Part shown: in pieces, positions 1 through 40,453 of the stretch
Layout: each line of letters begins with the position of its first letter
How positions within the stretch are numbered: the first letter of the stretch is position 1
NCBI GenBank assembly: GCA_030616775.1
Contig: JAUWWQ010000039.1
Location: forward strand, 1-40,453
DNA from: Planctomycetota bacterium
GTDB lineage: Bacteria; Planctomycetota; Phycisphaerae; UBA1845
Direction: 5' to 3'
Length of the DNA: 40,453 nt
Made by a program: the position numbers and the translations under genes
The notes under the pieces: generated by a model
The model's input: only the letters and a program-made list of their open reading frames with translations
Databases searched by the model: none
Told to the model about the DNA's origin: nothing

Positions 1-997
<997 letters not shown>

Positions 998-1014
998 AAG
1001 TTCGTATCCGAGTA

Positions 1015-1038
1015 CCCCGGTCTATACAAAGACCGGGG
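1015..1038 (-). other. Perfect hairpin in the 16S leader
   Basis: An 8-bp perfect stem (CCCCGGTC / GACCGGGG) with an 8-base A/T-rich loop lies about 20 bases upstream of the mature 16S 5' end. It sits inside the transcribed leader predicted from the promoter at 1239-1266. It may be part of the rRNA processing stem, whose other half would normally lie 3' of the 16S gene, or an independent leader hairpin. It has no T-run, so a terminator is unlikely. Confidence 0.5.
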
Positions 1039-1194
1039 CGCCAGATTCGACTAAGGACTCTCATTCGTAGCGCCCGTGAGAATGAAAGCCGCCAGTCCCT
1101 TAGTAGGAACCGGCCACACCATTTAGGTTCCGCGCAGCCCTCACAGACACGGCGGCGCCGAACCTCACATCCTCACGACGACAAACCTGTTCAC

Positions 1195-1207
1195 TTGTCA
1201 AAGAGCA
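1195..1207 (-). promoter_or_regulatory. boxA-type antitermination signal of the rRNA leader
   Basis: The minus strand reads TGCTCTTTGACAA here, one base different from the E. coli rrn boxA core TGCTCTTTAACAA. It lies in the predicted 16S leader, about 25-30 bases after the predicted transcription start and about 200 bases before the mature 16S end. In other bacteria boxA recruits NusB/NusE to prevent premature termination of rRNA transcription. The match and the position together make the call; function is inferred. Confidence 0.7.
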
Positions 1208-1238
1208 TGTCGCCGCACAACTCAGCGGCTAACCCTGC

Positions 1239-1266
1239 ATAGTACCAATAACTTCCCAACTGTCAA
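1239..1266 (-). promoter_or_regulatory. Sigma70-type rRNA promoter
   Basis: On the minus strand TTGACA (1266-1261) is followed by a 16-base spacer and TACTAT (1244-1239), close to the housekeeping consensus. Transcription would start near 1231, giving a leader of about 235 bases that contains the boxA and the leader hairpin. A second, weaker minus-strand TATAAT lies farther upstream at 1337-1332 without a good -35 box. It could be a second rRNA promoter or chance. Confidence 0.65.
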
Positions 1267-1420
1267 CCCTAAACATCGAACCATCGCCCCTCGTTCTTCA
1301 AAGCGTATTTATCAAATAAGCCTGTGCTGCAATTATATCAGTCGCACACGTTAGACCCTACCGCGTCCACGTTCCGACGGTCCTTAATACCATGTTTCAC
1401 AAGTAATATGACTACGCTGT

Positions 1421-1474
1421 GCCGAGAATCCTTTCTCGGCACCTGCCAGAGGACCGAGAAGGGATTCTCGGTCC
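1421..1474. other. Tandem related hairpins between the rRNA and MFS genes
   Basis: Two adjacent perfect inverted repeats share the arm CCGAGA/TCTCGG: 1421-1440 (7-bp stem, 6-base loop) and 1451-1474 (9-bp stem, 6-base loop). A T-run follows on the plus strand at 1491-1496, 16 bases after the second stem and directly after a weak GCGA/TCGC stem. They lie in the divergent region upstream of both the 16S gene and the MFS gene. A terminator role is possible, but no plus-strand gene lies upstream. They may instead be copies of a small palindromic repeat element. Confidence 0.45.
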
Positions 1475-1633
1475 AGCGATGATAGTCGCGTTTTTTATGA
1501 AACACGATACTAGCTCGTTCACATCGAGCGAGCGGACAACGTCGGACAGTGTCGATACCCCTGATGGAGCGGACCTTGCTGGTTGGTAATATGCTGCCTT
1601 GGACGCGGTCCTGCCTCCTTTTTGGAATCCGCC

Positions 1634-2905
1634 ATGCAGCGATCCCCGCTTCGCATCATACTCTTTGTCGCATTCGTCGACCTGGCTGCGTTCGGACTGA
1701 TCATTCCACTTCAGGCCAATTACGCAGATCGGCTCGGGGCCAGCGGGCTTACGTTCGGCCTGCTGGTGGGTATCTACGCCCTGATGCAATTCGTGTTCAA
1801 CCCGATCCTCGGTCGATGGTCGGACCGAATCGGGCGCAGACCCGTGTTGATTGCCAGCGTCGCCGGAAGTGTTGCGAGCCATGCACTGCTTGGTGTGGCA
1901 GACCTTGCCGGTTCGCTGCCCCTGCTGTTCGTGGCGCGCACGTTGGACGGTATCACCGGTGCCAACGTGGCGACAGCTCAGGCTTATATCGCCGACGTCA
2001 CCACTTCGGAGAACCGGGCCAAGGGAATGGGTCTGTTCGGCGCAGCCTTTGGATTCGGCTTTGTCGCCGGGCCGGCACTCGGCGCAGCCCTGGCTTTCGT
2101 GGGCGGGCATATCAGCGGAGAGAGATACGGGACTGCCTGGCCGGCTTTCGGCGCCGCGGCGATTGCCGCCATGGCGCTATTTCTGGTTTGGCGTTTTCTG
2201 CCGGAATCACGGAAACCAGGTGTTGTTACCGAAGAGCGAGTCACCCTGCTGACGTTTGGCAGAGTCCGAACCGCCTTCAGCCATCCGAGGCTTCGCGAAC
2301 TGTTCGTCGCCGTCTTCTGGGCAACCTTCGCCTTTGTCCTCCTCGAGGTCTCTCTAGTCTATCTGTGCGTACATCGCTTTAGGTTGACCGAGGGAGGTAC
2401 CGGTCTGCTGTACGCCTACTTCGGCGTGATGATGGTCGTGGTTCAGGGTGGACTTGTCGGCCGGCTGGTTCGCCGATTCGGCGAACCAAGGTTGCTCGCG
2501 ACGGCCCCGTTCATCACAGCGGCGGGTTTTGTCTTGATCTCAGGCGTACCTATGGTAAGTGGCCTGGGTGCAGCGTGGTTGTTGCTGATCATTGGTTGTA
2601 TGCCCACCGCCTTGGGGCATGGCCTGACCGGTCCAAACCTAAGCGCGCTTATCTCCCGGCAGGCGGACAGCGGAAGGCAGGGTGTCACCCTTGGCTTATC
2701 CCAGGGGGTTGGATCGCTGGCCCGGGCGGTGGCTCCGCCGGTGGGTGGTTACCTCTTCGACGTGGGTCCCTCATGGCCATATTGGGTTGGGGCGGTGCTG
2801 TTCGTCGGGATCGGCGGCTTCGCGGTTCGGATTTGCTCCGCCCAGGAACGGGCAGTTCAGGCACAGCGGCGGCGGGACGCGGCGTTGACGCACGAACCGA
2901 CCTAA
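1634..2905 (+). CDS. MFS drug efflux transporter, TetA/DHA1-like
   Basis: A 423-residue inner-membrane transporter of the major facilitator superfamily, with about 12 hydrophobic segments, the usual size for a 12-helix DHA1 antiporter. The loop after helix 2 has the family signature GRWSDRIGRRP (motif A). Near helix 5, GFGFVAGPALGA is a motif C-like antiporter signature. These features resemble tetracycline/multidrug proton antiporters, which export small molecules using the proton gradient; the substrate here is unknown. An upstream in-frame ATG at 1583 would add 17 residues without transporter character. I chose 1634 because the first helix starts just after it and a GGA lies upstream. No tetR-like regulator is adjacent. 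It is transcribed away from the rRNA gene, and a plus-strand glycosyltransferase follows 71 bases later. Confidence 0.88.
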   Translation: MQRSPLRIILFVAFVDLAAFGLIIPLQANYADRLGASGLTFGLLVGIYALMQFVFNPILGRWSDRIGRRPVLIASVAGSVASHALLGVADLAGSLPLLFVARTLDGITGANVATAQAYIADVTTSENRAKGMGLFGAAFGFGFVAGPALGAALAFVGGHISGERYGTAWPAFGAAAIAAMALFLVWRFLPESRKPGVVTEERVTLLTFGRVRTAFSHPRLRELFVAVFWATFAFVLLEVSLVYLCVHRFRLTEGGTGLLYAYFGVMMVVVQGGLVGRLVRRFGEPRLLATAPFITAAGFVLISGVPMVSGLGAAWLLLIIGCMPTALGHGLTGPNLSALISRQADSGRQGVTLGLSQGVGSLARAVAPPVGGYLFDVGPSWPYWVGAVLFVGIGGFAVRICSAQERAVQAQRRRDAALTHEPT

Positions 2906-2976
2906 TGCCACACCTGTGGAGGTCCTGCGCAACGTGTGGGCTACGGCACTTCCCCCAGACTGGTGATTCCTAGATC

Positions 2977-4530
2977 ATGGTGAGTATGCCCAAGAACGCG
3001 GAATCACAGGATCGGGGGATATTCTCTTCCCGGGTCATTTATGTCACCCTGCTGATCCTCATCGTGCTGCTCAGTGTCTACTTTCGTTTTGAAGGGCTGG
3101 GTGTCCGTTCGCTGTGGCGGGACGAGCTGTGCACGTGGCACGTGTCACGGATGGGTTTGTGGGAGAGCCTGCGCTGGGGCCCTGAACTTACCAAGCCGCC
3201 ACTCTATCAATTTGCCCTGCGCTTGCTGACGCGCGATCCGCACCCCTCTGAAGCGATGCTACGCTTCCCCGCGGCGGCTTGCGGTGTGTTGACCGTCCTG
3301 GTGGGCTGGTGGCTTGGAAAGCTGGGAGGCAGCCGGAGGGTCGGAGTGGCTCTGGCAAGCTTATTTGCCTGCAATGGGCTACAGATCTACTACAGTCAGG
3401 AGGGCAGGCCCTACAGCATGCTCCTTCTGGGGTGCACACTGTCCACGGGACTCTGGTATTGCCTGGTCACCAAAGGTCGATGGCGCTACTTTCTCGCGTA
3501 CATCGCCGTCGCGGTGCTGACGCTCCACGCGCACTACTTAGCGGTTCTGGCCATCGCCGGCCAGGCGGCATGGTGGATGGTTGTGTGCTGGCTTCGCCCA
3601 ACGGGTCGACGTAGCCTTTTGCCCCTGGTGGCGCTGGCCGCAACGGGCCTTCTCTGTTCCGGCGTCGTAGTTCGCTATCTTTATTTCCGCTCGTCGATGT
3701 TCCAGGGTCTAAGCTGGATCGAGCCTCCTACCTGGCAAAGCACCGTTGAGGTGTTGGGACGGTTGGCCTTTGGATGGGAATGGATATTCTTCGTGCTCGC
3801 CCCGGCGTCCGTGCTCTGGGTGACGGGTGCCTTTGGGCTGTCACTTCCTGGGATGTCGCGTTCGGGCGGAGCGTTGTTCGCCGGGCGGAACGACCTCTGT
3901 GGTCTGCTGCTGGCTTGTTTTGCCTGCGGATGGTTCGGACTGCTGGTGATCTCGTGGGTCGCGCATCCAGCCGTGACCGCCCGGTATGCGCTGCCAGCCG
4001 GTGCCCCGGCGATGCTGATCCCATTGATCATGGCGTACCGTCTGGACCGCCGTGCCCCCCTGATTCTCATGATGGTCTTCGTGCTTGTTACGGCGCCGGA
4101 CTCGATCTCGCGCGGGTACGCGATGTTGCATCCACCGCAGTGGCGGACCGACCCGGGGCTGCGCGAACTGGCTGCGTATCTGCAGGAAAACGTCGATCCG
4201 GAAACAGAGGCCGCAGTCCTGACCCTCGACGCCGGCGTTTATCCCGGCTGGGAAGATTCCGAGCGACTGATCTTTGACTATTACCCCATCAACGGCGTTC
4301 CCGTCGAGGAGTTGCGTTTGGCAGCCGACAACGTCACGGCTAAGAACGACATCTTGAAAGACCCTCGCGGGTTGTATCTGATCGTGCTGTGGGCCGATCC
4401 CTTCCCCATTCTGGAAGCCGCGGGCCGCCAGCCCGTTCCATTCCAGATCAACGGCCTATCGTATTCACGGCTTCTGTTTACGCCTTATCGTCTGGTCCGC
4501 GTCGCGCCACTATCACAGGAAGCGCAGTAA
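2977..4530 (+). CDS. GT-C membrane glycosyltransferase (PMT/ArnT, family 39-like)
   Basis: A 517-residue multi-pass membrane protein of the GT-C fold. The first transmembrane segment (about residues 20-37) is followed by an extracytoplasmic loop with LWRDELCTW. Its Asp-Glu pair (about residues 49-50) is the usual acidic catalytic motif of PMT/ArnT-type enzymes that transfer sugars from polyprenyl-phosphate donors. A PPLY motif (about 74-77) and QEGRPYSML (about 140) are also typical. About 8-10 further hydrophobic helices follow, then a soluble C-terminal region of about 130 residues. The start is one of two close in-frame ATGs, 2977 or 2986. The acceptor cannot be told from sequence; surface glycan or protein glycosylation is possible. 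Co-transcription with the MFS gene is possible given the 71-base gap. Confidence 0.82.
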   Translation: MVSMPKNAESQDRGIFSSRVIYVTLLILIVLLSVYFRFEGLGVRSLWRDELCTWHVSRMGLWESLRWGPELTKPPLYQFALRLLTRDPHPSEAMLRFPAAACGVLTVLVGWWLGKLGGSRRVGVALASLFACNGLQIYYSQEGRPYSMLLLGCTLSTGLWYCLVTKGRWRYFLAYIAVAVLTLHAHYLAVLAIAGQAAWWMVVCWLRPTGRRSLLPLVALAATGLLCSGVVVRYLYFRSSMFQGLSWIEPPTWQSTVEVLGRLAFGWEWIFFVLAPASVLWVTGAFGLSLPGMSRSGGALFAGRNDLCGLLLACFACGWFGLLVISWVAHPAVTARYALPAGAPAMLIPLIMAYRLDRRAPLILMMVFVLVTAPDSISRGYAMLHPPQWRTDPGLRELAAYLQENVDPETEAAVLTLDAGVYPGWEDSERLIFDYYPINGVPVEELRLAADNVTAKNDILKDPRGLYLIVLWADPFPILEAAGRQPVPFQINGLSYSRLLFTPYRLVRVAPLSQEAQ

Positions 4531-4692
4531 ACTCACCGCTACCCGCATTACCCCCAGCCGCGTTGCGGATTTTGCTTACTTTTTTGTCTGTGTTGTACTG
4601 GCGCTAAAAGAAACTATACGTGCAAACTGCGCCTACTGAGCGAAACAGCCGGAGAGAGGGATTTGGCCGGCGGCGGGCACGCGAGCGGTAGC

Positions 4693-4711
4693 GGTAGGTC
4701 ATTGACCCACC
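4693..4711. repeat. Small dispersed inverted repeat, copy 1
   Basis: GGTAGGTC, a 3-base loop and GACCCACC form an inverted repeat with one G-T-type mismatch. A near-identical copy lies at 39204-39222, about 34 kb away. Both are intergenic and followed by a T-rich stretch. This looks like a REP-like palindromic element. A weak terminator for the glycosyltransferase ending at 4530 is possible but distant. Confidence 0.45.
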
Positions 4712-4790
4712 TTTCTGCTGTCACCCTCCAGTGGCGCTGAAACTCATCCTGGGCGTATACGGGGCGTTTTCACATTTTCACATTCTTGTC

Positions 4791-4819
4791 TTGCAATTCC
4801 AGGAAGGCTCGGTTATAAG
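4791..4819 (+). promoter_or_regulatory. Sigma70-like promoter for the surface-protein operon
   Basis: TTGCAA (4791-4796), a 17-base spacer and TATAAG (4814-4819) make a good housekeeping-type promoter. It points toward the gene starting at 5136 and would give an unusually long, structured leader of about 310 bases. Only sequence match and orientation support this. Confidence 0.5.
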
Positions 4820-4934
4820 ATTCCCAGCTTATCGGGCCTGTACCGGTAGAGGGGACCGGGTGACAGTATTGTGTCCCTCGCATCACAAGTGTTGCGTCAT
4901 AGTCGAAACTGCGGGATGACCGTAGGTGGCATGG

Positions 4935-5060
4935 GTCCCGACGCCTGTCTCCCGATGCGTCTTCGTCCCGGATCGCCGGGGTACATCGGGACACATCGGG
5001 GTACGTCGGGATTTGCCCGTGCTCACCCCGGTCCCGACACGGGCAAGCTGACGCTTGCCC
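4935..5060 (+). other. Self-complementary leader segment upstream of the 912-residue surface protein
   Basis: The segment contains GTCCCGAC at 4935-4942 and 5031-5038, its complement GTCGGGA at 5005-5011, and three tandem variants of ACATCGGG at about 4983-5010. Two competing hairpins follow: GCCCGTG/CACGGGC (5015-5021 with 5038-5044) and GGGCAAG/CTTGCCC (5041-5047 with 5054-5060). The last two share bases 5041-5044, so only one can form at a time. No T-run follows. It could be a regulatory leader or accumulated palindromic repeats. I recognise no known riboswitch in it. Confidence 0.4.
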
Positions 5061-5135
5061 ATGCCACTCGCCCGCAGACGTTCAGCTTTTGGTTTCGAGT
5101 CGTATCGTTCACAACTTTTAACAAGGAGAAGAACC

Positions 5136-7874
5136 ATGTACGCGACAAGAGCATTTGGATTGGTGCTTGCTGCCGGCCTGTTGGTATCCACAGGCCCAGC
5201 AAGCGGACAGACCCCGTTGGGCACCGCGTTTACGTATCAGGGGCGACTTACATGGGACGGCGAGGCCGTCAGTGGCCCCTGCGACTTTCAGTTCAGTCTG
5301 TGGGACGAACCCTCGGACGGGAACCAGATGCCTGTGACGGTGACGCTTGAGGTTGAGGAACTGCCCGGTGGTCTGTTCACGGTGCAGTTGGATTTCGGGG
5401 AGAACGTGTTCCAAGGCAACGCCCGTTGGCTGGAGATGAGCGTCTGTTGCCCGTCACCCTGCACACCAGAAGTGTTGTCACCGCGTCAGGAGCTAACGCC
5501 CGCGCCTCACGCATTGGCGTTACCCGGTCTACGGACGCAACAGAATATGATCAGTCCGAATCTGCTTGGCGGGTATGCCGGAAACGTCATCAATGACACT
5601 GTCGTCGGTGGGACGATCAGTGGTGGCGGGGCAAGTGAGGCTGACCCTGCTGCGGGCACGTGCGATGCTGATCCCTCCATCCTGTGCCAGGACGACGAGG
5701 ACTGCGTCATCAACAACGGACGCTGTGTGTCAGAGATCATTGGCGGCAGGTGCAGCGACGACCCAGCCATATTCTGTCTTACCGATGAGGATTGTGTAGC
5801 CGGCACATGCCAGCCCGATGCGAGCGTCGGGACGTGCAGTGAGACGTTCGAGACCTGGTGTGATGAGGATGGCGATTGTCCTGCTGAGGAAATCTGTGTA
5901 CCGGGCCAAATCCCCGGCACGTGCAGCGACGACCCTGCCATTGCGTGCTTGACAGACGTCGATTGTCCAAGCGGCACATGTGAAGAGCCCCAGGTTCCAG
6001 GTACTTGCGCCGACGACCCCCTAATCGTCTGTCTCGTCGATGACGACTGCGTGATTGACAACGGCCCTTGCAACCCTAATGCCGACGTCGGCCGGTGCGG
6101 CGGAGACCCTGGCACGTTATGTCTGACGGACGACGATTGCGTCCTTGATGAGGGGCCCTGCGTGCCGGACGAGAACCTCGGCGTCTGCCTGGAGGACCCC
6201 TTTGTGTACTGTGATCTGATTCCGGACAGCTGTCCCCCAGAGATCGGACCCTGCGTAGTTGTTCCGCCGTGGATCGGGAGGTGCAGCCAGAATCCCGAGA
6301 TCATCTGTTGGGATGATAGCGACTGTCTCACCCGCGACACTGGGACCTGCGAACCGTTTGCCACTACAAACGTCGTGGTCGCCGACCATGGGAGTGTTGG
6401 CGGGGGAATGGGGAATACAGCCGGCGGCGAGGAGCTTGGAACACCCCCCGGCGCTTACGCGACCGTTGGCGGCGGCCGGGACAACACGGCCAGCGGCAAG
6501 TACAGCACGGTCAGCGGAGGGAGAAGCAACACGGCCAGCGGGAAATACAGCGCTATCGGTGGTGGCTACAGTAACGAGGCCAAGAGCTACGCTGCTACCA
6601 TCGCTGGAGGTTATGACAGCGAGGTCGCGGGGACATACGGCACCGTTGGCGGCGGCCGCGAGAATAAGGCCAGCGGCGACTACAGCACGGTCAGTGGAGG
6701 GGAGCGCAACAAGGCCAGCAAACACTCCGCCACCGTTGGCGGTGGCCGGTACAACACGGCCAGCGGGGACGAAAGCACGGTCGGCGGAGGAGCTAGTAAC
6801 GTTGTCGGGGCTTACGACGGGGGCGCGATCCTCGGAGGATACTCCAACAGCGTTTTCGGCTACTGGAGCACGGTCGGGGGGGGCTGGGACAACGGCGTTG
6901 ACGACCACTACAGCGCCATTCTCGGAGGAGAGTCCAACAGCGTTTTCGGCCACCACAGCACGGTCGGGGGGGGACGGGACAACGGCGTTGACGACTACTA
7001 CAGCGCCATTCTCGGAGGATACTCCAACAACGTTGACGCCGAGTACAGCGCGATCCTCGGAGGACTCTACAACTACGTTGACGGCGACTACAGCGCGATC
7101 CTCGGAGGAGGCTTCAACGGCGTTTCCGGCGAGCACAGCGCCATCGTCGGAGGAGCCGGCAGCAGCAACTCCGGCGACCATTCGGTCGTGGTCGGGGGCT
7201 CTGGAAATAGCATCAGCGCATCCGCTGACTACTCCATGGCCTTCGGAAACAACGTGGGCGTGACCAGCAGCTACAGGGTCGCTCTGTTCAGTGATGACTA
7301 TCCTGGCTGCCTTGGGATCAACCGCGACTCGACGATCAACCGCCGCATTCATGTTGGGACGAATACCAGCAATGGCAACGGAGCGTATCTTACCAACGGC
7401 GGCGTGTGGACGGATGGTAGCAGCCGCGAGTGCAAGACAAACTTCCAGACCCTCGAACGCAAGGACCTGATGAGTCGAATCCGCGGTCTGCCCGTCGAGG
7501 CCTGGGAGTACGAAGGCACCGGTGAAAGGCATATTTTCCCTTGTGCCGAGGACTTCCAGGACTCCTTCGACGTCGGAGTGCTGAAGGAGGACGGCACACG
7601 GGAACGCCAGTATCTGGCTGCGATGGATGTCGCCGGAGTGGCCCTGGCTGGGGTCAAGGCCCTCGACGAAATGATCAAGGAGAAAGATGCCCGGATTGCG
7701 GAACTCGAGGCGCGCCTCGCCGCGTTGGAGCGGGCGGTCGGACTGGATGATCACCGTGCGCGGGGCGCGGACTCGGCAGGGCTTGGCGGGGCGACGATCA
7801 CCGCCGCCCTGGCGCTTTTGGGACTGACCGGCTTCATTATGCGCGCCCATTCAAGGCGGGGAGGTGTACGATGA
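5136..7874 (+). CDS. Surface protein: Cys-rich repeats, YadA-like head, S74-type chaperone end
   Basis: A 912-residue probably exported protein. It opens with a signal peptide (about 1-24, ending near ASG), then a beta-rich module with FTYQGRLTWDG and RWLEMSV. Residues of about 165-400 hold about ten cysteine-rich units of the type GTCSDDPAIFCLTDEDC. Next comes a run of 14-16-residue units (GGGRDNTASGKYSTVSG and variants, about 415-695), the pattern of YadA-type trimeric adhesin heads. The C-terminal part (SSRECKTNFQTL, then VEAWEYEG) resembles the self-cleaving intramolecular chaperone of phage tail spikes (peptidase S74). A coiled coil (about 848-868) and a terminal hydrophobic helix with an Arg-rich tail follow. 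The start at 5136 has AAGGAG seven bases upstream; the in-frame codon at 5055 would bury the signal peptide. It is the first gene of an operon and its TGA overlaps the next ATG. A trimeric adhesin is inferred. Confidence 0.82.
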   Translation: MYATRAFGLVLAAGLLVSTGPASGQTPLGTAFTYQGRLTWDGEAVSGPCDFQFSLWDEPSDGNQMPVTVTLEVEELPGGLFTVQLDFGENVFQGNARWLEMSVCCPSPCTPEVLSPRQELTPAPHALALPGLRTQQNMISPNLLGGYAGNVINDTVVGGTISGGGASEADPAAGTCDADPSILCQDDEDCVINNGRCVSEIIGGRCSDDPAIFCLTDEDCVAGTCQPDASVGTCSETFETWCDEDGDCPAEEICVPGQIPGTCSDDPAIACLTDVDCPSGTCEEPQVPGTCADDPLIVCLVDDDCVIDNGPCNPNADVGRCGGDPGTLCLTDDDCVLDEGPCVPDENLGVCLEDPFVYCDLIPDSCPPEIGPCVVVPPWIGRCSQNPEIICWDDSDCLTRDTGTCEPFATTNVVVADHGSVGGGMGNTAGGEELGTPPGAYATVGGGRDNTASGKYSTVSGGRSNTASGKYSAIGGGYSNEAKSYAATIAGGYDSEVAGTYGTVGGGRENKASGDYSTVSGGERNKASKHSATVGGGRYNTASGDESTVGGGASNVVGAYDGGAILGGYSNSVFGYWSTVGGGWDNGVDDHYSAILGGESNSVFGHHSTVGGGRDNGVDDYYSAILGGYSNNVDAEYSAILGGLYNYVDGDYSAILGGGFNGVSGEHSAIVGGAGSSNSGDHSVVVGGSGNSISASADYSMAFGNNVGVTSSYRVALFSDDYPGCLGINRDSTINRRIHVGTNTSNGNGAYLTNGGVWTDGSSRECKTNFQTLERKDLMSRIRGLPVEAWEYEGTGERHIFPCAEDFQDSFDVGVLKEDGTRERQYLAAMDVAGVALAGVKALDEMIKEKDARIAELEARLAALERAVGLDDHRARGADSAGLGGATITAALALLGLTGFIMRAHSRRGGVR
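6843..7022 (+). repeat. Two tandem 90-bp direct repeats in the YadA-like head
   Basis: The 90-base unit starting TCCAACAGCGTTTTCGGC at 6843 recurs at 6933 with only a few differences, and a degenerate third start follows at 7023. Each unit codes for 30 residues, or two head repeats. The high DNA identity suggests recent duplication within the coding repeat, which would change head length in steps of two coils. Confidence 0.75.
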
Positions 7875-8932
7875 AACGCAGGCAACGTGAGAGATTGGCG
7901 TCGGGCAATGCCGGACCTACGCGGCTAACGATAGTCGCCGCGCTGCTGGGTGCTGTAGTGGCAGCTACCGGCTACGTGGTCGCACCGGTCCGCACACTGG
8001 CAATCGGGCACGCCGTTGCTGGGGGACGCGGCAGCGTGCGGTCCGCGGTGCTGCTCGCGACGGCTGGCCGAGCGGCCGGAGAGTATCAGGTGCCTTGGTA
8101 CACCATTGACGGTGGCGGTGTCATGTTCGCTACGGGTGGGGGTTACGAGGTCGGCGGCACGATCGGCCAGCCGGATGCCGGGACGCTCAGTGGTGGCGGC
8201 TACGCGGTCAACGGTGGGTTCTGGTCCTTCGGACCGGCCTGTGCCATAGCCGATCCGCCGACCAAGCCTCCGGGAGAGGCGGGTTATGACAAGGTTCGTT
8301 ATATCTCGATGGAGCCGGGCAATCCGGGGCAGCAGACCGCTTTGCGAGTGACCCTTACCACTTTGCCCCCGCCGTTTAGCGGATTGAACGACACCAAGTG
8401 TTGGGTCAGTGAGCCGCAGCAAGTCAGTGAGAACTCCGGCAATGTTGACCCGATACCAGACTGGCCAAACTTCATGAGCGCCAACCTGCAGGGTAGCCCA
8501 CACTGCATGAATTGGAGCACGGTGGGGATTCTTCACGTGACCGATGACGACATCATCCCCAGCGCCGTCTACGAGGTGCAGGCTATTGACTGTGAATGCG
8601 ATTTCGAGAACGAGGCCAACTACTCGGCACCGCTTACGATAACCACAAGCAAGTGGGGCGATCTGGTGGGGCATTGCGCGGTCATTCCGTGCACGCCACC
8701 TGAGGGAGTCGTGAACATGGCCACCGATGTCACGGCGTGCCTGGACAAGTTCAGGAACTTGGCGGGCGCGGTGCTAAAGTCCAGGGCGGACATCGAGCCC
8801 AACTTCCCGGACTGGCTGATCAACATTTCAGACGTGGCGTACGTCCTGGATGCGTTCCGCGGGTTCGCCTATCCGCCTGCGCAAACGCCTCCGGCAACCG
8901 CCTGGCCCACCGGACCCGACGGATGCCCGTAA
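7871..8932 (+). CDS. Secreted protein with planctomycete-type GGGY module and dockerin-like C-terminal module
   Basis: A 353-residue probably exported protein of unknown function. The N-terminus has a long basic region followed by a hydrophobic segment (about 20-40), fitting a signal peptide or anchor. Next comes a Gly-rich module (WYTIDGGGVMFATGGGY, then EVGGTIGQPDAG, about residues 75-115), a type I associate with planctomycete secretomes. The C-terminal 220 residues match the end of the protease gene finishing at 14506. They comprise a beta-rich part (RVTLTTLPPPF, SENSG, HVTDDDIIP) and a final part with two Asp-containing segments (VVNMATDVTACLDKFRN; INISDVAYVLDAFRG), like a degenerate dockerin pair. 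The start overlaps the upstream stop (ATGA) and GGAGG lies six bases before it, so translation is probably coupled to the 912-residue protein. Confidence 0.8.
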   Translation: MKRRQRERLASGNAGPTRLTIVAALLGAVVAATGYVVAPVRTLAIGHAVAGGRGSVRSAVLLATAGRAAGEYQVPWYTIDGGGVMFATGGGYEVGGTIGQPDAGTLSGGGYAVNGGFWSFGPACAIADPPTKPPGEAGYDKVRYISMEPGNPGQQTALRVTLTTLPPPFSGLNDTKCWVSEPQQVSENSGNVDPIPDWPNFMSANLQGSPHCMNWSTVGILHVTDDDIIPSAVYEVQAIDCECDFENEANYSAPLTITTSKWGDLVGHCAVIPCTPPEGVVNMATDVTACLDKFRNLAGAVLKSRADIEPNFPDWLINISDVAYVLDAFRGFAYPPAQTPPATAWPTGPDGCP

Positions 8933-8985
8933 CCGGGTGTAGCTCGACGTAGACATACCGAAGGAAGGGCGGGCTTGGCCGCAAG
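8621..8985 (+). repeat. Duplicated C-terminal module plus 3' flank, copy 1
   Basis: About 365 bases match 14198-14559 at roughly 90% identity or better by eye. The match includes 53 bases after the stop codon and differs by one codon of length. It ends abruptly at GGCCGCAAG in the loop and descending arm of the terminator hairpin. Upstream of 8621 the two genes remain related only at a lower, protein-like level. Confidence 0.85.
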
Positions 8986-8990
8986 CCCGC
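8969..8990 (+). terminator. Terminator-like hairpin after the 353-residue gene
   Basis: GCGGGCTT, a 6-base loop and AAGCCCGC form a perfect 8-bp stem 37 bases after the stop codon at 8932. No clear T-run follows, so termination may be inefficient or factor-dependent, or the hairpin may protect the mRNA 3' end. In the second copy of this flank (14550 region) the descending arm is lost. Confidence 0.5.
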
Positions 8991-9310
8991 CGCATAAACG
9001 GTCATGCACCATTCCGGCAGGTGGTCTCCGTCTTGTTCGCGGGCCGGCGACAGCGATAAAGCGGGCACCGATTCGACTCCATGACGCCGCGGCTCCCGAC
9101 TCGCGACCCTTTGTGCCACAAGGACTTAGCGAAAGCCTGTTGCTCCGAGGGTCGAAAGCCATCGCTCGCTATCCCGGATGAACCTAGTTTTTTTCTTTTT
9201 CCTGCAGGTCAAGCCTGGACTGCTGGACCCCCAATGTGTTACAATGGCCTCAACACTGTGGGGTAGTGTTACAGCTCCTTCGGGAGCGGCTTCTGCAAAA
9301 GGGGGATATC
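8991..9310 (+). promoter_or_regulatory. Intergenic region with candidate promoter and 5'-UTR hairpins for the protease
   Basis: I see no gene here. A T-rich tract lies at 9187-9200. A candidate promoter is TGGACT (9216-9221), an 18-base spacer and TACAAT (9240-9245), giving a start near 9252. Two small hairpins follow at once: AACACT/AGTGTT (9252-9270) and GCTCC-TTCG-GGAGC (9274-9287), the latter with a stable TTCG tetraloop. A Shine-Dalgarno AGGGGG then lies before ATG 9311. A 5'-end hairpin of this kind could stabilise the mRNA; this is inference. Confidence 0.45.
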
Positions 9311-10162
9311 ATGTATCGCTTCTGTACGACGGTTCTAGGCGTGGTTGTATTGGCATCCATGGGTCAAGCTGGGGCTAGGCAGCCTTCCGTGGGAGGTGCT
9401 ACAGAGACTCGTGACGGCCCAGCGAGTGATCGCAAGATCCAGGCAGGCGTACTGGGTGGCGGCGAGTTTGGCCGACCCGGCAAGCGCTGGCCGGAGGTCC
9501 ATCCCTCGCGCGTGCTCGTGCGATTCAGGCCCGGCGTCACGAGCGCAGCCAGGGAAGATGCGCACGACGGGGTGAGGAGCCTCCGGACGATCAGGGAGTT
9601 CCGCGCAGTCCGCGGTCTGATGCTCGTTGAAGTCCCCGACGGCAAGGTCGGTGAGACGATCGAGGCGTACCGCAAGAATCCCGGCGTCTTGTACGCCGAG
9701 CCCGACTACACAGTCTGCGCCGACGCTATCCCGAACGATCCGGACTTCGGTATCCTTTGGGGGCTTCGGAACACGGGGCAGCTAATCAACGGTGATCCCG
9801 GCACGCCCGGCGCGGATATCCGCGCGACCGACGCCTGGAACCTGTGGACCGGCGACCCGAACTTCAAGATTGCGGTCATCGACTCCGGCGTAGACTACAA
9901 CCATCCCGATCTGGAGGCGAACATCTGGACCAATCCCGGCGAGATCCCTGACAACGACGTCGACGACGATGGCAACGGCTGGATCGACGACGTGCACGGG
10001 TACGATTTCCGCAACAACGACGCTGATCCCCTTGATGACCACAGACACGGCAGCCACGTGGCGGGGACCATCGGCGGCGTCGCCAACAACGGGGTGGGTG
10101 TCGCCGGCGTAAACTGGCAGTCCAACATTGTGGCGTTGAAATTCATCTGTGCAACAGGGTGA
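9311..10162 (+). CDS. Subtilisin-like (S8) serine protease, N-terminal part up to an in-frame TGA
   Basis: This is the first 283 codons of a secreted subtilase. Start ATG 9311 has AGGGGG upstream and opens a signal peptide (MYRFCTTVLGVVVLASMGQA). A propeptide-like region follows (RVLVRFRPGV at about 67-76, ending VLYAEPDY near 132). The catalytic domain begins with IAVIDSGVDYNHPD (catalytic Asp191), an Asp-rich calcium-binding-type stretch (NDVDDDGNGWIDD), and HGSHVAGTIGG (catalytic His246). The frame meets TGA at 10160-10162, after KFICATG. The same frame then continues with GHTSDAIRAMDY, exactly what should follow in this family. The oxyanion Asn and catalytic Ser are therefore on the other side of the stop, and this piece alone cannot be an active protease. 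A nonsense mutation, a sequence error or readthrough are the options. Confidence 0.85.
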   Translation: MYRFCTTVLGVVVLASMGQAGARQPSVGGATETRDGPASDRKIQAGVLGGGEFGRPGKRWPEVHPSRVLVRFRPGVTSAAREDAHDGVRSLRTIREFRAVRGLMLVEVPDGKVGETIEAYRKNPGVLYAEPDYTVCADAIPNDPDFGILWGLRNTGQLINGDPGTPGADIRATDAWNLWTGDPNFKIAVIDSGVDYNHPDLEANIWTNPGEIPDNDVDDDGNGWIDDVHGYDFRNNDADPLDDHRHGSHVAGTIGGVANNGVGVAGVNWQSNIVALKFICATG

Positions 10163-13100
10163 GGTCACACCTCCGATGCCATCCGTGCGATGGATTACGT
10201 TATCGCCAACGACATCAAGGTTTCGAACAACAGTTGGGGCGGCGGCGGGTTCTCTCAAGCGCTATACGATGTCATCGACACCTCGCAGGCGATCGGGCAC
10301 ATCTTCGTGGCCGCCGCCGGGAATGATACGCTGAACAATGACGCTACGCCGCACTACCCATCCTCCTACGATCTTCCGAACATCATCTCCGTGGCCGCAA
10401 CCGACAACGACGACGCCCTGGCATCCTTCTCGAACTGGGGTTTGAACTCCGTTGATCTTGGCGCACCGGGCGTCGCGACTTACAGCACGGTCCTCGGGAC
10501 GGACTACGCTTTCCTGAGCGGCACGTCGATGGCCAGCCCGCATGTCGCAGGCGTCGTCGCGCTGATCATGAGCCGCAGCCCCCAGTTCACACCGCAGCAG
10601 GTACGTGATCGGATCCTCGAGAGCGTCCGGCCAGTCGCATCGCTCGAGGGCATCACCATGACTGGTGGCGTGCTCAACGCCAGCTCCGCTCTCGGTGACT
10701 GCAACGGCAACGGCATCGACGACGCTCTGGATATCGCCGGCGGCACCAGCGAAGACTGCACTGGTAACGGCATACCCGATGAATGCGAGCCCGATTGCAA
10801 CACCAACGACATCGCCGATAGCTGCGACATCGCCTTCGGCACCAGTGACGACTGCGACGGAATGGGAAGACCCGATGAATGCGAGCCGGACTGCAACACC
10901 AATGGCATCGCCGACCAGTGTGATATTGCCGAGGACACCAGCGGAGACTGCAACTTCAACGGTGTGCCCGACGAGTGCGAACCTGGAGGGGCCGAGGACT
11001 GCAACAACAACGGTGACCTCGATCTGTGCGAACTCTTCCTGGGGCTGGCGACTGACTGCAACCGGAACGACGTTCCCGACGCCTGCGATGTCCTGCATGG
11101 CACGAGTGAGGATTGCAATACGGACCTGTTTCCCGACGAATGCGAAACCGCTCTGGAAATACTCATGGCCGGTGACGCAAGTCAGGCCTTCGTGGACAGC
11201 ATCAAGGACCTCGGCAACCACATAACCCGAGTCTCCGGACACTTTAGCACTTTCCCCTTCGATCTGTCACCGTACGACATGCTGATGTTCATGCCGGGCG
11301 GCGTGCCGGATATCTCGCCCTGGTTCTACGAGATCGTGGACGAGTTCGTCGAGGCCGGCGGTGGACTGATTCGCATCCAGGATCCCCCCGCATTGTTGCA
11401 GTTTCGAGGGCTTGCGAGCCCGGTACTCGACGCCGTCGGGTGGGACCTGCGAGCCAACACGCAGGTTGTCAATGCGAGCAGTCCCGTCGTTCACGGCCTC
11501 GCCTCCACCTCCGCTCTGACCGGATACAGTGCATCATACACCCTCAAGCCCGAGGCCGATGTAGTGATCGCCTGGGACGACGGCGAGCCGATGACCGTCG
11601 CTTACGCGCACGGGGCTGGTAGAGTGGTCTATTTCAATGATCTCTGGGCAGCGTATCCGGATCTGTGGGGAGGAGATACGGCCTACGGGTTGATGTTAAT
11701 GGAGAATACACTCGACTTTGTCAAAGCGCCGGATAGAGACTGCAACCTGAACGACATCCCGGACGACTGCGACATCGACGCCGGAACCAGCGAAGACTGC
11801 AGCGGCGACGGGGTCCCCGACGAGTGTGAACCCGATTGCAACGAAAACGGAACCGCGGACAGTTGTGACATTCTGGACGGCACCAGCGACGACATCGACG
11901 GCAACGGCGTGCCCGACGAGTGTAGCCTGGTTTTCTACGTCGATCACGACGCCATCGGGCTCGACAACGGCTCGAACTGGGTCGACGCTTTCACCGATCT
12001 GGAGGACGCGCTCACCAGCGCAGCCCTGATCGCGGAAACTGACGTCGATACGCAGATCTGGGTCGCGGAGGGTAAGTACGCGCCGTTGCGCCGAACCGAT
12101 CCAGAGGACCCGCGCTCCGCCACCTTTCATCTGATCAAGTATGTAGCCCTCTACGGCGGCTTTCAAGGTGGGGAGGCCCGATTCGACCAGCGGGATGTGC
12201 GCAACAACGTCACGATTCTTAGCGGGGATTTGGCCGGCGACGACGGACCCAATTTCCTGAACAACGAGGAGAACGCCTATCACGTCGTGACGGGCGACGA
12301 GATGAACGCGTCAGCGATACTCGACGGCTTCACGATTACAGGTGGTCATGCATACGAAGGAGATCAATTCGACCGGCGAATGCACGGGGCCGGTATGTCC
12401 GTTTACGATGGGAGCCCCACTGTGGCCAATTGCGTCTTTGTGGCCAACCGAGCCTTCGACGCGGCCGGAATGTACCTTGCCGGAAGCAGCCCCATCGTAG
12501 CAAACTGCCTGTTTGTCGGCAATCGCGCAGGTAGACGAGGGGGTGGATTGTACCTCGGTGGCGGCGCACCGGGGATCACCAACTGTCTCTTCAGCGGCAA
12601 TACCGCCGGCGACGATCCCGGGTACTGTGGACGCGGTGGTGGCATGGAAACGAGAGGTAGTGGTAGCCCGGTTCTCACGAACTGCACCTTCTCGGGGAAC
12701 GAAGCCTTTGCGGGGCCGTGTCCCAGTCACGGCGGCGGCGTATCGAACGCCGGCAATGTCACCGCGACGCTGGCCAACTGTGTCCTCTGGGGCAACCACG
12801 ACAGCGGCCCGACCGACGTGTCTGCCCAGATCAGCCACGAGCTGGCGGCCGTGTCGGAAGTGAACTACAGTTGCATTCTGGGCTGGACGGCCCAGGATGG
12901 GGGTATCGGCAACATCAACGCTGATCCGACATTCGCCGATTCCGACGGACCGGACGACAGCCTCGGGACCATCGACGACAATCTTCGCCTTGCTGCCGGT
13001 TCCCCCTGTGTTGATGCAGGCAACAATGCAGCCGTACCACCTGACACACCCGATCTGGACCGGGACGGTAACACGAGCGAGCCGACACCGCTCGACCTCG

Positions 13101-14506
13101 ACGGTGCCCCAAGAGCCTTCGACGATCCCTCCACCACGGACTCGGGCCACGGCACACCACCGATCGTCGATATGGGCGCCTACGAACACGGCGACTGCAA
13201 CGGCAACGGCACCGCGGACGTGGATGATATTGCCGTCGGTACGAGTGAGGATTGCACTGGGAACGGTGTTCCCGACGAATGCGAACCGGACTGCAACGGT
13301 AATACCATTGCGGACAGTTGTGACCTCGACGAAAGCACCAGCGAAGACTGCAACGGCAACGAAGTGCCGGACGAGTGCGATCTGGCCGACCCGACGATTG
13401 GCGACTGCGATGGCAACCTGACGCCCGACAACTGCCAATCGGACACCGACACGGACGGACTGATCGATGAGTGCGACGGGTGCCTCTACGATGTCAACAA
13501 AACAGCCCCTGGGGGTTGCGGTTGTGGCGTACCTGATGACGACACTGACGGTGACACCGTGCCCGATTGCCTGGACATCTGCGCCGGTTTCGATGACCTG
13601 ATTGACTCCGACAGCGACGGCATCCCCGACGGTTGCGACCTTTGCCCTGGCTATGATGACTTCGAGGACGCGGACGGCGACGAAGTGCCAGACGGCTGCG
13701 ACGATTGCCCCTATGAGCCGGCGTTGGCCGAGCCGTCTGAGCCGGGCTACGAGATCACCTGCGACGACGCAATCGACAACGATTGTGATACCCTCACCGA
13801 TGAAGCTGATTCGGACTGCCTGTGCCAGCTTGCTGACGCGGTAGCACCGGAGCCGGTCGCCTTCGAGAAGAACCGTTACCTTTCGTTCTCGAGTGCCAAC
13901 TCCGGCCGGCGAACCGCGGTCCGCGTCACGCTGACGGATTTGCCCGCACCGTTCGATGCGCTCGACGATCAGACAATGTGGGTCGGCCAGCCGCGAGAAA
14001 TCAGCGAGAACTCCGGCAAGGTTAATCACGAACCGGGCTGGCCGGACTCTATGAGTGCCAACCTGCAATGCACGCCGTACTGCATGGACTGGGCTGACGT
14101 GGGACTGTTACACGTCACCGATGACGAGATTGTCCCCGGCGCAGTTTATAACGTGCAGGCCATCGACTGCGCTTGTGATTTCGGCAACGACGCAGACTAC
14201 TCGGCGCCGCTTACGATAACCACGAGCAAGTGGGGTGATCTGGTGGGGACATGTGCGGTCATTCCGTGCACGCCGCCTGATGGAGTCGTGAACATGGGCA
14301 CCGATGTCACGGCGTGCGTGGACAAGTTCAGGAACTTGGAGGGCGCGGTGCTAAAGTCCAGGGCGGACATCGAGCCCAACTTCCCGGACTGGCTGGTGAA
14401 CATTGCAGACGTGACGTATGTCCTGGATGCGTTCCGCGGATTCGCCTATCCGGCAGCGCAAACGCCTCCGGCCTCCGGCTGGCCCGGACCGGACGGATGC
14501 CCGTAA
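10163..14506 (+). CDS. Continuation of the subtilase: catalytic end, calcium-binding-type repeats, beta-helix, C-terminal module
   Basis: In frame with the preceding piece after TGA 10160-10162; the first ATG is 10190 and has no Shine-Dalgarno, so independent restart is doubtful. It completes the protease with AAAGN (oxyanion Asn338 of the joined frame) and SGTSMASPHVAG (catalytic Ser406). Asp/Asn/Cys-rich repeats follow (units like GNGIPDECEPDCN, about 1-17 residues apart in several clusters). Next is a glutamine-amidotransferase/ThuA-like region (EILMAGDASQ to ENTLDFV). Then a right-handed beta-helix region (GGFTITGG-type coils; ANCVFVANRA, TNCLFSGNTA), more Asp-rich units of thrombospondin-3 type (DSDSDGIPDGCDLC), and an IDNDCDTLTDEADSDC metal-binding-type motif. 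The end is the module shared with the 353-residue protein. The joined frame is about 1730 codons. It is probably cell-surface or secreted. Confidence 0.83.
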   Translation, partial: GHTSDAIRAMDYVIANDIKVSNNSWGGGGFSQALYDVIDTSQAIGHIFVAAAGNDTLNNDATPHYPSSYDLPNIISVAATDNDDALASFSNWGLNSVDLGAPGVATYSTVLGTDYAFLSGTSMASPHVAGVVALIMSRSPQFTPQQVRDRILESVRPVASLEGITMTGGVLNASSALGDCNGNGIDDALDIAGGTSEDCTGNGIPDECEPDCNTNDIADSCDIAFGTSDDCDGMGRPDECEPDCNTNGIADQCDIAEDTSGDCNFNGVPDECEPGGAEDCNNNGDLDLCELFLGLATDCNRNDVPDACDVLHGTSEDCNTDLFPDECETALEILMAGDASQAFVDSIKDLGNHITRVSGHFSTFPFDLSPYDMLMFMPGGVPDISPWFYEIVDEFVEAGGGLIRIQDPPALLQFRGLASPVLDAVGWDLRANTQVVNASSPVVHGLASTSALTGYSASYTLKPEADVVIAWDDGEPMTVAYAHGAGRVVYFNDLWAAYPDLWGGDTAYGLMLMENTLDFVKAPDRDCNLNDIPDDCDIDAGTSEDCSGDGVPDECEPDCNENGTADSCDILDGTSDDIDGNGVPDECSLVFYVDHDAIGLDNGSNWVDAFTDLEDALTSAALIAETDVDTQIWVAEGKYAPLRRTDPEDPRSATFHLIKYVALYGGFQGGEARFDQRDVRNNVTILSGDLAGDDGPNFLNNEENAYHVVTGDEMNASAILDGFTITGGHAYEGDQFDRRMHGAGMSVYDGSPTVANCVFVANRAFDAAGMYLAGSSPIVANCLFVGNRAGRRGGGLYLGGGAPGITNCLFSGNTAGDDPGYCGRGGGMETRGSGSPVLTNCTFSGNEAFAGPCPSHGGGVSNAGNVTATLANCVLWGNHDSGPTDVSAQISHELAAVSEVNYSCILGWTAQDGGIGNINADPTFADSDGPDDSLGTIDDNLRLAAGSPCVDAGNNAAVPPDTPDLDRDGNTSEPTPLDLDGAPRAFDDPSTTDSGHGTPPIVDMGAYEHGDCNGNGTADVDDIAVGTSEDCTGNGVPDECEPDCNGNTIADSCDLDESTSEDCNGNEVPDECDLADPTIGDCDGNLTPDNCQSDTDTDGLIDECDGCLYDVNKTAPGGCGCGVPDDDTDGDTVPDCLDICAGFDDLIDSDSDGIPDGCDLCPGYDDFEDADGDEVPDGCDDCPYEPALAEPSEPGYEITCDDAIDNDCDTLTDEADSDCLCQLADAVAPEPVAFEKNRYLSFSSANSGRRTAVRVTLTDLPAPFDALDDQTMWVGQPREISENSGKVNHEPGWPDSMSANLQCTPYCMDWADVGLLHVTDDEIVPGAVYNVQAIDCACDFGNDADYSAPLTITTSKWGDLVGTCAVIPCTPPDGVVNMGTDVTACVDKFRNLEGAVLKSRADIEPNFPDWLVNIADVTYVLDAFRGFAYPAAQTPPASGWPGPDGCP

Positions 14507-14559
14507 CCGGGTGTAGCTCGACGTAGACATACCGAAGGAAGGGCGGGCTTGGCCGCAAG
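14198..14559 (+). repeat. Duplicated C-terminal module plus 3' flank, copy 2
   Basis: Matches 8621-8985 in the same orientation, 5.6 kb away. It includes 53 bases after the stop at 14506 and stops in the middle of what is a terminator hairpin in copy 1. The 57 bases after 14559 up to the end of the convergent gene (14617) hold only a partial stem, GGGCGG with CCGCCC. Confidence 0.85.
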
Positions 14560-14616
14560 AACAGACCGCCCAGCGCCGGCTGTCGGCAAGTCGTAAGATC
14601 CGAGCTTGCTGGGAGA

Positions 14617-17600
14617 TCAACGACGCCCCCGGCCAGACTTCGTCGTCTCCAATTGCCGCAACTTCCGGTCAAACTCGGGCAGCAACGGCAGGTTGTGGCG
14701 CCGCGCGAAGGCCCGAATATCACTCGCGTCAATGACACCGTCGCCATTCAGGTCGGCCCTGTCCGCTCCCTTGATCCGCAGACACTCAACTTCGACAGTG
14801 GCCAAAGGCATCGCCTGTGTGGCGTTCAGCACGCTATCGACGCCAATGATGGTGACGACGCCGTCCCTCCTGATGCCGGCACTACCGCCGCACCCGTCCA
14901 CCGCTTCGCCGACTGTCAAGAAATTGACCTGAATCGCGGTGAAGTCGTCGGTTCCCTGGACGCCGTTACCGGTCGCGTCTGCCCCTGTACTCAGGCCGGG
15001 CTCGATCGGCGTATTGAATCTGGCGGCCAATATCGAGAAGTCGGTAATATCCACCAATCCATCTTGTGATACCACGCCTGTCTGGAAATCGCCGGAGAGG
15101 AGCTGGGATGCACCCCTCAGGTCGACCGTGGCAGCGCATGAGCTGAACGACGGCGCCGCCAGCCGACGCAGGGTGTGACCTTCCCTGACACTAATCCATC
15201 CGGCATCGACATCGACATTATCCAACACCACCGTGGCGAATCCGGATTCATCGATCACCACAGGCAGGACGCGCGTATCTGTCGATCCGCCGCAGGTCGT
15301 GATCACGAACGTCGTATCGCGCGTGATGGGGGCGAGCAGGCTGTTAATCGCGTCGAATTCGAGCTCGACCGTGATCTGGGCCGTATCATTGCTGAACACG
15401 CAGCTTCCGGATTGGCATTCGGCGTCCGTGCAGGGTATACCGTCATCACACGCCGTACCGTCCGTTACAGGCGTCAGCGTGTCACAGTTGCCCTCCAGAC
15501 CAAGCGGATCGCACGAAGCCGTGTTGCATTGATCCCCGGCGCCCGAACAATCCGGCAAAGCGCCGCCCGTGCACGCACCCGATTGGCACGTCTCGCCCAC
15601 GCTGCAGACGCCAAACCCGTCGTCGCAGGAGAGACCTTCGTTGATCGGCCCGCCGGGCGTGTCACAGTTACCCTCCGCACCGGCCGGATCGCATGTACTG
15701 TCGGCGTTGCATTGATCGCCGGTACCGGTGCAGTCCGGCGGGGCACCGTTCGTACAGACGCCGGCTTGACAGGTCTCTCCCACGTTGCAGGCATTGCCGT
15801 CATCACAGGCCGTTCCATCGGACACCGGCGTCCAGGTGTCACAGTTGCCTTCCGTACCCGCAGGATCACACGAGGCCGTGTTGCACTGATCACCCGCACC
15901 GCTGCAGTCCGGCGGCGCACCACCGGTACAAACACCCGTCTGACACGTTTCACCGACGTTGCAGGTATTGCCGTCATCACACGCCGTCCCATCGGACACC
16001 GGCGTCCACGTGTCACAGTTGCCTTCCGAACCCGCCGGATCACACGAGGCCGTGTTGCACTGGTCACCTGCACCGCTGCAGTCCGGCGGCGCACCACCCG
16101 TGCAAACACCTGTCTGACACGTCTCACCGACGTTGCAGGCGTTGCCGTCGTCGCAGGCCGTCCCATCTGACACCGGCGTCCAGGTGTCACAGTTGCCTTC
16201 CGCTCCTGCAAGATCGCATGAGGCCGTGTTGCACTGATCACCCGCGCCGCTGCAGTCCGGCGCGCTGCCACCGGTGCAAGTACCCGATTGACACGTCTCG
16301 CCGACGTTGCAGGCATCGCCGTCATCACACGCCAGTCCTTCGTTGGTTGGCGTCCACGTGTCACAGTTACCTTCCGCTCCTGCAGGATCGCACGAGGCCG
16401 TATTGCACTGATCACCCGCACCCGTACAATCCGGGGCGCTACCGCCGGTACACATGCCTGTCTGACATGTTTCGCCGACGTTGCAGGCATCGCCGTCATC
16501 GCACGCCGTCCCATCGGACACTGGCGTCCAGGTGTCACAATTGCCTTCCACACCCGCCGGATCACACGAAGCCGTGTTGCATTGATCACCCGCGCCCGAG
16601 CAGTCCGGCGGCGCACCGCCCGTGCAGACGCCGGCTTGGCACGTCTCACCGACGTTGCAGGCGTTGCTGTCGTCACACGCCGTTCCATCGGATACCGGCG
16701 TCCACGTATCACAGTTGCCTTCCGCACCCGCCGGATCACACGAGGCCGTGTTGCACTGATCACCGGCACCACTGCAGTCCGGCGGCGCACCACCGGTACA
16801 AACGCCCGTCTGACACGTCTCTCCCACGTTGCAGGCATTGCCGTCATCACACGCCGTTCCATCGGACACCGGCGTCCATATGTCACAATTGCCTTCCGCA
16901 CCCGCAGGATCACAAGACGCCGTGTTGCACTGATCCCCGGCGCCCGAACAATCCGGGGCGCTGCCACCGGTGCATAGGCCGGTTTGGCACGTCTCTCCCA
17001 CGTTGCAAGCGTTGCTGTCGTCACACGCCGTTCCATCGGACACCGGCGTCCACGTGTCACAGTTGCCTTCCGCACCCGCGGGATTGCATGAGGCCGTGTT
17101 GCACTGATCACCCGCGCCCGAACAATCCGGCGGACTGCCGCCCGTGCATAGGCCTGATTGACACGTCTCGCCGGCGTTGCAGGCGTTACCGTCGTCACAC
17201 GCCGTGCCGTCTACCACCGGCGTGAGGATGTCGCAATTGCCTTCCGCACCGGCTGGGTCGCACGAGGCCGTGTTACACTGATCACCCGCGCCGCTGCAGT
17301 CCGGGGGAGCGCCGCCGCTACAGATACCGCCTTGACATGTCTCACCAACGTTGCAGGCATCAGCGTCATCGCAGGCTGTTCCGTTCGCCACCGGCGTCAG
17401 CGTGTCGCAGTTGCCTTCCGCACCGGCCGGATCACACGAGGCCGTGTTACATTGATCACCTGCGCCGCTGCAGTCGGGTGGCGCACCGCTCGTACAGACG
17501 CCGGCCTGGCACGTCTCACCGACGTTGCAGGCGTTGCCGTCGTCGCAGGCCGTTCCATCGGACACCGGCGTCCATGTATCACAATTGCCTTCCGCTCCTG

Positions 17601-20600
17601 CCGGATCACACGAGGCCGTGTTGCATTGATCACCCGCACCCGAACAATCCGGGGCGCTACCTCCGGTACACACGCCGGTCTGACATGTTTCGCCCACGTT
17701 GCAGGCGTAGCCGTCGTCGCACCCCGTGCCGTTAGCCACGGGCGCCCACGTGTCACAATTTCCTTCCGCACCGGCCGGATCGCACGAGGCCGTGTTGCAC
17801 TGATCACCCGCGCCGGAACAATCGGGTGCAATACCGCCCATACAGACACCCGTTTGGCACGTTTCGCCGATGAGACAGGCGTCGCCGTCGTCGCAGTCCG
17901 TGCCATCGGTTACCGGCGTCCATGTGTCGCAGTTGCCCTCCGCGCCGGCCGGATCACAGGAAGCCGTGTTGCATTGATCGCCCGCACCGGAGCAGTCTGG
18001 CGGCGTGCCTCCGGTACAGACGCCGGTCTGACACGTCTCACCGAGATTGCAGGCGTCGCCATCGTCGCAGGCCAGGCCTTCGTTGGCTGGCGTCATCGTA
18101 TCGCAGTTGCCCTCCAAGCCGGCCGGATCGCACGACGCCGTGTTACATTGATCACCCGCTCCGGAGCAGTCGGGCGGCGCACCACCGGCACAGACTCCGG
18201 TCTGGCAAGTCTCGCCTACATTGCAGGCGTCGCCATCGTCACAGGCCAGCCCTTCGTTGATTGGCTCGCCCGGCGTGTCGCAGTTGCCCTCGGCTCCGGC
18301 CGGATCACAGGTGCTGTCTGCGTTGCACTGATCCCCCGTACCAAAGCAGTCCGGCAGACCGCCGCCGGTACACGAACCCGACTGACAGGTCTCGCCTACG
18401 TTGCAGGCGTTACTGTCATCGCAGGCCAGGCCATCGGTCACCGGCGTCCACGTGTCGCAGTTGCCTTCCAAACCGGCCGGATCGCAAGAGGCCGTGTTGC
18501 ATTGATCACCCACCCCGGAGCAATCGGGTGGGGCACCCCCGGTACAGACACCGGTTTGACACGTTTCGCCGACGTTGCACGCGTCGCCATCGTCACACGC
18601 CAGCCCCTCGTTTGTCGGCGTGTATTCACAAGATCCCGCGTTACACACGTCTATCGTACAGGTGTTACTATCGTCGCAGTCAGGATCGTCTTGGCATGTA
18701 TCACATGAGTCTGTTGCCTCGTTGCAGAACTCCGCAGGCAGGCATGGATCGCCTGTGCCGACGCACACGCCGGCGCTGCATTCATCCGTGAGCGTACAGA
18801 ACCAGCCGTCGTCGCACGTCGTGCCGTCAAGCACTGGCGTCCACGTGTCGCAGTTGCCTTCCGCGCCCGCCGGATCACACGAGGCCGTGTTGCACTGATC
18901 GCCGGCACCGCTGCAGTCGGGCGGCGCACCTCCGCTGCAGACACCGGTTTGACACGTTTCGCCGATGTTGCAGGCGTTGCCGTCGTCGCACGCGGTCCCA
19001 TCGAGCACCGGCGTCCACGTGTCACAATTGCCCTCCGTACCCGCCGGATCGCACGAGGCCGTGTTGCACTGATCACCCGCGCCGGAACAATCGGGTGCAA
19101 TGCCGCCCATACAGACACCCGATTGGCACGTTTCGCCGATGAGACAGGCGTCGCCGTCGTCGCAGTCCGTGCCATCGGTCACCGGCGTCCACGTGTCGCA
19201 GTTGCCCTCCGCGCCGGCCGGATCGCACGAGGCCGTGTTACATTGATCACCTGCGCCGCTGCAGTCGGGCGGGGCACCTCCGGTACAGACTCCGGTCTGA
19301 CAGGTCTCACCCACGTTGCAGGCGTTGCCGTCATTGCACGCCGTCCCGTTCGCCACCGGTGTCAGCGTGTCGCAGTTTCCTTCTGCACCGGCCGGGTTGC
19401 ACGAGGCCGTGTTGCACTGATCACCCGCACCCGAGCAGTCGGGTGGACCACCGCCGGTGCAGACGCCGGTCTGGCATGTCTCGCCGACGTTGCAGGCATC
19501 GCCGTCATCACAAGCCAGGCCTTCGTAGGCCGGCGTCAGAGTGTCGCAGTTGCCCTCCAGGCCGGCCGGATCACACGAGGCCGTGTTGCACTGGTCGCCC
19601 GCGCCGGAGCAATCCGGCGGGGCACCCCCGGTACAGTCACCGGTCTGACAGGTCTCACCCACATTGCAGGCATTGCCATCGTCGCAGGCCAATCCTTCAT
19701 TGATCGGACTGCCGGGTGTGTCACAGTTTCCCTCGGCACCGGCCGGGTCGCATGTGCTGTCCGCGTTACACTGATCACCCGTGCCCGAGCAATCCTGCGG
19801 TCCACCACCGGTACACACACCGCTCTGACACGTCTCACCGATGTTGCAGGCCTGCCCGTCGTCGCATGCCGTGCCATCGGATACCGGCGTCCACGTGTCG
19901 CAGTTGCCTTCCGTGCCGGCCGGGTCGCATGAAGCGGTGTTACACTGGTCGCCGGCGCCGCTGCAATCGGGAGGCGCACCACCCGTGCAAACACCCGTCT
20001 GACACGTCTCACCAACGTTGCAGGCATTGCCGTCATCGCAGGCTGTCCCATCGGACACCGGCGTCCATGTGTCACAGTTGCCCTCCGCTCCTGCTGGATC
20101 GCACGAGGCCGTGTTGCACTGATCACCTGCACCCGAGCAATCCGGGGCGCTACCACCGGTGCAAGTACCCGATTGACACGTCTCGCCGACAAGGCAGGCA
20201 TTGCCGTCATCACAGGCCAGGCCTTCGTTGGTCGGCGTCAATGTGTCGCAGTTGTCCTCCGCACCGGCCGGGTCACACGAGGCCGTGTTGCACTGATCAC
20301 CGGCACCACTGCAGTCCGGCGGCGCACCGCCCGTACAAATACCCGTCTGACACGTCTCACCAACGTTGCAGGCATTGCCGTCGTCACACGCCGTCCCATC
20401 GGACACTGGCGTCCATGTGTCACAATTGCCTTCCGCTCCTGCAGGATCACACGAGGCCGTGTTGCACTGATCACCCGCGCCCGAGCAGTCCGGCGGGGCA
20501 CCGTTCGTACAGACGCCGGCTTGACAGGTCTCTCCCACGTTGCAGGCGTTGCCGTCATCACACGCCGTGCCATCGGATACCGGCGTCCACGTATCACAGT

Positions 20601-23049
20601 TGCCTTCCGTACCCGCAGGATCACACGAAGCCGTGTTGCACTGATCACCCGCACCCGAACAATCCGGTGGCGCACCACCGGTGCAGACACCCGTCTGACA
20701 CGTTTCACCAACGTTGCAGGCATTGCCGTCGTCACACGCCGTTCCATCGGACACCGGCGTCCACGTGTCACAGTTGCCTTCCGAACCCGCTGGATCACAC
20801 GAGGCCGTGTTGCACTGATCACCCGCACCCGAGCAATCAGGGGCGCTACCGCCGGTGCATACGCCGGTTTGACATGTTTCGCCTATGTTGCAGGCATCAC
20901 CGTCATCACAGGGCGTACCGTCAAGCACCGGCGTCAGCGTATCACAGTTGCCTTCCGCTCCTGCAGGATCGCACGAAGCCGTGTTGCACTGATCACCCGC
21001 GCCGCTGCAGTCCGGCGCGCTACCACCGGTGCAAGTACCCGATTGACACGTCTCGCCGACAAGGCAGGCATCGCCATCATCACAGGACAGGCCTTCGTTG
21101 GTTGGTGTCAATGTGTCACAGTTACCTTCCGCTCCCGCCGGATTGCACGAGGCCGTATTGCACTGATCGCCGGCACCACTGCAGTCCGGTGGCGCACCAC
21201 CGGTACAAACACCCGTCTGACACGTCTCACCGACGTTGCAGGCATCGCCGTCATCACAGGCCAGGCCTTCGTTGGTCGGCGTCAATGTATCGCAGTTACC
21301 CTCGGCACCCGCCGGATCACACGAAGCCGTGTTGCATTGATCACCCGCGCCCGAGCAGTCCGGCGGCGCGCCAGCCGTGCAGACACCGGCTTGACAGGTC
21401 TCTCCCATGTTGCAGGCATCGCCGTCATCACAAGCCGTACCATCGGACACCGGCGTCCACGTGTCACAGTTACCTTCCGCACCCGCCGGATCACACGAGG
21501 CCGTGTTGCACTGATCACCCGCACCGCTGCAGTCCGGTGGCGCACCACCGGTACAAACGCCCGTCTGACACGTCTCACCGACGTTGCAGGCATCGCCGTC
21601 GTCACACGCCGTCCCATCGGACACCGGCGTCCATGTGTCACAATTGCCTTCCGCACCCGCCGGATCACAAGACGCCGTGTTGCATTGATCGCCCGCACCT
21701 GAGCAATCCGGCGGACTGCCGCTCTGGCACGTACCGCCTGAGCAGGTATCACTAACGGTGCACGCGTCACTATCGTCGCACGGATCGATATTGTTGGTAT
21801 ACTCGCAGGTGCCCGCGTTACACACGTCATCCGTGCACACGTTCGTATCATCACAATCGATGTCGAATTCACACTCCGCGACGTCGAACTCCACGACGAA
21901 CCAAGCGGCATCAGCCGGAACCGATCCGGTAATTTCGCGGGTAACGGTCAAGGTCGTTGAATCGGTGATGGTGGTGGTAAACATTCCGGGCCCGATCGCA
22001 TCATCGGCGGTATAGCTGTGCGTACCGCCCCACCGACCTCCAGCAGAGGAGAGCAAAGCCGCGGCGCGCGTTGTATCGACCGCGGTGAGGCCTGCCGTCA
22101 GGCTCGTATCTGAAGAGCTGAAGTTGAGCAATCCCGACTGCACCTGGGTGAAATCGGTGAACTCGACAGCCTCCCACGCGTACTCGATCGTGCTGGCCGT
22201 GGCCGCGCGCTCGATAGTGATCTCGCTCGGACTGCTGAACCGGGCATGAAGGAAGTTCGTGCCGGTCCCGCTACTGCCGCTCCGCCAGCTCAGCAGCACG
22301 ATTGATTTGGCCAGATCGACGGTTGTGATCGGTACCGTTGCTGAGGCCTGGGCAGTCGTCAACGACCCGATACCCCGCTGCACCGAGGCATCCGTGTACT
22401 CCACGACCTGCCAGTCGGCTGTCCTGTCGGTCCCAGTAGTGTGTGTGATCTCGAGATTAGTGGACGACGTGAGACGGGCGCGGAAATAGTCATCGCCGCC
22501 GTAGGTTTGATCGTTGGCTCCCATAGAGCCCGAGATCAGCACAAAGCTCCGCGACATATCGACAGCGTTTATGGTCACGTTGCCGGCACTATCGACAGCG
22601 ATGAAGGTCCCACGTTGGACCGAAACGCCGCTGGAGAACTCGACGACGTACCATCGGATCGTGAGGTCGGTGGGACTACTTGCGTTGGCCCGGTAAAACC
22701 GAATGTTGATCGCAGCGGTGATCTGACCCCGGACCTGACCGTCGGCCGGCTGATTGCTATCGCCCTGGTAATTGAAAAAGAGTATGGATGTCGCAGGATC
22801 GACGAAGTTAATCGGTATATTGACTGTTTCAGCAGAGGATCCCCCGGCCGGCATAACGAGTGTCCCGCTCTGGACGGAGTTCAACGTCGCTGCCCCAGCG
22901 TTTTCCACAGCCACAAGCATTGAGCCCGCAACCAAGGCGATGATGGGCAAGGCGGTCCGTCTATGGCCAGCCGGATGCAGACCGGCACCTTGCAGTGTCC
23001 CCCTACCCGTGTCCGACCGCGATTCCCAGGAATGGACTACACTTGGCAT
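14617..23049 (-). CDS. Giant secreted protein with about 35 tandem 58-residue, 8-cysteine repeats and C-terminal dockerin-like modules
   Basis: A 2810-residue protein of unknown function. A basic N-region precedes a signal-like hydrophobic segment (ALPIIALVAGSMLVAVENAGA, about 33-53). About four beta-rich modules of 80-95 residues follow (each with VVEF/VVEY and VQRG or VQSG; up to about 395). A linker (CDDTNVCTDDVCNAGTCEY) leads to about 35 copies of a 58-residue unit with eight cysteines (DCSGAGDQCNTASCDPAG, GNCDTWTP, CDDG, ACNVGETCQTGVCTGG). Copies 12, 19 and 34 are of a longer ADSTCDPAG type, and copy 17 is interrupted by about 75 other residues. After the array come a beta-rich segment and two dockerin type I-like calcium loops (DITDFSILAARFN; LNGDGVIDASDIRAF). 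It is probably a calcium-binding, disulfide-rich surface fibre; this is inference. GTAGAGG precedes the start. It converges with the protease gene. Confidence 0.85.
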   Translation of the reverse strand: MPSVVHSWESRSDTGRGTLQGAGLHPAGHRRTALPIIALVAGSMLVAVENAGAATLNSVQSGTLVMPAGGSSAETVNIPINFVDPATSILFFNYQGDSNQPADGQVRGQITAAINIRFYRANASSPTDLTIRWYVVEFSSGVSVQRGTFIAVDSAGNVTINAVDMSRSFVLISGSMGANDQTYGGDDYFRARLTSSTNLEITHTTGTDRTADWQVVEYTDASVQRGIGSLTTAQASATVPITTVDLAKSIVLLSWRSGSSGTGTNFLHARFSSPSEITIERAATASTIEYAWEAVEFTDFTQVQSGLLNFSSSDTSLTAGLTAVDTTRAAALLSSAGGRWGGTHSYTADDAIGPGMFTTTITDSTTLTVTREITGSVPADAAWFVVEFDVAECEFDIDCDDTNVCTDDVCNAGTCEYTNNIDPCDDSDACTVSDTCSGGTCQSGSPPDCSGAGDQCNTASCDPAGAEGNCDTWTPVSDGTACDDGDACNVGETCQTGVCTGGAPPDCSGAGDQCNTASCDPAGAEGNCDTWTPVSDGTACDDGDACNMGETCQAGVCTAGAPPDCSGAGDQCNTASCDPAGAEGNCDTLTPTNEGLACDDGDACNVGETCQTGVCTGGAPPDCSGAGDQCNTASCNPAGAEGNCDTLTPTNEGLSCDDGDACLVGETCQSGTCTGGSAPDCSGAGDQCNTASCDPAGAEGNCDTLTPVLDGTPCDDGDACNIGETCQTGVCTGGSAPDCSGAGDQCNTASCDPAGSEGNCDTWTPVSDGTACDDGNACNVGETCQTGVCTGGAPPDCSGAGDQCNTASCDPAGTEGNCDTWTPVSDGTACDDGNACNVGETCQAGVCTNGAPPDCSGAGDQCNTASCDPAGAEGNCDTWTPVSDGTACDDGNACNVGETCQTGICTGGAPPDCSGAGDQCNTASCDPAGAEDNCDTLTPTNEGLACDDGNACLVGETCQSGTCTGGSAPDCSGAGDQCNTASCDPAGAEGNCDTWTPVSDGTACDDGNACNVGETCQTGVCTGGAPPDCSGAGDQCNTASCDPAGTEGNCDTWTPVSDGTACDDGQACNIGETCQSGVCTGGGPQDCSGTGDQCNADSTCDPAGAEGNCDTPGSPINEGLACDDGNACNVGETCQTGDCTGGAPPDCSGAGDQCNTASCDPAGLEGNCDTLTPAYEGLACDDGDACNVGETCQTGVCTGGGPPDCSGAGDQCNTASCNPAGAEGNCDTLTPVANGTACNDGNACNVGETCQTGVCTGGAPPDCSGAGDQCNTASCDPAGAEGNCDTWTPVTDGTDCDDGDACLIGETCQSGVCMGGIAPDCSGAGDQCNTASCDPAGTEGNCDTWTPVLDGTACDDGNACNIGETCQTGVCSGGAPPDCSGAGDQCNTASCDPAGAEGNCDTWTPVLDGTTCDDGWFCTLTDECSAGVCVGTGDPCLPAEFCNEATDSCDTCQDDPDCDDSNTCTIDVCNAGSCEYTPTNEGLACDDGDACNVGETCQTGVCTGGAPPDCSGVGDQCNTASCDPAGLEGNCDTWTPVTDGLACDDSNACNVGETCQSGSCTGGGLPDCFGTGDQCNADSTCDPAGAEGNCDTPGEPINEGLACDDGDACNVGETCQTGVCAGGAPPDCSGAGDQCNTASCDPAGLEGNCDTMTPANEGLACDDGDACNLGETCQTGVCTGGTPPDCSGAGDQCNTASCDPAGAEGNCDTWTPVTDGTDCDDGDACLIGETCQTGVCMGGIAPDCSGAGDQCNTASCDPAGAEGNCDTWAPVANGTGCDDGYACNVGETCQTGVCTGGSAPDCSGAGDQCNTASCDPAGAEGNCDTWTPVSDGTACDDGNACNVGETCQAGVCTSGAPPDCSGAGDQCNTASCDPAGAEGNCDTLTPVANGTACDDADACNVGETCQGGICSGGAPPDCSGAGDQCNTASCDPAGAEGNCDILTPVVDGTACDDGNACNAGETCQSGLCTGGSPPDCSGAGDQCNTASCNPAGAEGNCDTWTPVSDGTACDDSNACNVGETCQTGLCTGGSAPDCSGAGDQCNTASCDPAGAEGNCDIWTPVSDGTACDDGNACNVGETCQTGVCTGGAPPDCSGAGDQCNTASCDPAGAEGNCDTWTPVSDGTACDDSNACNVGETCQAGVCTGGAPPDCSGAGDQCNTASCDPAGVEGNCDTWTPVSDGTACDDGDACNVGETCQTGMCTGGSAPDCTGAGDQCNTASCDPAGAEGNCDTWTPTNEGLACDDGDACNVGETCQSGTCTGGSAPDCSGAGDQCNTASCDLAGAEGNCDTWTPVSDGTACDDGNACNVGETCQTGVCTGGAPPDCSGAGDQCNTASCDPAGSEGNCDTWTPVSDGTACDDGNTCNVGETCQTGVCTGGAPPDCSGAGDQCNTASCDPAGTEGNCDTWTPVSDGTACDDGNACNVGETCQAGVCTNGAPPDCTGTGDQCNADSTCDPAGAEGNCDTPGGPINEGLSCDDGFGVCSVGETCQSGACTGGALPDCSGAGDQCNTASCDPLGLEGNCDTLTPVTDGTACDDGIPCTDAECQSGSCVFSNDTAQITVELEFDAINSLLAPITRDTTFVITTCGGSTDTRVLPVVIDESGFATVVLDNVDVDAGWISVREGHTLRRLAAPSFSSCAATVDLRGASQLLSGDFQTGVVSQDGLVDITDFSILAARFNTPIEPGLSTGADATGNGVQGTDDFTAIQVNFLTVGEAVDGCGGSAGIRRDGVVTIIGVDSVLNATQAMPLATVEVECLRIKGADRADLNGDGVIDASDIRAFARRHNLPLLPEFDRKLRQLETTKSGRGRR
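15390..21720 (-). repeat. Coding tandem array, about 35 x 174 bp
   Basis: A 6.3-kb array with a 174-base period inside the giant gene. Because 174 is a multiple of 3 and the repeats lack stops in several frames, long antisense open frames run through it; they are not genes. Higher-order structure is visible. Copies 6-7 (about 20510-20850) match copies 32-33 (about 15770-16060). The unit with MGGI at 17821-17950 is nearly identical to the one at 19087-19216. An interruption of other cysteine-rich sequence lies at about 18610-18840. Confidence 0.92.
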
Positions 23050-23954
23050 ATGCCTCTACCCCTAGTTCGATTCCGTCGTGATTCTGACCCCTATCAGGCA
23101 GACGCCGGCACACGTGGCTCTACGTTTGTTGGACAACCTGGGCGCACACAACGAACCGGGCACGAGCGGAATACGCTTGCCCTATGTTCGGATTGCTTGC
23201 CGGATGTCGGCCCGACTATCTGGCGGTCCATCTCCCCCTTGATCAACAGCAGCCATATCTAGTATCCGAGGGGAAACAACGACGAAACACTCTTAACAGA
23301 ACGACCGATTTGGCCTGTCGCGTATCCCTCCGGAACCCCGTACTACAACACCCCTGCGTATGGTGCTCGCATCGGAAAAACCGGCCCAGTTCCCCTGCCC
23401 TCGCATGCCCGGATGGCCCGAGGTAACGGCAACGGGCTGCGTCCACAGAAGTCAGTCCCGTGCGCCACCACGGCCCGCCCGTGGCACATACCGCACGGCA
23501 TGCGCCAAGGCATTGGTGTATCTACACCATTCGGATACGAATATATCAGCTTTCCGTACCGGGATCAATCCCCAGCACTTCAATCTTAGCTTCGCGTTGA
23601 CTCGCAGCGCGTCAATTTACTCTATTTATTGGCTCTTGACATGTGGGACAGCCTTGGCGGACTTGGTGGGTCGGAGGTAGCGGCCACGTGGCATCGCCGC
23701 CCATGTAGGCTCTGCGAATATCCCACTCATTATCGGACTAGCGCGGCGACGTGCTCCATTGCCGCGCCTGCCGACAGCGCCCTTGGAAGATATACGCGGA
23801 CCAAAACGGGGCCGGCGGTGGCGGGCGTTTGCCCCATGCAGTGCGGAGGACCGCCTCTTTCGCGCTATTGGTCGGGTGATCGCCGGTCCTGTCTTAGGTT
23901 GTCAGCCACGAGAAGCACGTCCAATATGCAGTGCCTGGCTCAGATCAGTGCGAC
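23050..23954. other. About 900 bases without a recognisable gene
   Basis: The stretch lies between the start of the giant gene and the end of the glycosyltransferase gene, both on the minus strand. Short open frames exist on both strands (for example 23629-23958 plus), but none shows a recognisable domain, a good ribosome binding site or coding-like composition. A TTGACG on the minus strand near 23600 lacks a well-spaced -10 box. It probably holds the promoter and leader of the giant gene, or decayed sequence. Confidence 0.5.
23514..23529. promoter_or_regulatory. Operator-like dyad
   Basis: TGGTGTA-TC-TACACCA has two perfect 7-base arms with a 2-base centre, a typical form of a dimeric regulator's binding site. 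A second small dyad, ATTCG-GATA-CGAAT, follows at once (23529-23542). It lies about 465 bases upstream of the start of the giant gene, in the only long non-coding gap of the region. No regulator gene is adjacent. Confidence 0.35.
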
Positions 23955-24671
23955 CTAATCAAAGAAACGATATTTGATGATCGCCCAGAGGGCTGGGAAC
24001 CCGTCAAGCCAGCCGATCTTTTTCCCTTCATCGCGCCCGCGACCGGCGTAACTGATGCCCACCTCATAGACGCGCCATCGCTTCTCGTACTTATTAGGCT
24101 TGGAAACCTTGGCGGTAAACTCCGGCTCAAAGTCGAACCGGTTGCTCTTGAATGCAAGTCCTTCAATGACCTCCGCCCGGAAGACTTTATAGCAGGTCTC
24201 CATGTCGGTCAGGTTCAGATCGGTGAACATGTTGGACAGGAGGGTAACCAGCTTGTTGCCGACGGTGTGCCAGAAGCGGTCCACGCGATGAGCCGCCCCA
24301 CCGCGGAAGCGAGACCCGTAGACGATGTCAGCCTTGTCTTCAAGGATCGGTTTGAGAAGGTAGTTATAATCTTCCGGGTTGTACTCCAGGTCGGCGTCCT
24401 GGATGAGAATGATGTCGCCCGTAGCGAGCTTGAACCCCTCGCGCAAGGCCGCCCCTTTCCCCTTGTTGACGCGAAGTAACTTGACGGTGATGTCCTCGCC
24501 GGGCCAACGTTCTTTCACCTTCGGATAGACCTCGCGCGTTCCGTCCCTTGATCCGTCATCGACCAGGACAATCTGCCGCTCCATGCCGATGTCCACGGCG
24601 ATCACCCGGGCCAGTATTTCCTCAATCGTGGAAGCCTCGTTATAGACGGGGATTATGATGGAAAGTCGCAT
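23955..24671 (-). CDS. Family 2 glycosyltransferase, DPM1-like
   Basis: A 238-residue GT-A fold glycosyltransferase of family 2. It starts with LSIIIPVYNEASTIEEIL and VDDGSRDGT (nucleotide-sugar binding). DADLEYNPED carries the acidic metal-binding motif, and GSRFRGGAAHRV and DMETCYKVFR are typical of the polyprenyl-phosphate mannose/glucose synthase branch. There is no transmembrane tail, so it is probably a soluble or peripheral enzyme making a lipid-linked sugar on the cytoplasmic face. It lies 15 bases after the isomerase gene, on the same strand, and is the last gene of the minus-strand cluster. A GT-C enzyme that could use a lipid-linked sugar is present at 2977-4530, but a link is speculative. 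The sugar is unknown. Confidence 0.88.
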   Translation of the reverse strand: MRLSIIIPVYNEASTIEEILARVIAVDIGMERQIVLVDDGSRDGTREVYPKVKERWPGEDITVKLLRVNKGKGAALREGFKLATGDIILIQDADLEYNPEDYNYLLKPILEDKADIVYGSRFRGGAAHRVDRFWHTVGNKLVTLLSNMFTDLNLTDMETCYKVFRAEVIEGLAFKSNRFDFEPEFTAKVSKPNKYEKRWRVYEVGISYAGRGRDEGKKIGWLDGFPALWAIIKYRFFD

Positions 24672-24686
24672 CTGCCGGCGGGCCGC

Positions 24687-25742
24687 CTATGGTTCATCAA
24701 ACACGGTAAACCCCTTGGCGATCAAATCCTGAATATCGATCAACCCAGCCAATTGACCATTGTCGTTCACAACGGGAAGCTCGTCGATCCTGTGCTTTTG
24801 CATCAGATGGAGGGCATCGGTGACACGGGCATCGAGACCGATACTCTTGGGCGATCGGGTCATGACTTCCGATACTGACCTGTCGCTGATGGGCTCAGCC
24901 GACGCGAACAGACGGAAGAAGTCACCGTGGGTGATGATGCCGACGAGTTTTCCGGCTTCGTCGACGACACAGGCTGCTCCCGCGCGGAGCGGGGCACGGA
25001 GAATCGCCGTATGACAGGCCCCCATTGTGGCCGTCGGCAAAACTGTGGGGCAGTTCAACCCGGTACGCATGATCTCACCGGCCTTAAGCAACAGCCGCCC
25101 CAGGGCACCGCCCGGGTGATAGCTGGCGTATTGGTCGGGCTTGACCGTCTTAAGTTCCATAACCGTAAGGGCCAGGGCATCACCCAACGCCAGCATTGCC
25201 GCCGTGGAAGAGCTGGGGGCCATCCCCAGCGGACATGCCTCTTCGGTCTGCCCGATGTCCAGAACGAAGTCGGCGTGTTTGGCGGCGGCTGACTCCGGTC
25301 GGGCCGTCAACAGGATGATCACACATCCCAGTGCTTTAAGCCGCGGCAGCAACTCGACCAGCTCTGAGCTGCCGCTCTTGCTTAGTGCCACGACCACGTC
25401 ATCGGGATGGATCATCCCCAGGTCGCCGTGCAGCGCCTCGACGGGGTGCAATCCGTAGGAGAGCGTTCCCGTGCTGGCCAGAGTCGCCTGGATCTTGTTG
25501 CCTATAAGACCGGCTTTGCCGACACCGGTGACGCACACCCGTCCGGTACACCGCAAGACTGCCTGCACCGCCCCGACAAAGGTATCCCCGAGCCGGCTGG
25601 CCGCGTCACGAATCGCCGCGGCCTCAGCCTCCAGAACCGCCTTACCGGAAGCAAGGACGGATTCACCGCCGATTTCCAGAACCGACCGCTCACTCGGGTG
25701 GGGAGCCTTTTCGACCTTGGTAGCATCCATCGGGCAGACCAT
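24687..25742 (-). CDS. kdsD: Arabinose-5-phosphate isomerase (KdsD/KpsF type)
   Basis: About 351 residues. The enzyme converts ribulose 5-phosphate to arabinose 5-phosphate, the first step toward Kdo of lipopolysaccharide or capsule. The SIS domain has VCVTGVGKAGLIGNKI, LHPVEALHGDLGMI, ALSKSGSSELVELLP and ACPLGMAPSSSTAA, all characteristic of this family. YHPGGALGRLLL ends the domain, and two CBS repeats follow (MRTGLNCPTV region; VSEVMTRSPKSIGL region). Domain order and length are those of KdsD. Start choice: TTG at 25769 overlaps the upstream gene's TGA. ATG 25742 has GAGG closely upstream, and ATG 25730 is also possible; the core domain begins later in all cases. The overlap with the upstream YdjY-domain gene suggests co-transcription. 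Confidence 0.92.
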   Translation of the reverse strand: MVCPMDATKVEKAPHPSERSVLEIGGESVLASGKAVLEAEAAAIRDAASRLGDTFVGAVQAVLRCTGRVCVTGVGKAGLIGNKIQATLASTGTLSYGLHPVEALHGDLGMIHPDDVVVALSKSGSSELVELLPRLKALGCVIILLTARPESAAAKHADFVLDIGQTEEACPLGMAPSSSTAAMLALGDALALTVMELKTVKPDQYASYHPGGALGRLLLKAGEIMRTGLNCPTVLPTATMGACHTAILRAPLRAGAACVVDEAGKLVGIITHGDFFRLFASAEPISDRSVSEVMTRSPKSIGLDARVTDALHLMQKHRIDELPVVNDNGQLAGLIDIQDLIAKGFTVFDEP

Positions 25743-25765
25743 TATCCTCGAGAGGACCTGATCCC

Positions 25766-26782
25766 TCAACCGTTGGTCCCGTTCTTCGAGGGCTTGCCGT
25801 TTTTCGGCTGTCGCGTCCCTTGCTCGATCTTGATCCAGGCTCGGTCAATGCCGGCGCGCACCAGGGAGTCCACCACGGACTGGATCCTATCGGTGGGGAC
25901 TCCGGGCACGACCCGCAACAACACGGTGATGTCAGCGTCGTCATCCTTTTCGCGCCGAACGGTCCGGGCTAAGTCCGGGGCCGAGACCGGAATGTCGTCG
26001 CGGCGGAGCGTGCCGTCGGGCGCAAGTCTAACTTCGATCGCTCGCCTGGTCGCACTACGGATCAGGAGGGTGCAGTCAGTGCCAAGCGGTGGAATCGCCT
26101 CGGTATTGGCTTCCAACCACAAAAGCTCGTTGTCTGCACTGTGTAATGCGTTCACGGTAATAAGTGCCGTGTCGAAGTCCACGACGCAAACCACGGTTCC
26201 GTCAATATCAGCGCCGAAGCGACCTTTCTCGAAGGTCCGCGAACCGGAGAAGACCCAATTAATCCTCACCGGCGGACGGCGACGCTGTACATCCAGAAGC
26301 CACTTCCGGGCGGGTACGGTACGCTCAGCCTTCCCTTCACGGTAGCGTACCTTTATCTCCAACGGCTCGCCGCCAGGCGCCAGTAAGCGGTCCTGCTTGT
26401 CGTCGTAACGTGCCGGGGAACCCGGTTCCAATCCGATGAGGCCCATCGCCTGGAAAATATGCATCGGGCGGGCACGCACTACGAGGATGCTCTCATGTTC
26501 ACGGGTGTGCGGGCTGCACGCCAGCAGCTCCAACGGCCCTTTACGGAGAACGATCTCAGCGTCCACCTCAATGATACGTTGCCCCCAGTCGATCCGCACC
26601 CCGGGGGCAAACACCCTTGGCCGGTCCGTTGGGTTTGGAGGCTGAGAGACTGTCGGCGGACCGGAGCGGTCACCAGCGCCCAGAGCCACGAGGGCCCACG
26701 CACACAGCAACCTCACGGTCAATCGGTTGAAGCCCACGGAGGCTAGGTTTGTTCGAGTTGGCGGTGATCTTCGACTGTTCAT
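25766..26782 (-). CDS. YdjY-domain protein with ExbD/TolR-like C-terminus
   Basis: About 338 residues, probably exported (hydrophobic segment LLCAWALVALGAG near residues 24-36). The middle has features of the YdjY domain: LELLACSPHTREHESILVV and FQAMGLIGLEPGSPA. Family function is unknown. The last 70 residues (ADITVLLRVVPGVPTDRIQ, then AGIDRAWIKIEQ) resemble the periplasmic part of ExbD/TolR, though without its usual N-terminal helix. An Asn/Lys-rich tail ends the protein. ATG 26782 is preferred over TTG 26821 because it begins directly before the basic region of the signal peptide. It lies 133 bases after the secretin gene, and its stop is adjacent to or overlaps the isomerase start region. 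A role near the envelope is likely. Confidence 0.72.
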   Translation of the reverse strand: MNSRRSPPTRTNLASVGFNRLTVRLLCAWALVALGAGDRSGPPTVSQPPNPTDRPRVFAPGVRIDWGQRIIEVDAEIVLRKGPLELLACSPHTREHESILVVRARPMHIFQAMGLIGLEPGSPARYDDKQDRLLAPGGEPLEIKVRYREGKAERTVPARKWLLDVQRRRPPVRINWVFSGSRTFEKGRFGADIDGTVVCVVDFDTALITVNALHSADNELLWLEANTEAIPPLGTDCTLLIRSATRRAIEVRLAPDGTLRRDDIPVSAPDLARTVRREKDDDADITVLLRVVPGVPTDRIQSVVDSLVRAGIDRAWIKIEQGTRQPKNGKPSKNGTNG

Positions 26783-26915
26783 ACGACGCCACAAGCATAC
26801 CGCAACGGGCAACGACAGCAATCACGCCGGTGCGCTCACAATGCGTAGAGCAAGCCCTGACGGATCCCTGATGCCAAACTGGGGACCGAAGGAGGCGGCT
26901 GGATTGCCCAGAATC

Positions 26916-29900
26916 CTAGCGGAAGGACGGGAAGGCCAGCTCCTCCTGCTCGGCCTGAATCAGGATCTGCGGCTTAATCAGGATGAGCAGAGTCTGCTCG
27001 TCTTTGATCATCGACCGAGACTGGTAGGCACGCTTCAATATCGGAATCTTGGATAGAATAGGCACGCCCGCTTCGATCTCGCTTTCCGTTGCCAGCTTCT
27101 GCCCTCCAATCAGTAACGTGCCACCGTCGGGAACCGAAACGGTGGTCTGGATGCGCTGGCTGGACAGCGTCGGCAATTGGAGAAACGCCTGCAATGCCGG
27201 GCCACCGCCGAATCCCCCGCCGGCCCCACCACCGCTGAACGGAATGGTCTGAAGATCCAGCAGCCGCGTAATGCCAGGTCGAAGTGTCATGCTGACGTAA
27301 CGCTTGTCGGCAGTGACCGTCGCCTCCACGTCCAGAGAGGCCCCGGAATCGATAACACCGATTTGCGGTGCCTGGGCAACGGCGCCGGTAGCCACCACGG
27401 GCTGAAGCTGGCTGACAAAGTTCTGCTGAATCGTCACTGCCACCCACGACCGCTGCCCGTTGAACAGCACCAGGCGCGGGGCGGTGAGCACGGTCGTCCG
27501 AGAATCCGCCTGGGTGGCGCGGATAAGAAAGTCCACCTGGATGTTGTCCAGAAAGCTCCCAAAGATGCTCAGGGCCGAACCGATGGTCTGGCCTGCGAAA
27601 CTGCCCGGTACGTCACTGCCCAGGTTGGCGGGATCCGTGAAGCTCGTGATGCGGTTGATTATCGGGATCGGCGTGGTCTCGCTACCGGTGCCCCCGGTGC
27701 GCCGTGGGATCAGCTGTGTTTGCCCATAGGGCTGCTGTAGCTGGCCGGTCTGCGGCGTAGTCTGCAAGCCCGTACCAAACGGGGGAGTGTTCGGGATGAA
27801 GCCTAGCCGCGAGAAGGTGCGCGGGAGCAACAGAGGACTGCCCAGGACCGGGTCCGTGAGCGGACCCGCTCCCGTGGGAATGTAATCGAAACCCGCATTA
27901 CCCGAGTTAAGCACAATGTCGATGTCTATACCCAACTCCTCCAGATAGTGGCTGGAGACCGTGATGAATCGGGCTTCCACCGCAATCTGGATCGCACGCT
28001 GCTCGCGCAGCTTGCCCAGCAGATTGCCGATCTCCCGCTGAGCTGAGGAGCTCTGTGTGATCACGAGTTGGCCGTTGATCTCCTTGATACTCCCGACGGT
28101 GCCGCCGCGGTCGTACCAGCTATCACGTGCGACCGTTTCTTCAATCAAATCAATGATTTTCTGGATGCGGCCGGTGCGCCCCGGGTCCTCCTCGGGCTCA
28201 TCGTCGTCGTCGTCACCGTAACGCCACGGCTGATCCGGCCGCTGCGCCGCGAGTGAAACGGCCCGCTGATTGGCCTGAACCAGATCGGTCATCGGAGAGT
28301 CGTTAAAGATCGGTATTTCCATCAGCAGATCGTTGATGTCGTAGACAGCGGTGTAGGTTTCCCTGTCGAGCGTCTCTTGGGTGGCGATCTTGATCGCTCC
28401 CTCTGCCACGTCATATCCGATCTCAACCAGGCCTTGGCCCGCCTGCTCGAGCACCTCGGTCAGGGCCTTCTTGAGGGTGATCTCCTGCGGCAGGTTCAGA
28501 TCTATAGGAATGTTGCGCCCGACTCCCGCCTTGTTGAGATCATGCCAGTTCACGATGATGTTCAGCCGATGGGCGTCGACCAGGCGCTCGATGACCTGAT
28601 CAAACGGTTCGTTCATAAAATCGACTGGAATCTGCTTGTCCAGCGCACTGAAGAGCCGTCTGTCGCCCAGGGACGCACCAGGCTGTTGCCGCTCCGCCCG
28701 CGAGATCAGTTCCAGCCAGTTCTTCGGATAACGCAGTTGCTCAAACCAGGGGATCTTGGAGACTTCAACATCGTTCAAGGCTTTGCGCGACTGTTCGTAG
28801 AAATCGTCGCGCGTTTCCCTGCCGATGCGGTATTGTCTCAGGTCGTCCAAGTCATCCATCAACCAGCGCGCCGGTTGATGCCTGGGGTCTATCACGGTGA
28901 CCTGTCTCAACACGTTTATGGCTGCTTCCAGGTCACCCTCCTTGCGATGCTGCCAGGCTTGCTCCATGAGGGCTTCGACCTGACGGGCCCGTCGTTGTTC
29001 CACCTCCTGGAGGTGGTGTTTGCGCTGTTCTTCGATCTCCCGACGAATCTTGGCCACCTTCTGCTCGTTGTAGCGGCGTTCCTGCGTCCGTGTGAATTCC
29101 TCCAATGCTTCCCGCTCACTCCGGAGGCTTTCATATTTCGTTACGGGATCGGCGAACTGTTGCCCGGACTCGACGATCTGGCGGGCGCGGATTAGTAGCT
29201 GTTGTGCCTCGTCGAACCGCTCGCCGGCAATATGATCGCGGATCAAGCGCTCGGCGTCGCGGTACTCAGCCACGGTACGTTGCCAGTTGATCTGGTTCTC
29301 CCGACGGATTCGGTCGATAAGGGAGCGCCCGCGTTCTCCGCTGATGTTACGCTCGTGCTCTCGGAGACGCTCGAGGCCTTCCATTGCCTCCGGATACCCA
29401 GGTACGAGACCCAAAGCCTCTTCATATAGCCTCCGGGCCTGGTCATACTGAGCCCGGCGGACCAGTTCGTCCGCTTCTTGCGTCAGAACGCGCGCTCGCT
29501 GGCCGTTCACCAGTACGGTAGCTGGGGGGGGCTCAATCCTCAGTGGCGCTGGAGGCTGCCGGGAGGGCTCATCTGACGGGGCGGCGGGAACGGGCGCGGT
29601 TTTGTCCGCTTGCAGGTCGCGCAGGTGGGCGCTGGCTGAGCGACGCACCGCCTCTGGGGCGTACTCGTTGGCCAGGACGCTCTCCAACAGCTCCAGGGAC
29701 TGTTCGACCTCGTCCTCGGCCATCGCGGTCTCCGCATCCTCCAGCTCGCGCAATGCCTTCTCGGACATCATGATGGCGACCTGAACGCGGTTTAGGTAGT
29801 CGTCCCGTTGAGCCTGCTGCGTCGCGTTGAGCTTGGAACGGTCAATTCCGACCAGCATCTCCTGGGCGGCAAGGTAGTCCCCTTCGTTGAAGACCGCGAT

Positions 29901-30044
29901 CGCCCGCTCCAGAGTGGCCGCCTCATCCGCAGCGACCGCCGGAGTAAAGACGAAAAACCCTGCCAGCAGGGGCAACAACAACGCGACACCCGTGGGAAAC
30001 TTCGAGCTTGGCAAGGGAAGTCCCTCCTTGTTGGCGTTGGGCAT
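26916..30044 (-). CDS. Secretin (PilQ/GspD family) with long TPR/coiled-coil N-terminus
   Basis: A 1042-residue outer-membrane channel subunit. A signal peptide (hydrophobic VALLLPLLAGFFVF, cleaved near AVAA) is followed by TPR-like helices (about 40-320; for example YDQARRLYEEALGLVPGYPEA) and a highly charged coiled coil. Then come a secretin N0/STN-like module (IPVDFMNEPFDQVIERLVD) and N-domains. The C-terminal secretin domain runs from IQIAVEARFITVSSHYLEEL to a beta-rich end with VPDGGTLLIGGQKLATESE, VPILSKIPILKRAYQSRS and LLILIKPQIL. The last motifs are diagnostic for type II/IV secretins. The family is usually 400-800 residues; the excess is the TPR/coiled-coil part. An upstream in-frame codon at 30152 would hide the signal peptide. 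The cluster with PilM points to a pilus or secretion machine. Confidence 0.92.
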   Translation of the reverse strand: MPNANKEGLPLPSSKFPTGVALLLPLLAGFFVFTPAVAADEAATLERAIAVFNEGDYLAAQEMLVGIDRSKLNATQQAQRDDYLNRVQVAIMMSEKALRELEDAETAMAEDEVEQSLELLESVLANEYAPEAVRRSASAHLRDLQADKTAPVPAAPSDEPSRQPPAPLRIEPPPATVLVNGQRARVLTQEADELVRRAQYDQARRLYEEALGLVPGYPEAMEGLERLREHERNISGERGRSLIDRIRRENQINWQRTVAEYRDAERLIRDHIAGERFDEAQQLLIRARQIVESGQQFADPVTKYESLRSEREALEEFTRTQERRYNEQKVAKIRREIEEQRKHHLQEVEQRRARQVEALMEQAWQHRKEGDLEAAINVLRQVTVIDPRHQPARWLMDDLDDLRQYRIGRETRDDFYEQSRKALNDVEVSKIPWFEQLRYPKNWLELISRAERQQPGASLGDRRLFSALDKQIPVDFMNEPFDQVIERLVDAHRLNIIVNWHDLNKAGVGRNIPIDLNLPQEITLKKALTEVLEQAGQGLVEIGYDVAEGAIKIATQETLDRETYTAVYDINDLLMEIPIFNDSPMTDLVQANQRAVSLAAQRPDQPWRYGDDDDDEPEEDPGRTGRIQKIIDLIEETVARDSWYDRGGTVGSIKEINGQLVITQSSSAQREIGNLLGKLREQRAIQIAVEARFITVSSHYLEELGIDIDIVLNSGNAGFDYIPTGAGPLTDPVLGSPLLLPRTFSRLGFIPNTPPFGTGLQTTPQTGQLQQPYGQTQLIPRRTGGTGSETTPIPIINRITSFTDPANLGSDVPGSFAGQTIGSALSIFGSFLDNIQVDFLIRATQADSRTTVLTAPRLVLFNGQRSWVAVTIQQNFVSQLQPVVATGAVAQAPQIGVIDSGASLDVEATVTADKRYVSMTLRPGITRLLDLQTIPFSGGGAGGGFGGGPALQAFLQLPTLSSQRIQTTVSVPDGGTLLIGGQKLATESEIEAGVPILSKIPILKRAYQSRSMIKDEQTLLILIKPQILIQAEQEELAFPSFR

Positions 30045-30369
30045 GAAATCAGCCTTGGCGCCGCCGGGAAGGCGTGATACACGCATCCGGGTCAACACCG
30101 CAACACAGAACCGAACACACCAGCCATCACCTAACGAGCATGGAATAAACAACGCTCCCAGGACTGTGGCGCCCTCACACCACTGGGGAGCCGGATTCTA
30201 AGGATTGCACGCAGCGACCGCAAGTCTTGAAACTGCGCCCCATCGCGCCTGATTACACCTCCATCAAGAGTGCCTTGCCGGCCGCCCCTATGCTATTCCG
30301 CTTCGGGGCGCCATGGGCCACCCTCGGTTTGCATCCCCGGCAAAGGCCCCTTACTTCCACCCGAAGACA
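30045..30369 (-). other. 325-base gap before the secretin gene
   Basis: No gene is recognised in this gap between the 625-residue gene and the secretin start. It is the largest gap in the cluster and may hold a separate promoter or long leader for the secretin gene, but I see no convincing -35/-10 pair. AAGG lies about a dozen bases before the secretin ATG. Confidence 0.4.
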
Positions 30370-32247
30370 TCAATCCTTCCGAGGCGGGGACCAGACCCGG
30401 ATAGCCCGCTTGTGTGGGTGCCCCTTGTCTGTAGCCACAAATCGCTCCTGGAGCCGCCCCTTTGAGTCCACAAACACGGCGCAGCAGTTCTTCGATGCGG
30501 GGTTGAACTTAATCCCACTCCGGGTTCTGCCTCTCTTTCGCTCCCAGTAATCTCGATCGAAGTCGATGTCTAGCACGGTGGCATCGGCTATAAAATCCAC
30601 CTGTGTATTCTCCGCGGTCGTTGGGTCCTCCCACGAGGGCACGTCCACACGCTTCTGAAGCTTGAGCACATCGCCTACGCTGAGCTTGCCACGGGCCTTT
30701 ACCCAGATGCCTTCAAACCACCGGTAGAACTCGACAGCCACTTGATGTTTCCGCTGGTCCTTACTGGTAACGTAAAACAGCCTGTCAGGTTCGACGGATA
30801 CCTCTACCGGCTCGCTCCACTCGCCGGGAATATAGACCGTCGCCGCGTCGGCTGGATTTCGGAACTTGCCTGGTTGACCGGCCAAGCGGTTGTAGATCTG
30901 CGGGCGAAGCCGATACTGATAGGTCTTGCCGCTCTCAACGCTACCAGGCTTAGCATCGTGAACCCATATCTGCTGAATGGGCAGCGGTTCACGTTTGGCT
31001 TCCTCTTCTTCGTCCTCTTTACTCGTCGTTCGCCCTCGCGCGCACTCGCCCCTGGCCATACGGCGTTTCACGTCGCTCTCGGTCTGCTGCGCTCGCTCTA
31101 TCAATCTAGCTGCCTTGTTCTTGTCGCTTGGGCCGGCCTCTCTGTCCCGCGCGATTTCAAACCCGATGTTGTACGCCATCACTGCTTCGTCCACTAAGCA
31201 ATTATCTCGGGCGCTTCTCAACAATCGGTCGGCTTCCTCGAACTCCTTGGCGATCCGTTCAGCGGCTGTGAGCACGTCAACCCTCGCGACCTCCTCATCC
31301 ACCTCTTTTTTGTAGCGATCCTCCGGATTGGCCGAGGGCGGGTCGTTGGGGGAAAGATACTGGTCGTCCATGTCCAGCACGCCCCGATAGGCGACCGGTG
31401 GTATGCTCGGGAACATCCAGGTGGTACCGTTGGCGATCTCGGGTAGCAGCGGTCTTAGAAGGTCCAACTGTCTTAAAGGGTCGCGAAGCCGTTCGAAGAA
31501 CCGCTCGAAGCGTTCTTGATCTCCCGACTGAACGACGATCCGGTCACCATCCTGTACGAGATTGATTTCGGGTTGCCGGGGCGTTTCGAGGGGCGGCCAT
31601 GACCAGGGTTCCACGCTTTCCCAGTCATCGTCCGACCAGCTTCCATCATCGCGGCAGGCTCGGCGCTGCAGTTCAACCGGGCCAAAGATGACTTCTTTCC
31701 GTTTTACTCCGTACAGGCGTCTCTGCTCCGCCATCTGCGTCTTTACGTCAAACAGCGCGGAGATTGTTACCCAATTAGCCTCGCTACGCCGCTCCCGGTC
31801 ATCCTCATCTAGAAACCTATATGTACTCCGCCCATAGGTAACCGCCGGCTCATCCGTCTGCATCACCGTGGCGAGTTCGGTCTGGCCCTCGACGGGACCG
31901 CCCCGGTCGACAATCGGCACCTCAGGTCCAATGGCCACGGCCGTCGGCAAGGTCAAAGGCAGCTTTTGGCTCTTAAAGGGATCCAATTCCTCCTCGAAAA
32001 CGCTGAAGAGCTGCTCGGGCATCTCTTCCTGCGGCTGGGCACGTTTGATGCTGTCCCGGACTGTCGCCGCCTTCAGGGCCAGTTGCGCATCAATCGTTTT
32101 CGGCGAAGCCCACTTGCCTCCCACCTCGAGCTGATTTGGCGAGGTAGCCAGGTATCTCACAACAACGCCGATCAGCAACAGAACTCCGATGGCGAGCACC
32201 GCTTTCTCAACGTGTCGTTCGACCGGATTTACCAACTGCTTTGCCAT
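30370..32247 (-). CDS. Membrane-anchored pilus/secretion cluster protein, unknown family
   Basis: A 625-residue protein I do not recognise. One transmembrane helix (AVLAIGVLLLIGVVVRYLA, about residues 15-33) follows a short basic N-terminus, leaving the rest extracytoplasmic. The soluble part has several charged helical stretches (a coiled-coil-like region near residues 300-410 with EEEEAKREPLP) and a beta-rich segment (TYQYRLRPQIYNRLAG, then YIPGEWSEPVEVSVEPDRL). AAGGTG lies eight bases before ATG. Position between the 422-residue protein and the secretin suggests an inner-membrane alignment component, playing the part of PilP/GspC that links the inner-membrane platform to the secretin. This role is inferred from order only. 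Confidence 0.75.
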   Translation of the reverse strand: MAKQLVNPVERHVEKAVLAIGVLLLIGVVVRYLATSPNQLEVGGKWASPKTIDAQLALKAATVRDSIKRAQPQEEMPEQLFSVFEEELDPFKSQKLPLTLPTAVAIGPEVPIVDRGGPVEGQTELATVMQTDEPAVTYGRSTYRFLDEDDRERRSEANWVTISALFDVKTQMAEQRRLYGVKRKEVIFGPVELQRRACRDDGSWSDDDWESVEPWSWPPLETPRQPEINLVQDGDRIVVQSGDQERFERFFERLRDPLRQLDLLRPLLPEIANGTTWMFPSIPPVAYRGVLDMDDQYLSPNDPPSANPEDRYKKEVDEEVARVDVLTAAERIAKEFEEADRLLRSARDNCLVDEAVMAYNIGFEIARDREAGPSDKNKAARLIERAQQTESDVKRRMARGECARGRTTSKEDEEEEAKREPLPIQQIWVHDAKPGSVESGKTYQYRLRPQIYNRLAGQPGKFRNPADAATVYIPGEWSEPVEVSVEPDRLFYVTSKDQRKHQVAVEFYRWFEGIWVKARGKLSVGDVLKLQKRVDVPSWEDPTTAENTQVDFIADATVLDIDFDRDYWERKRGRTRSGIKFNPASKNCCAVFVDSKGRLQERFVATDKGHPHKRAIRVWSPPRKD

Positions 32248-32320
32248 GGTGACGACACCTTAATTGGGGCCTCTAAACTCCCGGCGCTGCCGCGGAAACG
32301 GGCGATTGCAGAACACCCCG

Positions 32321-33589
32321 CTACTCTCCTTCGGACTCTGTCCTCTTAGGACAATTAATTTCGTATTCCTCGCACACCGATGGTGGTATGAGCGGCCGGA
32401 ATACTCCGCCCAGCATGATCGTCTCAAAATCCATCAGGACATTGACCACCGGCTCGGACCCGTAGATCTTCCCTACCATCTGCCGGTTCGGGGGCACGGC
32501 CTCGTACGAGACGCGCAACAAGGTATGAAAACTGTTCTTGCACAGCCGGTCAATCAGGAGGGGAATATCACGCTGGTCCATGACCAGCTTGACCGAATAC
32601 TGGACGACCTCGTACATCTCGTTGGAACCGGAATGCGTAAACACCGTCTCCGGCGTGCCGGGCGGCAATGCAGCGGTGTATCCGCCCGGCTGATTGCCGA
32701 AAATCTCTTCGCCGTCGCGGGGCACGTATCCATCGGAGAGTCGAATGGCGATCACCTCTTTGACTGGCATGATACCCACCCACGGGTCTTCACCTCTCTT
32801 GCGGGCTTCCTGAGCCGCTTCACTGTTAAGCGCCACGATGGCCGAAACGACATCCTTTTGAATCCAATGGCCGATCTGGGCATACCACACGTCCTCAACA
32901 TCGGGCGCATCGACAATGCCGGTATCCTTCATGGTCGGCCAAAAGTCCAGACTGGCCACCTGGTTTGGCGGTCTTTCGTCGTCGAAATGACGAGCGTAGC
33001 AATGGATTTTTTGGGCTGCGGCCATGTGTGCCCGGGCGGCAGGGTCCTCTCGGACCCCAGTTTTGGTCAACACTCCAGCCGGTGTGTGTGATGGTCCGCT
33101 CGGCGGAGGCGGTGATTGAGTTGCACCACGATCCATGCCCCGTTCTCTCTGGGCCGCCTGCTCGTCTTCGATGATATCCCGCCACATAGCCACGTCGGCG
33201 GGCGTAGCCGGACTACCGTAGTTCAGAGACGCCAGAAGCTCCTCCATCTCGGTAGTGTACTTGGCCTTAAAGTCGTTCCGCTTCAGAGCATCGCCGTCCG
33301 GCAAGGCACCGGGAACCAGCGGTTCGTAGCCGTACAACTCCTTCGCCTTATTGGCGACTTTGTCTCTGTCGTTAAGTACCAGCTCAATGCGTCGCTTTGC
33401 GGCGTCGATCTTGGCCATGCTCACCGGCTGAGACTGAAGGCTGTTTAAGCTACGGTGGGTGCTTTCTACCTTGTTCATCTCCTCCAGCACACTCGGCATC
33501 GCCCGGGCACCGGTGACGATCAGGGCGATCCCGATCAGGGCAACCACACCGCACACGATGAAGAACGCGTGCCGTCGCAAGAAGTCCAT
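32321..33589 (-). CDS. PilO/GspM-like inner-membrane protein (inferred)
   Basis: A 422-residue protein with one N-terminal transmembrane helix (AFFIVCGVVALIGIALIVTGA, about 8-28) followed by a helical, coiled-coil-like region (EEMNKVESTHRSLNSLQSQP; KRRIELVLNDRDKVANK) and a C-terminal globular part. A Pro-rich linker (SPPPPSGPSHTP) lies in the middle. The layout of short cytoplasmic tail, helix, coiled coil and ferredoxin-like end is that of PilO/GspM alignment proteins, and position after pilM fits. Sequence similarity is not obvious, so the name is inferred from topology and context. AGGAG lies about ten bases before the ATG. It is separated by 124 bases from pilM and 73 bases from the next gene. 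Confidence 0.65.
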   Translation of the reverse strand: MDFLRRHAFFIVCGVVALIGIALIVTGARAMPSVLEEMNKVESTHRSLNSLQSQPVSMAKIDAAKRRIELVLNDRDKVANKAKELYGYEPLVPGALPDGDALKRNDFKAKYTTEMEELLASLNYGSPATPADVAMWRDIIEDEQAAQRERGMDRGATQSPPPPSGPSHTPAGVLTKTGVREDPAARAHMAAAQKIHCYARHFDDERPPNQVASLDFWPTMKDTGIVDAPDVEDVWYAQIGHWIQKDVVSAIVALNSEAAQEARKRGEDPWVGIMPVKEVIAIRLSDGYVPRDGEEIFGNQPGGYTAALPPGTPETVFTHSGSNEMYEVVQYSVKLVMDQRDIPLLIDRLCKNSFHTLLRVSYEAVPPNRQMVGKIYGSEPVVNVLMDFETIMLGGVFRPLIPPSVCEEYEINCPKRTESEGE

Positions 33590-33713
33590 TGGTTGATAGC
33601 TCCTCTAGCTCAATCCGGCTGGGCACACCCTAAAAGCCAACTATGCCTAGCACAGGCTCGCATAGACCCGGCTGCGTCCCGAGCAGGCGCAGCACTCTCC
33701 TTTCATCGCCGGT

Positions 33714-35744
33714 CTACTCTTCCTCGACCTCCGGATAGTCCTCCAAGATCACATCAATCCAAATTTCAAACTGCCAATCGTCCGCGATTGGCTCATTGGT
33801 CACTGGGTCCAGGTCCTCGGGTGGCACGTCTTGGGCGATCAGTTCCGGGCTTGTTGGAGAACCGGTGGCGGCACCGGTCGGCCCAAACCCTCGTCCGCCC
33901 CGCATACCGGAGTCACGCATCGAGGAACGAGTTCCGCCGCCCCTGGTCTCCACTCTGCCTCCGTCGTACAGGTAGACACGGTCGAAATAGAAACCCATGT
34001 TGGGTTGCTGGCCCTTTCCCCGCAGCGCATCCATAAATGTCTCGCTGATGAACTTCGCTCCCCCCTCGTTCGGCGTGCGACAGGTCATTTCTATTTTAAT
34101 CGCCGGCAGATCTGAGTCGGAATCATTGATGGATTTCGGAACGGGAACCAGGCTCACCCATTCGTACGCATTGACATTGGGCTCAAAGTGCATGCGGAGC
34201 CGGTCAATAAACACCTGGGTCCGCTCGTGACGCGGCACCGAAGTCACGGCTTCACGGACCTCCGCCTGTGTCGTGGCCTGGCCCAGCGGCCCTTGAGCAA
34301 CGGGCGCGGACTCGTGAACCACCTGGAGGATTCTGGCAACCAACGTCTTGTTGCGCTGCAGTCCGATGATCATTTCCGTTTCGGCGCGCTCGTTCTGGCC
34401 CTGCCCACCCAGCCGAGACAACTCCCTCTTCAAGAAGTCCCCGGCTGATAGAATCGCCTTCGCTTGAGCACGGTCTGACAGCGACGGGCTGGGCCCGTTG
34501 TCAATGACACTCCAGGCGTCCTCCACACTACTGGGCACGGGCGCCTGATCCGCCGTACCGGCGGCAAGAGCCCTCATGTCCGCCGATTGCCGGAACCAGA
34601 TCACCCCACCCGCTATCAGCAAACATGCGGCGGCGGCGGCGAACGTCGGCCGCTTCTTTCGCCACACCAACTGCTTGGCAAGTTCCGTGGGGAGGAGGTT
34701 GCTGACAACCTTCCCAAGATCCAAGCCCTGAACCGCAAGCCCGTAGGCCACTGCGAAACTGAGCAACTGCTCCTTGAATTCCGCCTGACCGGCCCCACCC
34801 GACAAGGCCGCCTTCTTGAACGATTCTGGCCGTTCTACGGGGAGACCCAGGTTCTGCTGCAAGTACTTTTGCAGCCCGGGAAGCCTGAACGCATTCCCGA
34901 TGCACACGACTTTCTCGACCTTCGTATCGCGGTGGGTAGAGGAGTAGAATCCGATGGAGCGCTGTAGTTCCTGTACCAGGTCGGCGAATATGGGCCGCAT
35001 CGCCTGGAATATTTGCCTGGCATATTTGCTGGTGTCCGCAGTGTGCTTGAGGTTCTCCGCTTTCGGAAACGACAACTTGAATGACTTGACCAGGGAGTCG
35101 GTGAAATTGTTGCCGCCGATCGGGACAGTGCGCGTCCAGAAGGTATCCGCAGTTGCAATGATCAAGTCCGTGTTCTCGGCGCCGATATCGAGCAGGATGG
35201 TCGTCTCCTTGCCGAGCATTCCATCGAAGTGAGCGGCGTTGTAGACCGCCAGCGGCCCGGACTGCACGGCGATCGGCTCGATCGAGGCTTGCTCGAAGTG
35301 CAGCAGATGTTCGCGGATCAGCTCCCGCTTCATGGCGAAGATGCCCACCTCCAGATCGGGCATGCCTTCCTGCTGGAAGGTCTGGTAGTCCCAGATGACC
35401 TCGTCCATGTCAAAGGGTATTTGTTGGTCGGCCTCGTAACGAATGATGTCCGGAATTCGCTTCGGCGCCACCGGCGGAAGCTTGGTGAACCGTGCCAGAG
35501 TATGCTGCCCCGGCACGCCGACGACTACCGCGTCCTTGGAGATGTCGTTGCGTGACAGGAATTTCTCAAGGGCGCTGCTGATCAGCTCATGCCGGTCGGC
35601 ATCGGGTTGGGACAATATCTTGGCGTGCTCGATGTAGTCGTGAGCGACAATTTCTACCTTGTTATTGTCCGCAATACGAAGCTTGATCGCTTTAAGGGCA
35701 TATCTACCGAGATCGATGCCCCACACAGTTTGGACGGTCGCCAT
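33714..35744 (-). CDS. pilM: PilM-type actin-like ATPase fused to a PilN-like membrane domain
   Basis: A 676-residue protein. Residues 1 to about 350 are PilM: VWGIDLGRYALKAIKL (phosphate-binding loop), PIGGNNFTDSLVKSF, and VCIGNAFRLPGLQKYL are the conserved actin-like motifs. LLDIGAENTDLII is the second phosphate loop. PilM binds the short tail of PilN on the cytoplasmic side of type IV pilus machines. Instead of ending there, the chain continues with SNLLPTELAKQLVWRKKRP, which resembles the PilN tail, and a transmembrane helix (FAAAAACLLIAGGVIWF). An extracytoplasmic region of about 280 residues with a Gly/Arg-rich linker and an acidic end follows. So PilM and PilN appear to be one polypeptide. 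ATG 35744 has GGAG nine bases upstream; GTG 35750 is an alternative. It is the first gene of the cluster, divergent from the MtaB-like gene. Confidence 0.85.
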   Translation of the reverse strand: MATVQTVWGIDLGRYALKAIKLRIADNNKVEIVAHDYIEHAKILSQPDADRHELISSALEKFLSRNDISKDAVVVGVPGQHTLARFTKLPPVAPKRIPDIIRYEADQQIPFDMDEVIWDYQTFQQEGMPDLEVGIFAMKRELIREHLLHFEQASIEPIAVQSGPLAVYNAAHFDGMLGKETTILLDIGAENTDLIIATADTFWTRTVPIGGNNFTDSLVKSFKLSFPKAENLKHTADTSKYARQIFQAMRPIFADLVQELQRSIGFYSSTHRDTKVEKVVCIGNAFRLPGLQKYLQQNLGLPVERPESFKKAALSGGAGQAEFKEQLLSFAVAYGLAVQGLDLGKVVSNLLPTELAKQLVWRKKRPTFAAAAACLLIAGGVIWFRQSADMRALAAGTADQAPVPSSVEDAWSVIDNGPSPSLSDRAQAKAILSAGDFLKRELSRLGGQGQNERAETEMIIGLQRNKTLVARILQVVHESAPVAQGPLGQATTQAEVREAVTSVPRHERTQVFIDRLRMHFEPNVNAYEWVSLVPVPKSINDSDSDLPAIKIEMTCRTPNEGGAKFISETFMDALRGKGQQPNMGFYFDRVYLYDGGRVETRGGGTRSSMRDSGMRGGRGFGPTGAATGSPTSPELIAQDVPPEDLDPVTNEPIADDWQFEIWIDVILEDYPEVEEE

Positions 35745-35863
35745 GGACACGTTCTCCGTGCTTGTCGGAGTCTACGTCGAGGAACAAACGCCTGCTTGTT
35801 GACACTCCTTCTACGGCCAGCGGCCCTTCTACTCACTGCACTCCTCGGGTACACTCCCTACAC

Positions 35864-37417
35864 ATGGTAGGGAAGTATCTGCTGGCAACCCTTGGCTGTA
35901 AAGTCAACCAGTACGAGTCGCAGCAAATCCGCGAGCTTATCGAGTCATGCGGCTTGCGTCCCGCTTGCCCGGGCGACGTCCCGGACATCGCCGTGGTCAA
36001 CACCTGTGCGGTGACGGGCGAGGCCTCACGCAAAAACCGCCAGACGATCCGTCGTGTCGCACAGGGCGGGCGCACACCGGTCATCGTCGTCGGATGCGGT
36101 GTCGCCGCAGACGCCGCGCAGCTAGGCAGGCTGGAGGGCGTGACCGCCGTCCTGGGACACGACGTAAACATCTGCGCCGAACTGCGCGGGCTCATCGCTC
36201 GTCAGTTGGAATCTCAGCCGACGTACCCGGTCGGCGACGCAAATCACGCTGCCCAAGCAACGCACGACCGTCCGGATGCCTACAGGTATGACATATCAAT
36301 GAGGCCGGATGCCCGCAACCAGGGCCATCAAGCTTGGGCTCCTCGGAGTACCAACTCACGAGATATTATCACCCCCGTTCCTAATGTCAAGGCTGAGAGG
36401 CTGCTCACAGCCCGCATTGAGCGGTTCGCCGGGCATCAGCGAGCCTTCCTCAAGGTCCAAGACGGATGCGATGCGTCCTGTACCTACTGCATCATCCCGC
36501 GGCTGCGGCCGCAACTCCGATCCAAGCCGATCGAGGTTGCCGTGGCCGAGGCCCAAGACCTAATTCGCTCCGGGCATAAAGAAATCATTGTCACCGGAAT
36601 CTTCCTTGGGGCCTATGGCCGCGATACCACCATCCGTAAGCGCTGGGGCTCACGTCGATCACCGCTGGCGGCGCTGGTTGCCGCTCTGGCCCGGGTAGAA
36701 GGGCTAAGGCGGCTCCGCCTGTCCAGTCTGGAGCCGGGTGACGTCGATGGGTCACTTTTGGACGTGCTCGCCCGCTACAAGACATGCGTCCCCCACCTAC
36801 ACTTGCCATTGCAGTCAGGCAACGTCGATATCCTCCGGCGAATGAACCGTCAATATACGCGGGATCAGTTCATCGACATGATTGATCGGGTCCGCGCGGC
36901 TCTGAATCAGCCAGCAATCACCACGGACATAATTGTCGGATTCCCCTGTGAATCGGAGAAAGACTTCCAGGCCTCCCTCGAGATCGCCCGCTATGCCGAG
37001 TTCTGTAAGATACATGCGTTCCCGTTCAGCCCACGTGAGAAGACCGCGGCCGCCCGCTGGCAGCAAGATTTCGTTCACCCAACCGTGGTTCGCCAGCGGA
37101 TGCGACGGTTGGCCGAAGTGGAGCGGGAATGCTCGCTGTCGTTTCGCCGTCGTTTTCTCGGGGAGGTCGAGCGCGTCATCGTCGAAGGCTCGAACAAGCT
37201 TGACAAACAGACGTCGGTGCGGCGGCATATTCGCCGTGGCCGGGCGGATCGATATTTCGAGATTCACTTTGAGGCCGACGATGTTCGCGCCGGCGATCTG
37301 GTGCCGGTTCGCATCGATCGAGTGACGCCGACTGGAACGCTCGGCACGTACCTTCGGACTACGATTCGTTCGTCACCCACAAGGGGTGACGCTACACGAA
37401 ATCGCAGTCTGTTCTAG
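35864..37417 (+). CDS. mtaB: tRNA methylthiotransferase, MtaB-like (radical SAM)
   Basis: A 517-residue enzyme of the MiaB/MtaB family. These proteins insert a methylthio group into modified adenosine 37 of tRNA; MtaB acts on t6A. The N-terminal domain keeps the three cysteines of the auxiliary iron-sulfur cluster: LGCKVNQYE (Cys12), NTCAVTGEA (Cys48) and VVGCGVAAD (Cys78). The radical SAM cluster is CDASCTYC (Cys202, 206, 209). HLPLQSGN and GFPCESEKDF are further family motifs. A TRAM-like end follows (about 430-500). The family is usually about 430-450 residues. A linker of about 60 residues without family features (about 115-175) and an extended tail explain the excess. The upstream in-frame codon 35762 would add 34 unrelated residues. 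It is divergent from pilM and ends eight bases from the convergent GTPase gene. Confidence 0.88.
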   Translation: MVGKYLLATLGCKVNQYESQQIRELIESCGLRPACPGDVPDIAVVNTCAVTGEASRKNRQTIRRVAQGGRTPVIVVGCGVAADAAQLGRLEGVTAVLGHDVNICAELRGLIARQLESQPTYPVGDANHAAQATHDRPDAYRYDISMRPDARNQGHQAWAPRSTNSRDIITPVPNVKAERLLTARIERFAGHQRAFLKVQDGCDASCTYCIIPRLRPQLRSKPIEVAVAEAQDLIRSGHKEIIVTGIFLGAYGRDTTIRKRWGSRRSPLAALVAALARVEGLRRLRLSSLEPGDVDGSLLDVLARYKTCVPHLHLPLQSGNVDILRRMNRQYTRDQFIDMIDRVRAALNQPAITTDIIVGFPCESEKDFQASLEIARYAEFCKIHAFPFSPREKTAAARWQQDFVHPTVVRQRMRRLAEVERECSLSFRRRFLGEVERVIVEGSNKLDKQTSVRRHIRRGRADRYFEIHFEADDVRAGDLVPVRIDRVTPTGTLGTYLRTTIRSSPTRGDATRNRSLF

Positions 37418-37425
37418 GCAACTTC

Positions 37426-38424
37426 TCAATCAGCGCGCAGCTCCACAACGTCCCCGTCGTGCAGCATGTGGTCGAGGTGCACGTTTTGACCGTCGGCGAC
37501 GCCGTGGCCCCATATGCGTGCTGACTGAATCCGACGGTCGTGGCCGCGGTAGACCTTGCGAGCCAGTTCGTGAACGTCACTGCCGGCAGGCAGGGCGAAC
37601 GGTTCGTCGAGGTCGGGCTTCTTACCGGGCGGCTTGGCGTAGACTCGGATCACGCGAATCAGTTTGAACAGCAGCTCGGGCAATCGAGCCATCCGGTCCG
37701 CGTCGCGGGTGGATAACGGTTCGATCCGCACGGGCGCATCGAACAGCTCGCGAAGCATGTCGAGATTGTCGCTCGCGCCGGCCAGGTCGATCTTATTCGC
37801 GAGCATAAGTCCGGGGACCTTCAGCGTTGCCCCGGGTTCCTGTGGAAGCCGACGCGGGCCGTCGGTCAGCTCGATGTGTCGTTCGGCCAGGTGGTTCAGG
37901 CACGCCTCCACGTCCTCGAGAACCGAGTCGCTGGAAACATCCACGACGACGACCAGGGCGTCCGCCGTACGCCATAGGCCGGGGAAGCCGGCCGGCACGT
38001 GTTCCGCCGTTACCGGCGGCGTATCGATGAGCTGAATCTGGATGTCTTCGTACGGGACCATCCCGGGCAGCGGTGTGGCTGTGCCGAATGGGTAGTCGGT
38101 GATGTTCACGTGTGCCTTGGTCAGGCCGCCCACGATGGACGACTTGCCCACGTTGGGCGTACCGATCAGGGCGATCTGCCCGGCTCCGGTCTTGGGAATG
38201 TAAAACGGGTCGGCCCGTGTCGGGCCCTTCTTGCCGGTTTGCTGGAGGGCCTTTCGCGCCGCGGAGAGCTTCTTTTTCAGGTCGGCCTGGAGCTTCTCGG
38301 AGGACTTGTGCTTGGGCAGCTCGCGCCACATCTCCTCGAGCGCAGCGAGCTTATCCTCGGGCGTCTTGGCCGCCCGATACTTGGCCTCTGCCGCGAGATA
38401 CATCGGCGTCAGGTTCGCAGCCAT
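37426..38424 (-). CDS. DRG/Obg-type GTPase with TGS domain
   Basis: A 332-residue GTPase. A charged helical N-terminus (about 10-70, AALEEMWRELPKH) precedes the G domain. G1 is GTPNVGKSS (about 88-96); switch I is DYPFGTATPLPGM, as in Obg/DRG proteins. G3 reads IDTPP where DTPG is usual. G4 is NKID (about 210-213). The C-terminus is a TGS domain (FALPAGSDVHELARKVYRG to LDHMLHDGDVVELRAD). Overall it is closer to DRG-type proteins, which bind ribosomes, than to YchF or ObgE, but the partner here is unknown. ATG 38424 is preferred to the in-frame start at 38481 because the conserved helical region begins directly after it. The next gene upstream on this strand is the selenoprotein candidate, 79 bases away. 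Confidence 0.85.
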   Translation of the reverse strand: MAANLTPMYLAAEAKYRAAKTPEDKLAALEEMWRELPKHKSSEKLQADLKKKLSAARKALQQTGKKGPTRADPFYIPKTGAGQIALIGTPNVGKSSIVGGLTKAHVNITDYPFGTATPLPGMVPYEDIQIQLIDTPPVTAEHVPAGFPGLWRTADALVVVVDVSSDSVLEDVEACLNHLAERHIELTDGPRRLPQEPGATLKVPGLMLANKIDLAGASDNLDMLRELFDAPVRIEPLSTRDADRMARLPELLFKLIRVIRVYAKPPGKKPDLDEPFALPAGSDVHELARKVYRGHDRRIQSARIWGHGVADGQNVHLDHMLHDGDVVELRAD

Positions 38425-38503
38425 CGGTGACGTGGATTGTACGACATGCTGGAGCGAAGCGACACCTGCCGAGGACGGCAACTAGGCCACGCGACCGTTT
38501 CAC

Positions 38504-39130
38504 TTACTGACTGAGCAATTTCCGTACGCGGCTGGCGAAGCCTTCCGGTGGTTCGAACCCATTGAGGCGGTCCGCGATGATCCCGTTTCGGTCGACGAAG
38601 ACTACGTCCGGGACAGCGCGTATGCCGTACCATTCGCCAAGCTTGGGATTCTTGTCCAGGTCGACGTACACCATCTGGACTTGGGCGAGCAGGTCGGCGA
38701 CGTTCGGATGTTGGAGGGTCTCGTTCTTCAGGCGTTGACACGCTCCGCACCATTCAGTCTGAAAGTCGAGCACCATGGGACGGTTGGCTGCTCGTGCTTG
38801 CTCGAACGCCTCCACCAGGAAGTCTGGAGCCTCGTCGGGAAGCGGCGCCTCAATCTGCCGACCGGCCGCTGTCGGAGTCTCGGCTACGGGAAGCCGGCTT
38901 ATGCTGAACTTGTCGCACACGCCGGCTATCACCTGGGCGAGTTTTTCCGGCGATGTCGCTGCATCGTCGTACAACACGGTTACCAGGTCGCTGGCGTAAT
39001 CCCAGACGATTTCACTTGTGGCTTTGGTCCCTTCCAGGGACTCGGTGACCGAGTTCGGTCACCCCAGTCACGTGGCGCCGGATTTGGATTTCATCATCCC
39101 GTCGACCCGGAATGTCACTCTCTCGGTCAT
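38504..39130 (-). CDS. Probable selenoprotein: HMA-like domain (UxxU) fused to thioredoxin
   Basis: 208 residues if two in-frame TGA codons (39070-39068 and 39061-39059; positions 21 and 24) are read as selenocysteine. ATG 39130 has a perfect GGAGG eight bases upstream. Residues 5-80 fit the heavy-metal-associated fold: VTFRVDGM, then the pair U21-L-G-U24 followed by PNSVTESLEG, then IVWDYASDLVTVLYDD and SPEKLAQVIAG. The pair falls where HMA proteins such as MerP have their CxxC metal-binding motif. Residues of about 95-205 are a thioredoxin domain with FQTEWCGAC (Cys128, Cys131) and AVPDVVFVD with the cis-proline, similar to the DsbD C-terminal domain. No signal peptide is seen, so it is probably cytoplasmic. 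Conventional annotation would begin at GTG 38977 and leave an HMA fragment. A role in metal (perhaps mercury or copper) or redox handling is inferred. Two nonsense mutations or sequence errors are the alternative. Confidence 0.75.
39027..39063 (-). promoter_or_regulatory. SECIS-like stem-loops next to the two TGA codons
   Basis: Two hairpins lie directly at and after the TGA pair. One is GGTGACCG-AACT-CGGTCACC (39063-39044), a perfect 8-bp stem that includes the second TGA. The other is GTCCC-TGGAA-GGGAC (39041-39027), whose G-containing apical loop lies 23-27 bases after the second TGA and 32-36 after the first. Bacterial SECIS elements are stem-loops inside the coding region with an apical-loop G at roughly this distance, bound by SelB. 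The second hairpin fits best. No folding energy was computed. Confidence 0.5.
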
Positions 39131-39203
39131 GTATGGAACCTCCATTACGTAGATACTTCGCGTAGGTTTGTCGCACAAACGGTCTGGACGGTCAAGGTCG
39201 TAG

Positions 39204-39222
39204 GGTGGGTCATCGACCCACC
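39204..39222. repeat. Small dispersed inverted repeat, copy 2
   Basis: GGTGGGTC, a 3-base loop and GACCCACC, a perfect 8-bp inverted repeat. A one-base variant lies at 4693-4711. It is intergenic, between the selenoprotein start and the 142-residue gene, and T-rich sequence follows on the plus strand (39223-39234). Confidence 0.5.
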
Positions 39223-39275
39223 ATCTATTCTTTTACCCACCGTCGTGGGAAAGCGGGAGACTCCCGATTGCAAGG

Positions 39276-39704
39276 TCATTCCCCCTGGCGCAGCCAACCG
39301 AGCGATTCAAGCACCGAAAGAAGATTTGCAAGGAGGCCAACGACAACTGCTCCCGCAACGACAATCACAACTACCAAGCCAACAACAGGATGTCGTCTGA
39401 GACGCTTCTGGATTTGATCGACGAAATCCGGCGGGATCGAACTCTCACGAGCTCTTGCGTCGAGTTCTCTGGCAAGTTCAATAGCATACGGTGACACGCG
39501 AAACAGATCAACCGGATCTTCGTCCAAACCGAGAACGATTTCAGCAGCCCCGAGGTGGTGCATCTTCCGTATGAGTGTGTTGAACGTTTCCCAACCGAGT
39601 CCCATGCGTTCTCGTGCCTCGCTGCCGTGGAGCTTAGTCTCGCCGTCTTCAAACCACGTGGCGAGGGTACGGATGCACTGCGCCTCTTCGTCATTCACCA
39701 ACAC
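39276..39704 (-). CDS. Small C-terminally membrane-anchored protein, unknown
   Basis: 142 residues, not recognised. The N-terminal 60 residues look like a winged-helix fold (EEAQCIRTLATWF, KLHGSEARERMGLGWETFNTLI RKM-type helices). A short strand pair follows (AAEIVLGLDEDPVDLFRVS), then a helix (AIELARELDARARE) and one transmembrane helix (VVGLVVVIVVAGAVVVGLLANL, about 107-128) close to the C-terminus. The start codon is GTG 39704 with GGGAG seven bases upstream; GTG 39698 is an alternative. It lies upstream of the selenoprotein gene on the same strand, but 145 bases and an inverted repeat separate them, so a shared transcript is uncertain. Confidence 0.6.
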   Translation of the reverse strand: MLVNDEEAQCIRTLATWFEDGETKLHGSEARERMGLGWETFNTLIRKMHHLGAAEIVLGLDEDPVDLFRVSPYAIELARELDARARESSIPPDFVDQIQKRLRRHPVVGLVVVIVVAGAVVVGLLANLLSVLESLGWLRQGE

Positions 39705-39844
39705 AGCTAATCTCCCAAGCCACAGCGGGACCAGTCCGCATGCCTAATCCCAAGGCCCCGGCATAAGTAACGATTCAAGGACCAGAATGGCGGCGCTGCG
39801 CGTGGACATACCGAACGACCACGTCGCTACTGGTGCTGAGACTT

Positions 39845-40330
39845 TCAGAAAAAGAACCTGTCAAGGTCGACGAACTCGTCAGCTATCACGGGGATTTCCT
39901 TATTCAGCCCGCTTGAGAATGCTCCCACGTAGACAACTTTGCCCTGGCGCATGACTTCTCGAATTAACGGAATATAGTCTCCGTCTCCCGTCAACAGCAG
40001 AATCTCATCTATCGCATCAGTAAACGTGTGCCGGAGCATGTCAATTGCTATGTTGATGTCGACGCTCGCGGCCTTCTGCTGCCTGCTAAGTTTCTTGAAG
40101 ACACGCGGAACCACATAGCCGTAGTCGTGCTCACTGCTTGGACGAAGGAACTCGTAGCTGATCGCAGCGATGCGCTCCTCAGCCGCGCGCAGTATGGGCT
40201 CATCACCGACCACCGAAGTGTAGTAATTTACGCGCAGGAGATCCCAAGCACGGAACTTTGCGATCTGCGGGTGCCAGGCGAAAACATCGTTTTCATGGAC
40301 AACGTCTTCAGACTGATGATGTCCATTCTT
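39845..40330 (-). pseudogene. NYN (LabA/PIN-like) domain protein, 5' end lost at an IS
   Basis: The retained part reads HENDVFAWHPQIAKFRAWD, then LLRVNYYTSVVGDEP and VDINIAIDMLRHTFTDAID, then ILLLTGDGDYIPLI and GKVVYVGAFSSGLN. These are hallmarks of NYN/LabA-type proteins, which have a PIN-like nuclease fold with conserved acidic residues and are thought to act on RNA. The frame is open far upstream of the first GTG (40213) with good family-like sequence up to about 40290-40325, but without any start codon. The expected opening with its first conserved Asp (VFIDGEN-type) is missing. Just beyond, from 40338, transposase sequence begins. So the gene was probably split by the insertion. Expression from GTG 40213 would give a 122-residue truncated domain. 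Confidence 0.72.
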
Positions 40331-40337
40331 AGACCGT

Positions 40338-40453
40338 CTAACAAAACGAGTTCCGTAGGGTTCTCCAACAGATGATGACGCAGCCGAGTGTCATGAACGC
40401 TTCGTGGATGTCGGCGCGGCGTTCGTACCGGACGCGGAGGCGGCGGAACTGAT
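40338..40453 (-). mobile_element. 3' end of an IS transposase (IS5-like), cut by window edge
   Basis: The minus strand from 40453 reads FRRLRVRYERRADIHEAFMT, then LGCVIICWRTLRNSFC and stop TAG (40340-40338). RYERRADIH followed by a hydrophobic end is typical of the C-terminus of IS5-group DDE transposases. Only the last 38 codons are inside the window, so the catalytic residues are not seen. Directly after the stop is the dyad TTAGAC-C-GTCTAA (40329-40341), which may be part of the element's end. The boundary with the NYN gene is near 40325-40337. The target duplication cannot be judged. Confidence 0.78.

Follow-up and report, generated by a model that had tools for sequence, protein, structure and literature searches.

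Locus and gene layout

The window, the whole stretch of 40,453 nucleotides analysed here (contig JAUWWQ010000039.1 of a Planctomycetota bacterium), carries on its minus strand an open reading frame for a 2810-residue protein. An earlier note, made from the sequence alone, had described an exported protein with about 35 eight-cysteine repeats behind four N-terminal beta modules; we counted 35 units, and the beta modules are real. Features are given below; G001 is a congener.

14617..23049, minus strand: complete ORF of 2810 aa, predicted to encode an exported protein of several domains; AGAGG 3 nt upstream of the ATG
22891..23049, minus strand: N-terminal region, signal-peptide-like, ending AGA (hydropathy scan)
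21877..22881, minus strand: four beta-sandwich modules, residues 57-391, predicted H-type-lectin-like fold (head)
21709..21873, minus strand: Cys-rich, CTDC-like cap with 9 Cys at residues 393-447; G001 has a counterpart
15379..21708, minus strand: array of 35 eight-Cys units, residues 448-2557
18598..18816, minus strand: 73-residue CTDC-like insert within the array, a landmark common to G001
14620..15378, minus strand: C-terminal module (tail), residues 2558-2810, with a beta-rich region, dockerin-type loops, a third Ca-type loop and a basic tail
14713..14760, minus strand: best Dockerin_1 loop, residues 2764-2779

Residues 31-54 form the sole strongly hydrophobic segment of the protein in a hydropathy scan, and this signal-peptide-like N-terminus makes export probable, as the earlier note had supposed. 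There are 305 cysteines: 9 before the array, 292 in residues 448-2557 (the earlier figure of roughly 280 was a slight undercount) and 4 after it. Since the total is odd, at least one cysteine must be unpaired or bonded to another chain. Profile searches of the 2810 residues found no carbohydrase catalytic domain, and neither a known Pfam adhesive domain nor a stalk domain, the combination that defines fibrillar adhesins.

Neighbours in the window include a GT2 glycosyltransferase, an SIS/CBS protein, an ExbD-like protein, a secretin, PilM and a thioredoxin-like ORF; judged by sequence, none shows a functional link to the gene. One promoter-like site lies 491 bp upstream, which we do not take as evidence because shuffled sequences average 2.6 such sites. 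Elsewhere in the window, two plus-strand ORFs (9236-10162 and 10190-14506) are in the same frame and form one subtilase (Peptidase_S8) frame split by a single in-frame stop, matching profile positions 3-88 and 104-273. A 939-aa plus-strand ORF (5055-7874) with 45-bp (15-residue) and 90-bp repeats is weakly beta-roll-like (LbR_Ice_bind, 24.3 bits, below cut-off). The contig edge truncates a 16S rRNA gene (1-997, minus strand), which could serve to place the organism.

Regularity and divergence of the array

Each unit starts with the motif DC.G.GDQCN and consists of two four-Cys halves, A and B. Measured from this start, 31 of the 35 units are 58 aa long, two are 60 and one is 61; the remaining one holds the 73-residue insert. 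The cysteine spacing 6-4-8-11-5-5-4 is exact in 30 units, and the other five differ by one or two residues or hold the insert. Tandem Repeats Finder scored the array at 2964, with 34.5 copies of 174 bp.

The description of the repeats as near-identical holds for the protein (the 31 units of 58 aa are on average 84% identical in pairwise comparison) and fails for the DNA, where 30 in-register units share a mean of 79.1% and a maximum of 93.1%. Among these 30 units, differences at codon positions 1, 2 and 3 of the minus-strand frame number 2975, 2061 and 10750; mean pS is 0.58 and mean pN 0.094, for a pN/pS of about 0.16. A scan for exact DNA repeats within the gene, at word lengths of 71 bases and above, found none. 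The lack of such repeats and the mostly synonymous differences mark the array as old and under purifying selection. Its copy number could instead be an assembly artefact, the refutation that the earlier note had named, and the array does break the assembly in both congeners: in G001 the contigs stop within the array, and in G002 there is a run of N. Misassembly is nevertheless disfavoured by the absence of long exact repeats, the distinct synonymous signatures of the units and their ceiling of 93.1% DNA identity, and we consider it extremely unlikely. Within the array a seven-unit block was duplicated later: units 0-6 and 26-32 have a mean identity of 0.878, a value reached in 0 of 10,000 permutations.

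Absence of basic residues

Lys, Arg and His are all missing from the 2110 residues of the array; Asp and Glu together number 349. In G001, K/R/H are likewise missing from array-containing stretches of 951 and 294 residues (1245 total). Among the 30 units, none of 60 distinct residue replacements has K, R or H as its target, against a codon-based expectation of 7.4-9.3 (probability of none 4e-4 to 4e-5, assuming independent replacements, from which duplicated units depart somewhat). More widely, after leaving out identical copies and ORFs with fewer than three units, 8 of 56 distinct ORFs have no K or R in the array span, and the median K/R content is 1.7% within the span versus 4.6% outside. 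This absence of basic residues argues for selection for what would be a polyanionic, trypsin-proof rod.

Predicted structure of the units

The earlier note had proposed modelling three or four repeats. A four-unit model (45-row alignment), built without ions or partner chains, has a pLDDT of 94.8 and predicts two short beta hairpins per unit, with a pTM of 0.63 that leaves the inter-unit angle free. Foldseek searches of the PDB and BFVD returned nothing at E<=0.001 for this model. Echoes of the ADAM disintegrin/Cys-rich region and of an Entamoeba lectin were rejected as too weak (best E 0.036, VIA Z at most 2.6); that weakness does not show the predicted fold to be new.

The composition has also to be weighed as that of a Ca2+- or metal-binding matrix protein, in which Asp-rich loops (CDDG.AC, CDPAGAEGNCD) would bind Ca2+ and the rod would swell or stiffen. 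The 349 acidic and zero basic residues fit such a role, as does a very faint match to S_100 (8.7 bits against a cut-off of 22). Inside the array, however, no profile of a Ca-binding family reaches its cut-off, and the hairpins were predicted with no ion present, so that we regard this role as quite unlikely.

Relationship of the unit to Dicty_CTDC

No named family passes for the unit in Pfam or NCBIfam profile searches; DUF7107 gave a sub-threshold match of 10.3 bits, and a PDB sequence search only matches at E>4. The slime-mould repeat Dicty_CTDC (PF00526, cut-off 27 bits) has no match at E<=10 when the whole protein is searched. Genome-wide it has 87 matches at E<=10, of which 26 exceed the cut-off alone and three more with their neighbours; only two of them, scoring 19.6 and 11.5 bits and both below the cut-off, fall in this gene, and the better one lies at 18616-18681 in the insert region. 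None of the 35 units reaches the Pfam cut-off.

Another contig of the same genome (C93) carries two ORFs with 51-residue A-B units, a CTDC half followed by CDDGDACTTxDxCSxGxCVGGPPLD, and the A half of these units does pass the Pfam cut-off. The 58-residue unit aligned to them in hhalign with a probability of 95.8% and a score of 46.0. In 300 permutations that preserved the Cys columns the mean score was 14.9 and the maximum 29.65, so that none reached 46.0. A double unit compared with a single-module CTDC alignment gave no significant match (probability 1.3). Because the observed score beats every Cys-preserving permutation, we conclude from these alignments that the unit probably derives from a CTDC-type A-B pair, though it falls outside the Pfam definition. 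The earlier view of the repeat as a family of its own with no named domain, which a profile search was to check, is thus half right: no named family passes, and the unit is nonetheless homologous to CTDC pairs in its own genome. Relatives in Myxococcota have an A half nearer to canonical CTDC; one of them (L103) has 18 CTDC stretches that total 24.6 bits, below the cut-off. A search of the plasmid collection gave no match. Literature on CTDC repeats, planctomycete surface proteins and fibrillar adhesins, mostly outside subscription journals, yielded no description of the repeat in Planctomycetota.

A further alternative is that the protein is a structural part of a coat or sheath outside the cell, its repeats also cross-linking chains by disulfides and its head incidental. 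It draws on analogy with the proposal for Dictyostelium coat proteins and with the eggshell-membrane protein CREMP (passages of PMC3068167), on the listing of the Dicty_CTDC proteins ecmA and ecmB as matrix proteins (passage of PMC4931340), on the odd cysteine number and on the many other CTDC-type proteins in the genome. Against this, canonical units have an even eight cysteines and the model is confident without partners; the genome has one 35-unit gene only, the next closest array found having 3-4 units; and it lacks a YTV wall protein. We think a coat or sheath unlikely.

The head

The four head modules are 81-92 aa each, and the others are 27-29% identical to the first. One module, modelled from a four-row alignment (pLDDT 88.8), is predicted to be a six-strand beta-sandwich. 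Its top structural neighbour is discoidin II (Z 8.7, rmsd 2.2, 79 aligned residues, 15% identity), followed by discoidin I (8.2), phage tailspike tips (8.1 and 7.7), an R-pyocin fibre (7.4) and Helix agglutinins and SLL-2 (7.0-7.3), although a Z near 8 can, by the comparison tool's own note, reflect a common arrangement. Foldseek gave no match at E<=0.001 (best E 0.0059), and a genome-wide search with Pfam H_lectin (PF09458) found nothing at E<=10. We call the predicted head H-type-lectin-like because several carbohydrate-binding tips occupy the top structural matches, and in the model the modules resemble H-type lectins in their six-strand fold.

The tail and possible partners

Searched alone, the C-terminal 253 aa score 28.1 bits for the type I dockerin (Dockerin_1, PF00404; cut-off 22.9); in the whole-protein search the score is 21.7, below the cut-off. 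The GC-type dockerin (NF041540, cut-off 29) gave 23.3 bits here and 26.9 for the G001 tail. The two dockerin-like loops of the earlier note are there as a dockerin-type pair, with a third loop that it had missed. The same tail, 50% identical, stands behind a cohesin-PKD/SprB protein in the same genome.

Three cohesin matches in the genome exceed the cut-off, all on one contig (C30), in ORFs that also bear CTDC-type or eight-Cys repeats or the tail of the window protein. That contig (G000; L011, L012) holds a cluster of secreted ORFs that combine cohesin, CTDC/eight-Cys and PKD/SprB repeats and the dockerin-type tail. These three cohesins, together with 12 further Dockerin_1 matches in the genome at E<=0.001, are what would be looked for in a cohesin-dockerin assembly, in which the tail docks into the cohesin-bearing Cys-rich proteins as part of a cellulosome-like or surface network. 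The protein has no carbohydrase catalytic domain, though, and its dockerin is only putatively of the pairing type; an assembly of this kind is very unlikely in our view.

Contig C24 has one VKOR and one DsbA match, oxidation machinery that counts in favour of a disulfide-stapled stalk. Because both sit in 469-aa frames, a VKOR-DsbA fusion is suggested by the sequence.

Relatives and exchange of modules

Counts here include the window's own genome. The eight-Cys unit was found at E<=0.001 in 37 of 60 genomes and at E<=1e-10 in 17 of 51 family members. Named loci among the best matches belong to Phycisphaerae/Planctomycetota MAGs, then to Deltaproteobacteria and Myxococcota; scattered other taxa may be binning errors. 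The head is found at 59% identity in G018 alone and more weakly in G005, G006 and G017 (5 of 40 genomes), and the tail in 19 of 40, at 90% identity in G002 and 63% in G001. In G006 (L159), copies of the lectin-like head module end an M64-peptidase/fn3-type protein, and G005 (L158) is alike by translation.

The G001 congener keeps the cap, insert and tail and has a different head, its cap-to-tail joint being inferred across two contigs. Before the insert there are 17 units in the window protein and 9 in G001, counted to the insert only, as full-array totals are not readable in the congeners; this difference between the same landmarks bears out the earlier idea that length scales with copy number. 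A tree of units clusters them by species (4 changes, against a null mean of 9.9 and a minimum of 7 in 500), which argues that most copies date from after the species split or have been homogenised since.

None of 16 other window ORFs tested matched the G001 loci L046, L047, L148 and L149, and at the G002 tail locus (L144) the single match to one of them was over 191 residues at 35%. Runs of N adjoin or lie upstream of the Cys-rich arrays L144, L146 and L155 in the chromosomes of G002 and G010.

Other arrays are paired with Kelch, FG-GAP, subtilase or P-domain modules, and weakly with M10; because of these partners the array appears to be a general extracellular stalk. Since the partners include proteases, the array might serve as a spacer outside the cell in general and not specifically as the stalk of an adhesin.

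Interpretation

Taken as a whole, it is somewhat more likely than not that the gene encodes a fibrillar-adhesin-like surface stalk, polyanionic, stapled by disulfides and tipped with lectin-like modules. The four head modules would bind sugars. The 35 units would form a long, acidic, K/R/H-free rod or fibre, with about four disulfides per unit, that keeps the head away from the cell and withstands trypsin-like proteases. The dockerin-type tail would anchor the stalk to the cell surface, perhaps by way of cohesin-bearing proteins from the same genome. Duplication of units would set the length, and the head would be swapped in evolution, as seen against one congener and in other taxa. On the other side, no curated adhesive domain passes and no anchor has a proven function, dockerin_GC being below its cut-off.

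A broader proposal, which we offer tentatively, is that bacteria use the eight-Cys unit as a stalk module whose hairpin-stapled fold is its own, and that selection keeps it free of K/R/H for protease-proof, polyanionic, very long rods; Phycisphaerae and myxobacteria would mount interchangeable heads on it (lectin, propeller, protease), and this genome would use it for an extracellular disulfide matrix linked by cohesin and dockerin.

The repeat appears to descend from a matrix repeat already known in slime moulds and not to be a wholly unknown domain, and the protein hints at a way in which such bacteria may make tough fibres outside the cell. New here are the K/R/H-free array, the predicted lectin-like head, the recurring tail, the congener head exchange and the cohesin, VKOR and DsbA matches in the genome. 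If the stalk reading is right, a disulfide-stapled stalk without basic residues joins a short list of bacterial stalk materials and ties bacterial proteins to slime-mould matrix repeats, and to eggshell fibres by analogy only. Two to four units would make an assayable repeat whose modelled fold lacks a convincing solved match, and the protein would be a candidate for tough extracellular layers in planctomycetes outside the YTV-bearing order.

Comparison with known systems

The YTV wall proteins of Planctomycetales (PMC8567305, in part) are Cys-rich envelope proteins of the same phylum; PF07639 has no match in this genome at E<=1, and we therefore see no connection with the wall proteins known from planctomycetes. 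Fibrillar adhesin-like proteins likewise combine a head, a repeated stalk and an anchor-like tail in one chain, but their stalks are Pfam stalk domains, and the word cysteine is absent from the main text of that study (PMC8286594). H-type lectins and the discoidin C-terminal domain share the predicted head fold and differ in that the head has no Pfam H_lectin match and 15% identity.

With Dicty_CTDC, the repeat of the Dictyostelium matrix proteins ecmA and ecmB (PMC4931340, in part), the array shares a tandem four-Cys module, CDDGxxCTxDxCxxxxGxC, in exported proteins. The A half here is longer (33 versus 26 residues), and the window protein has 35 homogeneous copies, no K/R/H and no unit over the Pfam cut-off. 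Dicty_CTDC is among the families without known structure in the table of a paper on contact-based repeat modelling (PMC8078820).

CREMP, as described in passages of PMC3068167, alternates four-Cys modules in a 59-residue eight-Cys pattern within the disulfide-rich fibres of the eggshell membrane, and two of its repeats fold with 8 disulfides, only when oxidised. Alternating four-Cys modules, high conservation and arrays that hinder assembly are common to both. CREMP is a vertebrate protein with conserved Lys, whereas the window array has none; its spacing is 4-5-8-6-4-5-8-11, against 5-5-4-7-6-4-8-11 here, and its C-X4-C-X5-C-X8-C pattern differs from the 6-4-8-11-5-5-4 of 30 of the 35 window units. 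By analogy alone, CREMP would be the closest of these systems in working principle.

Follow-up and report, generated by a model that had tools for sequence, protein, structure and literature searches.

A Predicted Two-Selenocysteine Fusion of HMA and Thioredoxin-Like Domains in the Planctomycetota

Results

The window, which is the whole stretch of 40,453 nucleotides analysed here (contig JAUWWQ010000039.1 of the Planctomycetota bacterium assembly GCA_030616775.1), very probably encodes a protein with two selenocysteine (Sec) residues. The predicted protein consists of a heavy-metal-associated (HMA) domain with UxxU at its metal site, fused to a DsbD-gamma/thioredoxin-like domain. A hidden selenoprotein of this architecture had been proposed in a first-pass annotation. 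This reading is strongly supported because 27 homologues contain the same two TGA codons, a SECIS-like hairpin is conserved, and SelA, SelB and SelD are encoded in the genome.

Reading Frame and Start Site

The coding sequence occupies positions 38504–39130 of the minus strand. It begins with ATG at 39130 and encodes 208 residues, including two UGA-encoded residues, before a TAA stop. The only internal stops are the two TGA codons. A GGAGG ribosome-binding site can be read directly at 39139–39143 (-), 8 nt upstream of the ATG. When TGA is translated as U, the first UGA (Sec21; 39068–39070, -) corresponds to the first cysteine of a CxxC motif and the second UGA (Sec24; 39059–39061, -) to the second. 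Both positions are placed by the translation, by an alignment of 28 members and by a profile alignment. The interrupted frame that the first-pass annotation had described, with its GGAGG and its ATG at 39130, is therefore confirmed by direct reading and translation.

The internal stop codons separate the gene's start from the rest, so ordinary annotation would be expected to miss the 5' part and to list just a thioredoxin. A GTG-started ORF does exist at 38977–38504, and an annotation pipeline would list it. If translation began there, after the TGAs, only the thioredoxin part would be made. However, every member conserves both TGAs together with the HMA part, and it is the upstream ATG that has the ribosome-binding site, so a late start is very unlikely. 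From the upstream ATG, the N-terminus of the window copy is MTERV, with no visible leader. Most of the closest relatives have N-termini that resemble signal peptides or lipoboxes, as judged by eye.

Domain Architecture

The HMA domain spans residues 4–77 (38900–39121, -) and contains the loop GM-MKSKSGA-TULGU. It is recognised by Pfam and hhalign and is present in an AlphaFold2 model (pLDDT 88). With cysteine read at the TGAs, the Pfam HMA model (PF00403) matches residues 16–69 with 28.6 bits against a cut-off of 24.8, and the same model matches all nine of the closest members. In an hhalign comparison with an ordinary HMA domain that the same genome encodes, residues 21 and 24 fall exactly on the CxxC. 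This is congruent with the earlier claim that the two TGAs have the spacing of the CxxC pair. Relative to the ordinary domain, the metal-binding loop is longer, with a 7-residue insert (MKSKSGA) between GM and TC. The cysteine form of the motif is replaced by UxxU in 28/28 members. CxxC is not retained by every HMA-fold protein, and because some of these proteins do without it, the HMA assignment stands, as a Sec variant.

The thioredoxin domain spans residues 105–207 (38510–38818, -) and has a WCGAC active site (Cys128 and Cys131). A thioredoxin domain with this motif had been reported to follow the HMA domain, and both Pfam Thioredoxin_2 (56.1 bits) and Pfam Thioredoxin (PF00085; 48.9 bits against 23.5) score above their cut-offs. 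The AlphaFold2 model, made from nine sequences, has a mean pLDDT of 88 and a pTM of 0.80. Its elements appear in the order strand-helix-strand-strand-helix-strand, followed by a thioredoxin fold. The closest solved structures are DsbD C-terminal domains, which match the thioredoxin half alone, and the best 50 Foldseek matches are all thioredoxin-type chains. Support for the predicted HMA fold comes from sequence profiles and from the secondary structure of the model rather than from a fold match.

Homologues and Conservation of the In-Frame TGA Codons

Eight other full-length homologues are present among the 60 closest-relative genomes. These are 45–54% identical, and each contains exactly two in-frame TGAs. 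In a phylum-wide profile search of 392 genomes, 19 homologues were found beyond the window's own genome, which also matched; they come from 18 genomes, as G079 has two copies. One of the 19 was initially matched by its thioredoxin half alone; its upstream part has both TGAs too. The searches used thresholds of 1e-3 and 1e-25 and covered one phylum. Across the full set, the other 27 full-length members are 25–53% identical to the window copy. No additional full-length member was found in a search of nine genomes from the class around G111. A contig scan of genomes with a single protein as the query recovered one relative, which is thioredoxin-only, and a plasmid search returned matches of the thioredoxin type only.

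TGA occupies both HMA positions in all 28 aligned full-length members (the window copy and 27 others). An in-frame UGA at a functional cysteine position, which is one criterion for a bacterial selenoprotein, is found at both sites in every one of them. Chance is excluded because all 28 members keep both codons. At the thresholds used, no full-length member with cysteine at the TGA positions was found in the Planctomycetota genomes searched. Homologues with neither cysteine nor TGA at these positions, which the first-pass annotation had named as evidence against its own reading, were likewise absent from the 28.

Two in-frame stops in a draft genome could also indicate a decaying pseudogene or sequencing errors. 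The lack of an intact tRNA-Sec in the assembly and the missing leader of the window copy are consistent with this explanation. Against it, the 27 homologues are distributed across the phylum and share the two TGAs in a frame that is otherwise open, and the hairpin is conserved and covaries. Decay or error is extremely improbable, and for the family it is rejected on the evidence of the homologues.

RNA Structure Downstream of the TGA Codons

Among the nine closest members, third codon bases are constrained just past the first TGA. At conserved residues 22–36, three of seven third bases are invariant and the mean share is 0.86, while at conserved residues elsewhere 0/33 are invariant and the mean share is 0.66. 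Two hairpins are predicted in this region, and together they have 88.7% of cells paired in the 28 sequences. Their covariation score is 0.243, whereas shuffles average 0.124 and none of 500 scored as high; slid controls were far lower. The covariation lies almost wholly within the second hairpin.

Hairpin 1 (GGUGACC...GGUCAC; 39045–39062, -) has 85% of cells paired in the 28 sequences and shows little covariation. Its core is invariant, its 5' arm contains the second UGA, and its loop is 11 nt past the first UGA. Hairpin 2 (GUCCC-UGGAA-GGGAC; 39026–39042, -) is the likely SECIS. It has 92% of cells paired, and four of its six pairs change on both sides. Most members have the loop UGGAA, and in 28/28 the second loop position is G. 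The loop starts 31 nt past the first UGA and 22 nt past the second.

In the published bSECIS model, the loop is 3–9 nt with a G in its first two positions, the stem is 4–16 bp, the spacing from the UGA is 16–37 nt and the minimum free energy is -7.5 kcal/mol or lower (PMC13188914). Hairpin 2 agrees with the stem, loop and spacing values for both UGAs in all 28 members. Its energy alone is -8.4 kcal/mol in the window copy and falls short of the -7.5 limit in some members (-6.4 to -7.1). Hairpin 1 was considered as a SECIS for the first UGA and rejected, as its loop is outside the bSECIS spacing and its stem includes the second UGA. For these same reasons hairpin 2 is preferred, and we infer that it serves both UGAs as a single SECIS.

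Selenocysteine Machinery

SelA, SelB and two SelD genes are present in the genome, all above curated cut-offs. One of the SelD genes itself contains an in-frame TGA, in the motif CAGU, as expected for a Sec-containing SelD. Four approaches found no intact tRNA-Sec in the draft assembly (108 contigs, 97.8% complete): the Rfam model, ARAGORN, a DNA query taken from the tRNA-Sec of a sister genome, and a pattern for the anticodon arm. A guessed pattern for the tRNA end likewise gave no match. The assembly does contain a lone 3' fragment, the final 27 nt of a tRNA-Sec, at G000:C24:2203-2229 (L078 1501-1527). Four of the eight gene-carrying sister genomes tested have a tRNA-Sec above the cut-off, with anticodon TCA. 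The simplest reading is that the missing tRNA-Sec was lost in assembly. Of the machinery that the first-pass annotation had listed for checking, the protein genes were recovered, whereas this incomplete assembly lacks an intact tRNA-Sec.

The absence of an intact tRNA-Sec would also be compatible with UGAs that are read as a residue other than Sec, through an altered genetic code or by means of a suppressor tRNA. Set against this are the presence of SelA, SelB and Sec-type SelD, the tRNA-Sec genes with anticodon TCA in sister genomes, and the coincidence of the UGA positions with the metal-binding cysteine positions. A non-Sec reading is the least probable of all the explanations considered here, and decoding as Sec is preferred.

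Several other features were recorded around tRNA-Sec sequences. Approximately 160 nt upstream of the 3' fragment is a 59-nt tRNA-Val-like sequence that lacks a D arm, and downstream of the fragment are two matches to Acido-Lenti-1 RNA, one of them just under the gathering score. The possibility that the fragment is the remnant of an integration site was considered, and none of the four nearby proteins checked showed an integrase. In a different genome, a 118-nt tRNA-Sec-like sequence (L077 1450-1567, G019:C151) has an odd, enlarged D-arm region and scores below the Rfam cut-off.

Additional Selenocysteine Positions

Some members have further TGAs in the thioredoxin domain. The thioredoxin motif is UxxC in 6/28 members; in the window copy it is WCGAC. 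Three of the six also have a TGA in the motif IPDTU and therefore contain four TGAs in all. The three others have UxxC only and contain three. In a FastTree phylogeny, the extra TGAs fall in two separate groups, and the deep branches of this tree are modestly supported.

Two fusion members contain an additional HMA domain with a TGA pair in the same frame, and each has four TGAs. At L099 the additional domain is N-terminal (GGITUPMUAGG), and at L091 it is C-terminal (GMTUPDGUGTPV).

Genomic Context

Selected neighbours were scanned individually. At two loci (L058 and L059), a MerR regulator, a CopZ/MerT/HMA fusion and the HMA–thioredoxin gene follow one another in this order on the same strand. 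MerR is upstream of the HMA–thioredoxin gene at L060, and at L108 MerR, a metal P-type ATPase and an RND pump are all nearby. Other loci have an RND pump (L110), ArsR and an SBF-family transporter (L102) or a CopZ/MerT protein (L113) near the gene, and at L085 a metal-sensing repressor is located just upstream of it. In several relatives, none of the scanned neighbours is a metal-resistance gene, and several have unrelated neighbours. The window copy is flanked by a gene for a TGS-domain GTPase and by one that belongs to no known family, with no metal genes, and its own context adds nothing on function.

Additional TGA-containing genes were observed beside some of the homologues. Directly upstream of one HMA–thioredoxin gene (L056, G003:C39, ~2690, -) is a gene for an outer-membrane-barrel-like protein with UPGU just past its signal peptide (AHAQUPGUANPSL); this protein has a weak match to Phenol_MetA_deg and no NCBIfam match. 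Upstream of another (L062, G054, ~7803, -) is a lipoprotein-like HMA protein with UxxU (IRGVTUPFUVNNIKRS), which scores 43 bits to NF041115. At L082 (G217) and L084 (G258), a neighbouring PDZ-domain protein has two adjacent TGAs (GAETUUASTRFES) and is possibly a tandem-Sec protein. Elsewhere in the window, positions 1–997 (-) contain the initial portion of a bacterial 16S rRNA gene that runs past the window edge.

Discussion

In the proposed mechanism, both UGAs would be read by SelB and tRNA-Sec, directed mainly by the SECIS hairpin at 39042–39026, whose loop is at an accepted distance from each of the two codons. The resulting selenolate pair would bind a soft metal, for which Hg(II) is the most likely candidate and Cu(I) or an arsenical are alternatives. 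Selenolates bind soft metals, Hg(II) among them, more tightly than thiolates do. The attached CxxC thioredoxin may keep the selenolate pair reduced or aid release of the metal. Judging by the leader sequences, the site of action would be the cell envelope in most relatives, and the window copy may be cytoplasmic.

The first-pass annotation had suggested metal or oxidant handling coupled to a thioredoxin, and we infer a function of this kind. A soft-metal role, probably for mercury, is less certain than the identity of the protein as a selenoprotein. The metal-handling idea gains support because relatives have mercury, copper and arsenic resistance neighbours; this support does not come from the window.

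UxxU could instead be a redox pair, with the HMA fold as an electron relay that links the thioredoxin domain to an external substrate, much as the DsbD domains do. This alternative competes with the metal role and leaves the selenoprotein identity untouched. The thioredoxin domain is structurally closest to the DsbD C-terminal domain and matches DsbD-type NCBIfam models, and Sec is also found in the thioredoxin motif of some branches, all of which is consistent with a redox role. However, the protein keeps both the HMA fold and the metal-ligand positions, and several relatives are located in mercury, copper or arsenic gene clusters. A redox role is somewhat unlikely on this evidence, and metal binding by the selenolate pair is the preferred function.

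A broader proposal is made tentatively and with less than even confidence. The homologues may represent a phylum-wide family in which the HMA metal site always has two Sec residues, one SECIS serves two UGAs nine nucleotides apart, and a built-in thioredoxin keeps the selenolates reduced. Such a protein would be a self-reducing trap for mercury or another soft metal, and two side groups would also have Sec in the thioredoxin active site.

Stand-alone UxxU metal-binding proteins are predicted selenoproteins of no known mechanism. The thioredoxin fusion suggests one, and it is testable. The basis for the suggestion is the selenolate pair beside a thioredoxin, the presence of Sec at both sites in every member found and the location of the gene, in some genomes, within mercury, copper or arsenic gene clusters. 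The HMA–thioredoxin gene is also a clean case for whether one SECIS decodes two close UGAs.

Comparison with Known Systems

A UxxU metal-binding protein with two Sec residues is listed in reviews as a "putative mercuric reductase" (NCBIfam NF041115; PMC13188914, PMC9312934). The window protein shares with this family, UxxU_metal_bind, an HMA-type domain, UxxU at the metal site and two Sec residues. Unlike NF041115, which is a stand-alone model of 74 positions, the window protein has a C-terminal thioredoxin domain, and its loop before the first Sec is 7 residues longer than that of an ordinary HMA domain. NF041115 gives it 20.1 bits against a cut-off of 95, and 27 of the 28 members match weakly. 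By these sequence comparisons, the window protein is a relative of NF041115 and not a member.

MerP and MerTP share the HMA fold with the window protein, and some relatives of the window gene have MerR and MerT neighbours. The window protein differs from them in having Sec in place of both cysteines and a fused thioredoxin domain. It scores 19.5 bits to MerP (TIGR02052; cut-off 92.55) and 21.8 bits to MerTP (cut-off 180), well under both cut-offs. With thioredoxin and the DsbD C-terminal domain it shares the thioredoxin fold and the CxxC active site, and these are its best structural matches. Unlike DsbD, it has no membrane domain, its thioredoxin domain is attached to an HMA domain, and the active site contains Sec in some branches.

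Three described selenoprotein families are also similar in part. NF045683, the MerT/CopZ fusion-like heavy metal transport selenoprotein, has an HMA-like part but a different architecture, with a MerT membrane part, and is weakly matched by 6/28 members. NF041199 (Trx7/PDZ (seleno)protein) and NF045694 (TsoB) are thioredoxin-fusion selenoproteins, as the window protein is predicted to be, and the DsbD-like end of TsoB matches its thioredoxin domain. Both have other partner domains and other Sec motifs, however, and the window protein scores far below their cut-offs. No selenoprotein fusion of HMA and thioredoxin domains was found in NCBIfam or in the open-licence papers searched. UxxU HMA selenoproteins as such are already known.
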